In this document: in pieces, positions 1-64,000 of the stretch
Numbering within the stretch: position 1 is the first letter of the stretch
Layout: the number at the start of each line of letters is the position of its first letter
Assembly: GCF_030695065.1 (NCBI RefSeq)
Contig: NZ_JAUYTR010000016.1
Coordinates: forward strand, 186,001 to 250,000
Reading direction: 5' to 3'
Length of the DNA: 64,000 bases
Source: Sediminibacterium sp.
Lineage (GTDB): Bacteria > Bacteroidota > Bacteroidia > Chitinophagales > Chitinophagaceae
Notes under the pieces: generated by a model
The model's database searches: none
Seen by the model: only the letters and a program-made list of their open reading frames with translations
What the model was told of the DNA's origin: nothing
Translations under genes and position numbers: made by a program

Positions 1-510
1 ACTAAGTGTTTTTTTACCATTTAATGGAGCAATCTCAATAATTGCATCAGATGGATGGAGGTCAAAATGTTTAACCAATGTTTCAACTGCATATTGATCT
101 GAGGGGAAAGCCCCAGCTTCCATTATAATTTTAAAACGCTCTTTTGTGGGGGTATAAAAACTAAGCATTAATAAATGCAAATTCACAGTAAGGGCGTTCA
201 TTGCACTTACCTCTATTTCTTTTGCCCCTACTAGTTTGGCTAAACTCGGTTTTAGGTATTCTTGGTAGTGTAACCAAGGATTTGGCCCATTAAAATAACC
301 TCCAACTGCCAATTCTTTCCAGGTATTTAATTCTGTTTCTATAGCGGCTGATACCGATTTTGGTTGAAGTCCAAGGGAATTGCCACAAAAATATATGGCA
401 GGTTGATTATTATGTTGAGGGAAATGGAACAAATTTTTAAACTCAGCAAGTGGGTCTTGTTTGTCGAGTTGTTTGGCAAAATCCAATGTAGCTTCAAAAT
501 TAGGCAGCAT
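1..510 (-). CDS. kynU: kynureninase, 5' part (cut by window edge)
   Basis: Reading the minus strand from an ATG at 510 gives 170 open codons that run off the left edge. The product begins MLPNFEATLDFAKQLDKQDP and contains YFCGNSLGLQP, GYFNGPNPWLHY and EVSAMNALTVNLHLLM, all typical of the N-terminal half of kynureninase, a PLP fold-type I enzyme that cleaves kynurenine or 3-hydroxykynurenine to (hydroxy)anthranilate and alanine. The PLP lysine would lie beyond the edge, so integrity cannot be judged. It is divergent from the S9 peptidase gene; a TACTTTG sequence at 526-532 (minus strand) is one base short of a TAnnTTTG box. The family call is secure. Confidence 0.9.
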   Translation of the reverse strand, partial: MLPNFEATLDFAKQLDKQDPLAEFKNLFHFPQHNNQPAIYFCGNSLGLQPKSVSAAIETELNTWKELAVGGYFNGPNPWLHYQEYLKPSLAKLVGAKEIEVSAMNALTVNLHLLMLSFYTPTKERFKIIMEAGAFPSDQYAVETLVKHFDLHPSDAIIEIAPLNGKKTLS

Positions 511-618
511 AGTCTTATTTTACCGCAAAGTAAAGCTATCCACCGATTATTTTATAAATGGTGCACAGTTAAAGCCCGAATCCTTTATTTTGAGCATCCA
601 AAAAATCAATATACTGTT

Positions 619-3123
619 ATGAGACTATTCCAAATGCTACTGCTACTATTAATAAGCAGTTCGGTTATGGCGCAGCAAACTCCAGTTACCAAAGCAAACT
701 ATGCATTGGCTGCTCGATTTTCGCCCAATAAAGTGCAAAAAATGATTTTTAGTTTAAATGTAGATCCACATTGGCTAAAAAAATCTGATCGTTTTTGGTA
801 CATGTATGAAACCTCAGAAGGGAAAAAATGGTACATCGTAGATGCAGCAAAAGGCGAAAAAAAGCAATTATTTGATAATGCTTTACTTGCTGCAAAACTC
901 ACTCGAATTACCGATGATCCTATGGACGCTCAACATTTGAACATTGATAGCATGAAGTTCATAAAAGATGAGAACTGGATTAGGTTTGAAGTGAAAACAA
1001 CTAAAGATGTTCCAAAGAAAGATACTGCAGCAAAAAAAGGTACCCCGCCTGTAATGGAGAAAAAAGTCTTTTATTTTGAATACAATATTTCAACAGGAGA
1101 CTTGGTAGAAATCACCGATCCTGTTAAAACTAAGCGTAAGCCAATGTGGGCAAGTATTGCGCCAGATAGCTCTATTGTTGTATTTGGTAAGAACAATAAT
1201 CTATATTCAATGGATTGGGCTAATTATAAGAAGGCCTTGGTAAATGACAAAGATTCAAGTATTGTAGAAACACAGCTTACTAAAGATGGAATTGAAAACT
1301 TTGGATACCATAATAATGGTAATGGTGAAACCAATGTAGACAAAGAAAAAAATAAAGGAATAAGAAGACCTGCTTTTATACTTTGGTCTCCTGATTCAAA
1401 ATATTTTGTAATAGATGTTACCGATAATAGAAGGGTAAAGGATCTTTGGGTAATTAATAGTATTGCAGAACCAAGACCTACTTTGGAAACCTATAAATAC
1501 TGGATGCCAGGAGAAAAAGAATCACCTGTTGAGCATCTTAGAATGTTTGAAGTGGCTACCAAAACCATGAAAGAAATTAATACTGGTATGTATAAAGACC
1601 AAACAGTAAATGTTTGGAGTGCGCCTTCAAAAGTGAGTAGTAGAGACGATGAAGGTCGTCCAAATACCTGGTTAGGAACAGCTGATAAATTTTACTTTAG
1701 TAGAACAAGTAGAGATCTAAAAAGAATTGATATTGGATTAGTAGACGTTAAAACAGCCACTGCTAAAACCTTAATTGAAGAAAAAATGAATACCTATGTA
1801 GAAATACGTAGAATTGGTTTAGTAAATGAAGGCAAAGAATTGATTCAATGGAGTGAAGAAGATGGTTGGGGACATTTTTATTTATATGATGAAAACGGTA
1901 AGTTAAAAAACCAAATTACTTCTGGCGCTTGGCATGCTGAAGACATTTTGGCTATTGACGAAAAAGCTAGGGTACTGTATTTTTCTGCTAATGGAAAAGA
2001 AGCTGGAGAAAATCCATATTACTTACATGCATACAGAGTCAATTTTGATGGTACTGGATTAAAACTATTGAACCCAGGAGAGTTTGATCACAATGCGTCT
2101 ATGGACGACAATAAAAAATATTTAGTAAATACTTTTTCAAGAGTAAATACTGTTCCTAAATCTGTATTATTAGGAGCAGATGGCAGAAAGATTCTTGATT
2201 TAGAAACAGCCGACTTAAGTAGTTTAATGGCAGCTGGTTATAAATTTCCTGAAATCTTTAAAGCAAAAGCCGACGATGGTATCACCGATTTATATGGGGT
2301 GATGTACAAGCCTTTCGATTTTGATAGTTCCAAGAAATACCCAATTGTAGAGTATGTTTATCCAGGTCCACAAACGGAGGCAATGAATACCAGCTTTGGT
2401 AGAGGGTTTGATAGAACCGATCGTTTAGCACAGTTAGGTGTAGTAGTAATTACATTGGGTAATAGAGGTGGGCATCCAAGCAGAAGCAAGTGGTACCACA
2501 ATTACGGTTACGGGAATTTACGTGACTACGGTTTAGCTGATAAAAAAGTGGTTGCTGAACAATTGGCAGACAAACATAAATTTTTAGACATTAATAGAGT
2601 TGGTATTCATGGTCACTCTGGTGGTGGATTCATGAGCACAGCTGCAATTTTAGTTTATCCTGATTTCTTTAAAGTGGCTGTATCTTCTGCCGGTAACCAC
2701 GACAACGCCATTTACAATAGATGGTGGAGCGAGAAGCACCATGGAGTTAAAGAAATTATTAGTGAAAAAGGTGACACTACTTTCCAATACAACATTGATA
2801 AAAACCCTGAATTGGCAAAGAATTTAAAGGGTAAGCTAATGTTGTTCCATGGCGAAATAGACAATAATGTACACCCTGCAAATACCATTCGTGTTGCTAA
2901 TGCATTAATTAAAGCAAACAAGCGCTTTGATATGAAAATATTGCCAACACAAAGACATGGTTTTGGTGATATGACCGAATATTTCTTCTGGGGGATGAGC
3001 GACTATTTTGCTCAGCATTTGATTGGAGATAAAACAGAGCGCCCTGTAGATTTGGAAGAAATGAATAGAGATATTCCACAGAATAGCAAAACCGGTGCTG
3101 CTGGCGGCCTAGGTAGAAGATAA
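619..3123 (+). CDS. S9 family dipeptidyl peptidase (DPP IV-like), secreted
   Basis: An 834-residue prolyl-oligopeptidase-clan serine peptidase, probably periplasmic, removing dipeptides from peptide N-termini. Residues 1-18 form a signal peptide (MRLFQMLLLLLISSSVMAQ). A DPP IV-type beta-propeller fills roughly 60-560 and an alpha/beta hydrolase domain the last 260 residues. The triad is visible: Ser667 in GHSGGG, Asp748 in GEIDNNVHP and His780 in RHGF. The frame stays open upstream to 364, but that stretch is antisense to kynureninase and precedes the signal peptide, so ATG 619 is chosen. A strong hairpin terminator follows. The exact peptide preference cannot be read from sequence. Confidence 0.9.
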   Translation: MRLFQMLLLLLISSSVMAQQTPVTKANYALAARFSPNKVQKMIFSLNVDPHWLKKSDRFWYMYETSEGKKWYIVDAAKGEKKQLFDNALLAAKLTRITDDPMDAQHLNIDSMKFIKDENWIRFEVKTTKDVPKKDTAAKKGTPPVMEKKVFYFEYNISTGDLVEITDPVKTKRKPMWASIAPDSSIVVFGKNNNLYSMDWANYKKALVNDKDSSIVETQLTKDGIENFGYHNNGNGETNVDKEKNKGIRRPAFILWSPDSKYFVIDVTDNRRVKDLWVINSIAEPRPTLETYKYWMPGEKESPVEHLRMFEVATKTMKEINTGMYKDQTVNVWSAPSKVSSRDDEGRPNTWLGTADKFYFSRTSRDLKRIDIGLVDVKTATAKTLIEEKMNTYVEIRRIGLVNEGKELIQWSEEDGWGHFYLYDENGKLKNQITSGAWHAEDILAIDEKARVLYFSANGKEAGENPYYLHAYRVNFDGTGLKLLNPGEFDHNASMDDNKKYLVNTFSRVNTVPKSVLLGADGRKILDLETADLSSLMAAGYKFPEIFKAKADDGITDLYGVMYKPFDFDSSKKYPIVEYVYPGPQTEAMNTSFGRGFDRTDRLAQLGVVVITLGNRGGHPSRSKWYHNYGYGNLRDYGLADKKVVAEQLADKHKFLDINRVGIHGHSGGGFMSTAAILVYPDFFKVAVSSAGNHDNAIYNRWWSEKHHGVKEIISEKGDTTFQYNIDKNPELAKNLKGKLMLFHGEIDNNVHPANTIRVANALIKANKRFDMKILPTQRHGFGDMTEYFFWGMSDYFAQHLIGDKTERPVDLEEMNRDIPQNSKTGAAGGLGRR

Positions 3124-3144
3124 ATTATTTTCTTTTGTTATAAT

Positions 3145-3181
3145 AATCCCCGTCAAAAATACATTGACGGGGATTTTGTTT
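3145..3181 (+). terminator. intrinsic terminator after S9 peptidase
   Basis: A 12-bp perfect stem (AATCCCCGTCAA at 3145-3156 with TTGACGGGGATT at 3164-3175, 7-base loop) is followed by a T-rich tail. Confidence 0.85.
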
Positions 3182-3244
3182 AATTCAACCTGCTGTATTA
3201 ATTGCAATTCATGAGATTATACTATTTCGGGTAATTTTAAATTG

Positions 3245-3252
3245 TATTTTTG
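3245..3252 (+). promoter_or_regulatory. -7 box for gcdH-aroK
   Basis: TATTTTTG matches the Bacteroidota TAnnTTTG -7 consensus 30 bases before the ATG of glutaryl-CoA dehydrogenase. No TTG is seen at the usual -33 distance. Confidence 0.5.
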
Positions 3253-3282
3253 TATAAATTCTAAGACTTAAAATTCAGTGCG

Positions 3283-4467
3283 ATGGCTGCCAGAACAGAT
3301 TTATTTCAATCTCCAGATTATTACCAATTAGACGAGCTATTATCCGAAGAGCATAAATTGATTCGTGAATCGGTAAGGGCTTATGTAAAAAAGGATATTT
3401 CTCCAATTATTGAAGATTATGCTCAAAGAGCTGAGTTTCCTGAGCAAATTGTTAGTCAATTAGGAAACTTGGGTTGTTTTGGACCAACTGTGCCAACTGA
3501 GTATGGCGGTGGAGGGCTTGATTATATTAGTTATGGATTGATGATGCAAGAGTTGGAAAGGGGAGATAGTGGGGTAAGAAGTACTGCTTCTGTTCAAGGA
3601 AGTTTGGTGATGCATCCAATTTATGCTTACGGTAACGAAGCGCAAAGAAATAAATATTTACCCAAACTTGCTTCAGGAGAGTGGTTGGGTTGTTTTGGAT
3701 TAACAGAGCCAGACCATGGAAGTAATCCGGCGGGTATGATAACCAATATTAAAGATGCCGGAGACTATATGCTATTAAATGGTGCTAAAATGTGGATTAG
3801 CAATGCTCCCTTTGCAACAATTGCTGTTGTATGGGCAAGAAATGAGCAAAATGAAATTCAAGGAGTTATTGTAGAAAGAGGAATGGAAGGATTTTCTACT
3901 CCAACTACCCATGGCAAATGGAGTTTAAGAGCAAGTGCAACAGGAGAATTGGTTTTTGACAATGTAAAAGTGCCAAAAGAAAATATTTTACCTAATGTAA
4001 AAGGATTAAAAGGGCCATTGGGATGTTTAACTAAAGCGAGATTCGGAATTGCTTGGGGTGCATTAGGTGCAGCTATGGATTGTTATGATACCGCATTAAG
4101 ATACAGCATGGAACGACAACAATTTGGTAGGCCAATTGGTGGTTTTCAATTACAGCAAAAAAAGCTTGCTGAAATGATTACTGAAATAACTAAAGGGCAG
4201 TTATTGGTATGGCGTTTAGGGGTATTAATGAATGAGGGCAAAGCCACACCACAACAAGTGAGTATGGCAAAAAGGAATAGTTGTGAAATAGCAACCAATA
4301 TTGCAAGGGATGCCAGACAAATGCTAGGCGGGATGGGCATTACTGGTGAATACAGTATTATGCGCCATATGATGAATTTAGAAAGTGTTATCACCTATGA
4401 AGGAACACACGATATTCATCTATTAATTACTGGGATGGATATTACCGGTTACAATTCCTTCAAATAA
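3283..4467 (+). CDS. gcdH: glutaryl-CoA dehydrogenase
   Basis: A 394-residue FAD-dependent acyl-CoA dehydrogenase that would oxidise and decarboxylate glutaryl-CoA to crotonyl-CoA. It follows the GCDH subfamily closely: SVQGSLVMHPIYAYG, LGCFGLTEPDHGSNP, KWSLRASATGE and ITYEGTHDIHLL. Glu373 in YEGT is the catalytic base position, and Arg99 in the DSGVRS segment matches the glutaryl-carboxylate-binding arginine of the human enzyme, which argues against a generic short-chain dehydrogenase. The stop overlaps the aroK start by one base (TAATG). With kynureninase next door it may serve tryptophan or lysine breakdown; that link is inference. Confidence 0.88.
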   Translation: MAARTDLFQSPDYYQLDELLSEEHKLIRESVRAYVKKDISPIIEDYAQRAEFPEQIVSQLGNLGCFGPTVPTEYGGGGLDYISYGLMMQELERGDSGVRSTASVQGSLVMHPIYAYGNEAQRNKYLPKLASGEWLGCFGLTEPDHGSNPAGMITNIKDAGDYMLLNGAKMWISNAPFATIAVVWARNEQNEIQGVIVERGMEGFSTPTTHGKWSLRASATGELVFDNVKVPKENILPNVKGLKGPLGCLTKARFGIAWGALGAAMDCYDTALRYSMERQQFGRPIGGFQLQQKKLAEMITEITKGQLLVWRLGVLMNEGKATPQQVSMAKRNSCEIATNIARDARQMLGGMGITGEYSIMRHMMNLESVITYEGTHDIHLLITGMDITGYNSFK

Positions 4468-4964
4468 TGAAAATTTTTCTTATTGGGATGATGGGCAGCG
4501 GAAAGAGTTTCTGGAAACAGCGGCTTTCTGCAAAATTAAAAACAGGTGGATACGATTTAGACGGCATAATAGAGTCTGTTGAAGAAAAATCTGTTACAGA
4601 ATTGTTTGAAGAGGAAGGAGAAATCTGGTTCAGGAAAACCGAAGCCAAATTGCTCAGATGGTTTGGCGAAAAAAAATCTTTTGTTTTAGCAACTGGTGGA
4701 GGTACGCCTTGTTTTCATCAAAATATGGAATGGATGAATCAACAAGGAATTACAATATGGTTAGATGAGCCAGTTGAAGTATTAGTTGAAAGACTCTTGC
4801 CAGAAATGGCTCAAAGGCCGTTGCTTAAAAATCTTTCAACACAGCAATTGCAATCCTTTATTCAAAATAAATTAACAGAGAGGAGGCCATTTTATAATCA
4901 AGCTAAAAAGAAGCTATCTGGTTCTGAAATCAATTTAAAAAACTTAATTGTAAATATTCAATAA
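4467..4964 (+). CDS. aroK: shikimate kinase
   Basis: A 165-residue P-loop kinase that phosphorylates shikimate at the 3-hydroxyl in aromatic amino acid synthesis. Visible are the Walker A GMMGSGKS (Lys13), the DLDGIIE substrate and metal motif, FRKTE with the shikimate-binding Arg, ATGGGTP, the lid arginine in QRPLL and the C-terminal ERRPFYNQA. Length is normal for the family. It shares one base with the gcdH stop and is followed one base later by a DUF423 gene, so the three are probably co-transcribed. The residues after the P-loop (FWKQRL) are unlike the usual TxGRxLA, a mild divergence. Confidence 0.9.
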   Translation: MKIFLIGMMGSGKSFWKQRLSAKLKTGGYDLDGIIESVEEKSVTELFEEEGEIWFRKTEAKLLRWFGEKKSFVLATGGGTPCFHQNMEWMNQQGITIWLDEPVEVLVERLLPEMAQRPLLKNLSTQQLQSFIQNKLTERRPFYNQAKKKLSGSEINLKNLIVNIQ

Positions 4965-4965
4965 C

Positions 4966-5358
4966 ATGCATAAAGGGTTCATTATCATTGCATCATTTCT
5001 TGGAGCTTTAGCAGTTGCACTGGGTGCTTTTGGTGCACATGGGTTAAAAAATTACGCTAGCCCTGCAATGATTAATACTTTTGAAACGGCAGTTAAATAT
5101 CAATTTTACCACGTTTTTGCATTATCCATTACAGGTATTCTTTATGCTTATTTTCCTACACCAATGTTGGTTACGGCTGGCAAACTATTTATTGTAGGGA
5201 TGTCTATTTTTTCTGGATCACTTTATTTATTAACCCTTTTCTCAGTATTAGGATACAACCAGTTTAAATGGATAGGTGCTATTACGCCAATTGGGGGCCT
5301 TATATTGATAACTGCATGGATATTAATGGGGATTTCTTTGTGGAGATATAAAGCTTAG
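4966..5358 (+). CDS. DUF423 / TMEM256-like membrane protein
   Basis: A 130-residue inner-membrane protein with four hydrophobic segments. The start HKGFIIIASFLGALAVALGAFGAHGLK and the central FETAVKYQFYHVFAL are hallmarks of DUF423 (YgdD family). Function is unknown across the family. It lies one base after aroK and probably belongs to the gcdH-aroK unit. No terminator is evident in the 85 bases before ftsK. Confidence 0.85.
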   Translation: MHKGFIIIASFLGALAVALGAFGAHGLKNYASPAMINTFETAVKYQFYHVFALSITGILYAYFPTPMLVTAGKLFIVGMSIFSGSLYLLTLFSVLGYNQFKWIGAITPIGGLILITAWILMGISLWRYKA

Positions 5359-5431
5359 TGGAAAACCCAAGCGCCTTGCAGGCATTTTTGCACATTGATG
5401 CCGAAGTTCTCTTTATGGCTATCTCAAACAG

Positions 5432-5439
5432 TATATTTG
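5432..5439 (+). promoter_or_regulatory. candidate -7 box, 4 bases before ftsK ATG
   Basis: TATATTTG fits TAnnTTTG and ends four bases before the ATG, which would give a leaderless or nearly leaderless mRNA. A second, poorer candidate (GCATTTTTGCAC, about 5381-5392) lies about 50 bases upstream of the start. Confidence 0.4.
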
Positions 5440-5443
5440 GTAT

Positions 5444-8041
5444 ATGGCCAATAGTTTAAAAAAGAAGACCCCAGTTCCGCCAGACCCTGAAGAGCTGAAT
5501 CCAGACAAAGATGCAGATGTAACGGTTGCAGCAGTGGTTAAAGACGAAAGAACCGAAAAGATTATAGGTTCAGTTTGCCTATTACTTACCCTTTTCTTAT
5601 TTATTTCTTTTACTTCCTATTTATTTACTTGGCAAGAGGATCAGGATAAAGTACAACAATTTGGTGTTCGTATTTTTTCTACTGATGATGTTAGAGTGAA
5701 TAATTTGTTGGGTGTACTAGGTGCGTATGTTTCTCACTCACTATGGTACAATGGTTTTGGTTTGGCTTCCTATTTATTCTGTACCGTTTTTTTTGTGTTA
5801 GGCGTAAACCTTCTTTTTGGAAAGAAAGTGTTTAAATTATTACGGAACTTGAAATATGTGTTAATTGGTTTGGTTGTATTTAGTATGGCAGCTTCTTATA
5901 TTGCAAAAGGGGCTCCTTTTTCTTGGGGCGGTGCTGTTGGTGAATATTTAAATGACTGGTTCGAAAAATGGATTGGTAGAATTGGTACAGGAGCATTATT
6001 ACTTCTAACATTATTTAGTTATTTTATTTGGAGGTTTAATCCTGTTTTCAAATTGCCAAACTGGAAGTTCAACTTTTTGGATGGTAAGGAAGAACCAATG
6101 TCTAAAAATCTTGCAGCTGATATTCCAGAGGAATCAACAGAAAACAACAATCTTATTGATGAAGAATTGGATGAAGACGGGTTGCCTATTAGTAAGAACA
6201 AACTAAAGACAAATGCTAGTGGCGTTTCGGTAATAATGCCAGCTGTAGAATTAACCAACAACCCTATGAATGAATTTGATATGGTAGAGAAAGAAGAGTT
6301 GGTTATAGAGGAGGAAGAAGAATTAGAAGCTGAATTAGAAGAAGCCGAAGACGAATTAATAGAAGCAATTGAAGAAAGTGAAAACGAAGAAGAAGTTGAT
6401 GATGTTGATCAGGCTCCAATTGCACAGAATAGCAAAAAAAATGAACCTGAATTAGAATTAGAAATTAAAGAAACTCCAGAAGTTGAAGAGGAAGAAACAC
6501 TAGCTGAAATTGCTGCAACCATTGGTAGTTTGGCAAGTAAATACGATGTTACACTTGACTTAAAGAATTATAAATATCCAGGGTTAGATTTATTAGAAAC
6601 ACATGGTAGTGAAAAAATAGTACACGATCCAACAGAATTAGAAACACATAAAAATCAAATCATAGCAACATTAAAAAACTATGATATTGCAATACAAAGA
6701 ATTGCTGCAACAGTAGGTCCTACAGTTACTTTATATGAGATTGTGCCTGCGCCAGGTGTTAGAATAAGCAGAATTAAAAACCTAGAAGATGATATTGCTT
6801 TAAGTTTAGCTGCATTGGGTATTCGAATTATTGCGCCAATTCCGGGTAAAGGAACTATTGGTATTGAAGTACCCAATGTTCGTAAAACGGTTGTGAGTAT
6901 GAAAACCTTATTGGCTAGTGAAAAATTTCAAAATAGTAGTTTTTCTCTACCCATTGCAATTGGCAAAAAAATTGATAATGACAATTTCATTGTAGATCTT
7001 GCTACAATGCCCCACTTGTTAATGGCTGGTGCAACAGGTCAAGGAAAGTCGGTAGGCCTAAATGCAATTTTAGTTTCTTTATTGTATAAAAAACATCCCT
7101 CTCAATTAAAGTTCGTTTTGGTTGATCCCAAAAAAGTTGAGTTGAGTTTGTATAGGGTAATAGAAAAGCATTTCCTAGCTAAGCTTCCAGGAGAGGAAGA
7201 ATCAATTATTACCGATACCAAAAAAGTGGTCTATACATTAAATGCATTGTGCATTGAAATGGATAATCGGTACGATTTGTTAAAAGAAGCAGGCTGTAGA
7301 AATATTAAAGAATACAATGAGAAATTCACTGCTCGAAAGTTGAATCCAGAAAAAGGGCACCAATATTTACCATTTATTGTATTGGTAGTAGATGAGTTTG
7401 CCGATTTAATCATGACAGCTGGTAAAGAAGTAGAAATGCCAATTGCTCGACTTGCCCAGTTGGCAAGGGCCATTGGTATCCATTTAATAATTGCAACACA
7501 AAGACCTTCAGTTAATATTATAACAGGAACCATTAAGGCCAATTTCCCTGCTCGTATTGCATTTAAAGTTTCTAGTAAAATTGATAGCAGAACAATTTTA
7601 GATGCAGGTGGTGCAGAGCAGTTAATTGGAAAAGGAGATATGTTGGTTAGCTATAATGGAGAAATTACTCGTTTGCAATGTGCTTTTGTAGATACCCCCG
7701 AAGTAGATGCTGTTTGTGAATTTATTGGAAATCAAAAAGGTTATCCTCAGGCATTTTTGTTGCCAGAATACGTGGATGAAAAAGAAATGGAAGGGAGAGA
7801 TTTTGATGCCAATGATCGTGACCCGCTATTTGAAGACGCAGCAAGATTAATTGTAAGCAGTCAAATGGGATCTACCTCTTTAATACAACGAAGAATGAAA
7901 CTAGGATATAATAGGGCAGGAAGGCTTATGGATCAATTAGAGGCAGCAGGAGTGGTAGGGCCTAACCAGGGAAGTAAGGCAAGAGAAGTGTTGTTTAAAA
8001 CTGATTCAGAATTGCAATCTTTCTTAGATACAATGGTATAA
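5444..8041 (+). CDS. ftsK: DNA translocase FtsK/SpoIIIE
   Basis: An 865-residue septal DNA pump that moves chromosome termini at cell division. Four N-terminal membrane helices span about 40-205. A highly acidic Glu-rich linker covers about 270-350. The RecA-like motor has Walker A GATGQGKS (Lys535) and Walker B VVDEFADL (Asp650-Glu651), and IATQRPSVNIITG is a family signature. The C-terminal gamma winged-helix (DPLFEDAARLIV to the end) would recognise orientation sequences. Length is typical for Bacteroidota. A lolA-like gene follows, a neighbourhood common in this phylum. Confidence 0.95.
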   Translation: MANSLKKKTPVPPDPEELNPDKDADVTVAAVVKDERTEKIIGSVCLLLTLFLFISFTSYLFTWQEDQDKVQQFGVRIFSTDDVRVNNLLGVLGAYVSHSLWYNGFGLASYLFCTVFFVLGVNLLFGKKVFKLLRNLKYVLIGLVVFSMAASYIAKGAPFSWGGAVGEYLNDWFEKWIGRIGTGALLLLTLFSYFIWRFNPVFKLPNWKFNFLDGKEEPMSKNLAADIPEESTENNNLIDEELDEDGLPISKNKLKTNASGVSVIMPAVELTNNPMNEFDMVEKEELVIEEEEELEAELEEAEDELIEAIEESENEEEVDDVDQAPIAQNSKKNEPELELEIKETPEVEEEETLAEIAATIGSLASKYDVTLDLKNYKYPGLDLLETHGSEKIVHDPTELETHKNQIIATLKNYDIAIQRIAATVGPTVTLYEIVPAPGVRISRIKNLEDDIALSLAALGIRIIAPIPGKGTIGIEVPNVRKTVVSMKTLLASEKFQNSSFSLPIAIGKKIDNDNFIVDLATMPHLLMAGATGQGKSVGLNAILVSLLYKKHPSQLKFVLVDPKKVELSLYRVIEKHFLAKLPGEEESIITDTKKVVYTLNALCIEMDNRYDLLKEAGCRNIKEYNEKFTARKLNPEKGHQYLPFIVLVVDEFADLIMTAGKEVEMPIARLAQLARAIGIHLIIATQRPSVNIITGTIKANFPARIAFKVSSKIDSRTILDAGGAEQLIGKGDMLVSYNGEITRLQCAFVDTPEVDAVCEFIGNQKGYPQAFLLPEYVDEKEMEGRDFDANDRDPLFEDAARLIVSSQMGSTSLIQRRMKLGYNRAGRLMDQLEAAGVVGPNQGSKAREVLFKTDSELQSFLDTMV

Positions 8042-8049
8042 ACAAGTTG

Positions 8050-8070
8050 GGCCTATGATAAGGCCATTTT
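8050..8070 (+). terminator. weak hairpin after ftsK
   Basis: GGCCT at 8050-8054 pairs with AGGCC at 8061-8065 across a 6-base loop and is followed by a short T-run. It is a weak terminator candidate. Confidence 0.4.
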
Positions 8071-8115
8071 ACCGAAACTTTAATAGGTTGAATTACCCAA
8101 AATCAGTCGAAAGTG

Positions 8116-8123
8116 TATATTTG
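8116..8123 (+). promoter_or_regulatory. -7 box for lolA
   Basis: TATATTTG lies 17 bases before the lolA ATG and is followed by GCACC, as in other promoters of this window. The nearest upstream TTG (8088-8090) is 25 bases away, somewhat far. Confidence 0.5.
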
Positions 8124-8140
8124 CACCCTAATACGGAAAC

Positions 8141-8770
8141 ATGCAGAAATTTTACATAGCTAGTATTTTTATTTTTTGTTCTTTTTTGTTTACTAATGCC
8201 CAGAATGATCCCGCAGCAAAAAAAGTAATAGATGCTTTTGGGTCAAAAGTAAAGGCATCAAAGGGAATTACAGCCTCCTTCTCATTAAAGTCTTTCAACA
8301 GTAAGGGTAAAGCGAATGGAACAAAATCATTATCTCTTTCAATGCGAGGAGAAAAATATTTATTAAAGCAGGGGAAAACCGAAATAATATGTGACGGCAA
8401 AAATGTATATAATTTTGACGGGGCTAAAACGATTACCAAGTCTGCTGTAGAAGAAAACAGCCAAACTTTGAGTCCTCAAAAATTGTTGGCTGGCTCGTAT
8501 GATAAAGATTTCTCTTATAAACTCACCAATACAAAGGGTAATTTCAATGAAATTGAAATGGTGCCATTAGACAAAAGAAAAAATTTCCAAAAAGTGACTT
8601 TATTTTTCAATAAAAAGACAAGTGTACTTTCAAAAGCGTCTATTTTAGATAAAAGCAATAATATTACTGAGTTAGGAGTAAGTAATATAAACTTAAGTGC
8701 TAAGCTGGCTGATATCCTGTTTGTATTTAATAAAGCCAATTATCCAAAAGACGTTGAAATTCTAGACTAA
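8141..8770 (+). CDS. lolA: LolA-like outer-membrane lipoprotein carrier
   Basis: A 209-residue periplasmic protein with a cleavable signal peptide (MQKFYIASIFIFCSFLFTNAQ). The rest has the LolA pattern: an amphipathic N-terminal helix (AAKKVIDAFGSKVKASKGITASFSL) followed by an incomplete beta-barrel with FKVTLFF-type strands and SKASILDKSNNITEL. LolA shuttles lipoproteins from the inner to the outer membrane. It has its own -7 box and a terminator downstream, so it can be transcribed independently of ftsK. Sequence divergence from proteobacterial LolA is large, so the family assignment is good but equivalence of function is inferred. Confidence 0.8.
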   Translation: MQKFYIASIFIFCSFLFTNAQNDPAAKKVIDAFGSKVKASKGITASFSLKSFNSKGKANGTKSLSLSMRGEKYLLKQGKTEIICDGKNVYNFDGAKTITKSAVEENSQTLSPQKLLAGSYDKDFSYKLTNTKGNFNEIEMVPLDKRKNFQKVTLFFNKKTSVLSKASILDKSNNITELGVSNINLSAKLADILFVFNKANYPKDVEILD

Positions 8771-8792
8771 TTCATTTTATATTTTTTTTATT

Positions 8793-8827
8793 AAGCCCTT
8801 CTAATTATTTAGAGGGGCTTTTATTTT
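8793..8827 (+). terminator. intrinsic terminator after lolA
   Basis: AAGCCCTTCT pairs with AGAGGGGCTT (10 bp including one G-T pair, 8-base loop) and is followed by TTATTTT. Confidence 0.8.
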
Positions 8828-8842
8828 GCTTATTTTTAAGCT

Positions 8843-9979
8843 ATGAGAACGGTACTATTATTTATAGCCTTAATTGGTTCTGGAAATATAATGGCACAAT
8901 TTAGTGCAAGGTTTGTAGTCACTAATATAGCAACCCGAAGCAATGAGGATATTTATTTAACAGGAACTTTCAATAATTGGAATCCGCAAGATCCTCAATA
9001 TAAATTGAAGCCATTTAGTGGTGGAAGAAAAAGCATTGTTTTAATTAATTTGGCAGCAGGTACTTATGCTTTTAAGTTTTCGAGAGGAGCAAATAAGTTA
9101 GAGTCTACAGCAGATGGAAGAGATATCTCAGATAGAATTCTAGAAGTAAATGGAGATGTAAGCAATGAATACACTATTGCTGGCTTTAAGGATGATTATC
9201 CAGAAAAACCCAAACAATACACGGCTAGTCCACAGGTTCGCATTTTAGATACCGCTTTTTCTATTCCTCAGTTGAATAAGAAAAGACGTATCTGGATTTA
9301 TTTGCCCAAAAATTACCAAACTACGGGTAAGAACTATCCTGTTTTATATATGCACGATGGTCAAAATTTATTCAATGAAAAAACAGCTTATGCAGAAGAG
9401 TGGGGAGTTGATGAATGTTTAGACAGTTTGCAACAAAAATTGCAAAAAGAATGCATCGTTGTTGGCATAGACAACGGTTTAGACAAAAGAATTAATGAAT
9501 ACAATCCTTATGACCATTTTCAGTATGGAAAGGGGATGGGTAATGAATATGTAGATTTTGTAGCACAAACGCTAAAGCCATTTATAGATAGCAAATACCG
9601 AACTAGAAAGGGTAGAGATTATACCTATTTGGCTGGCAGCAGTATGGGAGGCTTAATAAGTTGGTATGCCCAATTAAAGTACCCAACTGTATTTGGAGGA
9701 GCTGCTGTGTTTTCACCTTCTTTTTGGATTTCGCCACAAATTGCGGTAGACGCAGAAAAATGGGATGGGATGGAAATGCTCAGGTTTTATTTTTATACTG
9801 GTGGTAAAGAAGAGGCTAACTCTATATCAGATATGCAAAAGATAGCAGCTATATTGCAAAAGAAAAAACAATCACAAATTAGAACTGTAGTTAATCCGAT
9901 AGGACAACATAGCGAAAAATATTGGAGACAAGAATTTCCTGCATTCTATATTTGGATGGCTAATAATTGGAAAGAATGA
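8843..9979 (+). CDS. secreted esterase with N-terminal CBM48-like domain
   Basis: A 378-residue exported alpha/beta hydrolase of the esterase D / Fes-like family (PF00756). A signal peptide (to about residue 18) is followed by an AMPK/CBM48-type glycan-binding fold (YLTGTFNNWNPQDP, then AGTYAFKFSRG) and by the hydrolase with VLYMHDGQNLF and the nucleophile elbow GSSMGG (Ser267); GQHSEKYW near the C-terminus holds the likely catalytic His. Relatives act on acyl-carbohydrates or siderophore esters. The stop overlaps the next gene by four bases (ATGA), so it is coupled to a GH29 fucosidase, which favours a role in removing acyl groups from glycans (inference). Confidence 0.82.
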   Translation: MRTVLLFIALIGSGNIMAQFSARFVVTNIATRSNEDIYLTGTFNNWNPQDPQYKLKPFSGGRKSIVLINLAAGTYAFKFSRGANKLESTADGRDISDRILEVNGDVSNEYTIAGFKDDYPEKPKQYTASPQVRILDTAFSIPQLNKKRRIWIYLPKNYQTTGKNYPVLYMHDGQNLFNEKTAYAEEWGVDECLDSLQQKLQKECIVVGIDNGLDKRINEYNPYDHFQYGKGMGNEYVDFVAQTLKPFIDSKYRTRKGRDYTYLAGSSMGGLISWYAQLKYPTVFGGAAVFSPSFWISPQIAVDAEKWDGMEMLRFYFYTGGKEEANSISDMQKIAAILQKKKQSQIRTVVNPIGQHSEKYWRQEFPAFYIWMANNWKE

Positions 9980-11307
9980 ATAAACTAATCTTTGCTGTTT
10001 TACAGCTGCTTTTTTTTGCTCATATAGATGCACAAAATAGAAATCCTTTACCCACAAATGCGCAATTGAAATGGCATAAGAACAATTATTATTTTTTCAT
10101 GCATTTTGGCCCCAACACATTCACGGGCAAAGAATGGGGAGATGGTAAAGAAAAGACAGCGGTTTTTAATCCTACCCAATTAAATACTGACCAATGGTGC
10201 AAAGTAGCTAAAGAGTCTGGTGCTAAAGGCATTATTATTACCGCAAAGCATCACGATGGTTTTTGTTTGTGGCCAAGTAAATTTTCTACCCATACGGTTC
10301 GCGAGAGCGGTTTTAAAAGAGATATTTTGGCTGAACTTGCTGCTTCGTGTAAAAAAGCAGGATTGTTATTTGGTGTTTATTTATCTCCATGGGATAGAAA
10401 CCATCCGGACTATGGTACAGATAAATACAATGACGTATTTGTAAATATGCTTCAAGAGATTTTTCAACAATATGGCCCTATTTGGGAGTTATGGTGGGAT
10501 GGTGCAAATGGCGAGGGCCCTAACGGGAAATTGCAAGTGTATGATTGGAAGCGTTACGAACAGCTTGTTAGAAAGTTATCCCCGCAAACCATTATTTTCA
10601 GTGATATTGGCCCAGATATAAGGTGGGTTGGTAATGAAAGCGGATATGCAGGTAAAACCAATTGGAATTTATTATATACGGCTGGGTTTAAAAGAGGACA
10701 TGGTGCCCCCCATCAGGACACTTTGGGGAAGGGTAATTACAAAGGTCAACATTATATTCCCGCAGAGGTAGATGTGAGTATTCGACCAGGTTGGTTTCAT
10801 AGAAATGCGGAGAATGAAAAAGTAAAAACAGCCGATCAATTGTTTAAAATTTACCTTGAATCCGTTGGAAGAGGTGCCAATTTATTATTGAATGTTCCTC
10901 CAGACGCTCGAGGCTTAATTCATGAAAATGATATAGTTTCTTTAAAGGGATTAAAATCTAAAATAGATCAAATTGAAAGGGTGGATCTATTTAAGAATGC
11001 TGCATTAAATGAAGCTGGGCCAGACAAGAACAATCCTAATAAGAATAGTACATGGTATTACATGTTAAAATCTCCAGCAACCATTAAAGGAATCATTTTA
11101 GAGGAAGATTTAAAATATGGACAAAAAATTGCATCCGCCAACATCAGTTTATCTTTAAATGGTGAACAGGTTTTTCAAGAAACCATTACCACTGTTGGTA
11201 ATAAACGCATTATACTATTACCCAATCCTGTTCAAGCAACTGAATTGTCAATTGTAATTAATGAAGCAAAAGGATTGCCAATATTAAAAAGAGCAAAAGC
11301 ATTTTAA
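9976..11307 (+). CDS. alpha-L-fucosidase, GH29 family, secreted
   Basis: A 443-residue glycoside hydrolase with a signal peptide (MNKLIFAVLQLLFFAHIDAQ). GH29 features are HFGPNTFTGKEWGDG, TAKHHDGFCLWPS, FGVYLSPWDRN and WELWWDGANGEG; Asp175 in WWDG fits the catalytic nucleophile. A short beta-sandwich-like tail covers about 350-443. ATG 9976, overlapping the esterase stop by four bases, is preferred to an upstream TTG at 9967. It would release fucose from glycans in the periplasm or at the surface. It abuts the convergent response-regulator gene with no space and no terminator hairpin. Confidence 0.85.
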   Translation: MNKLIFAVLQLLFFAHIDAQNRNPLPTNAQLKWHKNNYYFFMHFGPNTFTGKEWGDGKEKTAVFNPTQLNTDQWCKVAKESGAKGIIITAKHHDGFCLWPSKFSTHTVRESGFKRDILAELAASCKKAGLLFGVYLSPWDRNHPDYGTDKYNDVFVNMLQEIFQQYGPIWELWWDGANGEGPNGKLQVYDWKRYEQLVRKLSPQTIIFSDIGPDIRWVGNESGYAGKTNWNLLYTAGFKRGHGAPHQDTLGKGNYKGQHYIPAEVDVSIRPGWFHRNAENEKVKTADQLFKIYLESVGRGANLLLNVPPDARGLIHENDIVSLKGLKSKIDQIERVDLFKNAALNEAGPDKNNPNKNSTWYYMLKSPATIKGIILEEDLKYGQKIASANISLSLNGEQVFQETITTVGNKRIILLPNPVQATELSIVINEAKGLPILKRAKAF

Positions 11308-11940
11308 TTAAGAAAGTAGTTTGTGTTCGTAGGCCCATTTAACCAATGAGAGTAAATTATTGGTACCTGTTTTACGAAAAATATTTTTTCGGTGAGTTTC
11401 TACCGTCCTAACTGCAATATTGAGGTTGTCGGCAATTTGTTTGTTGGAGAAATCTTTTTCCATTAAGCTAATCACTTCAATTTCACGTTGAGTTAAATGG
11501 GCTGCTTCTACAATATTTTTATTAGATGAATGGGCTTCTAAAGCATCAAGTATACTTTCGGGAAAATACTGCCCACCATTGGCAATTTTTTTAATGGCCA
11601 AAACCAATTCATTTGCATTCGACTGTTTTAATAAATATCCACTGATAGAAGCTTTATTGATTAATTGATCAATAATAACTCCTTCTCCATTCATACTCAG
11701 TGCTATAATTTTTGTAGAAGGGTACATGATACTGACCAATTCAGCTAATTCAAGCCCGTTCATCTGCGGCATCATTACATCAGTAAGTAAAACGTCAATT
11801 TTGTTATCCGCTAACAGGGCTAACATTTCTTTACCATTATTGGCAGTACATACAATTGAAATGTCGCACTGATTATTGAGTAGTGCCGTTAAGCCGTCAA
11901 TAACAATTTGGTGATCATCTATAATGCCAATATATATCAT
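11308..11940 (-). CDS. NarL/LuxR-family response regulator
   Basis: A 210-residue two-component regulator. The receiver domain (about 1-120) has the acidic pair Asp8-Asp9, the phospho-acceptor Asp54 in LLTDVMMPQMNG, and the later LKQSNANELV segment with the conserved Lys. The C-terminal LuxR helix-turn-helix includes LTQREIEVISLM and NKQIADNLNIAVRTVETHRKNI. Its ATG shares one base with the stop of the upstream kinase gene (TAATG), so the two are a translationally coupled cognate pair. Targets are not readable from the sequence; the adjacent convergent fucosidase-esterase unit is one guess. Confidence 0.93.
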   Translation of the reverse strand: MIYIGIIDDHQIVIDGLTALLNNQCDISIVCTANNGKEMLALLADNKIDVLLTDVMMPQMNGLELAELVSIMYPSTKIIALSMNGEGVIIDQLINKASISGYLLKQSNANELVLAIKKIANGGQYFPESILDALEAHSSNKNIVEAAHLTQREIEVISLMEKDFSNKQIADNLNIAVRTVETHRKNIFRKTGTNNLLSLVKWAYEHKLLS

Positions 11941-14216
11941 TATAAATTATTGGAATATTGTTGGGTTAATGGAATAAAGATAGCTACTAATGTGCCATTG
12001 TTTTCACTAGTGTTCCATTCTACGGTACCTTCAAGGTATTGAATTCTAGACTTAATATTAGATAAGCCTATTCCTGCACTTTTATTTGTTTGATTTATAT
12101 TAAATCCAATCCCATTGTCTTCAATCATTACATCAATACCGTCGGTTGACTTAATGATTGAAATATCTAACTTACTCGCCTGCGCATGTTTTATTACGTT
12201 ATTTACACTTTCCTGAATAACCCTATACAAAACGGTTTCAATATGAGATGGCAAGCAATCCGAAAGACCTTCAGTAGTTAAATTAATTTTTAGATTTCTT
12301 TGGTTTATTTGTCCTATAAATTCTTGAACAGCTTTAACCAATCCTTTGAGCAATAAAGCGTTTGGCATCATATTATGACTTACTTGTCTAACTTCATTAC
12401 AGCTTTCATTTACAAGCGCCAATGATTTATCTAATAATTCAGATTCGACGGAATTTAAGCTGCTAATTTGATTTTTCAATGCTTGCAAATTCATCCAAGC
12501 GGCAGACATTATTTGACCTACTCCATCATGTAAATCACTTGCAATTCGTTTGCGTTCTTTCTCTTCAGAATCTATCACAGCTATTGCTGCATTTTTTTGT
12601 TGTTCTAATAGCTTCTTTTGATAGGCTTTTTCTTGAATGGATTTATTTCTTTTATAAACAAAATATATTGCAAGCGATAAAAAGCCCATGCTAATTAAAA
12701 CAATTATAATCTGATTATTTTTTCTACTTACTTCAAGCTCTTTAATTCTATTCTGTTCTGCAAGCCTAAGTATTTTCTCTTCTTTAAAACTAGAATCAAG
12801 TTTTGCTTGTAGCAATTGTTTGTTTTGCTCAGTTAGTAATAAACTATCGGTAATGATTTGCAAATTGGCATCAGCTAATTTTAATTTTTGTTCGGCTATT
12901 TTAAAAAGACTCTGATTAATTGCCAATTGTTGGTTGGCAATTGCATACTCTTTTTTCTGTGTTTCGTATTTGGTTTGTAATTCATTTACTTCTTTTATTA
13001 CTTTATCACCCATGAATTTTTCGTTGATTCGCATATACTTGGTTCTATAGACCAAGGCACTTTGGTAATTACCCATTGCGGAATCTAAAGATGATCGGTG
13101 ATTGTAAATTTCTCCAAAACTATAATCGTCGGCCTTGGTATCTATGGCTGTTTTTTCTGCTTTTTCAAACCATTCAAGTGCTTGTTGATATTGCTTTAGC
13201 CCTGATAAAGAGAAGCCAATATTTTGTTCAATTAATGCAACGCCAGCCTTAGACTGATTTAAGTTGGCAAGCTCTAATCCTTTTTTTAAAAGCGGAATGG
13301 CAGCTTCATAATTTTGCTGTCTAATATTCATGGCGCCCATATTATTGTAGACCACTTGCATTCCTCGTTTAAAATCTACTTTATTAAAGTAACCTAAGCT
13401 TTTATTGAGTTCTTCAATTGCTTTTGGGTAATCGTTTAAGTCAACATAAACATTGGCAATATTCACATATGCTATGCCTAAATTTCTCCAATCTTGAGAT
13501 AGGTAATTGGCTTTAATGGCTTTGTTGAAATATTCAATTGCTTTTGGGTAGTTTTTGGTTTGATAAAAAAGTCGGCCAATATTATTTTGTGTTGCGCCAA
13601 TCGTTTTTGTGTCGTTTAATAATTCTTGTATTTCCAGAGACTTAATTAAATAAACCAAAGCAAGTTTCGGTTCTGTCTTTTCGGTAAACATTGCGCCAGC
13701 ATTATGATACAAAACACTTAAAGCTTTTTGGTCATTCAATTTCTTATAAATTGATTCCGCTTTATTAAAATTATTTGCTGACTCTTCAAAATTACCCGAT
13801 AGGGAGAATGCTTGCCCTGTCATGGTATAATTGGCAGCCATTTCTTTTGGCCTTTTAATTTGCTGCCAAATAAGGGCTTCTTGATTTAAGTAAGGGATGG
13901 CTTTTTGTGGAACTCTTTTTATAATAAAATAATTGGCTTTAGCTCTAAGAGCTGCAGCAGTTCCTGGTTTATAAGAAAAAGAATTAGCATAATTGCTAAC
14001 TAGGTTGGCATTGAAAAAAGTATTAGCAGAATCAATAAAAGAATAATAAAAAGCGAGTTGAGCAAGGTTATTTAATTGTTTGGTGTCTTTAATAGCAGCA
14101 GGAATTATTTTTTTAAGGCTATCAATTTCTTTTTGATATTGAGCAAAATTGTTGTTGGTGCAACAAAAAAATAAAAAAACGAATAAAGCTAATGGCCTTA
14201 TAAAAATTGGTATCAT
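11940..14216 (-). CDS. TPR-containing sensor histidine kinase (HisKA_3 type)
   Basis: A 758-residue kinase with an N-terminal signal or anchor (MIPIFIRPLALFVFLFFCC). At least six tetratricopeptide repeats span about 60-400 (ALSVLYHNAGAMF, IGATQNNIGRLFYQ, LGIAYVNIANVYVDL and similar), followed by a coiled coil at about 410-520 and one membrane helix (IIIVLISMGFLSLAIYFV). The HisKA_3 dimerisation motif SDLHDGVGQ carries the phospho-acceptor His563, followed by a HATPase_c domain with VIQESVNNVIKHA, IEDNGIGF and SAGIGLSNI. The TPR part is the probable periplasmic sensor. The start overlaps the rnz stop by four bases. Confidence 0.93.
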   Translation of the reverse strand: MIPIFIRPLALFVFLFFCCTNNNFAQYQKEIDSLKKIIPAAIKDTKQLNNLAQLAFYYSFIDSANTFFNANLVSNYANSFSYKPGTAAALRAKANYFIIKRVPQKAIPYLNQEALIWQQIKRPKEMAANYTMTGQAFSLSGNFEESANNFNKAESIYKKLNDQKALSVLYHNAGAMFTEKTEPKLALVYLIKSLEIQELLNDTKTIGATQNNIGRLFYQTKNYPKAIEYFNKAIKANYLSQDWRNLGIAYVNIANVYVDLNDYPKAIEELNKSLGYFNKVDFKRGMQVVYNNMGAMNIRQQNYEAAIPLLKKGLELANLNQSKAGVALIEQNIGFSLSGLKQYQQALEWFEKAEKTAIDTKADDYSFGEIYNHRSSLDSAMGNYQSALVYRTKYMRINEKFMGDKVIKEVNELQTKYETQKKEYAIANQQLAINQSLFKIAEQKLKLADANLQIITDSLLLTEQNKQLLQAKLDSSFKEEKILRLAEQNRIKELEVSRKNNQIIIVLISMGFLSLAIYFVYKRNKSIQEKAYQKKLLEQQKNAAIAVIDSEEKERKRIASDLHDGVGQIMSAAWMNLQALKNQISSLNSVESELLDKSLALVNESCNEVRQVSHNMMPNALLLKGLVKAVQEFIGQINQRNLKINLTTEGLSDCLPSHIETVLYRVIQESVNNVIKHAQASKLDISIIKSTDGIDVMIEDNGIGFNINQTNKSAGIGLSNIKSRIQYLEGTVEWNTSENNGTLVAIFIPLTQQYSNNL

Positions 14217-15115
14217 ATTCTAAAAGTAACACCCTCTATGGCTAATTGGGTTTTAGGAAATACTTCTAGCGCTTCTTTTAAATAGTCGTGTAACTCTTCA
14301 AATTTGCTACTAAAATGACCAAGCAATAATCCTCCAGCATTCGCATTTAAAGCAATGGTTGCTGCTTGAGATGTAGTAGAATGAAATCTGGCAGCAGCTC
14401 TTTCTTCCATGCCATTTAAATAAGTAGCTTCATGGTAAATCATTGTTACTTCTTTGGCAATTTCAATTAGCCTTTCATCATAAATGGTATCTGCGCAATA
14501 AGCATAACTTTTTGCACGTACATTCGGTAGGGTAACTTGGTCGTTATATACTACTGAGCCATCTTTTGCTGTATAGTCGTACCCCATTTTTAAAGAGGGA
14601 TAAAAAGCAGATGGAATATTAAAGTTGATGGCTTTTTCCTTGTCTAATTTTCTAGGATGTTTTTTTTCTTTAATTAGAAAGCCCCAGCATGGAATACGGT
14701 GTTGAGTATGAAAAGTCTCTACAGAAAACTTGGGGGTGTCTAATATGAGTTCCTCCTTGTTTAATGAATGAAAAACCAGTTCGTAGGGTAGGGTAGTTGA
14801 AGCAACTTTTAATTGGAGGGAAATGATTTCCTCTAATCCGGGAGGTGCAAAAAGATGAAGTGGTTGTTCTCTATTTAACAAAGCCATGCTACTAATTAAG
14901 CCAATGAGTCCAAAATAATGGTCTCCGTGTAAGTGCGAAATGAATATATGGTTTAATTTCCCCCTTCGTATTTTATACCTCGAAAGCTGCATCTGAGTGC
15001 CTTCGCCACAATCAATTAGCAATAGTTGATCGTTAATGGTAACTATCTGTGCACTAGGATGACGATCGTAGGCTGGTAATGCTGAATTATTCCCTAAAAT
15101 AGTTACCGCGAACAT
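14213..15115 (-). CDS. rnz: ribonuclease Z
   Basis: A 300-residue metallo-beta-lactamase-fold endonuclease that removes tRNA 3' trailers. It begins FAVTILGNNSALPAYDRHPSAQ and shows the zinc motif SHLHGDHYFG (His61, His63, Asp65, His66), LIDCGEGTQMQLSR, the later Asp in YCADTIYDERL, and the C-terminal LGHFSSKFEE with the last His ligand. Length is normal for the ElaC short form. It is the first gene of an operon with the TPR kinase and regulator, joined by a four-base overlap. Upstream is the window's longest gene-free gap (235 bases). Confidence 0.93.
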   Translation of the reverse strand: MFAVTILGNNSALPAYDRHPSAQIVTINDQLLLIDCGEGTQMQLSRYKIRRGKLNHIFISHLHGDHYFGLIGLISSMALLNREQPLHLFAPPGLEEIISLQLKVASTTLPYELVFHSLNKEELILDTPKFSVETFHTQHRIPCWGFLIKEKKHPRKLDKEKAINFNIPSAFYPSLKMGYDYTAKDGSVVYNDQVTLPNVRAKSYAYCADTIYDERLIEIAKEVTMIYHEATYLNGMEERAAARFHSTTSQAATIALNANAGGLLLGHFSSKFEELHDYLKEALEVFPKTQLAIEGVTFRI

Positions 15116-15350
15116 AAAGAGTTAATAATGATTTATTTATAATAGTTGAAGATAAGACAAATTAATATTTTTTATGCTGCATAACTAGGCTAATTTATAT
15201 CAAACAACATGCCTCAATTGGGAATCCTAGTCTTTTCTTTCGTATTAACTAAAAAAATGTAGATAATTTGTATTTTTTAAGGAAAAATGGTACTTTTGCA
15301 CCGAAAAAAAAGAAAGAGTCTAATTCCGGAGTCTATTTAAAAACTTAGAG
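15116..15350. other. divergent intergenic region rnz / rpsO
   Basis: The longest gap in the window. It holds the rpsO promoter and leader at its right end. No TAnnTTTG box could be identified for the rnz operon on the minus strand, and no RNA gene is apparent. Confidence 0.6.
15268..15298 (+). promoter_or_regulatory. rpsO promoter (TTG-N20-TACTTTTG)
   Basis: TTG at 15268-15270 and TACTTTTG at 15291-15298, exactly 20 bases apart, match the Bacteroidota -33/-7 promoter. The leader of about 50 bases carries two direct GAGTCTA repeats (15316-15322 and 15329-15335). Confidence 0.75.
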
Positions 15351-15623
15351 ATGCCTTATTTAACTACAGAAAGAAAAGCCAGCATTTTTGCTGAATTTGG
15401 TGGAAAAGCAAGCAACACAGGTTCTATTGAAGCGCAAGTTGCTATTTTAACTGAGCGTATTGCCCATATTTCAAAGCACTTACAAGCTAACAAGCACGAT
15501 CATTCTACCCAACGTGGATTGATGATGATGGTTGGTCAGCGTAAGCGCTTATTGGCTTACATGCAAAAGCATAACTTAAGCGGATACCGTGCGCTAATTG
15601 AGAAATTAGGTCTGAGAAAATAA
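15351..15623 (+). CDS. rpsO: 30S ribosomal protein S15
   Basis: A 90-residue primary rRNA-binding protein of the small subunit. The sequence GSIEAQVAILTERIAHISKHLQ, the HDHSTQRGLMMMVGQRKRLL core and LIEKLGLRK are diagnostic, and the length is standard. It is followed by pnp in the order seen in many bacteria, with a hairpin between them that may limit read-through. In other phyla S15 represses its own translation through its leader; here the leader is short and its structure is not obvious beyond a direct repeat. Confidence 0.97.
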   Translation: MPYLTTERKASIFAEFGGKASNTGSIEAQVAILTERIAHISKHLQANKHDHSTQRGLMMMVGQRKRLLAYMQKHNLSGYRALIEKLGLRK

Positions 15624-15646
15624 TTCTTCAGTCATGTTATAAAACC

Positions 15647-15688
15647 ATTCCCAACTCACATTTTATTGTAGTTGGGAATAGTTGTTTT
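15647..15688 (+). terminator. hairpin between rpsO and pnp
   Basis: ATTCCCAACT at 15647-15656 pairs perfectly with AGTTGGGAAT at 15670-15679 (10 bp, 13-base loop) and is followed by AGTTGTTTT. It is a terminator or partial attenuator; it could also be an RNA-processing site. Confidence 0.7.
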
Positions 15689-15764
15689 ATCCTGTATCTT
15701 ACAATCAGCCTTTCAAACCATTGATGGAAGCCTAATTGCTTCCAATCGATTCATATAAAAGATT

Positions 15765-17921
15765 ATGTTATCACAACCAATAAGTGTTCAATTTAGCCTA
15801 GACGAAAAACGTCAGGTAACTCTTGGAACAGGTAAATTAGCTCGTCAAGCAGACGGAGCAGTAACTGTTCAACAAGGGAACTGTATTATCATGGCTACAG
15901 TAGTAGCTAATAAAGACCCTAAAGATGGGCAAGATTTCTTCCCTTTAAGCGTAGACTATCAAGAAAAATTTGCTTCTGCAGGACGTGTTCCAGGATCATT
16001 TTTTAAAAGAGAAGCTCGATTAAACGATTATGAAATATTAACCAGTCGTTTAATAGACCGCGCATTAAGACCATTGTTTCCTGAAGATTATTTATGTGAT
16101 GTTCAAGTTCTAGTGAGTCTTATTTCTAGCGATGCAGATATTTTACCTGATTCATTAGCTTGCTTAGCTGCATCAGCTGCATTGGCTGTTTCAGATATTC
16201 CAATTAAAGAAATTATTTCTGAAGTAAGAATTGCCAGAGTAAACGGTCAGTTCATTATTAACCCAACCAGAACTGAACTAGCTAATTCAGACTTAGAATT
16301 TTTAATTGCCGCTACCGAGAAGAATTTGATGATGGTAGAAGGGGAAGCAAAAGAATGTGCTGAAGCAGATTTAGTTAAAGCACTAGAAATAGCGCACGAT
16401 GCTATTCGAATTCAAATTAAAGCACAAGCAGAGTTAAGAGCGAAGGCTGGTGTTACAACTAAGCGCGATTATAAGAAACCAGAACAAGATGAGCAAATCA
16501 AGGAATTGGTTTACAATTTTGCAAAGGGTCGTGTTTATGAAATTTCTAGAAAGGGTTCTGCTAAGCATGAGCGCTCTGATGCATACAGTGCATTAAAAGA
16601 CGAAATCATGGCTAGTTTGCCTGAAGACGTTACCGATTTGCAGAAAAAATTAGCAAAGAAATACTACGAAGATCTTAAGTGGGAAGTAGTTAGAAATATG
16701 ATATTAGAAGATCGTATTAGATTAGACGGACGTAAATTAGACGAGGTAAGACCATTGGCAATGGAAGTGGAACCACTTCCCACTCCACACGGTTCTGCTT
16801 TATTCACAAGAGGTGAAACTCAATCACTTACAACGGTTACTTTCGGAACTAAATTAGATGAGTTATTGTCTGAAACAGCTGCAAAATCTGAATATTCTAA
16901 ATTCTTCTTACACTATAATTTCCCACCGTTTTCTACAGGTGAAGTTAAAATGATGCGCGGTGTAGGTAGAAGAGAAGTAGGTCATGGTAATTTAGCTCAG
17001 CGTTCTTTAAAACAAATGATGCCATCTTCTACAGAGTTTGCTTACACAGTTAGAATTGTGAGTGATATTTTAGAAAGTAATGGTTCATCCTCAATGGCTA
17101 CCGTTTGTGCTGGTTCATTGGCTTTAATGGATGCAGGAGTTCCTGTTCCAAAGCATGTAAGTGGTGTTGCAATGGGTTTAATTACGCGTGAAGACGGTAA
17201 ATATGCAATCCTGACCGATATCTTAGGTGATGAAGATCATTTAGGCGATATGGATTTTAAAGTTACCGGAACCAGAGATGGAATCTGTGGCGTGCAAATG
17301 GATATTAAAGTAGATGGTCTTAGCATGGAAGTGATGATGGAAGCTTTATCACAAGCACGTGCTGGTAGATTACATATTTTAGATGCCATGTACGATTGCA
17401 TTCCATCACATAGAGCAGAAGTGAAACCACATGCTCCAAGAATGGTTAAGTTAATAATTGACAAAGAGTTCATTGGTGCTGTAATAGGACCAGGTGGAAA
17501 AGTGATTCAAGAAATTCAGCGTGAAACTGGAGCTACTGTAAATATTGAAGAAGTAGGTAATACTGGAGAAGTAAGCATTTTCTCAGCTTCAAAAGAAAGC
17601 TTGGATAAGGCAGTGAATTGGGTTCGCAGTATTACTGCTGTTCCTGAAGTGGGAGATGTTTACGAAGGTCCTATCAAAGGGATTAAAGAGTTTGGTGCAT
17701 TTGTAGAATTTATGCCAGGCAAGCAGGGTTTATTGCATATCAGCGAAATTAGCTGGAGCCGTCTTGAGTCTATGGATGGATTGTTTAAAGAAGGCGATAT
17801 GGTAAAAGTTAAATTGGTTGGTCTTGATCCAAAGACTGGTAAATTTAAATTAAGCCGTAAAGCATTAATGCCAAGACCAGAACAAAAACCTAGAGAAAAT
17901 AATCCTACTAATGAAGGATAA
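15765..17921 (+). CDS. pnp: polyribonucleotide nucleotidyltransferase (PNPase)
   Basis: A 718-residue phosphorolytic 3'-5' exoribonuclease. Domains in order: first RNase PH-like domain (about 10-145), alpha-helical linker, second RNase PH-like domain (about 310-540, with FTRGETQSLTTVTFG, HYNFPPFSTGEV and GRREVGHGNLA), KH domain (FIGAVIGPGGKVIQEI) and S1 domain (GDVYEGPIKGIKEFGAFVEF). Catalytic-site residues around SDILESNGSSSMATVCAGS and DILGDEDHLGDMDFK are intact. It acts in mRNA turnover. No TAnnTTTG box is seen directly upstream, so it may rely on read-through from rpsO. Confidence 0.97.
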   Translation: MLSQPISVQFSLDEKRQVTLGTGKLARQADGAVTVQQGNCIIMATVVANKDPKDGQDFFPLSVDYQEKFASAGRVPGSFFKREARLNDYEILTSRLIDRALRPLFPEDYLCDVQVLVSLISSDADILPDSLACLAASAALAVSDIPIKEIISEVRIARVNGQFIINPTRTELANSDLEFLIAATEKNLMMVEGEAKECAEADLVKALEIAHDAIRIQIKAQAELRAKAGVTTKRDYKKPEQDEQIKELVYNFAKGRVYEISRKGSAKHERSDAYSALKDEIMASLPEDVTDLQKKLAKKYYEDLKWEVVRNMILEDRIRLDGRKLDEVRPLAMEVEPLPTPHGSALFTRGETQSLTTVTFGTKLDELLSETAAKSEYSKFFLHYNFPPFSTGEVKMMRGVGRREVGHGNLAQRSLKQMMPSSTEFAYTVRIVSDILESNGSSSMATVCAGSLALMDAGVPVPKHVSGVAMGLITREDGKYAILTDILGDEDHLGDMDFKVTGTRDGICGVQMDIKVDGLSMEVMMEALSQARAGRLHILDAMYDCIPSHRAEVKPHAPRMVKLIIDKEFIGAVIGPGGKVIQEIQRETGATVNIEEVGNTGEVSIFSASKESLDKAVNWVRSITAVPEVGDVYEGPIKGIKEFGAFVEFMPGKQGLLHISEISWSRLESMDGLFKEGDMVKVKLVGLDPKTGKFKLSRKALMPRPEQKPRENNPTNEG

Positions 17922-17943
17922 ACTTTAAGTATATTTTGTAATT

Positions 17944-17974
17944 CAATGGCCCGATTACGGGCCATTGATATTTT
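17944..17974 (+). terminator. intrinsic terminator after pnp
   Basis: A perfect 10-bp inverted repeat (CAATGGCCCG at 17944-17953, CGGGCCATTG at 17958-17967, loop ATTA) is followed by ATATTTT. Confidence 0.75.
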
Positions 17975-17985
17975 AAATAACAGCT

Positions 17986-18813
17986 ATGACGCAACAATAC
18001 CAAGAAGTGATTATTCCAATTAGCAATCAGCCAGAAGAGCTGTCTGAAATATTGATTGCTCAATTAGCAGAAATAGGATATGATGGGTTCTTAGAAGAAA
18101 CCCATCAACTAAAAGCCTATATTTCTGCAGATGAATTTAATCAACAGGCGCTTACCAACTTACTAACTCCATATGAGTTAGTTGCAAGTATTAATACTAT
18201 AGAAAAACAGAACTGGAATATATTGTGGGAGTCTAATTTTAGTCCAATGCAGGTAGACCAGTTTGTTGGTGTAAGGGCTTCATTTCACGAACCCATTAAA
18301 GGAGTAAAACATGAATTAATTATTACACCTAAAATGAGTTTTGGCACAGGGCATCATGGAACTACCTATTCTGTTATGAAATTGATGGAGCCCATCAACT
18401 TTAAAGCAAAAAAAGTTTTTGATTTTGGAACTGGAACAGGAATTCTGGCCATTTTAGCTGAAAAGCTTGGAGCTGCGCTAGTGATGGGAGTAGACAACGA
18501 CCCATGGTGTATTGAGAACGCAGGAGAAAATGTGCAGGTAAATAATTGTAAAAATATTCATCTTGCATTGTCTGATACCATTGCTATCACCAACCAATAT
18601 GATATTGTGATTGCAAATATTAACCGACATATTCTAGAAGCTAATATGTTATTGTTTCCACAAATAATTAACCAAGATGGAATTTTGATATTAAGTGGGC
18701 TTTTAATTAGCGATGAACTAGATATGATTGAATTGTGTAAGAAACATGGTTTTAAACATGAACAAACAATGACCAAAGATGGGTGGGTAGCCATACAATT
18801 TTCGGTTAAATAG
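17986..18813 (+). CDS. prmA: ribosomal protein L11 methyltransferase
   Basis: A 275-residue SAM-dependent methyltransferase that trimethylates ribosomal protein L11. The N-terminal substrate-recognition domain (to about 110) precedes a Rossmann fold with PKMSFGTGHHGTT, the SAM motif FDFGTGTGILAILAEKLGA and the post-motif VIANINRHIL. The FGTGxHxTT element is specific to PrmA. It lies 64 bases after pnp, behind a hairpin. Length is slightly short of the proteobacterial 293, as is usual in Bacteroidota. Confidence 0.93.
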   Translation: MTQQYQEVIIPISNQPEELSEILIAQLAEIGYDGFLEETHQLKAYISADEFNQQALTNLLTPYELVASINTIEKQNWNILWESNFSPMQVDQFVGVRASFHEPIKGVKHELIITPKMSFGTGHHGTTYSVMKLMEPINFKAKKVFDFGTGTGILAILAEKLGAALVMGVDNDPWCIENAGENVQVNNCKNIHLALSDTIAITNQYDIVIANINRHILEANMLLFPQIINQDGILILSGLLISDELDMIELCKKHGFKHEQTMTKDGWVAIQFSVK

Positions 18814-18855
18814 GTTCGTTTTTGTGTTAAGAAATTATTAACTTAGATAATTGTT

Positions 18856-18863
18856 TATCTTTG
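18856..18863 (+). promoter_or_regulatory. -7 box for plsY
   Basis: TATCTTTG lies 20 bases before the plsY ATG. A -33 TTG at the standard spacing is not present. Confidence 0.5.
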
Positions 18864-18883
18864 TGCCCCCAATAAATACGTAC

Positions 18884-19528
18884 ATGAACGAAGTTATATT
18901 GATTTTGTTGGCTTATTTAATAGGTTCTGTGCCAACAGCCGTTTGGATTAGCAAGTATTTTTTCAAAATTGACATAAGAGATTATGGTAGTGGCAATGCT
19001 GGTGCTACCAATACATTTAGGGTACTCGGTTCTAAATGGGGAACTTTTGTAATGATGGTAGATGTGCTAAAAGGAATCATTGCAACTTCATTATATATTT
19101 TACTACCTTATTATTTAACCGACGAGTGGGATAGAACCAATTTTATGATTGGATTGGGGCTGGCTGCAGTGCTAGGTCATATATTTCCAATTTGGGCAGG
19201 GTTCAGAGGCGGAAAGGGCGTTGCCACTCTATTAGGAATGGCCGTTGCCATTCAACCATTAGTGGCACTCTGTTGTGTAGGTGTATTTTTAATCGTATTA
19301 TATTTAACCAGATTTGTATCACTAAGCTCCATTTTAGCTGGTGTTTCATTCATGGTATTTATTCTATTCATTTTTAATGAGAAAGAAACATTATATCGCA
19401 TTTTTGCGGTATTGGTTGCTTTAATGGTGATACTGACCCATCAAAAAAACATTGGAAGAATTTTAAAAGGTACAGAGAGTAAAATCCCTTTATTTAGATC
19501 AAGGGATAAGGAAAGACGTAGAAAGTAA
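18884..19528 (+). CDS. plsY: glycerol-3-phosphate acyltransferase PlsY
   Basis: A 214-residue integral membrane enzyme that transfers the acyl group of acyl-phosphate to glycerol-3-phosphate. Five to six membrane helices are visible. The three PlsY motifs are present: GSVPTAVWISK, then DYGSGNAGATNTFRVLG, and the loop HIFPIWAGFRGGKGVATLLG. ATG 18884 is chosen over an upstream TTG at 18851 because the latter would include the promoter and an extra stretch before the first helix. Its substrate is made by PlsX, encoded at about 53 kb. Confidence 0.94.
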   Translation: MNEVILILLAYLIGSVPTAVWISKYFFKIDIRDYGSGNAGATNTFRVLGSKWGTFVMMVDVLKGIIATSLYILLPYYLTDEWDRTNFMIGLGLAAVLGHIFPIWAGFRGGKGVATLLGMAVAIQPLVALCCVGVFLIVLYLTRFVSLSSILAGVSFMVFILFIFNEKETLYRIFAVLVALMVILTHQKNIGRILKGTESKIPLFRSRDKERRRK

Positions 19529-19552
19529 TTGTTGTTGTACTTAAATTTTTAC

Positions 19553-20359
19553 ATGAAAAAGATTATTCAATCGGTAACGTTTGTAGCAATCATTGTTGTA
19601 GCCATTGCTTGTCAAAGAAATGCCATCACAGGTAGAAAGCAATTGACTTTGGTTCCAGAATCTGAAGCCCAATCATTGGCAGTGAGTCAATACAGATCAT
19701 TTTTAAATACCAATAAAGTTGTTTCCGGAACTGCGGAAGCTGTTATGGTGAAACGGGTAGGAGACCGGATTGTAACGGCAATAAAAAAATATTATCAGCA
19801 AAAGGGTTTATCTAATGAATTAGAAGGATATACCTGGGATATAAATTTGGTAAGCGACAAGCAAATGAATGCTTGGTGCATGCCTGGCGGAAAAATCGTG
19901 GTTTATACAGGTATATTGCCCGTTACCCAAAATGAAGCAGGGTTGGCTGTGGTAATGGGTCATGAAATTGCTCATGCGTTGGCTAGACATGGAAGTGAAA
20001 GGATGAGTCAAGGTTTACTACAACAAGGATTAGGGGCAGGAATGTCTATTGCATTGTCTAATAAGCCACAATTAACCCAAGATATTTTTAATGCATCTTA
20101 TGGAATTGCATCCGGCACTGTTATGCCAGCATTTAGTAGAAGTAATGAATTAGAAGCCGACCGATTTGGATTAATGTTTTCTGCTTTAGCCGGTTTTGAT
20201 CCTAGAGAAGCTTTATCCTTTTGGAAAAGAATGTCTGCTGTAGCAGGTGGTGGAAATACCAATTCGATATTGAGTACGCACCCAAGTGATGCGGAAAGAA
20301 TGGCTGCCCTTGAAAAAATTATGGCCAGTACCATTCAGAATTACTATAAAAAGTCATAA
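19553..20359 (+). CDS. M48 family metalloprotease lipoprotein
   Basis: A 268-residue zinc peptidase. The N-terminus (MKKIIQSVTFVAIIVVAIACQ) ends in a lipobox with the lipidated Cys near residue 20, so it is probably membrane-anchored in the periplasm. The zinc motif HEIAH is at residues 137-141, with the third ligand Glu199 in NELEADRFG. The C-terminal STHPSDAERMAAL is typical of the LoiP/YcaL-like M48 group, which act in outer-membrane protein quality control. The start at 19553 follows plsY by 24 bases. The specific substrate is unknown. Confidence 0.88.
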   Translation: MKKIIQSVTFVAIIVVAIACQRNAITGRKQLTLVPESEAQSLAVSQYRSFLNTNKVVSGTAEAVMVKRVGDRIVTAIKKYYQQKGLSNELEGYTWDINLVSDKQMNAWCMPGGKIVVYTGILPVTQNEAGLAVVMGHEIAHALARHGSERMSQGLLQQGLGAGMSIALSNKPQLTQDIFNASYGIASGTVMPAFSRSNELEADRFGLMFSALAGFDPREALSFWKRMSAVAGGGNTNSILSTHPSDAERMAALEKIMASTIQNYYKKS

Positions 20360-20367
20360 CAATTTTT

Positions 20368-20375
20368 TAACTTTG
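20368..20375 (+). promoter_or_regulatory. -7 box for the OmdA-domain gene
   Basis: TAACTTTG, 35 bases before the ATG, matches TAnnTTTG and is followed by GCAAC. Confidence 0.5.
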
Positions 20376-20410
20376 CAACTTTAATTGCATTTATAAAACT
20401 CCTTTAAGGC

Positions 20411-21073
20411 ATGTCGAATCAAACGCTACTCGAAAAACTTCAATTAAAGGACGAGAAGAATCTCCTTATTCAGGGTTTACCTTCTTCAGTAGAAAAACAG
20501 TTTGCCAAACTAACATATGCTAAGAATATTACCCCCTTGTTAAGGAGTAAGAAAGTTGATTTCGCGTTGGTTTTTGCATTGAGTGAACAGCAATTAAAAA
20601 ACTTATTAAAAGAAGTGATTCCTGCTTTGCATAATGAAAGCAAATTATGGATTGCTTACCCTAAAAAGACCAGTAAAATTGCCAGCGACTTAAATAGAGA
20701 CTGTAGCTGGGAATGTTTAACTGCTCAAAATTTCGAGTGTGTTCGTCAAGTTGCACTAGACCATGTTTGGAGTGCTATGCGTTTTAAGAAGACCGACCAA
20801 ATACCCAATAAAGAAAGAAATTTTTCAGAAGCCAAGCTGGCAGTGAATGGAGTAGATTTTGAAAAAAGATTGGTTAAAGCACCAGTTGAATTGGATCGAT
20901 TATTTACTACCCACGAAGAAGCCAAAGAGTTCTTTACTTCCCTTTCTTTCACGAATCAAAAAGAGTATGTTACTTGGATTGAAGGTGCAAAAAAAGAAGA
21001 GACCAGAAAAAGAAGGCTTGAAACTGCATTAGAAAAATTATTAGCAGGTAAAAGCAATCCTTCTGAAAAGTAA
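20411..21073 (+). CDS. OmdA/YdeI-family protein
   Basis: A 220-residue cytoplasmic protein in two parts. The first 140 residues resemble the DUF3052-like domain (LLIQGLPSSVEKQFAKL, then VDFALVFALSEQQL and LWIAYPKKTSK). The C-terminal 70 residues carry the OmdA pattern (FFTSLSFTNQKEYVTWIEGAKKEETRKRR written here in part as LSFTNQKEYVTWIEGAKK). OmdA domains have been linked to bacteriocin or antimicrobial-peptide protection, but the molecular role is unclear. It has its own -7 box and faces the ABC-F gene convergently eight bases away. Confidence 0.75.
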   Translation: MSNQTLLEKLQLKDEKNLLIQGLPSSVEKQFAKLTYAKNITPLLRSKKVDFALVFALSEQQLKNLLKEVIPALHNESKLWIAYPKKTSKIASDLNRDCSWECLTAQNFECVRQVALDHVWSAMRFKKTDQIPNKERNFSEAKLAVNGVDFEKRLVKAPVELDRLFTTHEEAKEFFTSLSFTNQKEYVTWIEGAKKEETRKRRLETALEKLLAGKSNPSEK

Positions 21074-21080
21074 ATGGAGC

Positions 21081-23042
21081 TTATTGTTTAGCTTCCAATT
21101 CCATTACTTGTTCAAAAACTTGTTCATATTCTTTATTTAGAGCACTAATTTTATCTTTTACCGTTTTGTAAGTGATTTCCAATTCAGCAAACTGATGCTT
21201 ATTGGTATAAGTAGCAGGGTTCCCCATTTCTACTTCAATTTTCTTTTGCTCATCTTGAGCTTTGCTTAAAGATTCTTCAATTTGACTTAATCTTCTTTGT
21301 TGCTTTTGAAGTTCCTTTTGCAATTCTTTATTAATTGGTTGTGCGTTTTTAACAACTGGTTCAGCTGCCTTAACTGGTTCTTTTTTAACAACAGGTTTGG
21401 CTAATTCTTTATTCTCCCCAACATTGGCTTTTCGTTGCTTTTCCATTCGTTCGTTCCACTCAACCCATTCTTGGTAAGTACCTTTGAATTCTTTTATCTG
21501 ATGATCAACAATTTCCCATATTTTGTTGGCGGTTTTAGAAATAAAATAACGGTCGTGGCTTACCAAAATATAAGAACCCTCATATTTGTTTAATGCCTCG
21601 GCTAATAACTCTACCGAATGCATATCTAAGTGGTTAGTAGGTTCATCCAATATTAAAAAGTTACCTCTACTTACAATGGTTTTGGCCAATGCAACCCTGG
21701 CTTTTTCGCCCCCACTTAATACCCGTATTTTTTTATCAACGTCTTCACCACTAAATAAAAATGAACCCAATAAACTTCTTAGTTCAACATCATTTTTTTT
21801 GCTACCACAACTTTGCAACTCTTCAAGAATATTATTGGTCATGGTGAGTGCTTCTAGTTGGTGCTGTGCATAAAAACTTTCTTCTACGTTGTGCCCCCAT
21901 ATTCTTTCACCACTAAATTGCTCAGTTCCAGCAATCATTCTTAAAAGGGTAGACTTACCCTTACCGTTTGCTCCAATCAGGGCAATTTTATCACCTCTTT
22001 CAATTTCTGCAGATGCATTTTCTACAATAGTAAGATTGCCAAAACTCTTGGTTACTTCTTTAAGTGTCACCAATATTTTACCTGGCACTTTTTCTAATTG
22101 AAAATTGATGCGCATATTGGGTCTTTCCAATTGAACGTCTTCAATTTTGTCTAACTTATCTAATCTTTTTTGAACACTCTGCGCTTGAGCTGCTTTACTT
22201 GCTTTTGCTTTAAATCGTTCTATGAATCTTTCCTGCTGACGAATATAATCTTGTTGATTTTCAAATGCCTTTTGCTGCATTTCAATTCTTATTTCCTTCT
22301 CTGTTTCATAAAACTCATAATTGCCGGAATAAATATGTAGTTCTTGTTGATAAAGTTCTACAATTTTATTTACCATTCTATTCAGAAAGAATTTGTCGTG
22401 ACTCACTATTACCACGCTTCCTTTGTAATGAATTAAGTACTTCTCTAGCCATTCAATGGAGGGTAAATCTAAGTGGTTGGTGGGTTCATCCATCAACAAT
22501 ACATCGGGCTGTTGCAAAATCATTTTTGCCAATAAAACCCGCATTCTCCAACCTCCACTAAATTGTTTGTAAGGCTTAACCAAGTCTTCATTAGAAAAAC
22601 CTAAGCCATGTAATACCTCTTCCGCTTTATGATGAATATTATACCCATCTAAAACATCTAATTCATGCAAACTATCGGTGTACTTAATTAATAAGTCTTC
22701 GTCTTCAGGATTTTTCTCTAATTCAATTCCCAGTTGCTCAATTTCTTTTTCTACAGCTCTAACTCTTTCAAAAGCACCTAATGCTACTTCAGTAATATTT
22801 TCATTGGTGTCAAAACTCAATAGGTCTTGGTGTAAATAGCCAATAGTTGTTTCCCTGCTTTTTTCAACAGTACCTTTTGATGGGGTATATTCACCTACTA
22901 ATACCTTTAATAAGGTAGACTTTCCTGTTCCATTATAACCCACTAATCCTATTCTATCTCCGGGTTGAATATGCCAGGTAGCATCTGCTACTATTACTCT
23001 TGCACCAAATTCGAATGTTACATTTTGAAATCCAATCAGCAT
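21081..23042 (-). CDS. ABC-F family ATPase
   Basis: A 653-residue soluble protein with two ABC nucleotide-binding domains and no membrane part. Walker A motifs are GYNGTGKST and GANGKGKST; signatures are FSGGWRMRVLLAKM and LSGGEKARVALAKT; both DEPTNHLD Walker B motifs are intact. The interdomain P-site linker (about 240-310) and a C-terminal Lys/Glu-rich coiled coil (about 530-653) match the Uup/YheS-like branch, which acts on ribosomes. It could be a housekeeping translation factor; antibiotic protection cannot be excluded. A -7 box lies upstream on the minus strand. Confidence 0.9.
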   Translation of the reverse strand: MLIGFQNVTFEFGARVIVADATWHIQPGDRIGLVGYNGTGKSTLLKVLVGEYTPSKGTVEKSRETTIGYLHQDLLSFDTNENITEVALGAFERVRAVEKEIEQLGIELEKNPEDEDLLIKYTDSLHELDVLDGYNIHHKAEEVLHGLGFSNEDLVKPYKQFSGGWRMRVLLAKMILQQPDVLLMDEPTNHLDLPSIEWLEKYLIHYKGSVVIVSHDKFFLNRMVNKIVELYQQELHIYSGNYEFYETEKEIRIEMQQKAFENQQDYIRQQERFIERFKAKASKAAQAQSVQKRLDKLDKIEDVQLERPNMRINFQLEKVPGKILVTLKEVTKSFGNLTIVENASAEIERGDKIALIGANGKGKSTLLRMIAGTEQFSGERIWGHNVEESFYAQHQLEALTMTNNILEELQSCGSKKNDVELRSLLGSFLFSGEDVDKKIRVLSGGEKARVALAKTIVSRGNFLILDEPTNHLDMHSVELLAEALNKYEGSYILVSHDRYFISKTANKIWEIVDHQIKEFKGTYQEWVEWNERMEKQRKANVGENKELAKPVVKKEPVKAAEPVVKNAQPINKELQKELQKQQRRLSQIEESLSKAQDEQKKIEVEMGNPATYTNKHQFAELEITYKTVKDKISALNKEYEQVFEQVMELEAKQ

Positions 23043-23063
23043 TGCAGGTCTTTATTTTGCGTG

Positions 23064-23071
23064 CAAAGGTA
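23064..23071 (-). promoter_or_regulatory. -7 box for the ABC-F gene
   Basis: On the minus strand TACCTTTG reads from 23071 to 23064, about 21 bases before the ATG. No well-spaced TTG was found. Confidence 0.45.
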
Positions 23072-23126
23072 ATTGGAAAGGGCTCCCAAATGAAATTGCT
23101 TTAAATTTGTTTGAAAATAAGCGTAA

Positions 23127-23702
23127 ATGAAAAATTTCGGTTTAGGTCTCTTACTGGTTCTATTTGCTGCATGTGGCGAAAACCTACTAAAAGAAGAAAA
23201 AGTATCAATTGTATATAATAATACTAAGGAAAGTGCCAATTCTGATGTTTTCAATAGCCAGTTCAGCCTTTTCTTACATAGTTATTACAATTTAAAAGAT
23301 GCATTTATTAATGAGCAAATAACCGCAATTGATGCTGCTGCCGATAGTTTGACCAAATTAATTGTAGTAATTCCAATTAAACAAGTAAAATCGGATTCTA
23401 CACAAAAAGCTGCCCAACTACTCATTGAATCCATTCTTGCTGAATTAAAGGGATTAAAAGGAGAGACAGATATAGAAGAAAAGCGCAAAGCTTTTCAAAT
23501 GATTGGAGAACAACTATTGGTATTAATTCAAACAGTGCAGTACGATTACGAAATTATTTACAACCAATATTGCCCAATGGCCATGGAAAACAATGGAGCA
23601 ACCTGGTTAAGCAATTCTGCCGATATACAAAATCCATACTTACCCAAAACCATGTTGGAATGTGGCGAAGTAAAAGACACTTTAAACTTTTTTCTAAAAT
23701 AG
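23127..23702 (+). CDS. DUF3347-domain lipoprotein
   Basis: A 191-residue exported lipoprotein. MKNFGLGLLLVLFAAC gives a lipobox with Cys16. The remainder fits DUF3347: SQFSLFLHSYYNLKDAFI, then QYCPMAMENNGATWLSNS and NPYLPKTMLECGEVKDTL. The conserved Cys-Pro-Met and Met-x-x-Cys pairs look suited to soft-metal binding, and DUF3347 domains often sit in copper-efflux proteins. It precedes a TonB-dependent receptor by 41 bases on the same strand, so the pair may act together in metal handling; that is inference. Confidence 0.8.
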   Translation: MKNFGLGLLLVLFAACGENLLKEEKVSIVYNNTKESANSDVFNSQFSLFLHSYYNLKDAFINEQITAIDAAADSLTKLIVVIPIKQVKSDSTQKAAQLLIESILAELKGLKGETDIEEKRKAFQMIGEQLLVLIQTVQYDYEIIYNQYCPMAMENNGATWLSNSADIQNPYLPKTMLECGEVKDTLNFFLK

Positions 23703-23743
23703 TATTGTTACGAACCATTCAAACATCCAATTGTTAAATCACT

Positions 23744-26101
23744 ATGAGAAAATGGTATCTGTTAGCTTTCCTTCTGCATTGGGTATTGGTTGGATTAGGG
23801 CAAGAAAAAGTAACCTTGAATGGATATATCAAAGATGGGCTTTCGGGCGAGACCCTTATTGGGGCTAATATTGTAGTAAAGGGGTCGGGAAAAACAGTTA
23901 CTAGTAACAATTTTGGCTTCTTCTCTATCACTTTAACCAAAGGTAAGTACCAATTAACCTGCAGTTATATTGGTTATCAAACCAAAGAATTAGACCTAGA
24001 CTTAATTAATAATACCGAGCAACTCATTCAATTATTACCCAACTCGGCAATAGTATTGCAAGATGTAACCGTTAGTGCAAGAAGAAGGGACAATAATGTG
24101 AAGACGGCTCAAATGGGCAAAATGGAATTGTCTGTTAACACCGCAAAAGCATTACCTGCTTTTTTGGGTGAAGTAGATATTTTAAAAACCTTACAACTCA
24201 TGCCAGGTGTAAGAAACGCTGGTGAAGGAAATGCGGGCTTTTATGTAAGAGGAGGTGGCCCTGATCAAAACTTAATTTTATTAGACGATGCGGTTGTTTA
24301 CAATACAGGGCATCTCTTCGGATTCTTTTCAGTGTTTAATTCAGATGCCATTAAAAATGTAAGCTTAATAAAAGGAGGCATGCCTGCACAATATGGTGGA
24401 AGATTATCCTCTGTAGTAGACATTGCCATGAAAGAAGGGAATAACAATAAAACCCAAGTAGATGCAGGTATTGGTTTGATTGCTTCTAGATTCTCCATTC
24501 AAGGGCCTATAAAAAGCAAAAAGTCTTCTTTTATTGTTTCAGCTAGAAGAACTTATATAGACGCCATTACTAAACCATTAATTAGTAAGTCGAGCGATTT
24601 TTATGGGTCAGGTTATTATTTCTACGATTTGAATGCGAAGATGAACTTTCAAATTTCAGAGAAAGATCATTTGTACATTAGTGGATATTTTGGAAGAGAT
24701 AAATTCAATTTCAATAATGCAGCACGATCATTTAAAACATTAATTGATTGGGGTAACGCTACTTCTACCGTACGATGGAACCATGTTTTCAATAAAAAAT
24801 TATTTTCAAACACTACATTGGTTTACAACGACTACCACTTTAATTTAAATGGGGCGCAAAACGATTTCAATATCAATCTTTCTTCTGGAATTAGAGATTT
24901 AACTGCTAAAACAGATTTTGATTATTATGCAAGCCCCGAGCATAAATTAAAGTTTGGCGTACAATTTACTCACCACACATTCTTACCCAATATTGTTAGC
25001 GGAAACCAAGACAGTGTAGTTTTTACCCCCAATAATGCAAGTAAGAAATTTGCAAGGGAATGGGCGGTCTATTTACAAGACGATTGGGAAATCAATTCAA
25101 AGCTTAAATTGAATCTTGGCTTGAGGTACAGTTTATTTCAACAGACGGGCAAGTATACCAATTATACAAGAGATAATAATGGTAATAAGTTAGATAGTAC
25201 GGTATATGGTTCGGGGCAAATAGTTCAGCAATATGGGGGATTAGAGCCACGAGCAACCTTAAGGTATACACTGGACGAAACAAGTTCACTAAAAGCAGGG
25301 GTCACGAGAAACTTACAATATATTCATCTTGTTACGAATGCTGGGTCTTCATTGCCCACTGATCTTTGGGTGCCTAGCACACTTCGAGTGAAGCCACAGT
25401 TAAGTTGGCAGTATGCTGCCGGTTATTTCAAAAATTTTAATAATGGGATGTTTGAAACTTCATTAGAGGTATACTATAAAACAATGGAAAATCAGATTGA
25501 ATATAGAGAAGGATATACGCCTTCTTTAAAAGATCCTGAAGAAGAATTTGTTTTTGGGAGAGGTTGGAGTTATGGTGCAGAATTTTTTATTAATAAGGTG
25601 AAGGGCAGGTTAACTGGATGGATAGGATACACTTTGGGTTGGACTTGGAGAAAATTTCCTGATTTAAACCAAGGACAAAAATATCCAAGTAGATACGATA
25701 GAAGACATGACCTTTCTGTTGTGGCCAATTATACAATTAATGACAAGTGGAAAATAGCTGGGGTATTTGTTTATGGAACAGGTAATGCTATTTCAGTGCC
25801 AGAGCGATTCTATTTTATAGGAGGGGTGCTGTCTCAACAATATAGTGGAATTAATGCTTATAGAATGCGGGCATACCATCGGATGGATATTGCAGCAACG
25901 TATACGCCTAAGCCTAAAAAAGAAAGAAAGTACACTACCAATTGGGTATTTAGTTTATACAATGCTTACAGCAGGGCCAATCCTTATTTTTTATATTTTG
26001 ATCAAGAGGGATCTGCTGCTAATGGCACACTAAATGTATCTGCAAAACAAGTTTCCTTGTTTCCGGTTTTACCTTCGGTTACTTGGAACCTGAAATTTTA
26101 G
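23744..26101 (+). CDS. TonB-dependent outer-membrane receptor
   Basis: A 785-residue outer-membrane transporter. The signal peptide (to about 20) is followed by a carboxypeptidase-like regulatory beta-sandwich (KVTLNGYIKDGLSGETLIGA), a plug domain (about 115-225, with MPGVRNAGEGNAGFYVRGG and GGRLSSVVDIAMKEG) and a 22-strand-type barrel ending in an aromatic residue (VTWNLKF). No SusD-like partner is present, so it is not a Sus-type glycan system. The ligand is unknown; the preceding DUF3347 lipoprotein hints at a metal or metallophore. Its last four bases overlap the convergent gene. Confidence 0.9.
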   Translation: MRKWYLLAFLLHWVLVGLGQEKVTLNGYIKDGLSGETLIGANIVVKGSGKTVTSNNFGFFSITLTKGKYQLTCSYIGYQTKELDLDLINNTEQLIQLLPNSAIVLQDVTVSARRRDNNVKTAQMGKMELSVNTAKALPAFLGEVDILKTLQLMPGVRNAGEGNAGFYVRGGGPDQNLILLDDAVVYNTGHLFGFFSVFNSDAIKNVSLIKGGMPAQYGGRLSSVVDIAMKEGNNNKTQVDAGIGLIASRFSIQGPIKSKKSSFIVSARRTYIDAITKPLISKSSDFYGSGYYFYDLNAKMNFQISEKDHLYISGYFGRDKFNFNNAARSFKTLIDWGNATSTVRWNHVFNKKLFSNTTLVYNDYHFNLNGAQNDFNINLSSGIRDLTAKTDFDYYASPEHKLKFGVQFTHHTFLPNIVSGNQDSVVFTPNNASKKFAREWAVYLQDDWEINSKLKLNLGLRYSLFQQTGKYTNYTRDNNGNKLDSTVYGSGQIVQQYGGLEPRATLRYTLDETSSLKAGVTRNLQYIHLVTNAGSSLPTDLWVPSTLRVKPQLSWQYAAGYFKNFNNGMFETSLEVYYKTMENQIEYREGYTPSLKDPEEEFVFGRGWSYGAEFFINKVKGRLTGWIGYTLGWTWRKFPDLNQGQKYPSRYDRRHDLSVVANYTINDKWKIAGVFVYGTGNAISVPERFYFIGGVLSQQYSGINAYRMRAYHRMDIAATYTPKPKKERKYTTNWVFSLYNAYSRANPYFLYFDQEGSAANGTLNVSAKQVSLFPVLPSVTWNLKF

Positions 26102-27213
26102 TGCTTGGGAATAAATTCAATCACTACTTTGGCGTTCCTACTTTCATTAGAAGTTAAGAATACTTCATATCTTTTTTTACCGGCAGTAATTACCATCAAA
26201 GCAGTATTGGGTGGTATTTCTCCTAAGTTCTCGGCAACCACCACTAACTCGTGTAAATTATCTTCAGTGCTGCATTTAATCTTAATAGAAATGGGGTTAA
26301 AAGCTAGTCTTCCGTGTTTAATAATTTGCTTATTGTTGTGAAATACACTAATGGTATCATTGTCAATAGTTCCATTGTCAAATAAGTCTACTTGAATGTT
26401 TTCTTCGTCTACTATAATGGTTTTAACCAATTTATTTTCTCTCTCTTGTAATACTTTTGGAACTGGGAGAGCTCTTTTTTCTCTTCCCTGAGTTTCAACA
26501 TGTTCTCTTTTTATATACGGTTGAACAGGTGGCTCTTCAACTTTAGTATTGTTTTGTTCTTGTACCAGATCTTTTGTAGAAGGTTTGGTAGGTTTAATAT
26601 TGGGTACTTTCGGTGTTATTTTATTTGCAAGCGCTTGGGGCTTGTTGGTGATGGATGGTTTAGGGTTAGGTGCAATTGGCTTGGTTACTTTTTTGGTTGC
26701 CGATTTGTTGGGAGAACTATTTTTCTTAGATAAGAAAGCTTCTTTTTCAAAATCAGAATCTGGAACTCGTTCTAAGTAAATTTTACCATTTCCGCAATCG
26801 CCCTTGTCTTTTATATTTATTGAAATAAATGTGCCTTGTAACACTTCTAGCTTTCCCATTTTAGAATAATCTAAATAACAGGTCATTAAGCAAGGTTCGC
26901 TTTTATCTCCAATTTTAAGATCAATTAAGCTGTTCTCTTTTAGGATGATGGTTTTAGTTTTTACATTGTAAATACCTTGAAAAGAGGCTTTTCCATAAAA
27001 TACAGTACTCTTGTAGGAATAAGTAACACCTTTCAATCCATTGTTGGGTTGCTGGTCAATTTGAATTTCATACTTATACATTTCTTCCTGAATGCCTTCC
27101 CGGTATAGCCCATTACTAGAACTAAAATAGCCCCTCCAGATGCCCGTAATTTTTTGAGCAGATGAGCAAAGCGAAAGCATTAAAAAAGCAGATAGCGTAA
27201 AAACCAACCTCAT
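26098..27213 (-). CDS. secreted protein of unknown function with Pro/Lys/Thr-rich linker
   Basis: A 371-residue protein I do not recognise. Residues 1-18 are a signal peptide (MRLVFTLSAFLMLSLCSSA). An N-terminal beta-rich part (about 20-150: GIWRGYFSSSNGLYREG, SYKSTVFYGKASFQGIYNV, CLMTCYLDYSK) resembles small lipid- or ligand-binding barrels. A low-complexity Pro/Lys/Thr/Asn linker spans about 165-245, and a compact beta domain follows (TIIVDEENIQVDLFDNGTIDNDTISVFHN, shortened here). It overlaps the receptor gene stop by four bases tail to tail. A TAAATTTG box ends four bases before the ATG. Confidence 0.7.
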   Translation of the reverse strand: MRLVFTLSAFLMLSLCSSAQKITGIWRGYFSSSNGLYREGIQEEMYKYEIQIDQQPNNGLKGVTYSYKSTVFYGKASFQGIYNVKTKTIILKENSLIDLKIGDKSEPCLMTCYLDYSKMGKLEVLQGTFISINIKDKGDCGNGKIYLERVPDSDFEKEAFLSKKNSSPNKSATKKVTKPIAPNPKPSITNKPQALANKITPKVPNIKPTKPSTKDLVQEQNNTKVEEPPVQPYIKREHVETQGREKRALPVPKVLQERENKLVKTIIVDEENIQVDLFDNGTIDNDTISVFHNNKQIIKHGRLAFNPISIKIKCSTEDNLHELVVVAENLGEIPPNTALMVITAGKKRYEVFLTSNESRNAKVVIEFIPKH

Positions 27214-27217
27214 TTAG

Positions 27218-27225
27218 CAAATTTA
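27218..27225 (-). promoter_or_regulatory. candidate -7 box, 4 bases before ATG
   Basis: TAAATTTG on the minus strand (27225 to 27218) ends four bases before the ATG of the secreted unknown, implying a leaderless transcript if used. No -33 TTG at 20 bases. Confidence 0.35.
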
Positions 27226-27257
27226 CATGGTACACCTGATAAAAAACAGTTAAGGTT

Positions 27258-27290
27258 TTGTTCAATACGGCTGCCTATTTGCTACCTTTG
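27258..27290 (+). promoter_or_regulatory. thrS promoter
   Basis: TTG at 27258-27260 and TACCTTTG at 27283-27290 (22-base spacer) lie about 30 bases before the thrS ATG. Confidence 0.65.
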
Positions 27291-27319
27291 CATTCAGAAA
27301 TTAAAGATTGAAACAATTT

Positions 27320-29257
27320 ATGATTAGTATTAGTTTTCCGGATGGAGCAGTACGCCAGTTCGAACAAGGAGTGTCGGCAATGGATATTGCAAAATCAATT
27401 AGCGAAGGGTTGGCCAGAAAAGTGTTGGTGGCAAGTGTTAATAATAAAGTAGTAGATGCCAGCTTGCCTATAACGGAAGACGCAACGGTTAAATTTTTGA
27501 CTTGGGATGATGATGCGGGAAAAAATACTTTTTGGCACTCTTCTGCACACTTAATGGCAGAAGCAGTGGAATCTATTTTTCCAGGGGTTAAGTTTTGGGT
27601 AGGACCAGCTTTAGATAAAGGGTTTTACTATGATATAGATTTAGCTGATAAAAAAATTACAGAAGACGATTTATTAACTATAGAGAAAAAGATGATTGAG
27701 TTGGCTAAAAAGAATAGCCAATATATAAGAGAACAAAAAGCGAAAGCAGAAGCTATAGCCTACTTTACAGAAAAAGGAGATGAATATAAATTAGACTTAT
27801 TGGCTAATTTAACAGACGGTGAAATCAGCTTTTATACACAAGGTCAATTCACCGATTTATGTAGAGGGCCACATATTCCACATACCGGATTCATTAAGTC
27901 TATTAAGCTAACCAGTATTGCTGGCGCTTATTGGAAGGGAGATGAAAAGAATAAAATGTTAACCAGAATTTATGGTGTAACATTCCCTACACAAAAAGAG
28001 ATGGATGAGTATTTGCTAATGTTAGAAGAGGCAAAAAAAAGAGACCATCGTAAACTAGGAAGAGAATTAAGTATTTTCACCATGGACGATGATGTGGGTC
28101 CAGGCTTGCCTTTATGGATGCCAAACGGAACGGTGATTATTGAAGAGTTAGAAAAATTAGCAAAAGAAACAGAAGAAGCAGCTGGATATAAGCGTGTGGT
28201 AACGCCACATATAGCTAAGGAAAGCATGTATTTAACAAGTGGGCATTTGCCTTATTATGCAGATAGTATGTTTCCACCTATGGAATTAGATGGAACCAAG
28301 TACTATTTAAAAGCAATGAACTGCCCGCATCACCATAAAATTTTTGGAGCTGAGCCTAAAAGTTATAAAGATTTACCATACCGAATTGCAGAGTATGGAA
28401 CATGTTATAGATATGAGCAAAGCGGTGAGTTGTTTGGATTAATGCGCGTAAGATGTTTGCATATGAATGATGCGCATATCTATTGTAATAGGGAACAATT
28501 TGCACAAGAGTTTAAGGCGGTGAACGAAATGTACCTTAAATATTTTGGCATATTTGGCATAGATAAATATGTAATGAGATTGAGTTTGCACGATCCTGCT
28601 AAATTAGGCCAGAAATATGTGAATGAGCCTGAGCTGTGGAAGGAAACTGAAGATATGGTTCGCAAAGTTTTAGTTGAAACCAATACTCCATTTGTTGAAG
28701 TGCAAGACGAAGCTGCGTTTTATGGACCAAAAATAGATGTGCAAATTTGGAGCACAATTGGAAAAGAATTTACGTTGGCTACCAATCAAGTTGATTTCAA
28801 CTCAGGAAGAAAATTCGAATTAGCCTACACCAATCAACACAACGAAGCAGAAATTCCATTGATTATTCATAGAGCACCTTTGGGAACGCATGAAAGGTTT
28901 ATTGGGTTTTTATTGGAACATTATGCAGGTAAGTTTCCGGTATGGTTGGCTCCGTTGCAGGCTAAAATTCTTCCTATTAGTGATAAGTTCATGGGTTATG
29001 CGCAGGAAGTTTATAAGGCGTTGAAGAAAGCAGGGGTAAGGGTAGAAATAGATGACAGAAGCGAAAAAATAGGTAAAAAAATCAGAGATACCGAATTGAT
29101 GAAAGTCCCTTATATGCTGGTTATTGGAGAAAAAGAAATGAATGAAGGTCAGCTGGCAATTCGTAGGCAAGGTAAGGGTGATATGGGTACTGTTGCATTG
29201 AATTCATTTATTGAAACAATTAAAGAGGAAATCCTAGAACGTAAATCCGGCGATTAG
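27320..29257 (+). CDS. thrS: threonyl-tRNA synthetase
   Basis: A 645-residue class II synthetase charging tRNA-Thr. Domains in order: TGS (1-60, MISISFPDGAVRQFEQGVSA), second additional editing domain (about 65-225, with HSSAHLMAEAVE and CRGPHIPHTG), catalytic core (about 240-535, with MNCPHHHKIF, RIAEYGTCYRYE, and HRAPLGTHERFIGFLLEH) and the anticodon-binding domain (about 540-640). The zinc and editing histidines are intact. ATG 27320 is preferred to a TTG four codons upstream. It is the first gene of thrS-infC-rpmI-rplT, a classical order. Confidence 0.96.
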   Translation: MISISFPDGAVRQFEQGVSAMDIAKSISEGLARKVLVASVNNKVVDASLPITEDATVKFLTWDDDAGKNTFWHSSAHLMAEAVESIFPGVKFWVGPALDKGFYYDIDLADKKITEDDLLTIEKKMIELAKKNSQYIREQKAKAEAIAYFTEKGDEYKLDLLANLTDGEISFYTQGQFTDLCRGPHIPHTGFIKSIKLTSIAGAYWKGDEKNKMLTRIYGVTFPTQKEMDEYLLMLEEAKKRDHRKLGRELSIFTMDDDVGPGLPLWMPNGTVIIEELEKLAKETEEAAGYKRVVTPHIAKESMYLTSGHLPYYADSMFPPMELDGTKYYLKAMNCPHHHKIFGAEPKSYKDLPYRIAEYGTCYRYEQSGELFGLMRVRCLHMNDAHIYCNREQFAQEFKAVNEMYLKYFGIFGIDKYVMRLSLHDPAKLGQKYVNEPELWKETEDMVRKVLVETNTPFVEVQDEAAFYGPKIDVQIWSTIGKEFTLATNQVDFNSGRKFELAYTNQHNEAEIPLIIHRAPLGTHERFIGFLLEHYAGKFPVWLAPLQAKILPISDKFMGYAQEVYKALKKAGVRVEIDDRSEKIGKKIRDTELMKVPYMLVIGEKEMNEGQLAIRRQGKGDMGTVALNSFIETIKEEILERKSGD

Positions 29258-29306
29258 TAAGGAATATGGTATATCTTTATCAAAATTTTAAACCAAACAA
29301 GTTTTA

Positions 29307-29873
29307 ATGGCATTAGCACCAAGAGGAAGATTCAATCCCAGGTTCAACAGGCAACCAGAGCCTGAGCATCGTATTAACGAAAGAATCCGCGCACTACAGA
29401 TACGACTAGTAGGAGACAATGTTACAGTTGGAATTTATTCTACACAAGAAGCGCTTAAAATTGCACAGGAACAAGAATTGGACCTAGTGGAAATTTCTCC
29501 AACAGCAGATCCTCCTGTTTGTAAAATTATAGATTATAAGAAGTTCTTATACGAAAAGAAGAAAAAGGAGAAGGAAATGAAAGCCAACTCCAAGCAAAGC
29601 GAAATCAAAGAAATTAGATTCACGCCAAGCACTGATGACCATGATTTCAACTTCAAAGCAAAACACGCAGAAGGATTTTTGAAAGATGGGAATAAGGTTA
29701 AAGCTTATGTACAATTTAAAGGTAGAGCCATCATGTTCCAAGATCGAGGGCAATTATTGCTCTTGAAATTTGCAGAAAGATTGGCAGAAGCTGGTACATT
29801 AGAAAGTATGCCCAAATTAGAGGGTAAGCGAATGTTTGCCATTTTTACCCCAAAAACAGGTAAAAAGAAGTAA
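29307..29873 (+). CDS. infC: translation initiation factor IF-3
   Basis: A 188-residue initiation factor that binds 30S subunits and checks start-codon and tRNA pairing. The N-domain has HRINERIRALQIRLVGDN and the diagnostic EQELDLVEISPTADPPVCKI; the C-domain has IRFTPSTDDHDFNFKAKHA and VQFKGRAIMFQDRG. It starts with ATG rather than the rare AUU used for autoregulation in Escherichia coli. It begins 49 bases after thrS, and a separate promoter follows for rpmI-rplT. Confidence 0.96.
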   Translation: MALAPRGRFNPRFNRQPEPEHRINERIRALQIRLVGDNVTVGIYSTQEALKIAQEQELDLVEISPTADPPVCKIIDYKKFLYEKKKKEKEMKANSKQSEIKEIRFTPSTDDHDFNFKAKHAEGFLKDGNKVKAYVQFKGRAIMFQDRGQLLLLKFAERLAEAGTLESMPKLEGKRMFAIFTPKTGKKK

Positions 29874-29877
29874 ATAA

Positions 29878-29908
29878 TTGGACATTTCGCTCAGAATATG
29901 TACTTTTG
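29878..29908 (+). promoter_or_regulatory. rpmI-rplT promoter (TTG-N20-TACTTTTG)
   Basis: TTG at 29878-29880 and TACTTTTG at 29901-29908 with an exact 20-base spacer. The promoter lies just after the infC stop, so L35 and L20 can be expressed apart from thrS-infC. Confidence 0.75.
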
Positions 29909-29994
29909 CAATCCAAAATTTTCCCGTAAGGCCAAAACAAGTTTCCACCCTGTGGTGGAACGCCAGCAGGGTGTAATCTTTATTAGATTATTAT
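29909..29994 (+). promoter_or_regulatory. structured leader of rpmI-rplT, candidate L20 autoregulatory RNA
   Basis: The leader of about 80 bases can fold two exclusive ways. Helix A: TTCCACC (29943-29949) with GGTGGAA (29954-29960). Helix B: CACCCTGTGG (29946-29955) with CCA (29963-29965) and CAGGGTG (29967-29973), ten pairs around one bulged G (29966). A third hairpin, TAATCT/AGATTA (29974-29990), ends four bases before the ATG. L20-controlled leaders are known before rpmI-rplT in other phyla; that L20 binds here is inference. Confidence 0.55.
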
Positions 29995-30195
29995 ATGCCA
30001 AAAGTTAAAACAAACTCCAGCGCTAAAAAGCGTTTTAAAGTGACCGGTACCGGAGAAATCAGTTTCCAAAAAGCGTTCAAGCGTCACATCCTAACCAAAA
30101 AATCTAAGAAGCGTAAACGTGCTTTAAGACAAAAAGGTATTGTTGGTTCTACCAATAAGGATTTCGTTTTACGTTTATTACGCTTGAAAGGCTAA
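29995..30195 (+). CDS. rpmI: 50S ribosomal protein L35
   Basis: A 66-residue, very basic large-subunit protein. The start [20 protein letters not shown] and the core [15 protein letters not shown] are diagnostic. It is encoded between infC and rplT in the usual order, with its own promoter and structured leader. The next gene, rplT, starts 60 bases downstream after a small hairpin. Confidence 0.97.
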
Positions 30196-30225
30196 TTAGC
30201 CCGCTAAAAAAACAGATTATTAACC

Positions 30226-30240
30226 GTTAGCTCCGCTAAC
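30226..30240 (+). promoter_or_regulatory. hairpin in rpmI-rplT spacer
   Basis: GTTAGC and GCTAAC form a perfect 6-bp stem with loop TCC, 15 bases before the rplT ATG. It could tune L20 translation or mRNA stability; there is no T-run, so it is not a terminator. Confidence 0.45.
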
Positions 30241-30255
30241 TTCAAAACATTTACT

Positions 30256-30600
30256 ATGCCACGTTCAAAAAATGCAGTTGCATCTAGAGCAAGGAGAAAG
30301 AAAATTCTTGACCAAGCCAAAGGTTATTACGGTAAACGTAAAAACGTTTATACCGTTGCCAAAAATATTGTAGAAAAAGGTCTTACTTATAGCTATGTAG
30401 GTCGCAAACTAAAGAAGCGTGAGTATCGCCAACTTTGGATTGCTCGTATTAACGCAGCAGTAAGAGAAGAGGGAATGACTTACAGCCAATTTATTAATAA
30501 GTTAAGCGTTAAAGGCATCGACTTAAACCGTAAAGTATTGGCCGATTTAGCTATGAACGAACCAGCTTCTTTTAAAGCGTTGGTTGTTTCTGTTAAATAA
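30256..30600 (+). CDS. rplT: 50S ribosomal protein L20
   Basis: A 114-residue large-subunit assembly protein that binds 23S rRNA and, in several bacteria, represses its own operon. [18 protein letters not shown], the [14 protein letters not shown] segment, [18 protein letters not shown] and [13 protein letters not shown] are canonical. Length is standard. It ends the thrS-infC-rpmI-rplT cluster and is followed by a strong terminator. Confidence 0.97.
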
Positions 30601-30622
30601 ATTGACCTCATACAACATATTT

Positions 30623-30658
30623 AGCCGGCTGCTTTTAGCAACCGGCTTTTTTTATTTT
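30623..30658 (+). terminator. intrinsic terminator after rplT
   Basis: AGCCGG pairs with CCGGCT, extended by TGC/GCA across one mismatch, and is followed by TTTTTTTATTTT. Confidence 0.85.
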
Positions 30659-30714
30659 CATAATCCATTACAAGGACTATTTTTACATCTTAATTTTAAA
30701 AGGAAACTTCCCTG

Positions 30715-32148
30715 ATGAATAATACCTACACCTCTCTGGTGAACCAGACTTTCCACTTTCCACAAGAAGGATTTGATGTAAGCGATGCAGGATACTTAGA
30801 ATTCAATGGTGTTGATATCAAAAAATTGATAGACAAACACGGAACACCATTGAAATTAACGTATTTGCCTAAAATTGGAATGCAAATTAATAAGGCAAAA
30901 AATATGTTTGCCAATGCATTCAAAAAACACAAATACGAAGGGGAGTATTTTTATTGTTATTGTACAAAGAGTTCCCATTTTTCATTTATTGTTGAAGAGG
31001 CATTGAAGCATAATATTCATTTAGAAACTTCATATGCTTACGATATTGAAATTGTAAATAGATTGTATCAGCGAAGAAAAATCAATAAAGATACTTTTAT
31101 CATTTGCAACGGGTATAAGCAAAAACAATACACATCAAGAATTGCTAAGCTTATTAATTCTGGTTTTAAAAATGTAGTGCCCATTTTAGATAATAAAGAG
31201 GAACTGCAAGCATATAAAAGAAGCGTAAGGTCTGCAACTCCTTTTTCTGTAGGAATTAGAGTTGCCGCGGAAGAAGAACCCAATTTTCCATTCTACACTT
31301 CTAGACTAGGTATTCGTGCAAAAGATATCTTAGAATTTTATGTAGATGAAATTGAAGGTTATGAAGATAAGTTTCAGTTAAAAATGTTGCATATCTTTTT
31401 AAATAAAGGCATCAAAGATGATATCTATTATTGGAGTGAGCTAAATAAAATCATCAACCTTTATTGCCAATTAAAAAAAATCTGTCCTGAGTTAGATTCA
31501 ATTAATATTGGAGGTGGATTCCCCATTAAACATTCTTTAGGATTTGAGTACGATTACCAATTCATGATTAATGAGATTGTTGGGAACATTAAGAAAGCTT
31601 GTAAGAAAGCGAAAGTGCCAATGCCTAATATTTATACTGAATTCGGAAGCTTTACAGTGGGAGAGAGTATGGCGCATATATACAGTGTTATTGGAGAAAA
31701 AATTCAGAATGATCGAGAGTGTTGGTATATGATTGATTCTTCTTTTATTACTACTTTGCCTGATACCTGGGGTATTGGAGAAAAGTTTTTGATGCTTCCA
31801 GTTAATAAATGGGACAATGAATACCAGCGGGTGGTATTAGGAGGTATAACTTGTGATAGCCATGACTATTACGATTCAGAAGAACATATTAATGAAGTGT
31901 TCTTGCCGAAGCTTACCACAATAGATAAAAAAGAAGTCGAATCAAATAAAGAGCCTTTATATGTTGGTTTTTTTCATACAGGTGCCTATCAAGATCAAAT
32001 AAGTGGATACGGTGGAATTAAACACTGTTTAATTCCTTCACCCAAGCACGTTATAGTAGAATTAGATAAGACGGGTAAAATGATTGATTGGGTGTATGCA
32101 AAGGAGCAAACCGCGCAAAGCATGTTGAAAATTTTAGGATACTTATAG
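30715..32148 (+). CDS. speA: arginine decarboxylase (short Bacteroidota type)
   Basis: A 477-residue PLP enzyme of fold type III predicted to convert arginine to agmatine. The alanine-racemase-like barrel holds the likely PLP lysine Lys85 in YCTKSSHF, the phosphate-binding SINIGGGFPIKHS and the C-terminal CDSHDYYD. It is shorter than the 630-residue enterobacterial SpeA. The downstream steps, agmatine deiminase and N-carbamoylputrescine amidase, are encoded 10 kb away, which supports arginine over ornithine or diaminopimelate as substrate. No TAnnTTTG box was found directly upstream. Confidence 0.8.
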   Translation: MNNTYTSLVNQTFHFPQEGFDVSDAGYLEFNGVDIKKLIDKHGTPLKLTYLPKIGMQINKAKNMFANAFKKHKYEGEYFYCYCTKSSHFSFIVEEALKHNIHLETSYAYDIEIVNRLYQRRKINKDTFIICNGYKQKQYTSRIAKLINSGFKNVVPILDNKEELQAYKRSVRSATPFSVGIRVAAEEEPNFPFYTSRLGIRAKDILEFYVDEIEGYEDKFQLKMLHIFLNKGIKDDIYYWSELNKIINLYCQLKKICPELDSINIGGGFPIKHSLGFEYDYQFMINEIVGNIKKACKKAKVPMPNIYTEFGSFTVGESMAHIYSVIGEKIQNDRECWYMIDSSFITTLPDTWGIGEKFLMLPVNKWDNEYQRVVLGGITCDSHDYYDSEEHINEVFLPKLTTIDKKEVESNKEPLYVGFFHTGAYQDQISGYGGIKHCLIPSPKHVIVELDKTGKMIDWVYAKEQTAQSMLKILGYL

Positions 32149-32174
32149 ATTCTCTGATCATACAATAAAAGATT

Positions 32175-32633
32175 ATGAAAAAATTGTTGTTATTCTTTGT
32201 TTTAATTAATGCTTGTTCAATTAATGTGCAAGCACAATCTGCGGAGGATTCTGTAAAAGCAACTGTACGCAAAATGTTTTTTGCAATGATAGAAGCGGAT
32301 GGAGCAATGTTACAAGATTGCTTTACAGAGAACGCCATCATGCAAACTATTACAACAAATAAAGAGGGAAAGCTAATTGTACGCACAGATTCAGTTGCAG
32401 CTTTTGTTCGTCAGGTATCCAATATGCCTAAAGGATTGGCAGACGAAAGGATTGTTTTTGATGTTGTAAAAGTAGATGGGCCGTTGGCAACTGTTTGGAC
32501 TCCTTATCAGTTCTATAGACGATCCGATTTTAGTCACTGCGGAGTAAACTCTTTTCAATTAGTAAGGAACAACGATAAATGGAGAATTCAATATATTATT
32601 GATACCAGAAGAAAAACAGGTTGCGCACAATAG
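32175..32633 (+). CDS. secreted NTF2-like (SnoaL/DUF4440-type) protein
   Basis: A 152-residue protein with a signal peptide (MKKLLLFFVLINACSINVQAQ). The mature part has the cone-shaped NTF2-like pattern: a first helix pair (DSVKATVRKMFFAMIEADGAMLQ), DCFTENAIMQTI, then strands in ATVWTPYQFYRR and HCGVNSFQLVRNNDKWRIQY. Such proteins bind small ligands or act as minor enzymes, and the fold alone does not give a function. It lies 26 bases after arginine decarboxylase and is probably co-transcribed. Confidence 0.75.
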   Translation: MKKLLLFFVLINACSINVQAQSAEDSVKATVRKMFFAMIEADGAMLQDCFTENAIMQTITTNKEGKLIVRTDSVAAFVRQVSNMPKGLADERIVFDVVKVDGPLATVWTPYQFYRRSDFSHCGVNSFQLVRNNDKWRIQYIIDTRRKTGCAQ

Positions 32634-32644
32634 TATTAGCTGCA

Positions 32645-33280
32645 TTAATCTTCTTTTAATTCAGCTAATAATAACTTAAGTTGGTCAATGTATTTGCCGT
32701 AGAGTTTTTTGATATACCATTTTGTTAAGTATATAAGACCAAATACCATCGCAATACTATATCCTACAATAAACCCTATATAAAGACTTTTAGTAACTTT
32801 TAGTTTGTCAATTAAATTGTCTAAAACTGCAATAGGTTCTTTTTCATTGTATCCCAAAAACAAGGCAACTAAAAAGCAGATTGGTAACAATGCCATATTG
32901 AACTGAAAATACCTTCGAGTAAAATCTTCAAGCATTTTTATTAATTGATGAAGATTCTCTTTTATTGGTAAAACCGATTGATCAAATTCGTTAATTTTTC
33001 TTAATAAGTAGAAAAAGATTAGTGTAAATGGAATGAATATTATTCCAAATAAGCCAAAGTAAATTTTTAAAGAAGATTGAGAGCTAAATAAGGCAATCCC
33101 TAAAAATAAAGGAACTACCAAAGCACAACAAGCTATTTCGAACCAAAGACTTTTTTTGATTTTACTAATTACTGAGCTTGCTTGCCCTTTAAGCAGTAGG
33201 GTAAAATTATTTTCGGTCATCTTTGGACTCCCTTCCATTAATTTCTGGTTAATCAATCCTTTTAAATCATCTAATTCCAT
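32645..33280 (-). CDS. four-helix membrane protein, probable partner of the ECF sigma factor
   Basis: A 211-residue protein I do not recognise by family. A short cytoplasmic N-terminus (MELDDLKGLINQKLMEGSP) is followed by about four membrane helices, including IACCALVVPLFLGIALF, IIFIPFTLIFFYLL, MALLPICFLVALFLGY and IGFIVGYSIAMVFGLIYL. ATG 33280, ten bases after the sigma stop, is preferred to an upstream TTG at 33304. Tight linkage to an ECF sigma gene suggests an anti-sigma or membrane sensor role; no zinc-binding anti-sigma motif is visible, so this is inference. Confidence 0.65.
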   Translation of the reverse strand: MELDDLKGLINQKLMEGSPKMTENNFTLLLKGQASSVISKIKKSLWFEIACCALVVPLFLGIALFSSQSSLKIYFGLFGIIFIPFTLIFFYLLRKINEFDQSVLPIKENLHQLIKMLEDFTRRYFQFNMALLPICFLVALFLGYNEKEPIAVLDNLIDKLKVTKSLYIGFIVGYSIAMVFGLIYLTKWYIKKLYGKYIDQLKLLLAELKED

Positions 33281-33290
33281 AGTTATTGAT

Positions 33291-33794
33291 TTAGATCCTT
33301 TCAAAGTTTTTTAATGTAGCTTCTCTAAGCTTTACTTTAATCCGATTCATTTTTACAGCTATATTATTTGCTGTTATACCTATTATTTCACTTATTTCGG
33401 CATAACTATAGTCTTCCAAATAAAGCATTACGATGGCTTTATCAATCTTAGATAAATCTGCAATGGCTTTATACATTGCTTTAGTTTTATCCTCAATAGG
33501 ATCTCGATCCAAATGATGTGCTAATTCGGGTATTTCAGAAACGGAGGCAATAAAAGCATTCTTTTTATCCTTTCTAAAGAAAGTGATGGCGGTGTTTAAA
33601 GCTACACGATACAGCCAGGTTGAAAATTTTGCATCTCCTCTAAATTGGCTAAAAGCTTTCCAAGCTTGTAAAGTGATTTCCTGAAAAAGATCTTCCTTAT
33701 CTTCTTGCCAATTCAAATACAGGTTACATACTTTATGTATGATTTTCTGATTTTGATTCAGCAGTTGAATAAACTCTTTTTCTGAATAGTCCAT
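33291..33794 (-). CDS. ECF-type RNA polymerase sigma factor
   Basis: A 167-residue sigma-70 family factor with only regions 2 and 4. Region 2 shows EDLFQEITLQAWKAFSQFRG and FSTWLYRVALNTAITFFRK; region 4 shows LSKIDKAIVMLYLEDYSYAEI and the helix-turn-helix EIIGITANNIAVKMNRIKVKL. It begins an apparent two-gene unit with the membrane protein downstream. The promoters it reads are unknown. It is divergent from a DUF2892 gene. Confidence 0.92.
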   Translation of the reverse strand: MDYSEKEFIQLLNQNQKIIHKVCNLYLNWQEDKEDLFQEITLQAWKAFSQFRGDAKFSTWLYRVALNTAITFFRKDKKNAFIASVSEIPELAHHLDRDPIEDKTKAMYKAIADLSKIDKAIVMLYLEDYSYAEISEIIGITANNIAVKMNRIKVKLREATLKNFERI

Positions 33795-33889
33795 TAATAT
33801 ACTATAAGTAGTTGTTCAAGCTAAAATATTACAAGGGTAGTTTATTTATTACATTTTAAGTATATTTAAGTACATCAAATCATATAAAA

Positions 33890-34096
33890 ATGAAAAAGAA
33901 CATGGGTACTGTAGACAAAGCTATTAGAGTAGTCATAGCTGCAGTTATTGCTGGTTTATATTATACCGGCACTATTTCTGGAACATTGGGAATTGTATTA
34001 CTCGTATTTGCTGGAGTATTTGTATTAACTAGTTTGGTAAGTTTTTGCCCACTCTACACGTTATTTGGCATTTCTACCTGTCCGAATAAGCAGTAA
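33890..34096 (+). CDS. DUF2892 small membrane protein
   Basis: A 68-residue protein of the YgaP-membrane-domain type. KNMGTVDKAIRVVIAAVIAGLYY is the DUF2892 opening, followed by two hydrophobic helices and the conserved CPLYTLFGISTC with two cysteines. Function is unknown; related domains are found fused to rhodanese. It ends before a strong bidirectional terminator. Confidence 0.85.
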   Translation: MKKNMGTVDKAIRVVIAAVIAGLYYTGTISGTLGIVLLVFAGVFVLTSLVSFCPLYTLFGISTCPNKQ

Positions 34097-34132
34097 AAAT
34101 TTACTTGTTCAAATGTTTCTATCAATATAATA

Positions 34133-34170
34133 AATAAAGAGCGCCCCGAAATTAAAGGGTGCTCTTTATT
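34133..34170. terminator. bidirectional terminator between DUF2892 and hsp20 genes
   Basis: AATAAAGAGC pairs with GCTCTTTATT (10 bp) and extends by a G-T pair and CCC/GGG. It is flanked by A/T-rich tails on both sides, between convergent genes. Confidence 0.8.
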
Positions 34171-34220
34171 CTTAGTAATCATAGAAAAGATAAATACTTA
34201 TATTACTTGTAGCATTGCAA

Positions 34221-34640
34221 TTAATTAATTGCAATTTGTTTAGGGGCGTTTTTTACCTCTTCTTTTTTAGGTAATAATAATTTCAATACCCCATTTTCAT
34301 ATCTTGCCTGAATACCATCAGCATTAATATTTTCATCAATAGAGAAACTTCTTTTAAAAGATTTGTAAGTGAATTCTTTTCTAATCGTTTTATAAGCTTT
34401 CTCTTCAGTTGATTCTTTCTTTTCATAAGAAATTGTCAATAATCCTTTGTCTACATTAATAGCAAAATCTTCTTTGTTTCTGCCTGGAGCATTCAATTCT
34501 AAATGAAATGATTCAGCAGTTTCATGAATATTTACTGCTGCTGTTGGGTACCCGCTAGGAATGCTGCTTCCAAAGTTGGCTGGAAAAGCATTGAATAATT
34601 CATCGAATACACTGGTGTTGTTTTGTTTTAAGATTGACAT
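34221..34640 (-). CDS. small heat shock protein Hsp20
   Basis: A 139-residue ATP-independent chaperone. The alpha-crystallin domain (about 30-130) shows AAVNIHETAESFHLELNAPG, EDFAINVDKGLLTISYEKK, FTYKSFKRSFSIDENI and the typical ARYENGVLKLLLPKK, ending in a basic tail. It holds unfolding proteins under stress. It is divergent from a bacilliredoxin gene across 209 bases that contain a long inverted repeat, a possible shared control site. Confidence 0.93.
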   Translation of the reverse strand: MSILKQNNTSVFDELFNAFPANFGSSIPSGYPTAAVNIHETAESFHLELNAPGRNKEDFAINVDKGLLTISYEKKESTEEKAYKTIRKEFTYKSFKRSFSIDENINADGIQARYENGVLKLLLPKKEEVKNAPKQIAIN

Positions 34641-34745
34641 AATTTAAAATTTATTGGTTTTTTGATTGTTTTCTATAGTTTGTGCAAATGGTATTCCATT
34701 CAAAAAAAGCTACATTTTTGGCAATTAAACGAACTACACAACAGC

Positions 34746-34782
34746 CATAATGACTGCTAAAAAATAAAATAGCGTCATTATG
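34746..34782. repeat. long inverted repeat between hsp20 and bacilliredoxin genes
   Basis: CATAATGAC (34746-34754) and GTCATTATG (34774-34782) are perfect inverted copies. The stem extends inward by GCT/AGC after one bulged T, around an A/T-only loop. It lies about 100 bases upstream of hsp20 and just upstream of the bacilliredoxin promoter. Confidence 0.6.
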
Positions 34783-34801
34783 ACATTTTAATGAATCAAG
34801 A

Positions 34802-34832
34802 TTGGAGAATATTGTCCAATGTTGTAACTTTG
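34802..34832 (+). promoter_or_regulatory. bacilliredoxin promoter (TTG-N20-TAACTTTG)
   Basis: TTG at 34802-34804 and TAACTTTG at 34825-34832 with a 20-base spacer, 17 bases before the ATG. Confidence 0.7.
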
Positions 34833-34849
34833 TAAGCTAAATTAGAATT

Positions 34850-35266
34850 ATGTATCCAGCAGAAATTGTGCTGCCTATGAAGGCAGAATTAACAGATGAA
34901 GGGTTTGGAGAGTTACTAACTGCTGCTGAAGTAGACAATACGCTTAAGCAAGAAGGAACTACTTTGGTAGTAATTAATTCAGTTTGCGGTTGTGCTGCAG
35001 GTGCATGCAGGCCCGGTGTTTTGATGGCAGTTCAAAATGCTGGAAAAAGACCAGATAGATTAATGACCAGCTTTGCAGGATTTGATGTAGAAGCGGTAAA
35101 TAAAATTCGCGAACACTTATTGCCAAATCCACCTTCATCACCAGCTATTGCTTTGTTTAAAGATGGTGAATTGGTTACTATGGTAGAAAGACACCAGATT
35201 GAAGGAAGACCAGCACAAGCTATTGCGCAACATTTAATTGCTGCTTTTAACGAGCATTGTAATTAA
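34850..35266 (+). CDS. BrxA/BrxB-family bacilliredoxin
   Basis: A 138-residue thioredoxin-fold protein that removes bacillithiol from S-bacillithiolated proteins. The hallmark CGC motif is at residues 46-48 in NSVCGCAAGACRPG, and the ending FKDGELVTMVERHQIEGR is typical. The window also encodes BshB1 at 40.2 kb, which supports a bacillithiol-based redox system. It is monocistronic, with a canonical promoter and a strong terminator. BrxA and BrxB cannot be told apart with confidence from sequence alone. Confidence 0.9.
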   Translation: MYPAEIVLPMKAELTDEGFGELLTAAEVDNTLKQEGTTLVVINSVCGCAAGACRPGVLMAVQNAGKRPDRLMTSFAGFDVEAVNKIREHLLPNPPSSPAIALFKDGELVTMVERHQIEGRPAQAIAQHLIAAFNEHCN

Positions 35267-35302
35267 TTTTGTAACTTGTTTTTAGATGGGTTAGTAAGTA
35301 TG

Positions 35303-35333
35303 GGCCTCACTTTTGTGAGGCCTTGCTTTTTTT
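35303..35333 (+). terminator. intrinsic terminator after bacilliredoxin
   Basis: GGCCTCAC and GTGAGGCC form a perfect 8-bp stem with a TTTT loop, followed closely by a run of seven T. Confidence 0.9.
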
Positions 35334-35376
35334 GACAATTTCTGAGTAACATTGCACTCAATTATTTTATCATTTT

Positions 35377-36522
35377 ATGTATCCTAATTTATACTACGCA
35401 TTCAAAGATCTTTTTGGAATTGAAATCAATGGACTTAAGTTGGTGAATAGCTTTGGATTTTTTGTAGCACTTTCATTTATCTTATCAGCATGGATACTAA
35501 CATTAGAATTGAGAAGAAAGCAAGGATTGGGGTTATTTATACATACCGAAGAGAAAATTAAGATAGGTGAGCCTGCTAGTTTAGGCGAATTAATTACGAA
35601 TGGCTTATTGGGCTTTATATTCGGATATAAGATTATTGGTGCATTTACTATCAAAAATGCTTTAGACGATCCGCAATCTTTTATTCTTTCTGGGGAGGGC
35701 AATTTATTAACAGGTATGCTTACTGCAGTGGTTTTTGGCATACTTAAATGGTGGGAAAAGAAAAAAGTACAATTAGATAAACCAGAAGAAAGAATCATTC
35801 GCATTTGGCCACAAGATAGAGTGGGAGATATCGTAATTTATGCAGCACTATTTGGCTTTTTAGGAGCTAAAATATTTCACAATCTTGAGAATTGGAATGA
35901 GTTTTCAGCGGACCCTATTGGGTCTTTAATTGCATTTAGCGGACTCACTTTTTACGGTGGTTTAATTTGTGCGGGCGCTGCCATTATTTGGTATGCTAAA
36001 AAGCATAAAATCAGTTTGATACCTATGTTGGATGCTTTTGCACCTACAATGATGTTTGCCTATGCATTTGGAAGAATCGGTTGTCAAATTAGTGGTGATG
36101 GAGATTGGGGTATTCCAAATCCTACCGCAAACCCATATTCATGGTTACCAGATTTCATGTGGTCGTATACCTATCCCCATAATGTTTTAGGAGAGGGCGT
36201 TCCAATTCCTGGTTGTGTAGGACCTTATTGCAACCAATTACCTATACCTGTATATCCTACACCTTTATATGAATTAATTGTTTGCTTTTTCTTGTTTGGC
36301 TTACTATGGTTTTTGAGAAATAAGATTAAAGTGCCCGGTCAATTATTCAGTGTTTATTTAATTTTGAATGGGTTAGAGCGATTTTTTATTGAAAAAATAA
36401 GGGTTAATACCGAATACAATATTCTTTTTAATCCTACACAGGCCGAGTTGATTTCTGCAGGTCTAATTATTTTGGGTATTGCTGGCTTTTTCTACTTTAA
36501 AAAAGCGAAATCGGTTAATTAA
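35377..36522 (+). CDS. lgt: prolipoprotein diacylglyceryl transferase
   Basis: A 381-residue inner-membrane enzyme that adds diacylglycerol to the lipobox cysteine of prolipoproteins. Seven or so hydrophobic segments are visible. The Lgt core is present as FYGGLICAGAAI, FAYAFGRIGCQISGDGDWG and NGLERFFIEKIRVN, with the essential Arg of the FGRIG signature and the late Arg-Glu region. It is longer than the 290-residue Escherichia coli protein, with extra loops around 60-150 and 255-290, as in other Bacteroidota. Several lipoproteins in this window are its expected substrates. Confidence 0.92.
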   Translation: MYPNLYYAFKDLFGIEINGLKLVNSFGFFVALSFILSAWILTLELRRKQGLGLFIHTEEKIKIGEPASLGELITNGLLGFIFGYKIIGAFTIKNALDDPQSFILSGEGNLLTGMLTAVVFGILKWWEKKKVQLDKPEERIIRIWPQDRVGDIVIYAALFGFLGAKIFHNLENWNEFSADPIGSLIAFSGLTFYGGLICAGAAIIWYAKKHKISLIPMLDAFAPTMMFAYAFGRIGCQISGDGDWGIPNPTANPYSWLPDFMWSYTYPHNVLGEGVPIPGCVGPYCNQLPIPVYPTPLYELIVCFFLFGLLWFLRNKIKVPGQLFSVYLILNGLERFFIEKIRVNTEYNILFNPTQAELISAGLIILGIAGFFYFKKAKSVN

Positions 36523-36618
36523 GCTCCATTTTCTTTCCGTTAGTCATTCCTACAAAACCATTTAGCACTGAATTGAACCGTCCATGCTAAAACAATGTAC
36601 TATGTAAAGCACAGTAGT

Positions 36619-36626
36619 TAGTTTTG
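36619..36626 (+). promoter_or_regulatory. -7 box for the outer-membrane barrel gene
   Basis: TAGTTTTG matches TAnnTTTG 45 bases before the ATG; no TTG at the standard -33 spacing. Confidence 0.4.
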
Positions 36627-36671
36627 TTTTGTAATAATCAAAACCAAGAACTAAATTATAAACTCGTGCAA

Positions 36672-39128
36672 ATGAAAAATCTACTTAAAAAAGCATTGCT
36701 GTTTAGCTTAACAGCCTTGAGTATTGGTGCGAAAGCTCAACAAAACTCATCAATTATAACTGGAAAAATTGTTTCCAATCAACAACCCCTTGAATCTGTT
36801 ATGGTAAGTTTATTGAATGCCAAGGATTCATCCAAGGTTAAAACAGCCCTAACTGATAAAACGGGTACTTATTCAATTCAAGTTACAACCAAGGGGAAAT
36901 ACTTGTTATTAGCCAATATGGTTGGATTTGAAAAAGCCTATTTAGGGCCTTATGAGTGGAACGGTTTAACCCAAGAAAAGTTACCTAATTGGCAAATAAT
37001 TCCTTTGGCAAAAGGATTAGCTGAAGTTACTGTTAGTTCTAAGAAACCAATGATTGAGCAAAAAGCAGATAGAACCATTGTAAATGTAGATGCTTCCCCT
37101 ACAAACGGAGGCGCAAATGCAATGGAAATTCTAGAAAAGTCACCAGGCATTTCAGTAGATAAAGACGGAAATATCAGTTTAAAGGGTAAAGAAGGAGTGG
37201 TAGTTTATATGGATGGAAGACCTACTTATTTATCTGGGCCCGATTTGGTTAACTTATTAAAGAACACACAAGGAGCTCAATTGGATCAGATAGAAATTAT
37301 GACTAATCCTCCTGCGCGTTATGATGCTGCTGGTAATGCAGGTGTAATTAATATAAAAACAAAAAAATCTAAAATTGTAGGATTCAATGGCTCTGTAACA
37401 GCTGGTTATGGACAAGGTGTATATAGTAGAAATAATCAAACAGTTCAATTAAACTATCGAAAAAATAAATTCAATGTATTTGGAAATATTGGAAGAAATG
37501 AGCGAATTGGGTTCCAAAATATTGCCATCGATAGAAGATTTATTGATGGGGGATCTAAGCAGATTGTTTCCTTTTTCGAGCAAATTACAGACCGAAACAC
37601 GTATAATCATTCTTACAACGGGAAGATAGGATTAGACTTTTATGCAACCAGTAAAACCACACTGGGATTGGTTTATAACGGATTCAATAACAAGGGGAAT
37701 GGCAATTCACTAGGTGATATCAATATCTTTAATGCGCAACACAATTTGATCAATAAAACAACTGCGTACAATGGAAATGTAGATACCTGGAAAAATTCAA
37801 GTATTAATTTTAATATTAGACATGTATTAGATAGCACTGGTCGTGAAATTACTTTTGACGCTGATTATTTAACCTATGATGGAAACACTAATCTTTTTTT
37901 AAACAACGCATATCAAAATAATTTAGGTCAAACTGTTGCTAAAACAGATAGTTTAATAGGAAAGCTTCCGCAAATTATTGATATCTACACAGCAAAAATA
38001 GACTATGTACACCCTTTAAAAAATAAGGCAAAGTTTGAAGCAGGTTTTAAAACAAGTTTTGTTACCACCGATGCAAATGCTATTTATGACACCCTTTTTA
38101 ATGGCGTGATCATGCGAGATTATAATAGAAGCAATCATTTTGTGTACAGAGAAAACATCAATGCTGCCTATATCAATTTTAGCAAGCCATTAAGTAGTAA
38201 ACTAAATATGCAATTGGGATTAAGAGCTGAACAAACCATTGCCAAAGGAGACCAGCGTACTACCAATGTTCAATTCAATAGAAATTATATTCAAGTGTTT
38301 CCCACTGCTTATTTACAATACGCAGCCAATGAAAAAAATAACTTCGTATTAAATTATGGCAAACGTATCAGAAGACCTGATTATCAAAGCCTTAATCCTT
38401 TTGTTGAATTTTTAGACAGGTATACATACGAGCAGGGCAATCCTTATTTAAAACCTCAATTTAGCCACAATATAGAATTGAGCCATACCTACAAAGGGTT
38501 CTTAACTACTACCTTGAATTATACCAAAACAACAGATATGATTCAGCAAGTAATCATGCAAGATGATGCTAAGAATGAGACTTTTATTAAGCAAGATAAT
38601 ATTGCAACACAAGAACAGATTGGGCTATCAATCAATGCCTTTAATCAATATACCAAATGGTGGAGTGGCAATATTTATATGAATGTTTCTAACAATAAGT
38701 TAACTGGGCCTATTAATAACGAGCTTGTAAGTATTGCTGCTACTTCTTTTATGGCCAATATTAGTCAGCAATTCAAATTTAATAAAGGGTATAGTGCAGA
38801 ATTGAGCGGATTTTATAGATCAGAAGGAATTGAAGGAGTCTTTAGAATTATGCCATTTGGAATGGTTAATCTTGGAATAAGTAAGCAAATCATGAAAAAC
38901 AAGGGAACCATTAGAATTAATGTAAGAGATTTATTCTGGTCTCAAAAAATCAAAGGCGAAAGCAAGTACGGAACAGTGGATGCCAATTTTAAACAATTCA
39001 GCGATACTAGAATTGCAAATATCAGCTTCACTTATAGATTCAGTAAAGGAAAAGCAGCTGCAGGACCAAGAAAACGTGGAGGTGCAGAAGATGAGCAAAG
39101 CAGAGTAGGAGTAGATTCAGGTAAATAA
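36672..39128 (+). CDS. outer-membrane beta-barrel protein (OMP_b-brl_3 type)
   Basis: An 818-residue TonB-receptor-like barrel. The signal peptide (MKNLLKKALLFSLTALSIGAKAQ, cleaved near 23) is followed by a regulatory beta-sandwich (ITGKIVSNQQPLESVMVSLL), a plug-like region (DASPTNGGANAMEILEKSPG, GVVVYMDGRPTYLSG, NPPARYDAAGNAGVINIKTK) and a long barrel ending in FTYRFSKGK. It belongs to the group without a clear TonB box or SusD partner; the substrate is unknown. ATG 36672 is chosen because the upstream TTG at 36624 falls inside the -7 box. A strong terminator follows. Confidence 0.88.
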   Translation: MKNLLKKALLFSLTALSIGAKAQQNSSIITGKIVSNQQPLESVMVSLLNAKDSSKVKTALTDKTGTYSIQVTTKGKYLLLANMVGFEKAYLGPYEWNGLTQEKLPNWQIIPLAKGLAEVTVSSKKPMIEQKADRTIVNVDASPTNGGANAMEILEKSPGISVDKDGNISLKGKEGVVVYMDGRPTYLSGPDLVNLLKNTQGAQLDQIEIMTNPPARYDAAGNAGVINIKTKKSKIVGFNGSVTAGYGQGVYSRNNQTVQLNYRKNKFNVFGNIGRNERIGFQNIAIDRRFIDGGSKQIVSFFEQITDRNTYNHSYNGKIGLDFYATSKTTLGLVYNGFNNKGNGNSLGDINIFNAQHNLINKTTAYNGNVDTWKNSSINFNIRHVLDSTGREITFDADYLTYDGNTNLFLNNAYQNNLGQTVAKTDSLIGKLPQIIDIYTAKIDYVHPLKNKAKFEAGFKTSFVTTDANAIYDTLFNGVIMRDYNRSNHFVYRENINAAYINFSKPLSSKLNMQLGLRAEQTIAKGDQRTTNVQFNRNYIQVFPTAYLQYAANEKNNFVLNYGKRIRRPDYQSLNPFVEFLDRYTYEQGNPYLKPQFSHNIELSHTYKGFLTTTLNYTKTTDMIQQVIMQDDAKNETFIKQDNIATQEQIGLSINAFNQYTKWWSGNIYMNVSNNKLTGPINNELVSIAATSFMANISQQFKFNKGYSAELSGFYRSEGIEGVFRIMPFGMVNLGISKQIMKNKGTIRINVRDLFWSQKIKGESKYGTVDANFKQFSDTRIANISFTYRFSKGKAAAGPRKRGGAEDEQSRVGVDSGK

Positions 39129-39153
39129 GTATTTTCTCTCATGTCGTATATCC

Positions 39154-39183
39154 GGCCTTGGTTTCTACCAGGGCCTTTTTTTT
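39154..39183 (+). terminator. intrinsic terminator after the barrel gene
   Basis: GGCCTTGG pairs with CCAGGGCC (one G-T pair), followed by eight T. A TACCTTCG sequence right after (39185-39192) may be a weak -7 box for yajQ. Confidence 0.85.
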
Positions 39184-39206
39184 GTACCTTCGTAAAAAAA
39201 TAAATT

Positions 39207-39698
39207 ATGCCATCTTTTGATATTGCCAGCGCTGTAGATATTCAGGTATTAGACAATGCCATCAATACAGTTAAAAAAGAAGTAGCTACTCGTTACGATT
39301 TTAGAGATACCGATGTTAAAGTAGACTTGAATAAAAAAGACTATAGCATTTCTTTGGAAGTGAATACCGAAATGCAAATGAAGCAACTAATAGATATTTT
39401 AATCAGCAGATCTATGAAACAGGGTATTGATGGAAACGCTTTTGACTTTTCAAAAGATGCATATCCAAGTGGGAAAACCATTAAAAAAGAAGTGTCTGTT
39501 AAAAACGGGTTACGCCAAGAAGATGCCAAAAAAATTGTCAAAATGATTAAAGACAGTGGAGCTAAGGTTCAGGCAGCAATCATGGACGATATTATTCGGG
39601 TTTCAGGTAAAAAATTAGATGATTTGCAGGAAGTGATAGGCAAGTGTAAGACTGGAGACTTTGGGGTTCCTTTACAATTCGTAAATATGAAGAGCTAA
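39207..39698 (+). CDS. yajQ: YajQ family nucleotide-binding protein
   Basis: A 163-residue cytoplasmic protein of two ferredoxin-like halves. MPSFDIASAVDIQVLDNAIN, the KEVATRYDFRDTD motif, SMKQGIDGNAFDF and DDIIRVSGKKLDDLQEVI are diagnostic. Some homologues bind cyclic di-GMP and modulate transcription factors; whether that holds here is unknown. It is short and stand-alone between a terminator and rpmE. Confidence 0.93.
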   Translation: MPSFDIASAVDIQVLDNAINTVKKEVATRYDFRDTDVKVDLNKKDYSISLEVNTEMQMKQLIDILISRSMKQGIDGNAFDFSKDAYPSGKTIKKEVSVKNGLRQEDAKKIVKMIKDSGAKVQAAIMDDIIRVSGKKLDDLQEVIGKCKTGDFGVPLQFVNMKS

Positions 39699-39720
39699 AA
39701 CTTAATATTTATCTGCTTTT

Positions 39721-39751
39721 TTGGTTAAAAACGATAAATACAGTACATTTG
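39721..39751 (+). promoter_or_regulatory. rpmE promoter (TTG-N20-TACATTTG)
   Basis: TTG at 39721-39723 and TACATTTG at 39744-39751, exactly 20 bases apart. The TTG could be mistaken for a start codon of a longer frame. Confidence 0.75.
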
Positions 39752-39807
39752 CAATCCAAATTTTAAATAATCGTACGGCCAAATCCGTACAACCTAAACC
39801 AAATAGT
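39752..39807 (+). promoter_or_regulatory. rpmE leader with hairpin, candidate L31 autoregulatory element
   Basis: The leader of about 55 bases contains GTACGG (39773-39778) and CCGTAC (39785-39790), a perfect 6-bp stem with loop CCAAAT, 17 bases before the ATG. Its 5' end shares two sequence blocks with the rpmI leader (GCAATCCAAA-TTTT and CGTA[A/C]GGCCAAA). L31-controlled leaders are known in other phyla. Confidence 0.45.
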
Positions 39808-40059
39808 ATGAAAAAAGGTATCCATCCAGAAAATTACCGTTTTGTTGTATTCAAAGACATGAGTAACGGTACATCTTTCTTGAGTAAATCTACAGCTGCT
39901 ACTAAAGAAACCATCGTTTTTGAAGATGGTAATGAATATCCAGTAATCAAATTGGAGATTTCGAATACTTCTCACCCTTTTTACACTGGTAAGAATGTAT
40001 TGGTTGACACTGCAGGTAGAATTGACAAGTTCAAAAAGCGTTACGCAAAGAAAGACTAG
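39808..40059 (+). CDS. rpmE2: 50S ribosomal protein L31, type B
   Basis: An 83-residue large-subunit protein. [41 protein letters not shown] and the basic C-terminus are canonical for the type B form. It lacks the zinc-binding cysteines of type A, so it should not depend on zinc. ATG 39808 is chosen; the in-frame TTG at 39721 is the promoter -33 element and its extension would be translated promoter. A terminator follows. Confidence 0.95.
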
Positions 40060-40078
40060 TTCTTTCTTTCATATAATT

Positions 40079-40111
40079 AAATCCTGCTCCAAAAACGGTG
40101 CAGGATTTTTT
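40079..40111 (+). terminator. intrinsic terminator after rpmE
   Basis: AAATCCTGC (40079-40087) pairs with GCAGGATTT (40100-40108), 9 bp, followed by T-rich sequence. Confidence 0.85.
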
Positions 40112-40150
40112 ATGCAATATCATTGATTACCTTTATCATAATTTAATTTT

Positions 40151-40882
40151 ATGCAACTAGATATACTAGCTTTTGGGGTTCATCCGGATGATGTAGAACT
40201 AAGTTGTTCAGGTACCATTTTGGCATCTATTGATCAGGGAAAAAAAGTTGGGATCATCGATTTAACCCGAGGTGAATTAGGTACTAGAGGTACTGCCGAT
40301 ATTAGAGATGTTGAAGCTGCAAATGCAGCAAAAATATTGGGAGTACACCATCGGGAGAACTTGCGAATGGCTGATGGCTTTTTTGAACATTCACAAGAAA
40401 ACTTGCTTAAAATTATACGTGTAATAAGAAAGTTCAAGCCCAACATTATTTTAGCTAATGCCATTGAAGATAGACATCCAGATCATGGCAGAAGTGCAAA
40501 ACTGGTTGCCGATGCTGCTTTTTTAGCAGGGCTAAGAAAAATTGAAACCATTGATGAAAAAGGTAAACAACAAGAGGCATTTAGGCCAACCAATATTTTT
40601 CATTATATACAAGATCGCTTATTAACGCCTCATTTTGTAGTAGATATTACGCCCTATTATGAAACAAAGATGGATTCAATAAGAGCATATACTACCCAGT
40701 TTTACAATACCGATTTAAACGAGCCCAATACCTATATTTCTTCTCCTCAGTTTTTAGAAACAGTAAAAGGGAAAGATTTGATGATGGGTAAACGAATTGG
40801 CGTATTATATGCCGAAGGTTTTTTAACAGAAAAAACAATTGGAGTAAAAAATTTAGACCATTTAATTCAGATAACTACCTAA
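40151..40882 (+). CDS. bshB1: bacillithiol biosynthesis deacetylase BshB1
   Basis: A 243-residue LmbE-fold zinc deacetylase that removes acetate from GlcNAc-malate in bacillithiol synthesis. The metal motif HPDD is at residues 11-14 and HPDH at 109-112; LTRGELGTRGTADIRDVEA and LRMADGFFEHSQEN are typical of BshB1 rather than mycothiol or chitobiose deacetylases. It starts a closely packed run with aguB (one base apart) and aguA. The bacilliredoxin at 34.9 kb uses the same thiol. Confidence 0.92.
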   Translation: MQLDILAFGVHPDDVELSCSGTILASIDQGKKVGIIDLTRGELGTRGTADIRDVEAANAAKILGVHHRENLRMADGFFEHSQENLLKIIRVIRKFKPNIILANAIEDRHPDHGRSAKLVADAAFLAGLRKIETIDEKGKQQEAFRPTNIFHYIQDRLLTPHFVVDITPYYETKMDSIRAYTTQFYNTDLNEPNTYISSPQFLETVKGKDLMMGKRIGVLYAEGFLTEKTIGVKNLDHLIQITT

Positions 40883-40883
40883 T

Positions 40884-41759
40884 ATGTCAACTGTAAAAGT
40901 AGGAATGGTGCAAATGTCTTGCACCGGAGTTCAGCAAGCCAATATGGCAAAAGCCATTCAGGGGATTAAAGACGCCGCAGCAAAAGGCGCTCAAATAGTT
41001 TGTTTACAAGAGCTATTTACCTCACTTTATTTTTGTGACGTTGAAGATTATGAAAATTTCAAATTAGCAGAAGCTATTCCTGGTGCAACTACCGATACAT
41101 TAGGAAAATTGGCAGCGGAATTAAATGTAGTCATCATTGCATCATTATTTGAAAAGCGCACACAGGGTTTATATCACAACACCACAGCGGTAATTGATGC
41201 AGATGGTAGTTATTTGGGGAAGTATCGCAAAATGCATATTCCCGATGATCCTGCTTATTATGAGAAATTTTATTTTACTCCAGGTGATCTTGGCTACAAA
41301 GTATTCAAAACTAAGTTTGCCACGTTAGGTGTTTTAATTTGTTGGGATCAATGGTATCCTGAAGCAGCTAGAATTACAGCACTAATGGGAGCAGAAATAT
41401 TGTTTTATCCAACAGCCATTGGCTGGGCAACTTCTCAAGATGAAGCAACCAATGATGAACAATACAATGCTTGGCAAACCATACAAAGAAGCCATGCAGT
41501 TGCTAATGGAGTACATGTAGTAAGTGTAAATAGGGTTGGTTTAGAACAAAATGGTGCAATGAAATTTTGGGGTGGATCATTCGTGTCTAATCCATTTGGA
41601 AGCTTGATATATAAAGCATCACATGATGCCGAAGAAACCACGGTGATTGAATTAGATTTAGCAAAAACCGATCAGTACAGAACCCATTGGCCATTTTTGA
41701 GAGATAGAAGAATTGATTCTTATCAGCCAATTACCAAAAGATTTATTGACGAAGATTAA
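40884..41759 (+). CDS. aguB: N-carbamoylputrescine amidase
   Basis: A 291-residue nitrilase-superfamily enzyme that hydrolyses N-carbamoylputrescine to putrescine, CO2 and ammonia. The triad is Glu43 (CLQELFTSLYFC), Lys116 (YRKMHIPDD) and Cys153 (GVLICWDQWYPEAAR). The sequence HIPDDPAYYEKFYFTPGD and NRVGLEQNGAMKFWGGSF fits the AguB subfamily. It is seven bases upstream of agmatine deiminase, the enzyme giving its substrate, which makes the assignment firm. Confidence 0.92.
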   Translation: MSTVKVGMVQMSCTGVQQANMAKAIQGIKDAAAKGAQIVCLQELFTSLYFCDVEDYENFKLAEAIPGATTDTLGKLAAELNVVIIASLFEKRTQGLYHNTTAVIDADGSYLGKYRKMHIPDDPAYYEKFYFTPGDLGYKVFKTKFATLGVLICWDQWYPEAARITALMGAEILFYPTAIGWATSQDEATNDEQYNAWQTIQRSHAVANGVHVVSVNRVGLEQNGAMKFWGGSFVSNPFGSLIYKASHDAEETTVIELDLAKTDQYRTHWPFLRDRRIDSYQPITKRFIDED

Positions 41760-41766
41760 TATTATT

Positions 41767-42819
41767 ATGATTTCTTTAGACCAAGTGCCCGCTATATTAG
41801 GATATGAATTTCCGGCAGAATTTGCAAAACATGAAGCTACTTGGCTAAGTTGGCCTCATAAGGAAGCCAGCTGGCCTGGTAAAATCGAAAGCATTTATCC
41901 CCACTACTGTTTGTTTGTGAAATACTTGGCCATGAGTGAGAAAGTTAGAATTAATGTTGCCAATGAAGCCATGGAAAATTTCGCAAAACATCATTTAAAT
42001 AATGCGGGAGTGAATATGGGGGAAGTTGAATTTTTTTATCATCCTACTAATGATGCTTGGTGTAGAGATCATGGCCCTGCTTTTTTAATTAATCAGCAAG
42101 CGGAACATAAAAAAGTGGTAGTAGATTGGAATTACAATGCTTGGGGCAATAAATATCCTCCTTTTGATTTGGATGATGTAATACCATCAAAGATTGGGAA
42201 ACACTTTAACCTTCCTGTATATCATCCAGGCATTGTAATGGAGGGTGGGTCAGTAGAATTTAATGGAGCAGGCACTTTACTTACTTCAACTTGTTGTTTA
42301 TTAAACACCAACCGAAATCCACATCTTTCATTAGAAGAAATAGAAAACTATTTGCAAAACTATTATGGAGTTAAACAAGTTCTTTGGGTATCTGAAGGAA
42401 TTGTTGGAGACGATACCGATGGACATATAGATGATACGGTTCGTTTTGTAAATGAAGACACGGTGATAACTGTAATTGAAGAGGATAAATCTGATGAAAA
42501 TTATTCTTTGCTGCAAACCAATTTACAAGAATTGAAAAGAATGCGTTTGTTATCTGGTAAACAATTAAATATTGTTGAGCTACCAATGCCCGATGCGGTT
42601 GTATATGAAGACCAACGTTTACCTGCCTCTTATGCAAATTTTTATATTAGTAATCAACACGTGATTGTTCCTACTTTTAATTGCAATAAAGACGATAAAG
42701 CTTTAAGCATTATACAATCTTGTTTTAGCAATAGGGAAGTGGTAGGTATTGATTCTACAGATATTATCTGGGGATTGGGTAGTTTCCATTGCCTAAGTCA
42801 ACAAGAGCCAGCGGTGTAG
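41767..42819 (+). CDS. aguA: agmatine deiminase
   Basis: A 350-residue guanidino-group hydrolase converting agmatine to N-carbamoylputrescine. It has the five-bladed propeller motifs HEATWLSWPHKEASWPG, NDAWCRDHGPAF, VMEGGSVEFNGAGTLLTS and TDGHIDDTVRF, with the nucleophile Cys342 in GSFHCLSQQEPA. ATG 41767 is preferred over an upstream start inside aguB. Its 3' end overlaps the convergent methyltransferase gene by 56 bases, so the last 18 codons are read on both strands. Confidence 0.93.
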   Translation: MISLDQVPAILGYEFPAEFAKHEATWLSWPHKEASWPGKIESIYPHYCLFVKYLAMSEKVRINVANEAMENFAKHHLNNAGVNMGEVEFFYHPTNDAWCRDHGPAFLINQQAEHKKVVVDWNYNAWGNKYPPFDLDDVIPSKIGKHFNLPVYHPGIVMEGGSVEFNGAGTLLTSTCCLLNTNRNPHLSLEEIENYLQNYYGVKQVLWVSEGIVGDDTDGHIDDTVRFVNEDTVITVIEEDKSDENYSLLQTNLQELKRMRLLSGKQLNIVELPMPDAVVYEDQRLPASYANFYISNQHVIVPTFNCNKDDKALSIIQSCFSNREVVGIDSTDIIWGLGSFHCLSQQEPAV

Positions 42820-43390
42820 CAATGAAAAACAATTCGCTGTTTGCTCTTGGTGCCACAGAATTATGACAAGCTGCAATGGATTCAAAACTAAAGTAAGATT
42901 CAAATAGATGATGATAGCTTACAAGGTCTCCGCCAAATGGGGGGCCTCCTTCAAATTCCCTATTAAATAACAGTCCAACTAATTTTCCTTTGGGCTTTAA
43001 TAAACTAGCCATATGCTTCACGTAATTTTTCCTTAATTCAGGATCAAGTGCGCAAAAAAAAGTTTGTTCTAGTATTAAATCATATTGACCCTTCCATATA
43101 AAAAAGTCTGTTTCAGTAAATTGAATGTTATTTTGATTGGGATATTTTAGTTGAAGTGCTTTAATTACAGCAGGGGCAATATCAATAACAGTAATATTCG
43201 TAAATCCCTGCTCCATTAAATAAACGGCTTCATAACTATTACCGGCACCAGGAATTAATATGGCCAAGTCTTTTTGGGTTAATTGATCAATATATGATTT
43301 TAAGGGAGGCGAAACCATTCCCAAATCCCAATGCGAAGCGTTGTTTAAATAACGATCATTCCAATATTCGGCAGATAAAAATTCAGTCAT
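42764..43390 (-). CDS. TPMT-family SAM-dependent methyltransferase
   Basis: A 208-residue class I methyltransferase of the thiopurine S-methyltransferase-like family. AEYWNDRYLNNASHWDLGM is the family opening, followed by the SAM site LIPGAGNSYEAVYLMEQG, the acidic TVIDIAP and EQTFFCALDPELRKNYV. Natural substrates in this family include thiols, selenium and tellurium compounds, halides and small organics; none can be chosen here. It is the last gene of accD-smpB-methyltransferase with one-base overlaps, and it overlaps aguA tail to tail. Confidence 0.85.
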   Translation of the reverse strand: MTEFLSAEYWNDRYLNNASHWDLGMVSPPLKSYIDQLTQKDLAILIPGAGNSYEAVYLMEQGFTNITVIDIAPAVIKALQLKYPNQNNIQFTETDFFIWKGQYDLILEQTFFCALDPELRKNYVKHMASLLKPKGKLVGLLFNREFEGGPPFGGDLVSYHHLFESYFSFESIAACHNSVAPRANSELFFIATPLALVDLGNGNYPIPR

Positions 43391-43821
43391 TATCCTAGAA
43401 AGCGTTTCATTTCTTTATCTAAATCTCTATTCTTGATTGTATCTCTTTTATCGTGCAATTTTTTGCCCCTAGCTAATCCTATTTCTACTTTTACGTGACC
43501 TTTTTCAGAAAAAAATACTTTTAAAGGAATGATGGTATATCCTTTATCCTTTAGTTTGAGTTGAAGTTTTTTGAGTTCACGCTTGTTCAATAATAATTTT
43601 CGGTCGTGTACTTCAATATGATTGTTGGCTGTTCCATGAGAGTAGGAAGCAATATATAATGCCCTTACCCATAACTCCCCATTATCAAATAAACAAAATG
43701 AATCATTGAAGCTGAGCTTGCCTTCTCGTATAGACTTTACTTCGGTACCGAGTAATACAATACCCGCCACATATTTATCTTCAATATGGTAATTGAAATA
43801 AGCCTGTCTATTGTTCATCAT
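43390..43821 (-). CDS. smpB: SsrA-binding protein SmpB
   Basis: A 143-residue tmRNA partner required for rescue of stalled ribosomes. AYFNYHIEDKYVAGIVLLGTEVKSIREGK, represented here by VLLGTEVKSIREGK, is diagnostic, with IASYSHGTANNHIEVHDRKLL, the VKVEIGLARGKKLHDKRDTIK segment and a basic tail that would enter the decoding site. It shares single bases with accD upstream and the methyltransferase downstream (TAATG junctions), giving a coupled three-gene unit. No ssrA gene is seen in the window. Confidence 0.95.
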   Translation of the reverse strand: MMNNRQAYFNYHIEDKYVAGIVLLGTEVKSIREGKLSFNDSFCLFDNGELWVRALYIASYSHGTANNHIEVHDRKLLLNKRELKKLQLKLKDKGYTIIPLKVFFSEKGHVKVEIGLARGKKLHDKRDTIKNRDLDKEMKRFLG

Positions 43822-44747
43822 TAGCTTCGGAATAAATGAACCAGCTGAGCCAGTTTGTCTTTCAGGTTTTTTCTATCAACTATAAAGTCTAGAAAACCAT
43901 GTTCTAATAAAAATTCACTTCGTTGGAATCCTTCAGGAAGGTCTTTCTTAATGGTTTCTTTAATAACCCTTGGGCCTGCAAATCCAATCAGCGCACCTGG
44001 TTCAGCAATATTTAAATCTCCTAACATACCAAAACTGGCAGAAATGCCACCAAAAGTAGGGTCGGTAAGCATAGAGATATAAGGTAATTTTGCATCGCTC
44101 AACTGCGATAACTTTCCGCTGGTTTTGGCCAATTGCATTAAACTAAATGCGCTTTCCATCATACGAGCTCCACCACTTTTACTTATCACTAAATAGGGAA
44201 GTTTGTGTTCAATACAATAGTCTACCGCTCTACTAAACTTTTCGCCCATCACACTTCCTAAAGAACCTCCTATAAACTCAAAGTCCATACAAGCAATAAC
44301 CAATCCTTCTCCATTTGCTTTGCCCACGGCAACTCTCATAGAATCTTTTAAATTGGTTTTGGTATGAATATCATCTAATCTTTTTTGATAAGGCTTAAGG
44401 TCGGTAAATCCCAAAAAGTCTTTGCTCATAATTTCGTCGTAAAGAACAGTGTATTCTTTATTGTCGAATAAAATATCGAAATACTCTTCACTACCAATAC
44501 GATGGTGATGATTGCATTTAAAACAAACAAAAAGATTTTCTTTTAATTCGTTGGTAGTGCAAATATAATTGCACTCAGGACACTTGTTCCAAAGCCCTTC
44601 AGGGGTTTCTTTTTTATCTGCAGTAGAAGTTTGAATATTCCTACTCTTACGAGTGAACCATCTTGACTTTGCAGGCTCGGCAGGCTGAGTGGTTTCTTCA
44701 CTACCAGTTAAATTCTGTTCTATGTCTTCTTCACGCTCTTTTTTCAT
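43821..44747 (-). CDS. accD: acetyl-CoA carboxylase carboxyltransferase beta subunit
   Basis: A 308-residue subunit that transfers CO2 from biotin to acetyl-CoA for fatty-acid synthesis. The zinc ribbon is visible as CPECNYIC and CFKCNHHHRIG (four cysteines). The crotonase-like domain has ESAFSLMQLAKTSG, the SMLTDPTFGGISASFG motif and GFAGPRVIKETI. A Lys/Glu-rich N-terminal tail of about 45 residues precedes the ribbon. ATG 44747 is preferred to a TTG five codons upstream. The alpha subunit is not encoded nearby. Confidence 0.94.
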   Translation of the reverse strand: MKKEREEDIEQNLTGSEETTQPAEPAKSRWFTRKSRNIQTSTADKKETPEGLWNKCPECNYICTTNELKENLFVCFKCNHHHRIGSEEYFDILFDNKEYTVLYDEIMSKDFLGFTDLKPYQKRLDDIHTKTNLKDSMRVAVGKANGEGLVIACMDFEFIGGSLGSVMGEKFSRAVDYCIEHKLPYLVISKSGGARMMESAFSLMQLAKTSGKLSQLSDAKLPYISMLTDPTFGGISASFGMLGDLNIAEPGALIGFAGPRVIKETIKKDLPEGFQRSEFLLEHGFLDFIVDRKNLKDKLAQLVHLFRS

Positions 44748-44784
44748 ATATCGTGCAATCAAATTGGGGCGGAAAGATAATCAA

Positions 44785-46158
44785 TTATGCAATAATAGGC
44801 CCCAAATGTGCAAAATCCGGGTCTTTTATTGTAAAATCTGCCACAGTATCCACCAAATGATTGGTACTACAAAACGAGACGCCAATACCAGCATTTCTAA
44901 TACAACAAATATCATTTTCACCGTCGCCAATATAAAGCGTGTTTTTTATGTCAATTTGATATTTTTCACACAGAATATCTAAACTATTTAATTTGCATAA
45001 TTCGTGTTTGCATTTACTTTTTGCATGATTAATAAAAAAAGAAGGGATTCTTACTTCACCTGTTGCAATGCTTCTTGAAAATTCTAATTCATTGGCTATG
45101 GAAAAGTCAAATCCATATTTATTCTTTAAGTGATTGGTAATGCAATCATAGCTATCACTCATAATGCCAACGATGTACCCATTTTCTTTTAATTGTTCAA
45201 TAATTTGAGGAAGATTTGGCGTTACATCAATTTGCTCTACTATTTGAATTAATTCATTCAAGTTTTTACCCTTTAATAAATTTGCAATCAATTTGGTTCT
45301 TACAAATGGGTTACTATTATTAGCCACTATTTCAACTAAGCTTTCTTTAAACCCAAATTGATTGGCAGCCTGATTAATGAAGCTTCCTCTTAAAAGGGTA
45401 TTGTCCATATCAAAAATGGCCATTTTTTTAAGTGTAAGTAAGCTATCTCTAATGGCAAAATCCATTTGCTCTCTTACTACTTGAATATTTTCAAATAACT
45501 CTAAATTATGATGCTTTAATCCAGAAGATTTTTGAATAATTGTTTTAGCAACTTCTCTAGACATTTTTCCCAATTGATCAAGTTGCTGCATTCTGTTTTC
45601 AATTTTGCCAATATTCACTTCTGTTATTCTTGCACCCAACTGAAACATATCTATCAGCAATCCTATATCTACTCCATAGCCATCCTCAAATTTACATTTT
45701 ACAAAAAAGGATTTTTTACCACCAATCATTCCACTCAATGGTTGTTTAAACATAGGGAAATTGGGTTTAAGTAAAGCCAATAATGGCTTGGCCACTAATT
45801 CAGTTACTCTGCCAGCCTGACGATCAAAATAAGACTTAGTAAAATCAGCACTATCATCTAATATTGGGAAACTCAATAATTCAATCACATTAGACTGGTA
45901 GCTGGTAATATCCGCATCTAAAAAAACAACGCATTCGTTTTGGGCTATTAATATTCCGTCTAACATAGAAGCTCCTTTGCCCAATTTTGTACTAGTAATT
46001 ACGGTGGCACCTGCGTTTCTTGCATTTATCACCGTTTCATCCATAGATTTATCATCCACTACTATAACTTCTGAAACATTGTTGGTTTTTAATGCCAGCT
46101 GAACAACTTGTGCTACTGTTGAAGCTTCGTTTAAAGCTGGAATTATGACACTAATCAT
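44785..46158 (-). CDS. bifunctional GpgS-like glycosyltransferase fused to HAD-IB phosphatase
   Basis: A 457-residue fusion. Residues 1-215 are a GT-A glycosyltransferase close to glucosyl-3-phosphoglycerate synthase: VIIPALNEASTVAQVV, VVDDKSMDET, LGKGASMLDGI, the metal motif Asp81-x-Asp83 (FLDADI), GRVTELVAKPLL, QPLSGMIGG and GYGVDIGLLIDM. Residues 246-457 are a SerB-like HAD phosphatase: AIFDMDNTLLRG (Asp250, Asp252), GIMSDSYDC and YIGDGENDICCI. It could make a phosphorylated glycosyl-glycerate and dephosphorylate it. ATG 46158 sits directly before the first strand; the frame is open 17 codons further up. Sugar donor and product are unproven. Confidence 0.78.
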   Translation of the reverse strand: MISVIIPALNEASTVAQVVQLALKTNNVSEVIVVDDKSMDETVINARNAGATVITSTKLGKGASMLDGILIAQNECVVFLDADITSYQSNVIELLSFPILDDSADFTKSYFDRQAGRVTELVAKPLLALLKPNFPMFKQPLSGMIGGKKSFFVKCKFEDGYGVDIGLLIDMFQLGARITEVNIGKIENRMQQLDQLGKMSREVAKTIIQKSSGLKHHNLELFENIQVVREQMDFAIRDSLLTLKKMAIFDMDNTLLRGSFINQAANQFGFKESLVEIVANNSNPFVRTKLIANLLKGKNLNELIQIVEQIDVTPNLPQIIEQLKENGYIVGIMSDSYDCITNHLKNKYGFDFSIANELEFSRSIATGEVRIPSFFINHAKSKCKHELCKLNSLDILCEKYQIDIKNTLYIGDGENDICCIRNAGIGVSFCSTNHLVDTVADFTIKDPDFAHLGPIIA

Positions 46159-46245
46159 GATAAAATCATTTAAGATTAAAAAAAGCTTAAATGCAATCGC
46201 AATCATCATGCCACAGAAATACCCTGCTTAATTAGGTTTAATAAA

Positions 46246-46280
46246 AAACTCCATATAGTTAATGTAACTATATGGAGTTT
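46246..46280 (-). terminator. intrinsic terminator after fbaA
   Basis: A perfect 16-bp inverted repeat (46246-46261 and 46265-46280, 3-base loop) is followed on the minus strand by a run of six T. It separates fbaA from the glycosyltransferase fusion. Confidence 0.9.
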
Positions 46281-46300
46281 AAGGTATTAGGAAAAATAGA

Positions 46301-47368
46301 TTATGCGTTTCTATTAATACAATTCAAGTCTTCAAAAGCTATTTCTAATCTTTTTGAGAAGCTTTCTTCTGCTTTTCTTAACCAAACCCTTGGATCATAG
46401 AACTTCTTATTCGGTTTATCTGCCCCTTCAGGGTTACCCAATTGGCCTTGTAAATAAGCTTCGTTCTTTTGGTAGAAGTCTTTTATCCCTTCCCAAAAAG
46501 CCCATTGTAAGTCGGTATCTATATTCATTTTGATTGCCCCGTATCCAATAGCTTCTCTAATTTGGTGTTGAGGAGAACCACTTCCACCATGGAAAACAAA
46601 GTATACTGGCTTTAGGCCAGTTTTTAATTCGGCCTGAATAAAGTCTTGGCTATTTTTTAAAATTTCTGGCCTTAATTCTACATTTCCAGGCTTATATACA
46701 CCATGAACATTACCAAAAGCAGCTGCTACAGTAAACATATTTCCTACTTTGCTTAACTCGGTATAAGAATAGGCAACATGTTGAGGTTGTGTGTATAATT
46801 TGTCGTTTTCTACATCACTATTGTCTACGCCATCTTCTTCACCACCGGTAACTCCCAATTCAATTTCAATACTCATGCCCAAAGGAGCCATGCGCTTATA
46901 AAATTCAACAGAGGTTGCAATATTTTCTTCTAATGGTTCTTCTGAAAGATCCAACATATGTGAACTAAATAATGGACGTCCTTTCTCTTTAAAGTATTGT
47001 TCACCGGCATCTATTAAGCCACTTACCCAAGGCAACCATTTTTTTGCAGCATGGTCGGTATGTAATACTACCGGAACACCATAATATTTAGCCACATTGT
47101 GAATATGCAATGCGCCAGAAACCCCACCAGAAATATTTCCTTGAAGGGCATCATTGGGCATCCCTTTTCCCGCAACAAACTGAGCCCCTCCATTCGAAAA
47201 CTGAATAATCACAGGAGAGTTTACTTTAGCGGCGGTTTCTAAAGTAGCATTTATGGTATTAGTACCAATGGTATTTACGGCAGGAAGAGCAAATTGATTG
47301 TCTTTAGCATCGTTGTATAATGCTTCTAATTCGTCTCCAAACAAAACGCCTGAGCTGTATTTTTTCAT
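46301..47368 (-). CDS. fbaA: class II fructose-bisphosphate aldolase
   Basis: A 355-residue zinc aldolase of glycolysis and gluconeogenesis that splits fructose-1,6-bisphosphate. PAVNTIGTNTINATLETAAK, the zinc His region VVLHTDHAAKKWLPW, SIEIELGVTGGEEDGVDN, AAFGNVHGVYKPGN, FVFHGGSGSP and INTDT-like KMNIDTDLQWAFWEG are canonical for the long (class IIA) form. Length matches Escherichia coli FbaA. It is followed by a very strong terminator, consistent with high expression as a single gene. Confidence 0.96.
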   Translation of the reverse strand: MKKYSSGVLFGDELEALYNDAKDNQFALPAVNTIGTNTINATLETAAKVNSPVIIQFSNGGAQFVAGKGMPNDALQGNISGGVSGALHIHNVAKYYGVPVVLHTDHAAKKWLPWVSGLIDAGEQYFKEKGRPLFSSHMLDLSEEPLEENIATSVEFYKRMAPLGMSIEIELGVTGGEEDGVDNSDVENDKLYTQPQHVAYSYTELSKVGNMFTVAAAFGNVHGVYKPGNVELRPEILKNSQDFIQAELKTGLKPVYFVFHGGSGSPQHQIREAIGYGAIKMNIDTDLQWAFWEGIKDFYQKNEAYLQGQLGNPEGADKPNKKFYDPRVWLRKAEESFSKRLEIAFEDLNCINRNA

Positions 47369-47409
47369 GTAGCTAAGATACTAAAAACCCTACAAAATCC
47401 CATAGCCAA

Positions 47410-48180
47410 TTATAGCGCTTCCGTTACTTTCTGGGTTAATAATTTAAAGTAACTGGCCGCTTCTATTAACCTGCTGCCATACCAGCTGAACATTTCCCCA
47501 TCCACCAATAAGATTAATTTATTGGGAAAATATTTTTGTAAAACATCAATATGCATTTGTTTAAATGGGTATGGCTCACTCGATAAAAAAATGACTTTAC
47601 AATTAGATTGTTCAATATCCGATATGCTAATAGAAGGATATCGTGTTGTTTTAGCAAATACATTGGTGAAGCCTATTTTTTCAATTAAATCATTTATATA
47701 AGTATCGCCTCCAATGGTCATGTAGGGGTCTTGCCAAATTAGATAAGTACAAGGGATGGATTGAAGCTGTTGAATTTGCGATAGTTTACTTAATTCTGCG
47801 AAACGGTCTTTGATTGTTAAGATGATTTCATTTGCTTTGGCCTCAGAATGGGTGAGTGATCCAATATCTTGAATCATTTTTAAAGCATCATCAAAATTAG
47901 ATACATCGGTTACATGCACATTTGTAAAAGCTTGCAAAGCTTCCACTTGTTCTTTTATATTTTCTTCTTTATTGGCAATTACTAGGGAAGGGGACAATGC
48001 TTTAATTTGGTCTACATGAATATTTTTGGTGCCTCCAATACGTGTTTTAGTTTTATACCATTCATGAGGATGAACGCAGAATTTGGTAATTCCTACCACT
48101 TGATCTGATAAACCTAAAGTATATAAAAGCTCAGTAATACTTGGTACAAGAGAAATAATTCGTAAAGAAACATCAGGCAT
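47410..48180 (-). CDS. BtuF/TroA-like helical-backbone metal receptor, no signal peptide
   Basis: A 256-residue protein with the fold of type III substrate-binding proteins. LRIISLVPSITELLYTLGLSDQVVGIT, given here as SLVPSITELLYTLGL, opens the N-lobe; ALSPSLVIANKEENI and IWQDPYMTIGGDTYINDLIEKIG are typical of the cobalamin or iron-chelate binding family. A long backbone helix (about 110-140) joins the lobes. No signal peptide or lipobox is present, so as written it is cytoplasmic, and no permease or ATPase gene is adjacent. The ligand is unknown. Confidence 0.75.
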   Translation of the reverse strand: MPDVSLRIISLVPSITELLYTLGLSDQVVGITKFCVHPHEWYKTKTRIGGTKNIHVDQIKALSPSLVIANKEENIKEQVEALQAFTNVHVTDVSNFDDALKMIQDIGSLTHSEAKANEIILTIKDRFAELSKLSQIQQLQSIPCTYLIWQDPYMTIGGDTYINDLIEKIGFTNVFAKTTRYPSISISDIEQSNCKVIFLSSEPYPFKQMHIDVLQKYFPNKLILLVDGEMFSWYGSRLIEAASYFKLLTQKVTEAL

Positions 48181-48230
48181 TATTCTTATTTTAAATGCCT
48201 AATAAAGATACTGCATAAGTATGCAACAAA

Positions 48231-49394
48231 TTATCTGTACTTATACCATGAACCTGTATTCATTAATAAAATTTTATCTGTATTTTTTGCCCAACCTGTT
48301 TTTAATAATTGTTGCGTAGCTACATAAGTGGCGGCTCCTTCTGGGCTTAATAACAAACCTTCTATTTTAGCAATTGCTTCCACTCCAGCTTCCATCTCTT
48401 TTTCGGTTACTGTTAATGCAATGCCATTGCTTTCTTTTAAAACTGCCAACATCATGGCGGTAGCAAAAGGATATGGAACTGCCAAACCTAATGCAGCTGA
48501 AGATTTAGGTGCATAATTGATGGGTAACTGTCCTTCATGAAATAGATGCACCATCGGACTGCACTCGATGGATTGTACCAATACCATTTTGGGTAAAGGC
48601 CCTTTAATGGCATTCAGTGCAATTAATTCTTTAAATGCTTTCCATATACCAATTAGTCCGGTTCCGCCCCCTGCTGGATAAACAATGATGTTGGGAAGTT
48701 CCCAATTAAATTGCTCCGCAATTTCATAGCCCAATGTTTTCTTCCCTTCTAATCGATAGGGTTCTTTCATGGTAGACATATCAAATGCCCCCGTTGAAGC
48801 GGCTATTTCTCTGGCTTTTTTACCACAAGCATCTATTAATCCATCTATTTGAATAAGATTGGCACCATATAATCTGCATTCTTCTTTTAAAGTATCAGCA
48901 GTATGTTTGGGCATAATTACCGTTGCTTCAATTCCTGCTTTTGCGCAATAAGCACTCATAGCTCCACCTGCATTCCCAGCTGTTGGAATAACCATTCGCT
49001 TTATTCCTAATTCTTTTGCTTTGGATACTCCCATGCTTAAGCCCCTTGCTTTAAAAGACCCAGTAGGGTTAACCGCCTCGTCCTTTAAATACAATGAATC
49101 TATGCTCAATTGGTTGGACATTTTTTTTAATTGGCTAATAGGAGTGAAGCCCTCGTTTAAGGATATTATATTTTTTGAATCTAAAACCGGCAACACGAAT
49201 TGGTATCGCCACATAGAGTAGTCGGCAACATTAATTGCTTTGATTGTTTGATTGCTTAGATTGTATTCTGCAGATAAAGGCACATTGCAACAAGTAGAGA
49301 ACGTTTGTATGTTTTGATGATCAAAATGGGCATTGCATTTACTACAAACAAGATGGGTAATTAAAGACCCAGTATTAAACTGCTGGTTTTTCAT
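48231..49394 (-). CDS. thrC: threonine synthase
   Basis: A 387-residue PLP fold-type II enzyme converting O-phosphohomoserine to threonine. An N-terminal cysteine-containing ribbon (Cys17, Cys20, Cys35, Cys36) precedes the catalytic domain. LYLKDEAVNPTGSFKARGLS holds the PLP lysine Lys115; TAGNAGGAMSAYCAKAG and AGGGTGLIGIWKAF are the asparagine loop and phosphate-binding loop. It is the short class of threonine synthase. It lies 58 bases after a LysR gene; a TAAATTTG box ends four bases before its ATG. Confidence 0.85.
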   Translation of the reverse strand: MKNQQFNTGSLITHLVCSKCNAHFDHQNIQTFSTCCNVPLSAEYNLSNQTIKAINVADYSMWRYQFVLPVLDSKNIISLNEGFTPISQLKKMSNQLSIDSLYLKDEAVNPTGSFKARGLSMGVSKAKELGIKRMVIPTAGNAGGAMSAYCAKAGIEATVIMPKHTADTLKEECRLYGANLIQIDGLIDACGKKAREIAASTGAFDMSTMKEPYRLEGKKTLGYEIAEQFNWELPNIIVYPAGGGTGLIGIWKAFKELIALNAIKGPLPKMVLVQSIECSPMVHLFHEGQLPINYAPKSSAALGLAVPYPFATAMMLAVLKESNGIALTVTEKEMEAGVEAIAKIEGLLLSPEGAATYVATQQLLKTGWAKNTDKILLMNTGSWYKYR

Positions 49395-49398
49395 TCAG

Positions 49399-49427
49399 CA
49401 AATTTATTCAGCAGTCAATAACATCAA
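49399..49427 (-). promoter_or_regulatory. candidate thrC promoter, leaderless geometry
   Basis: On the minus strand TAAATTTG (49406 to 49399) ends four bases before the thrC ATG, with TTG (49427 to 49425) 18 bases further upstream. Confidence 0.5.
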
Positions 49428-49452
49428 ATGATTATATAGTTATAAACAATAA

Positions 49453-50352
49453 CTACAAGTTATAGATTGATTTAGCCATTTTAATGAACCCCTTATTTAA
49501 ATCACTCGTTTCACCTTTGCGTTCTATAAAAAAAAATTGTCTTTGTAAGGCCAACCCTTCAATGGTAACTTCTTTTAATTCTCCTGCTTTTAATTCTTTT
49601 GCAATAGATATCTTAGGAAGAAAACCCAATGAGTCAGATTCTAAAAGAAAATTTTTAAGCGCCTCCGTTCCACCTAATCTAACTTTTACATTCAGTTGAG
49701 CAAAATTGATTTTATGTTTAGTGAGCGCCCTTTTTAATACGGCCAATGTTCCACTGCCTACTTCTCTTAAAGCAATTGGCAACAGAGGTAAGTCTTGTAT
49801 GGAATAGTTTTTTTTCTTGAGTAGTTTACTTTTACTGCTGCAAACAGCAACTACCTTATCGGTAATAAATGGGGTATATTGAATTTGATTTACTTTGCTA
49901 TTCTCTTCAATTATACCTAAATTGATTTGTTTTGCCAGTAAAGCATCTTTTACCGACTCTGAATTTCTATTTAATACACTTATATCAATTTGTTGGTATT
50001 GCTGATGAAAAGTAGACAACACTTTTGGTAAAATATACAATGCCACTGTGGTACTTGCTCCCAACTTTAGATTTCCCTTGGCTTGAATGGCATCATGTAA
50101 AACAGAAATATCGAATTCTGTTTTGTTTTCAATTTCCTTAACTGCTTGTAGTCTTTCATACAACAATTTGCCTGCAGCAGTTAATTCAATATGCAAACCT
50201 TTTCGTTCAAATAATTTGGTTTGGTATTGCTCTTCTAGCAATTGTATATGCTTGCTTATTGCAGGTTGCGAAATAAATAATATTTGACTGGCTTTTGAAA
50301 AACTCAGTTCTTCTGCAACATTCATGAAAACCACATGTCGCATCGATATCAT
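49453..50352 (-). CDS. LysR-family transcriptional regulator
   Basis: A 299-residue regulator. The N-terminal winged helix-turn-helix is clear (HVVFMNVAEELSFSKASQIL, FISQPAISKHIQLLEEQYQTKLFERKG), followed by a hinge helix and the periplasmic-binding-like effector domain (GNLKLGASTTVALYILPKVL). It lies six bases after the cystathionine beta-synthase gene on the same strand, which suggests control of sulfur or cysteine metabolism as in CysB/CysL-type regulators; that is inference. The effector ligand is unknown. Confidence 0.92.
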   Translation of the reverse strand: MISMRHVVFMNVAEELSFSKASQILFISQPAISKHIQLLEEQYQTKLFERKGLHIELTAAGKLLYERLQAVKEIENKTEFDISVLHDAIQAKGNLKLGASTTVALYILPKVLSTFHQQYQQIDISVLNRNSESVKDALLAKQINLGIIEENSKVNQIQYTPFITDKVVAVCSSKSKLLKKKNYSIQDLPLLPIALREVGSGTLAVLKRALTKHKINFAQLNVKVRLGGTEALKNFLLESDSLGFLPKISIAKELKAGELKEVTIEGLALQRQFFFIERKGETSDLNKGFIKMAKSIYNL

Positions 50353-50358
50353 GATAAG

Positions 50359-51714
50359 CTATTTTGCAAGGCTTTGTATAACATCGTACTTAGTTACAAT
50401 ATGGTAGTCTCCTTTTTCGTCTTTGGCTAATACAGCACCCATTTCTTTGGTAATTAAACTACCTAATCTTTCTACAGGTGTGTCAAAATCTACTACTGGG
50501 TAGGAAGGTTCTATCACACTGTTTACGGTTGCATTTTTAATTTCAGGATTACTGAATACTTTTTGAAATAAACCATTTTCACTAACAGATCCAATTGGTT
50601 GACCATCTTGCATTACGGGTATATGTTCAATATCATATTTCTTCATTAACTCTACGGTTTCTGCAACAGTACTGTCAGGAGATATAGACACCAACCGTTT
50701 AGCATGTCTTCCATTTACAATGTCTTTAAAGGATTTCACGTCTAAGAAACCTCTTTCCATCATCCATTGGTCGTTATAAATTTTACCAACATACCTACTA
50801 CCATGATCGTGAAAAATACATACTACTACTGCATCATTAGGTAATTTGTCTTTTAGCTGAATTAATCCTTGTAAGCAAGAACCTGCACTGTACCCACAAA
50901 ACAATCCCTCTTCTTTAGCAATTCTGCGAGCCATTACTGCTCCATCTTTATCGGTCACTTGTTCAAAATGATCTATCACACTCATATCATAGTTCTGTGG
51001 CAGAAAATCTTCCCCAAATCCTTCGCTAATGTAAGGATGTACAAATTTCATATCAATTTCACCCGTCTTGTAATAGTTGGTTAACAGAGAACCATATACA
51101 TCAATAGCCCAAATTTGAATATTGGGATTTTTTTCTTTCAAATACATAGCAGTTCCGGTAATGGTTCCGCCCGTTCCTGCAGTACAAACCAAGTGGGTGA
51201 TTTTTCCTTCTGTCTGTTCCCAAATTTCAGGGCCTGTACTTTCATAATGTGCTTGACGATTAGCCAAGTTATCGTATTGGTTCATGTACATTGAATTGGG
51301 AATTTCTTTTCCCAAGCGTTTTGCCACACTGTAATAGCTACGTGGATCTTCGGGCAATACATTGGTAGGGCAAACAATCACTTCTGCACCTACTGCTTTT
51401 AATATATCTGCTTTCTCTTTTGATTGCTTATCGGTTGTTACAAAAATGCATTTATACCCTTTTACACAGGCTGCTAATGCTAATCCCATTCCAGTGTTAC
51501 CACTGGTTCCTTCAATAATAGTTCCACCGGGCTTTAGCTTGCCTTCTTGTTCGGCTACTTCAACCATTTTTAAAGCCATTCTATCTTTTATGGAATTGCC
51601 TGGATTAAAGTAATCTACTTTTGCAAGGATAGTCCCTGGTATACCTTTAGATACTTTGTTTAATTGTATAATAGGAGTGTTCCCAATTGTTTCTAATACA
51701 TTTTTCTTCCACAT
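50359..51714 (-). CDS. cystathionine beta-synthase (with C-terminal CBS domain pair)
   Basis: A 451-residue PLP fold-type II enzyme. ETIGNTPIIQLNKVSKGIPG opens the catalytic part; FNPGNSIKDRMAL holds the PLP lysine Lys43; EGTSGNTGMGLALAA is the asparagine loop and TAGTGGTITGTAMYLKEK the phosphate loop. Two CBS motifs occupy about 335-451 and may bind an adenosyl ligand. It makes cystathionine from serine and homocysteine, though a cysteine-synthase activity is also possible. ATG 51714 is chosen over a TTG eight codons upstream that falls in the -7 region. Confidence 0.88.
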   Translation of the reverse strand: MWKKNVLETIGNTPIIQLNKVSKGIPGTILAKVDYFNPGNSIKDRMALKMVEVAEQEGKLKPGGTIIEGTSGNTGMGLALAACVKGYKCIFVTTDKQSKEKADILKAVGAEVIVCPTNVLPEDPRSYYSVAKRLGKEIPNSMYMNQYDNLANRQAHYESTGPEIWEQTEGKITHLVCTAGTGGTITGTAMYLKEKNPNIQIWAIDVYGSLLTNYYKTGEIDMKFVHPYISEGFGEDFLPQNYDMSVIDHFEQVTDKDGAVMARRIAKEEGLFCGYSAGSCLQGLIQLKDKLPNDAVVVCIFHDHGSRYVGKIYNDQWMMERGFLDVKSFKDIVNGRHAKRLVSISPDSTVAETVELMKKYDIEHIPVMQDGQPIGSVSENGLFQKVFSNPEIKNATVNSVIEPSYPVVDFDTPVERLGSLITKEMGAVLAKDEKGDYHIVTKYDVIQSLAK

Positions 51715-51735
51715 AAAAACGAACGCTTGTTTGTA

Positions 51736-51743
51736 CAAAGGTA
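51736..51743 (-). promoter_or_regulatory. -7 box for cystathionine beta-synthase
   Basis: On the minus strand TACCTTTG reads from 51743 to 51736, 21 bases before the ATG. Confidence 0.5.
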
Positions 51744-51753
51744 TTGTTTTGAC

Positions 51754-52323
51754 CTAATAGTTAGTGTCTACAGAAAATAAGTGTGGGTGCTTGGGTGTAA
51801 TGGTACTATAAAAGTCCATTATTTCTTTCATGGTTGCAGAATAAGTAGTAGGAATAACTGTTTTACCAATCCCTGCGATTTTTTTACCATAATCTACATA
51901 GCCTAATAAAATAGGTACTTGAGCGTTGGTAGCAACGTGAAAAAATCCAGTTTTCCATTCTGTACGTTTACTTCTTGTGCCTTCTGGAGTAATAACAATA
52001 ATCAATTCTTGGCAATCATTAAATAATTGCGTCATCGCTTCTACAAAACTAGGTCTATTCCCATCTTTTCTTGGAGTTCTGTCAATGGCAATTCCTCCCA
52101 AAGGCTTCATAATTAAACTAAATGGGAATCGCATCCATTCTTTCTTTACAGTGAAGCGTATTTTTAAACCATAGACCCCAAATGCTAATATCATATACCA
52201 GAAATCCCAATTGCTGGTATGAGGGGCAGCAATTACTATGCATTTATGTATGTCTTTGGGTAAACTGGAATCTAATTTCCACCCGCTTAATTTTAATAAA
52301 AAACGACAAATCTTGCGGTACAT
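51754..52323 (-). CDS. PlsC-like lysophospholipid acyltransferase
   Basis: A 189-residue membrane-associated acyltransferase. The catalytic HX4D motif appears as APHTSNWDFW, the substrate-binding block as GGIAIDRTPR, and a third block as VITPEGTRSKRTEWKTGF. It is shorter than classical PlsC (about 240) and lacks a strong N-terminal anchor. It follows plsX by 38 bases on the same strand, so it probably takes part in phosphatidic acid or lyso-lipid acylation. The exact acceptor is uncertain. Confidence 0.85.
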   Translation of the reverse strand: MYRKICRFLLKLSGWKLDSSLPKDIHKCIVIAAPHTSNWDFWYMILAFGVYGLKIRFTVKKEWMRFPFSLIMKPLGGIAIDRTPRKDGNRPSFVEAMTQLFNDCQELIIVITPEGTRSKRTEWKTGFFHVATNAQVPILLGYVDYGKKIAGIGKTVIPTTYSATMKEIMDFYSTITPKHPHLFSVDTNY

Positions 52324-52361
52324 GATTTATGAATTAAAAAGACAAGAAATTAAATTGGCCG

Positions 52362-53309
52362 TTAAGCAGACTGAAAAGAATCCGCCATCTTAGTGCAAAT
52401 ACTGCTAGAAATCATTTTTTCTGCCAATGAAATCATATTCGAAAAAGCTTTAGCAGAACTGATGCCATGTCCTATAATAACTGGTTTTGCAACCCCTAAT
52501 ACAGGAGTACCCCCATAGTTTTCATAATGAAAACGACTTAAATATTCATCGTTGGCTAGCCCTCTTTCTTTTGCCAAATCATAAAAAGATTCGGCCATTT
52601 TCAACACAATATTTCCGGTGAATCCATCGCAAACCATTACGTTGGCTTTGTCATTAAAGAAATCTCTTCCTTCTATATTGCCTATAAAATTGATTTGTTT
52701 GTTCTCTTTTAAAAGGGGGTAGGTGGCCTGTGCCAAGATATTCCCTTTCCCTTCTTCCTCACCCACATTAACTAAACCAACTGTTGGTGTATTAATGCCT
52801 AGAATATGCTCTGCATATAAACTGCCTAGTATGGCAAATTGATTCAATAATTCGGGCTTGCAATCTGCATTTAACCCTACATCTAATAATACGCCAGTAG
52901 ATCCATTTACTTTAGGAATAACAGTTGCAATGGTAGGTCTACTTACCCCTGCAATGGCTTTTATGCTAAACATGGCACCCACCAGCATTGCGCCGGTATT
53001 GCCTGCACTTATAAAAGCGTCTATTTTCCCTGATGCAAGTAAGTGAAATCCAATAGCTATAGAAGAATGCTGCTTTTCTTTTAAAGCTTTGGTAGGGTGT
53101 TCATGATAACCAATGGTTTCTGAAGCATGTACAAAATGCAAATTAGGTGATGAAACTTCATACTCCTTTATTAAGGGTTGTACTAAAGATTCATCACCTA
53201 TGCAATATAAGTTTACCGCGGAATTTTTATTAGACATGAACAGAAGTATTCCTTTCACCGCTTCTAACGGTGCAAAATCTCCTCCCATCATGTCTATTCC
53301 TATATTCAT
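52362..53309 (-). CDS. plsX: phosphate acyltransferase PlsX
   Basis: A 315-residue peripheral membrane enzyme making acyl-phosphate from acyl-ACP. NIGIDMMGGDFAPLEAVKGI is the family start, followed by SSIAIGFHLLASGKIDAFISAGNTGA, shown here as AFISAGNTGAML, then VLLDVGLNADCKPE and VCDGFTGNIVLKMAES. Length is normal. It follows rpmF by 35 bases in the common yceD-rpmF-plsX order and supplies PlsY (18.9 kb). Confidence 0.95.
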   Translation of the reverse strand: MNIGIDMMGGDFAPLEAVKGILLFMSNKNSAVNLYCIGDESLVQPLIKEYEVSSPNLHFVHASETIGYHEHPTKALKEKQHSSIAIGFHLLASGKIDAFISAGNTGAMLVGAMFSIKAIAGVSRPTIATVIPKVNGSTGVLLDVGLNADCKPELLNQFAILGSLYAEHILGINTPTVGLVNVGEEEGKGNILAQATYPLLKENKQINFIGNIEGRDFFNDKANVMVCDGFTGNIVLKMAESFYDLAKERGLANDEYLSRFHYENYGGTPVLGVAKPVIIGHGISSAKAFSNMISLAEKMISSSICTKMADSFQSA

Positions 53310-53344
53310 TGCAGTAAGCTAAGGGTATAACTGATCTGTAAAGG

Positions 53345-53539
53345 TTATGCTTTCAACGGTGCTTTCTCAGCAACTAACTTTCCTTTATAGAACAATTTAC
53401 CTTCGCTAACATGTGCACGATGGCGTACATGAATTTCTCCTGTTGTGGAGTCTTTGCTCAAAGTAACTTCTTGTGCTACATAGTGCGTTCTTCTTTTAGC
53501 ACTTCTCTGCTGTGAATGTCTGCGTTTTGGATTTGGCAT
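53345..53539 (-). CDS. rpmF: 50S ribosomal protein L32
   Basis: A 64-residue large-subunit protein. MPNPKRRHSQQRSAKRRTHY is canonical. The two cysteine pairs of the zinc-binding form are absent, so this is the zinc-free variant; HVRHRAHVSEGKLFYKGK replaces the ribbon. It sits between yceD and plsX, as in many bacteria. Confidence 0.95.
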   Translation of the reverse strand: MPNPKRRHSQQRSAKRRTHYVAQEVTLSKDSTTGEIHVRHRAHVSEGKLFYKGKLVAEKAPLKA

Positions 53540-53566
53540 TGCTCAAAATTTATGGTAACAAAATTT

Positions 53567-54112
53567 TTATTCTAAATCTTTAAACTTTTCTAAACCCTTC
53601 CATACGGTTGGGGTACTGTCTTTGGTTGCTTCTTCTTCCATCTTCCTTAATTTCTCTAACACTTCTTTGTTGCATTTTGAACCACCCATCTCTTCGGGAG
53701 AACAGGTTTTTTGCAAAGGAATGCTCAAGTTAACAAACTCGTAAATCCAGTTAGCTACCTGTAGATGACTTTCGTTTCTACTGATATAATACACATCTGG
53801 ATCTTCTTCCTGTTCATTTAAAGTGTCGGGCTCATCTACCATTTTTACAATGATATTGAACTCGTCCCATAATTGAAGGGGAAGTGTATTTCCGCAACGA
53901 TCGCAACCTGTTTGAATGCTACCATCAATATCAAATTTCAATTGCATGAAACCCGATTTTTTGTCTAGTAGCAATTTTACAGTAGCATCACAATTACTGA
54001 AATCTTGCTCGCCATAAGGAATAAAGAACTTATCATCCACCTTGTATTCGTACACATGAACACCCGGCTTCAAACCCACAAAAGCGATCTCATATTCGCG
54101 CCGATGATTCAT
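53567..54112 (-). CDS. yceD: YceD / DUF177 protein
   Basis: A 181-residue protein encoded directly upstream of rpmF. IQTGCDRCGNTLPLQLWDEF carries the conserved CxxC of DUF177; a second pair (CSPEEMGGSKCN) follows near 150. The family is involved in 23S rRNA accumulation and ribosome assembly in plants and bacteria, though the mechanism is unclear. ATG 54112 is preferred to a GTG two codons upstream. It has a textbook promoter on the minus strand. Confidence 0.9.
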   Translation of the reverse strand: MNHRREYEIAFVGLKPGVHVYEYKVDDKFFIPYGEQDFSNCDATVKLLLDKKSGFMQLKFDIDGSIQTGCDRCGNTLPLQLWDEFNIIVKMVDEPDTLNEQEEDPDVYYISRNESHLQVANWIYEFVNLSIPLQKTCSPEEMGGSKCNKEVLEKLRKMEEEATKDSTPTVWKGLEKFKDLE

Positions 54113-54132
54113 ATCCACGTTTTAAGGGTTTG

Positions 54133-54163
54133 CAAAGGTAGAAAAAACAGCCCAATTTGCCAA
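54133..54163 (-). promoter_or_regulatory. yceD-rpmF-plsX promoter (TTG-N20-TACCTTTG)
   Basis: On the minus strand TTG (54163 to 54161) and TACCTTTG (54140 to 54133) are exactly 20 bases apart, 20 bases before the yceD ATG. Confidence 0.75.
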
Positions 54164-54229
54164 AGTAAACTAAAAATAAGCCGTTTAAGTGCAGCCACCA
54201 TCCTAACTTTAGCTTAGAACTAAGCAAAT

Positions 54230-55345
54230 ATGCAGCTAATAATAGATGAAAAAAAGATAAAAAAGACCTTTTTGCTGCTTCTTGGAGGCGTTTTAACCTA
54301 TTTAGCAGGCCAATCTACTTGGTTTGTGGAAAACTGGTATGTAGTAAAATTTTATCCACTTTGGTCTAATTTTTTAAAAAGAGGGTCAAATTTTTTCCCT
54401 TTTAGCCTTGGAGATTTTCTTTATGCTGGATTAATCATCTATTTCATTGTCCTTTTTATAAGGTGGTGTTCTCGTTTTTTACGAGCAAACCAGCGCTCGG
54501 CCTTTTTCTGGTCTGGTATAAACCGAATGGTTCAAATGAGCTTAATTGGTTATATGCTGTTTCAAGTATTTTGGGGGTTCAATTACAAAAAAGGAGGAAT
54601 TGCGCTACAGTTAGGTTTAAATCCCACCGTATATAGTCAAGAGGAAATAACCGAATTAACGAATGGATTAATTGATTCTGCAAATTATTATAGAAGAAAA
54701 ATAGGTTCAGGTGATTTACCTGTTTTCAGTAAAACTCAATTAATTAAAGATGCTCAATACGCATTCACTAAAGCCTCTATTCAATATCCTTTTTTAAGTA
54801 CAAATATTGCGTCTGTAAAATTTAGTTTGTTTGAACCTATTGCAGATTATATTGGTTTTTCTGGTTACTATAATCCTTTTACAGGAGAAGCTCATTTAAG
54901 AAATGACTTGCCAGGTATTTTAAATTTGTTTATCATTTGCCATGAAGTAGGTCATCAAATTGGTTACGCAAGTGAAAGCGAAGCCAGCTTTGTAGGCTTC
55001 CTGGCAGCAAAATCGAGTACGAATCCTTTTTTGCAATATTCAATGTATTTAGATTTATTGAATTATTCGTTTAATGAACAGTACCTTTTGTATGCAAAAG
55101 AAAACTTTGCTGCATTTGACCAGGTTGTAAAAAACAATCGCAATAGAATGGATTCATTGGTTAAAAAAGATCGAAAAGATATTCGTGATTTTTTTTACAA
55201 TCGACGTAATTATATTAGTCCTATTAGTAATAACGTTTACGATCAATTTCTAAAAATGAATCAACAAATGGCTGGAATAGAAAGTTATAATGAAGTAGTA
55301 GCATGGTTAATCAGTTTTCAAAAAAGAAAAAATGAAAATAAGTAA
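54230..55345 (+). CDS. DUF3810 membrane protein with HExxH motif
   Basis: A 371-residue protein of a Bacteroidota- and Firmicutes-associated family. Three hydrophobic segments lie in the first 120 residues (FLLLLGGVLTYLAG, FLYAGLIIYFIVLFI, MVQMSLIGYMLFQVFWG). The soluble part contains ICHEVGHQIGYASESEASF, with the metallopeptidase-like HEVGH at 238-242 and a glutamate in the ESEA segment that could be the third zinc ligand. This suggests a membrane-bound zinc protease, but no activity is established. It overlaps the TspO gene by 14 bases. Confidence 0.82.
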   Translation: MQLIIDEKKIKKTFLLLLGGVLTYLAGQSTWFVENWYVVKFYPLWSNFLKRGSNFFPFSLGDFLYAGLIIYFIVLFIRWCSRFLRANQRSAFFWSGINRMVQMSLIGYMLFQVFWGFNYKKGGIALQLGLNPTVYSQEEITELTNGLIDSANYYRRKIGSGDLPVFSKTQLIKDAQYAFTKASIQYPFLSTNIASVKFSLFEPIADYIGFSGYYNPFTGEAHLRNDLPGILNLFIICHEVGHQIGYASESEASFVGFLAAKSSTNPFLQYSMYLDLLNYSFNEQYLLYAKENFAAFDQVVKNNRNRMDSLVKKDRKDIRDFFYNRRNYISPISNNVYDQFLKMNQQMAGIESYNEVVAWLISFQKRKNENK

Positions 55346-55805
55346 TACACAAAAACTAGTCATATCCATTGTTGCAACTGTTGGGCTTGGGTCACTTGGG
55401 GGCATTTTTACCATTGCAGAAATACCTAACTGGTATGCTGGACTAAATAAACCTTCTTTCAACCCGCCCAATTGGATATTTGGCCCAATGTGGACTACTT
55501 TGTATGTTTTAATGGGTATTAGCTTTTACCTTATTTGGAAATTACCCGTTAGTGCAACCAGAACCCAGGCCATTCGAATATTCATTATTCAATTTATATT
55601 GAATTTTTGTTGGTCAATTATTTTCTTTTCTATGCACCAAATTGGATGGGCATTGGTAGAAATTATTGCAATGTGGTTGTTTATTATACTTACGATAGTG
55701 CAATTCAGGAAATTATCCATTCTTGCTGCTGTGTTATTAATTCCTTACTTATTATGGGTAAGTTTTGCTAGTATACTAAATGGCAGCATCTGGCAATTAA
55801 ATTAA
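55332..55805 (+). CDS. tspO: TspO/MBR family protein
   Basis: A 157-residue membrane protein with five helices. GLNKPSFNPPNWIFGPMWTTLY and LYVLMGISFYLIWK are the family signature, and NFCWSIIFF matches the conserved tryptophan-rich helix. TspO proteins bind porphyrins or cholesterol-like ligands and influence tetrapyrrole or stress responses. The start lies inside the end of the DUF3810 gene (14-base overlap), and the stop overlaps dcd by four bases tail to tail. Confidence 0.92.
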   Translation: MKISNTQKLVISIVATVGLGSLGGIFTIAEIPNWYAGLNKPSFNPPNWIFGPMWTTLYVLMGISFYLIWKLPVSATRTQAIRIFIIQFILNFCWSIIFFSMHQIGWALVEIIAMWLFIILTIVQFRKLSILAAVLLIPYLLWVSFASILNGSIWQLN

Positions 55806-56338
55806 AATTGATTCTTCCACATCATGCTCTCAATAGGCTTATTGGGTTGGCCGCTGTATTTGGCATTTCCTTTTTGATTGTATTTTACCCCAATTTCTCC
55901 GTCAACTGGGAAATAAATTAATTGACCAATGGGCATGCCTTTGTAAACACGAACGGGTTGTTTGCAAGAGATTTCTAAGGTCCAGTTACCGCAAAAACCC
56001 ACATCGCCTTTTCCGGCAGTTGCATGGATATCAATGCCCAGTCTCCCTGTAGAAGATTTACCTTCTAAAAAAGGAACATGTGCATGGGTCTCCGTATACT
56101 CTTCGGTAACACCTAAGTAAAATCCACTTGGATGCAAAACATACCCTTCTTCAGGAATTTCAAAGTAAGTTATGGTATTGTGTTTTTTAGCATCCAACAC
56201 TTCATCGGTATAAGTAGCTAACCATTTGCCTAAATGAACATCATAGCTATTACTTCCCAGGTCGGTTCTATTGTAAGGTTCAATTTTAATAGTCCCTTTT
56301 TCAATTTCTTCTAAAATGCGTAGATCACTTAAAATCAT
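55802..56338 (-). CDS. dcd: dCTP deaminase
   Basis: A 178-residue trimeric enzyme converting dCTP to dUTP for thymidylate synthesis. GTIKIEPYNRTDLGSNSYDVHLG, represented by LGSNSYDVHLGKWL, is diagnostic, with VPFLEGKSSTGRLGIDIHA, the catalytic Glu in WTLEIS, and PIGQLIYF. Length is normal. A bifunctional dCTP deaminase/dUTPase cannot be excluded by reading alone. It is convergent with tspO. Confidence 0.93.
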   Translation of the reverse strand: MILSDLRILEEIEKGTIKIEPYNRTDLGSNSYDVHLGKWLATYTDEVLDAKKHNTITYFEIPEEGYVLHPSGFYLGVTEEYTETHAHVPFLEGKSSTGRLGIDIHATAGKGDVGFCGNWTLEISCKQPVRVYKGMPIGQLIYFPVDGEIGVKYNQKGNAKYSGQPNKPIESMMWKNQF

Positions 56339-56406
56339 TACCGTTAATTTTACTGTTGAATTGCAAAAAAATGCTAATTCTGCAATGTATACGCTAAAAT
56401 CTTTTT

Positions 56407-57042
56407 GTGCCCATCTATTATCAACAAAATATCAACGATTTTACTCAATTAGCCGTTTGGAAGATTGATGAAACGGAGTCATTTTTTAACCAAAAAGTAA
56501 CCATACAACAGCAGGTAACCCACCCCCACAAACGATTACAGCATTTGGCTGGCAGGTTTTTGCTCCCTTATTTGTATCCAGATTTTCCCAGTGAGTTAAT
56601 TCAAATAGCAGATACCCGTAAACCCTATTTACCCAATGAAGCCTATCATTTTTCAATTTCTCATTGCGGGGATTATGCTGCAGCCATTGTTAGTTCAACC
56701 CAAAGAGTAGGGGTAGATGTAGAAATGGTAACCCACCGTGTGAACAAAATCAGGCATAAATTCCTGCATGTTTCAGAATTAGAAAATTGGAATATTGAAT
56801 CGTTAGAAGAACAAGAAAAATTCCGCACACTCACTTTGTTATGGAGTGCAAAAGAAGCTATGTTTAAATGGTGGGGAAGGGGCGATATTGATTTCAGTGA
56901 TTGTATGCAAGTTGAAGCGGCAGACTTAAAAGCAAGTGGTATTTTAAAAGCTATTTTTAGAAAAGAAGATTTTATTGCTTCTTTGCAATTGCATTATCGG
57001 TTAACGAATGAGTTGAGTTTGGTTTGGGTAAACAATGATTAA
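56407..57042 (+). CDS. 4'-phosphopantetheinyl transferase
   Basis: A 211-residue Sfp-like enzyme that activates acyl or peptidyl carrier proteins with coenzyme A. The metal- and CoA-binding motifs are GVDVEMVTHRV and LLWSAKEAMFKWWG, and HFSISHCGDYAAAI holds the conserved SxSH-type element. The frame opens with GTG at 56407; the next Met is after the GVDVEM motif, so GTG is the likely start. It may serve acyl carrier protein or a secondary-metabolite synthase; none is encoded nearby. Confidence 0.9.
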   Translation: MPIYYQQNINDFTQLAVWKIDETESFFNQKVTIQQQVTHPHKRLQHLAGRFLLPYLYPDFPSELIQIADTRKPYLPNEAYHFSISHCGDYAAAIVSSTQRVGVDVEMVTHRVNKIRHKFLHVSELENWNIESLEEQEKFRTLTLLWSAKEAMFKWWGRGDIDFSDCMQVEAADLKASGILKAIFRKEDFIASLQLHYRLTNELSLVWVNND

Positions 57043-57043
57043 T

Positions 57044-58141
57044 TTATTCGTATTTTCCTGTCTTGGGCATTTTCTTTAAGTATTTCCTTAACGAACATTT
57101 TAAATGGGTTTTTAATAACTGTCCCATGGTGCGGGCTTTCAAATATTGTGGATTATTAAAGTGGACGAACAAAGATTCTCTTAATTCTGCAATTTTTTCA
57201 TCTGTAGAAATTTGATCATCATCCATGATATCTAAAATTTCTTTAACTCGGTAACGGGAAGAAACCAATCGAAATGTCATCATTGTTTTTTCCTCTGCTT
57301 GGTATTGTTCTATAGACTGTTTATCTAAGTGTTTCAATACCATATTCACTAATGCTTGATTGTCTTTAAAAAATTGTGGTAGGTATAAATTTTTACGGCC
57401 TTCATAAGATTGCTGATCAAAATCGATGGCCCTTATTCGGTATTGGAAGTCTTCGATGTCTGGAATAATATTAACAACAAAATTATAGGAACGCATATCG
57501 CCCAATAACTGAACAAAACATCGCTCATTAAATTTGACAAACTCTTTGGCTAGCCTTATTTTGTTAGTGTTTTCAGCTTCTATATAATCTTGGATAAATA
57601 AATCGCCTGGTATACCTGGAATATGTTCCTCAATTAAAGTGTCTTTACTAGTAAAGTAAGTAATGCGATTGGGAGAGAGAATATGTTCTAATTCTAATCC
57701 ATATATTCTACTTGCATCAGCTCTTTTAATGTAATAATGATCGTAATTGTCGTTAAACTTGTTTACAATCCTAATGCGAAAAGGTTGACTATTACCAAAA
57801 TAACAGTAGTCAATTCTTGCTACATCCAAGTGATTGGCAAAACTTAAATCACCTTCTGTTTTTAAAATGGCATAAACTTTTACTAGACTTTTTCTGAGAA
57901 AATCCCATTCGCGCATATCATAAGAAACCTGCTCCCAAGCAGTATCTTTTCCATTTTTGTCTTTTAATGGAGTAGTATAAGTAAACCTTTGTAAATCTTG
58001 GTAGCTAAAGGGGAGTAGAACCTCTCTTCCATATCGCTTTAAGTAATGACGTAAGTCTTCCTTAATGGGAAACATAGGTTTCCTTTTTGAAGGGATATTC
58101 GCTTTACCTTCTGGGTTAATATGGTCAAAGAAATTAATCAA
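57044..58141 (-). CDS. unknown protein with protein-kinase-like fold motifs
   Basis: A 365-residue protein (TTG start at 58141 inside the DUF2130 gene; 343 from ATG 58075). I do not recognise a named family. Motifs recall the kinase-like fold: YYIKRADASRIYGLELEHIL with a possible ATP-binding Lys and helix-C Glu, LIEEHIPGIPGDLF as a hinge-like segment, GDMRSYNF (214-221) as a catalytic-loop-like Asp/Asn pair, and RAIDFDQQ (Asp240, Asp242) as the metal-binding Asp. The C-terminal 90 residues are helical and basic. Activity, if any, is unknown; it is coupled to DUF2130 by an eight-base overlap. Confidence 0.6.
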   Translation of the reverse strand: MINFFDHINPEGKANIPSKRKPMFPIKEDLRHYLKRYGREVLLPFSYQDLQRFTYTTPLKDKNGKDTAWEQVSYDMREWDFLRKSLVKVYAILKTEGDLSFANHLDVARIDYCYFGNSQPFRIRIVNKFNDNYDHYYIKRADASRIYGLELEHILSPNRITYFTSKDTLIEEHIPGIPGDLFIQDYIEAENTNKIRLAKEFVKFNERCFVQLLGDMRSYNFVVNIIPDIEDFQYRIRAIDFDQQSYEGRKNLYLPQFFKDNQALVNMVLKHLDKQSIEQYQAEEKTMMTFRLVSSRYRVKEILDIMDDDQISTDEKIAELRESLFVHFNNPQYLKARTMGQLLKTHLKCSLRKYLKKMPKTGKYE

Positions 58142-59333
58142 TTAACATGGTATCATTGTCTTCTAATAAATTCAAGTTAACCGCATCTGCTCCAGCAATT
58201 CCTTCTACTGAGCCTTGTATATGGGCAGCATTCAATAACACTTTCTCTAATTGCTTTTCGCGAGCCTTCCAAAGTCGTTCCATAGTATCTCGTTCTTTTT
58301 GAATACTCTGACGCATACTCATGAACCCCTCTCTAATGGCTTTCCATTGTTCACTAAACTCGGTACCTGTTAAATAGTCGTAAAGCATGACCATTTTATC
58401 GCCCTTGTTCTCTTGACTTTTACGCGCATCTGCAATTTTCAACAACGCATTTCTAAGCAATAAGGCCACACTTCTAACTTCATTAAAGGTACAGATATAT
58501 ACCCCGTCTTTTTCTCCAAATCGTTCCATGTCTTTAGGGAAAGTTTGGGTTACAATAACTGCCACATCTGCGCCATGACTTCGCATGTCTTTTTTTAATT
58601 TCTCAATCCATTCATTGGAAAAATCTTTGGTACGTTTGCTCTCGTAAATAATTTTACCAGACTCATTGCCAAATTGATTTCGCACAATTTGAACACAATC
58701 TGCACCACGAACACCTTTACCAACTTCTTCAATTTTGTCGAACGGAAAGGTAGATTGCAACATTTCCTCTAACATCAATTCTTGTACTTCACCCTGCAAC
58801 TGCATGCTGCCTTGCTCAGACTTCCTGCGCATTTCTTCAACCAGCTTTTTCTGGTCTTCAATTTGTTTTTCTAGCTCTTTTGTTCTTAGTTGGAACTCTT
58901 GTTCTTTAAGGCTTATTTTTTCAGATTCTTCTTTTTGTAACTGCTCCTTTAATTTAGACCGCTCTTCTAATAATTGACGTTGAATAGTCAATTGCATTTC
59001 TTCCTCTCGTGTTTTAAGAGCTTGTTCCTTTTGTAAGAATTCTAATTCTTTTCTTCTAGATTCTTTTAACTTCTCTGCATTTTCTGCGGCTTCTTGTTGT
59101 AATAATTTTAGTTGATTTTCGTAATCTGCAGCCAATGATTTTTTAACTGCCTCTTGCATTTCTGTTTGCATTTTCTTCTTTTCTACCTCTAGTAGTTCAG
59201 CAGTTTCAATCTCCTTTTTCTTTTGCCATTCTTTCATTTTACCACGCAGTTCTTTCTCAATTTCATCACGCATGGTATCTCCAGGTTCAAACTGGTGACT
59301 ACAATTAGGGCAGGTTATAATAAAACTAGACAT
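58134..59333 (-). CDS. DUF2130 protein (zinc-finger-like N-terminus, coiled coil, nuclease-like domain)
   Basis: A 399-residue protein. SSFIITCPNCSHQFEPGD carries one CxxC; about 20-185 is a long Glu/Lys/Gln-rich coiled coil. The conserved domain follows, with GVRGADCVQIVRNQFG, then GKIIYESKRTKDFSNEWIEK and GADVAVIVTQTFPKDM. The Glu-x-Lys in YESKRTK and the alternating strands resemble PD-(D/E)XK nucleases, as in RmuC-type proteins. DUF2130 has no established role. ATG 59333 is preferred because the upstream 12 codons precede the conserved start. Confidence 0.82.
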   Translation of the reverse strand: MSSFIITCPNCSHQFEPGDTMRDEIEKELRGKMKEWQKKKEIETAELLEVEKKKMQTEMQEAVKKSLAADYENQLKLLQQEAAENAEKLKESRRKELEFLQKEQALKTREEEMQLTIQRQLLEERSKLKEQLQKEESEKISLKEQEFQLRTKELEKQIEDQKKLVEEMRRKSEQGSMQLQGEVQELMLEEMLQSTFPFDKIEEVGKGVRGADCVQIVRNQFGNESGKIIYESKRTKDFSNEWIEKLKKDMRSHGADVAVIVTQTFPKDMERFGEKDGVYICTFNEVRSVALLLRNALLKIADARKSQENKGDKMVMLYDYLTGTEFSEQWKAIREGFMSMRQSIQKERDTMERLWKAREKQLEKVLLNAAHIQGSVEGIAGADAVNLNLLEDNDTMLID

Positions 59334-59383
59334 ATACAAATTTTCTGCTGTGAAGGTATTAAAAAACAAAGAACTGATTTAGT

Positions 59384-60853
59384 TTAGTGAAACTGCACAT
59401 TAACTAAGGCTAAGTCTGCTATGTATTGAGCTTGTTCTAATGAGATATAAGGAATGGTTACTGTTTCACCTGCAGTGTGCAATTCAATGCTTGCAAGATT
59501 TTTTCGCCGCTGAAAAGGAGTTGTTTTAACCATTACATGTTGAGTCTTATTGAAATTGAGCAATACATTTTCTTCGCCCCAAATACCTTTTTGAATTTGA
59601 ATTGAGTTTTCATTATACCAAAACCTAAACTTTTGATATTTAACCCAATTGGACAAGGCCAAATAAATCAATATTAAAAAAGGGAAAATGATATACCATG
59701 GATTCCAAAAAAAGATGGCTATACTACTCCCAATGGTTATTGGCAAAACGAATAATAGGGTATTTCTCCATCCATATGATGGGTGTACATTATTTAATAT
59801 AGCATTGGAAGATGGCCAAACTGCTTGATATGGTGATACTAATTGATACAATAAATGGGGACGCATCACCGGTAGCTGAATATGTTGCTTTGTTAGGTTT
59901 ATGTCTTCTCCAGCCATATAAAACCGAAGTATTTTAATCCCTAATATTCTTCTAATAAAATTATTGTTCCAGCTAATCAATTGAACCTTATTTTGAAAGA
60001 GCATTTTTTGTTGGGTTTGTAGGAATCCCCATTCCATTTGAAACCCTTTTATGGTAGAAATAATAGTCATTTCATGATATCGGAGCATAACTCTAATAAA
60101 TGAAACTAGTAATGTGAAAAACAAGCCTGCAATCAATATGGTTAAAAACCCCGATAAAGAAAAAGCTGCTATATCAACTTGTTCGTCAATTATATCTGAT
60201 GCATCAAACCCAAATAATTGTTTTAAATCTTCCAATCTTGAATAAGCAAAAGCTAGAATAATTAAGAAGGTTCTTATATGGTTTTCTGAGATGGCTAATC
60301 TAAGTAAATCGAGAAACTGAATTCCTATAAGCTGTTGCGGCTCTTCAGCTATATTTACATTTTTTTCTGCTATTGAACTTTGCAATAAAGTTTGCAGCAA
60401 TAATGCTTTCTCTTTACTGATGGCTTGTACTTCAATTTCTGTTGCATCAGTACCCGCTGTTTCAATCTTCAATTCGCAGGTATTCGTCAATTTATGCAAA
60501 TAGGTTTCTATTAAGTGAACGGATTGCACTCTATTTATTGGCACAATGGTTTTTGTTTTTGTTATCAAACCACCTGTAACTATTAATTCAGACCCTAAAA
60601 TGTAAATTCGAAAAAAGAAAAAATTAATCAGTTGGCTAATATGAATTAATAATATTAATAGGGAAATTCCTAGAATAAAAAAGATGCCAACACTCGTATT
60701 AGTTTTTGCTTCATTTTGTTCATTAATGATTATTCTGCCAATTACTATCAAAACAAGTGGCCAACTAGCTTTAATGACTTTTAAGAGTATGAATAGCAAT
60801 GCAACTGGAGAAAGCCTTTGTGGAATAGACCAATCAAATTTGCTGGTGTTCAT
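59384..60853 (-). CDS. bacterial PH-domain (bPH2) membrane protein, YdbT-like
   Basis: A 489-residue membrane protein with pairs of hydrophobic helices alternating with three bPH2 domains: LIVTGGLITKTKTIVPINRVQSVHL, given here as TIVPINRVQSVHLIE, then FQMEWGFLQTQQKMLF and NENSIQIQKGIWGEENVLL. This is the layout of YdbT. YdbS/YdbT pairs are widespread but their role is unsettled. Its start overlaps the upstream VOC-PH fusion gene by 20 bases, so the two are translationally coupled. ATG 60853 is preferred to a TTG three codons upstream. Confidence 0.85.
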   Translation of the reverse strand: MNTSKFDWSIPQRLSPVALLFILLKVIKASWPLVLIVIGRIIINEQNEAKTNTSVGIFFILGISLLILLIHISQLINFFFFRIYILGSELIVTGGLITKTKTIVPINRVQSVHLIETYLHKLTNTCELKIETAGTDATEIEVQAISKEKALLLQTLLQSSIAEKNVNIAEEPQQLIGIQFLDLLRLAISENHIRTFLIILAFAYSRLEDLKQLFGFDASDIIDEQVDIAAFSLSGFLTILIAGLFFTLLVSFIRVMLRYHEMTIISTIKGFQMEWGFLQTQQKMLFQNKVQLISWNNNFIRRILGIKILRFYMAGEDINLTKQHIQLPVMRPHLLYQLVSPYQAVWPSSNAILNNVHPSYGWRNTLLFVLPITIGSSIAIFFWNPWYIIFPFLILIYLALSNWVKYQKFRFWYNENSIQIQKGIWGEENVLLNFNKTQHVMVKTTPFQRRKNLASIELHTAGETVTIPYISLEQAQYIADLALVNVQFH

Positions 60854-61748
60854 GCGCTTCAATTTTTTCCATAATAAAGGCTTTCAATTGTTCTGCAGTT
60901 TCTTGTTTAAGCCCCTTAATACTTATATCAATATTGTTACTTGATGCCGTATTAATTCTAATAGAAGCTAAACCATATTTTCTGCCTATAGGGCCACTAA
61001 CCAACTCACAATGCTGAACTTTATTGAATGGAATAACATGGGTGGTTTGAAATAGCCAACCTTTTTTGAATTGAATATCTTTTTCTCTAATTGCCCATCC
61101 TTTATTTTTAAAACCAATTTCAACAGCGGCAATCGTGATTGAAATAAGTAGAAGCAGGGTCGCCACCACTAAGTAAATTAACCAAGTAATATGTAATGCG
61201 CTTATGAAAATAAATAGTGTTATCAAGATGGCAAATAAAAAAGTATAAGCAATAAACCAATTAATGTATAATACATTCTTGTATGCCTGTTCTACTGGTT
61301 GTAAAGTAACACGCGCATATTGTGGAATTTCCAAATGCGGAATTTGATTATTTGTATGCCTAATTGGTTCAATTAAGTCCCAAAGATTTCCATATAAGTC
61401 TTCAAATACCGCTACTGTGCCATACTCCTCATGGCTAGGCGTTCTAACTATTTTGATGTCCATATCAATTAGGTTCTGATAATCTCTTTTAAAATCATCA
61501 GTATACAAGAATAAGAAAACTCTTCCCCCTGTTTGATTCCCAATTCTACTCTTTTGCTCACCATTTGCTGCTTTAGCTAATAGTAAACAACATTCATTAG
61601 ACCCCTTCGGTCTTACTTTAACCCAGCGCTTAGTTTCGCTTAAAACGGTGTCTTCAATTAATTCGAAATGTAGTTTCTCTGTATAAAATGCAATGGCTTC
61701 ATCGTAGTCGTCTACAACAATGGCTATATGTGCTAAATGTTGTTTCAT
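60834..61748 (-). CDS. fusion of VOC (glyoxalase-like) domain and YdbS-like bPH2 membrane protein
   Basis: A 304-residue fusion. Residues 1-125 are a complete VOC domain (HLAHIAIVVDDYDEAIAFYTEKL, shortened to AIVVDDYDEAIAFYTEKL; then VFLFLYTDDFKRDYQNL and VFEDLYGNLWDLIEP), with the metal-type His4/Glu positions partly present. Residues 130-304 are YdbS-like: IPQYARVTLQPVEQAYKNVL, two helices (FLFAILITLFIFISAL, IYLVVATLLLLISI), then a bPH2 domain (AIREKDIQFKKGWLF, HVIPFNKVQHCELVSGP). There is no internal Met at the junction, so it is one protein. The role of the fusion is unknown. Confidence 0.82.
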   Translation of the reverse strand: MKQHLAHIAIVVDDYDEAIAFYTEKLHFELIEDTVLSETKRWVKVRPKGSNECCLLLAKAANGEQKSRIGNQTGGRVFLFLYTDDFKRDYQNLIDMDIKIVRTPSHEEYGTVAVFEDLYGNLWDLIEPIRHTNNQIPHLEIPQYARVTLQPVEQAYKNVLYINWFIAYTFLFAILITLFIFISALHITWLIYLVVATLLLLISITIAAVEIGFKNKGWAIREKDIQFKKGWLFQTTHVIPFNKVQHCELVSGPIGRKYGLASIRINTASSNNIDISIKGLKQETAEQLKAFIMEKIEAHEHQQI

Positions 61749-61751
61749 TGG

Positions 61752-62192
61752 TTAAATGCTTCCTTTATATTTTGGATCATAATCTACCATCCATTCAATT
61801 CCATATTTATCTCTAAACATTCCAAAGTAGGAGCCCCATGGACTATCAGAAATAGGCATTTCAACTTGACCGTCTGCAGATAACCCATTAAACAAATGGT
61901 CTGCTTCCTCTTTGCTTTCTGCACTGATAGAGATTTTACTTCTGGTTTCCATCAAATTGTGAACTCCAAGGGCTTCAGGTGTATCACTACCCATTAAAAT
62001 ATCTTTTTTACCAATTGGCAATGCAATGTGCATGATCTTATTTGATTCACTTTCATTGGTGATGCTTCCCTCAAAAGCCATATCCTTAAAACGCATTACC
62101 ATAGCAAACTCACCTCCAAAAACAGATTTATAAAACTGAAATGCTTCTTCTGCATTTCCATTAAAATGAATGTAGGGATTAATTTGTGCCAT
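61752..62192 (-). CDS. PhnB-like VOC family protein
   Basis: A 146-residue stand-alone VOC protein. INPYIHFNGNAEEAFQFYKSVFGGEF is the PhnB-type opening (shown as YIHFNGNAEEAFQFYKSVFG), followed by ILMGSDTPEALGV, SKEEADHLFNGLSADGQVEM and SPWGSYFGMFRDKYGIEWMV. Relatives are poorly characterised; some bind small toxic compounds. It precedes the VOC-PH fusion by three bases, so two VOC domains of different subtypes are co-transcribed. Confidence 0.88.
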   Translation of the reverse strand: MAQINPYIHFNGNAEEAFQFYKSVFGGEFAMVMRFKDMAFEGSITNESESNKIMHIALPIGKKDILMGSDTPEALGVHNLMETRSKISISAESKEEADHLFNGLSADGQVEMPISDSPWGSYFGMFRDKYGIEWMVDYDPKYKGSI

Positions 62193-62219
62193 ATAGCTAA
62201 TTATAAAGTGGTTTTATTT

Positions 62220-63017
62220 TTATTCAGGTTTAGGCCCTTTTGAAACGATTGTTCTCACCAAGCTAGGCAACCATTGTTGTAACCAAACAAAAAATTTACC
62301 ATGTGTTGTGAAAACATAATTTCTTTTTCGCTTGATTATAGCTTTCACCATAACTTTCGCCGCTTTATCTGTTGGCCACATTAATTTAGTTGGACGTGGA
62401 TCTTGACGATCAGGATGCCACTGACCCTCATTATCAACCCTAGCAATTTCCGAAACCACGAAACCAGGATGTAGGGTTGTGCAACTTACACCAGTACCCA
62501 ATAACTCAACTTGTAAGGTTAGTCCTATTGAATGAACTGCAGCTTTTGAAGCACCATATGCTCCAACATATGGATTAGGAAGAAATGCGCCAACGCTACC
62601 CACTAATCCAATACGACCTTTGTTTAATTTCAAGTAGGGGAGTGCATATTTTACTGTTAATGCTAATCCTATCACATTACCTTGTAATTGTCTATTCCAA
62701 TCCTTTGCAGTTAATTTATCTATTGATCCAAAAACGCCAAAACCTGCATTTGCAATCACAATATCAATTCGTCCCCAATAGTTAATGATATGTTGAACTG
62801 CTGTCTCAATTGAATTCTCATCCATAATATCAACAAACACAGCCAATGATTCTCCACCTGATAGATTAATCTCTAGTGCAATTGCATCTAATAATTCTTT
62901 CCGTCTAGCAGAAAGTATCACTTTATAACCCAATCTTGCCCACTCAAAGGCCATTGCTTTACCAATCCCAGAAGAAGCTCCAGTAATCCATACAACTTTG
63001 TCTTTTGTACTTGTCAT
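62220..63017 (-). CDS. short-chain dehydrogenase/reductase
   Basis: A 265-residue classical SDR. The cofactor motif TGASSGIG is at 12-19, NAG at 90-92, the catalytic Ser near 141 (GLVGSVGAF), and Tyr154 with Lys158 in YGASKAAV. SARRKELL after strand 2 suggests NADP(H) preference. A basic C-terminus (KRKRNYVFTTHGKFFVWLQQWLP) may associate with membranes. The substrate is unknown. It lies 27 bases upstream of the PhnB-like gene on the same strand and may be part of that unit. Confidence 0.9.
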   Translation of the reverse strand: MTSTKDKVVWITGASSGIGKAMAFEWARLGYKVILSARRKELLDAIALEINLSGGESLAVFVDIMDENSIETAVQHIINYWGRIDIVIANAGFGVFGSIDKLTAKDWNRQLQGNVIGLALTVKYALPYLKLNKGRIGLVGSVGAFLPNPYVGAYGASKAAVHSIGLTLQVELLGTGVSCTTLHPGFVVSEIARVDNEGQWHPDRQDPRPTKLMWPTDKAAKVMVKAIIKRKRNYVFTTHGKFFVWLQQWLPSLVRTIVSKGPKPE

Positions 63018-63087
63018 TTCAGGTTTAATTTAGTAAAATTATTTGAACTAAAGCTGATGAATAAGACAGATATTAATGGTTGGGCTT

Positions 63088-63909
63088 TTATTTTAGAAAA
63101 TTATTTGTATTTACACGCATAAATTCTGGGGAGCAATCAAAAAAGTAATTAAGTAAATTTAAGTGCCCCGCACCATAAATTATCAGAATCTTATCAGAGG
63201 AATTAACTTCAATCCGCTGTATATTCCTAAAGATTTTTAAATTTCTATTAAACCACCTTCCTGTTTCAAAATCAACCCCAGTAAAATCCTTTTCCTGAGA
63301 CTCATACTTAAAGAGACCTATTAAATAGTTCCCCAAACTTCTTTTTATGTTTATTTCGTCGTTATATTCCCGTAAGGATGCTAAAATTCCAATTGTTTTA
63401 AATTGGGTTGTATTTATAAAACGTTTTGGCTTGTCGGGATTATTTTCAAAATATGCTTCAAATTTTTTAGATTCTATACTGTCTTTTCCATTTAAGATTT
63501 GATTGATTTTGTTATTAAAATTTCCCCATTCATCAACACAGTAAAGCTTCTTCAATCCAAAACGTTTTGCTAATCTAAATCCAATCTGTTCCTCTTCGCT
63601 TCTCTTAAGTTGATAATTACCTGCTAAATATTGTTGAAAAATAGAATCAATTTTCGGCTGTTCTGAAGGTTGTCTTTCAATAATAACAATAGTGGGTTTA
63701 AATCTTGCTATTTTATTCACAATGTCCTCTATTTCATTTTGAAAAACTGGTTCGAGTACATCAATTTGGTCACTCTTGTTAATCTTGTTTACATCTAAAT
63801 TTGGAAAATTAAAATGAAAAACCCCCAATGTCATTACTTCTGTTTTAGAGGATTGAGCAGTTAATGATGAGAAAAAAAGTGCCAACAAAATTGTTAAAAA
63901 TACTTTCAT
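63088..63909 (-). CDS. DUF5694-type secreted protein
   Basis: A 273-residue exported protein with a signal peptide (MKVFLTILLALFFSSLTAQ). VMTLGVFHFNFPNLDVNK, IVDKIARFKPTIVIIE-like NKIARFKPTIVIIERQPSEQ, EEEQIGFRLAKRFGLKKLYC and ILIIYGAGHLNLLNYFF are the DUF5694 pattern. The LGVFHFNFP start, conserved Glu residues and the GAGH near the end recall TraB/TiKi-type putative metal-dependent hydrolases, but no activity is established. It is separated from the SDR by 70 bases and faces the window edge. Confidence 0.75.
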   Translation of the reverse strand: MKVFLTILLALFFSSLTAQSSKTEVMTLGVFHFNFPNLDVNKINKSDQIDVLEPVFQNEIEDIVNKIARFKPTIVIIERQPSEQPKIDSIFQQYLAGNYQLKRSEEEQIGFRLAKRFGLKKLYCVDEWGNFNNKINQILNGKDSIESKKFEAYFENNPDKPKRFINTTQFKTIGILASLREYNDEINIKRSLGNYLIGLFKYESQEKDFTGVDFETGRWFNRNLKIFRNIQRIEVNSSDKILIIYGAGHLNLLNYFFDCSPEFMRVNTNNFLK

Positions 63910-64000
63910 AATATTAAGTTATTATTATAGTACGATCAACAATTCATAAATGTTACACTATATAACTGAATCTAAATTTTTCGCCTATATAGTTAGATGC
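63910..64000. other. right-edge intergenic sequence
   Basis: AT-rich sequence upstream of the DUF5694 gene; no further gene start or clear promoter box is seen before the window ends. Confidence 0.6.

Follow-up and report, generated by a model that had tools for sequence, protein, structure and literature searches.

A predicted one-gene glycosylglycerate synthase

Within the 64,000-nucleotide stretch of Sediminibacterium sp. DNA analysed here (the window), a single gene encodes a protein in which a GpgS-like glycosyltransferase is joined to an HAD-IB phosphatase, and we consider it likely that this fusion is a bifunctional glycosylglycerate synthase, with glucosylglycerate its most likely product. 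We infer the following roles for its parts. The GT-A half would act as a retaining enzyme, transferring a sugar from an NDP-sugar to the 2-hydroxyl of 3-phosphoglycerate, and the HAD-IB half would then take the phosphate off the glycosyl-3-phosphoglycerate to give a free, negatively charged solute. Removal of the phosphate would pull the reaction forward, and the free anionic solute could balance K+ under salt or other stress. Glucosylglycerate carries a negative charge and, as a solute, seems to offset K+ (PMC4390839), which fits the stress and ion-transport genes found near some relatives of the fusion. Counting against this reading are the scores of both halves, which lie below the NCBIfam cut-offs for GpgS and SerB, the changes at several GpgS residues, the damaged HAD halves of two relatives (L023 and L034), and the lack of an adjoining stress or ion-transport gene in the window genome. 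A search of the window genome for a turnover enzyme of the mannosylglycerate-hydrolase-like family PF22422 gave no match, and the literature searched yielded no assay of any member of the fusion family.

The gene occupies positions 44785..46158, on the reverse strand as are all window features given below, and the assignment agrees with relatives of the same length. The open reading frame is a single one, running exactly from an ATG at 46158 to 44785 and encoding 457 residues; an alternative in-frame start at 46209 would give 474 residues, and the relatives start at the later methionine or at most three residues from it. Domains were examined with Pfam, with NCBIfam profiles at their own cut-offs, and by sequence matches to the PDB. 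The first-pass annotation had placed a GT-A transferase and an HAD-IB phosphatase in one open reading frame, and this is borne out by the frame itself, by the profile matches, and by the named motifs (GRVTELVAKPLL, QPLSG, GYGVDIGLLID, DMDNT, SDS and GDGEND), all of which lie within the 457-residue fusion. The reading frame, Pfam and NCBIfam thus place synthase and phosphatase domains in one chain, an arrangement that is not new in itself, as MgsD of Dehalococcoides is a one-polypeptide synthase/phosphatase for mannosylglycerate (PMC8490865).

An error of gene calling or assembly was considered and is ruled out, because 119 of the 120 listed relatives (from 4334 hits) align over 100% of the query, the exception being P0066 at 80%, and because the architecture recurs in other phyla. 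All 120 have E values at or below 7.2e-206 and nearly all are 456-458 residues long. Their names include Sediminibacterium, Ferruginibacter, Flavihumibacter and Chitinophagaceae, and their labels vary among 'glucosyl-3-phosphoglycerate synthase', 'HAD-IB family phosphatase' and 'phosphoserine phosphatase SerB'.

The glycosyltransferase domain

Residues 1-213 (45520..46158) form a GT-A glycosyltransferase domain that matches Pfam Glycos_transf_2 at 2.7e-17 and the NCBIfam GpgS profile NF010496 at 5.7e-53, with 180 bits against a cut-off of 262. Its best sequence match in the PDB is the GpgS structure 4y6n (1.6e-29). For comparison at the residue level we aligned the window protein with 72 of the best 80 loci recovered from a scan of named genome contigs, giving 52 fusion rows (the window protein and 51 loci), and the residue counts below refer to these rows. 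The protein has the GT-A fold together with a DxD motif, here DAD (residues 81-83, 45910..45918), and the GRVT acceptor loop, here GRVTEL (residues 116-121, 45796..45813). E11, K61, D83, G116, R117, V118 and M199 are present in 52/52 fusions, T119 and Y161 each in 51/52, and D81 in 50/52. In M. tuberculosis GpgS most of these conserved residues have counterparts with a role in binding ribose, metal, the donor sugar or the 3-phosphoglycerate carboxylate, and GRVTEL aligns with the Val186/Thr187 pair that binds this carboxylate (PMC2581804). Like GpgS of M. tuberculosis (Rv1208) and M. hassiacum, the fusion has the fold, the DxD and GRVT motifs, the Lys114/Asp134 network, and the equivalents of Tyr229 and Met269; the earlier description of this half as GpgS-like is supported by the comparison, with most acceptor and donor residues kept.

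The two also differ. GpgS has been solved as stand-alone chains, and the fusion departs from it at His258, Asn260, Glu212, Glu232 and Ser81. The metal-site His258 aligns with Asn188 of the window protein (45595..45597). All 34 Bacteroidota fusions have Asn at this position, and 16 of the 18 others have His. Glu212 is replaced in every one of the 52 fusions and Asn260 in 51, the Glu232 position is Asp throughout (52/52), as in the mannosylglycerate synthase MgS, and the position of Ser81, named among the nucleotide-pocket residues of GpgS (PMC2581804), is likewise Asp in 52/52.

The domain might instead use GDP-mannose as donor in the same reaction, making mannosylglycerate, and we regard this as unlikely, since the PDB sequence match to MpgS (3.4e-18) is far weaker than that to GpgS. 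The motif QPLSG, discussed as disfavouring mannose (PMC2581804), is kept in Bacteroidota fusions, but it is weak evidence on the donor because its Ser is Gly in 17 of the 18 other fusions and in 8 of the 16 rows with a glycosyltransferase only. A different acceptor, such as polyprenyl phosphate or another phospho-acid, is brought to mind by the membership of GT-A family 2, which includes polyprenyl-phosphate and lipid-linked transferases, by matches to AglJ (2.3e-18) and PpgS (1.3e-9), and by the residues around Asn188-Met190, which differ from those of GpgS; the GpgS profile match is nonetheless much the stronger, and Thr119, the GRVT residue at the acceptor site, is almost invariably kept, so that we hold this to be very improbable.

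The glycosyltransferase is followed by a linker (residues 214-243, 45430..45519) that is modelled in part with low confidence and within which the two halves are separate genes in two relatives described below. Structure models of the whole protein reached a pTM of 0.50 with 16 sequences and 0.52 with 58, and neither fixes the orientation of one domain to the other; the first-pass suggestion that the fusion channels its intermediate is for this reason not supported. Physical channelling is not needed for the two-step explanation.

The phosphatase domain

The C-terminal half (residues 244-457, 44788..45429) matches Pfam HAD at 1.1e-12 and scores 64.2 bits with the HAD-IB profile TIGR01488, above the subfamily cut-off of 45. 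Its best specific family is SerB (TIGR00338, 1.5e-32), with 113 bits against a cut-off of 144.15, and its best PDB sequence match is the phosphoserine phosphatase 1f5s (2.5e-20), which supports the earlier placing of this half in the SerB branch. The HAD-IB catalytic residues Asp11, Asp13, Ser99, Lys144, Asp167 and Asp171 (M. jannaschii numbering) are all intact in the window protein. Across the fusions the nucleophile D250, within DMDNT (residues 250-254, 45397..45411), is present in 52/52, Lys389 in 51/52, Asp252 and Asp416 each in 48/52, and Asp412 in 45/52.

The residues with which SerB holds phosphoserine are lost. Glu20, which contacts the amino group, and Arg56, which contacts the carboxylate, are found in none of the 52 fusions, which strengthens the earlier interpretation; the window protein has Ser259 (45382..45384) and Ile291 (45286..45288) at these positions, and the Arg56 position is Ile in 43 fusions, Val in 5 and Thr in 4. 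As a control, SerB-like proteins of the same order keep both residues in 7 of 7 cases, these being seven of the 12 non-fusion SerB matches (the other five were left out because they were damaged, belonged to a different HAD type or had no locus). In the control alignment neither residue occurs in eleven chosen fusions or in the HAD proteins of the two split loci, and, as judged by eye, both are also missing from Chitinophaga proteins in which this type of HAD stands alone (P0286, P0288, P0311, P0350).

These observations bear on the possibility that the HAD half is a genuine phosphoserine phosphatase attached to a GpgS-like enzyme, giving a two-way branch at 3-phosphoglycerate. SerB is the best specific family of this half, SerC is present in the window genome, and the six other SerB-model matches there are weak (at most 31.4 bits, in frames of 679-939 residues, from which lengths we take them to be P-type ATPases); for want of another strong SerB match we considered whether the fusion serves as the cell's SerB. 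However, SerC is found in all 36 good genomes of the genus and the fusion in only 5 of them, and serine is thus presumably made without it; although SerC is general in the genus, no SerB match at 1e-10 turned up in 121 of the order's 148 genomes. The window genome also encodes two small HAD proteins, by eye of other types (L039 and L040), that could serve instead. The loss of Glu20 and Arg56, taken with the SerC and fusion distributions, disfavours a SerB role, and we dropped it as highly improbable. That the HAD half is mainly a regulator or sensor, the glycosyltransferase yielding a phosphorylated product, is suggested by the intact glycosyltransferase motifs (by eye) beside the damaged HAD halves of L023 and L034, but the intact catalytic residues of the window protein and the conservation of D250 and K389 leave it scarcely any probability.

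The phosphatase half also contains a CxHxxCK motif (residues 383-389, 44992-45012) whose last residue is the HAD lysine. The 34 Bacteroidota fusions keep the first Cys in 29 cases, the His in 30 and the second Cys in 30, and the motif may be a metal or redox site.

Comparison with known systems

The synthase of MgsD belongs to GT55 and its phosphatase to the HAD-IIB MPGP class, a description that sets the present fusion apart. TIGR01486, the HAD-IIB MPGP model, has no matches in the window genome, the fusion included, and HAD-IB is the best class for its phosphatase. The fusion resembles MgsD in joining synthase and phosphatase in one chain, with 3-phosphoglycerate as the acceptor and free glycosylglycerate as the product, both predicted for the window protein, and differs in that the MgsD product is of the mannose type (PMC8490865). 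With GpgP of M. tuberculosis (Rv2419c), a histidine phosphatase that dephosphorylates glucosyl-3-phosphoglycerate (PMC3866925), the fusion shares a presumed reaction but not a phosphatase superfamily, in keeping with the earlier remark that characterised phosphatases of this pathway are of a different type. It is like SerB in its HAD-IB fold and catalytic residues, and unlike SerB in the missing Glu20 and Arg56, in being joined to a glycosyltransferase, and in its score below the TIGR00338 cut-off. The fusion would work like MgsD, yet by the tests applied it lies outside MgsD, GpgS and SerB. No prior description of an HAD-IB fusion was found in the titles and abstract openings of the papers listed from the literature searched, which covered few subscription papers.

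If the proposed function is correct, glucosylglycerate production could be predicted from a single gene in groups where the literature searched gave no report of it, and the label 'phosphoserine phosphatase SerB' carried by some relatives would be misleading for this branch. The fusion would also offer a compact means of producing glucosylglycerate. In addition, it would clearly exemplify a phosphatase of the SerB type that has taken on a new substrate, two of its substrate-binding residues having been replaced, which is testable by mutation.

Distribution and genome context

The distribution of the gene is patchy. The fusions among the best 80 loci come from Bacteroidota, Burkholderiales and Acidobacteriota, together with single bins, which may be mis-sorted, named Bdellovibrionales (L084), Gemmatales (L104), Deltaproteobacteria (L053) and Paceibacterota (L063); L053 falls within the Bacteroidota branch, and L063 is incomplete and was left out of the tree. 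In a tree of the glycosyltransferase half, the fusions group with the two split genes at a support of 86/85 (not a starred branch), and GpgS types with a glycosyltransferase only are separate from them (95/90). The order to which the window genome belongs has 19 copies in 18 of 148 genomes, two of them with a damaged HAD half and one (L024) judged by eye; the genus has the fusion in 6 of 61 genomes, and the phylum in 6 of 296. The damaged copies, so judged by eye, are L023 and L034, whose glycosyltransferase motifs are intact, and genome G095 has both the damaged L034 and a second copy, L013, with an intact nucleophile motif.

In the window the fusion lies between two genes outside the system, fba, encoding a class II fructose-bisphosphate aldolase (46301..47368, upstream), and an accD-like carboxyltransferase gene (43821..44762, downstream), and no stress or ion-transport genes adjoin it there. 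The aldolase gene had been credited with its own terminator, and a 16-pair terminator-like hairpin (46246..46280) does follow it, in a stretch with six such sites observed against 1.9 expected from shuffles. A functional link with the aldolase is not supported: among the genomes read, the order fba-fusion-accD occurs only in the window genome and its near relative G157. Of the 13 genus genomes in which accD was located, fba is directly beside it in nine (L144, L145, L146, L149, L151-L155), and in the remaining four other open reading frames intervene (L148), the sequence ends before fba (L147), another gene is present (L150), or the fusion is there (L143, of G157). The four other fusion-bearing genus genomes read (L157-L160) have the fusion elsewhere. 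We therefore dropped an operon with the aldolase as functional evidence, and because fba and accD are direct neighbours in nine of 13 relatives read, the fusion is probably an insertion between them in this lineage.

A survey of neighbours at 51 fusion loci (766,820 bases), with Pfam checks at L079, L058, L084, L095, L097, L051 and L103, revealed Usp-type genes at 20, mostly just downstream and in one Chitinophagaceae clade, and Na+/H+ exchangers at three, both being raw counts; the two split loci also have Usp. CLC channels are present at five of the 51 against 0.14 CLC genes expected, a comparison made after the pattern had been noticed, with kin included (L095 and L097 are close kin), with one gene 5.5 kb away (L058), and with a base rate of 39 matches in 59 genomes of this order only, from profiles built partly from the same neighbours. 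In G194 (L160) the fusion likewise has a CLC gene nearby. Two-component-type regulator and kinase genes adjoin about ten members (Pfam was run on one regulator), and many fusion loci have no Usp, CLC, exchanger or two-component neighbours.

Split genes and other synthase fusions

The glycosyltransferase and HAD parts are encoded by separate neighbouring genes, divided within the linker region, in Pseudarcicella hirudinis (L070) and in a Sphingobacteriales bin (L087); the Pseudarcicella HAD protein is also represented by P0241, which comes from three contigs, one of them 5.86 Mb long. A different join is seen in L121 (8001-9383), where a GpgS-type part and a histidine phosphatase share one chain, as Pfam shows for P0121. 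A search with this protein listed 120 proteins, and 18 of them have both Pfam domains, counting the record of the query itself; the arrangement was confirmed by scan in five of the 18 (P0121, P0123, P0134, P0136, P0137), and in a sixth, P0139, the parts are in reverse order. Several of these histidine-phosphatase fusions (P0121-P0139) are named Elusimicrobia. Like the window protein they have a GpgS-type glycosyltransferase and a phosphatase in one chain; unlike it they have another phosphatase class, and their glycosyltransferase half falls on the glycosyltransferase-only side of the tree. The listed proteins also include GpgS types joined to Usp, to Usp and histidine phosphatase, and to PTS EIIA (P0136, P0137, P0151, P0143). 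The literature searched contained nothing pairing 'glucosyl-3-phosphoglycerate synthase' with 'universal stress protein'.

We lean, somewhat tentatively, towards a broader reading, in which glycosyl-3-phosphoglycerate synthases have been joined more than once to unrelated phosphatases (HAD-IB here, histidine phosphatase in Elusimicrobia and others, with MgsD a parallel for mannose) and GpgS types to Usp. On that view the HAD-IB form would add one more class to the glycosyl-3-phosphoglycerate phosphatases, and the fusion would be a portable single gene for producing an anionic solute, patchily spread across several phyla.

SerB-like HAD domains also occur in other joins: in L025, L031 and L036 of the same order such a domain is attached, by eye, to SerA-like sequence. 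At L027 (1462-2169) there is an orphan HAD resembling that of the fusions, its nucleophile motif damaged, again as seen by eye, which sits between histidine-kinase-like and Usp-like genes, where some relatives carry the fusion.
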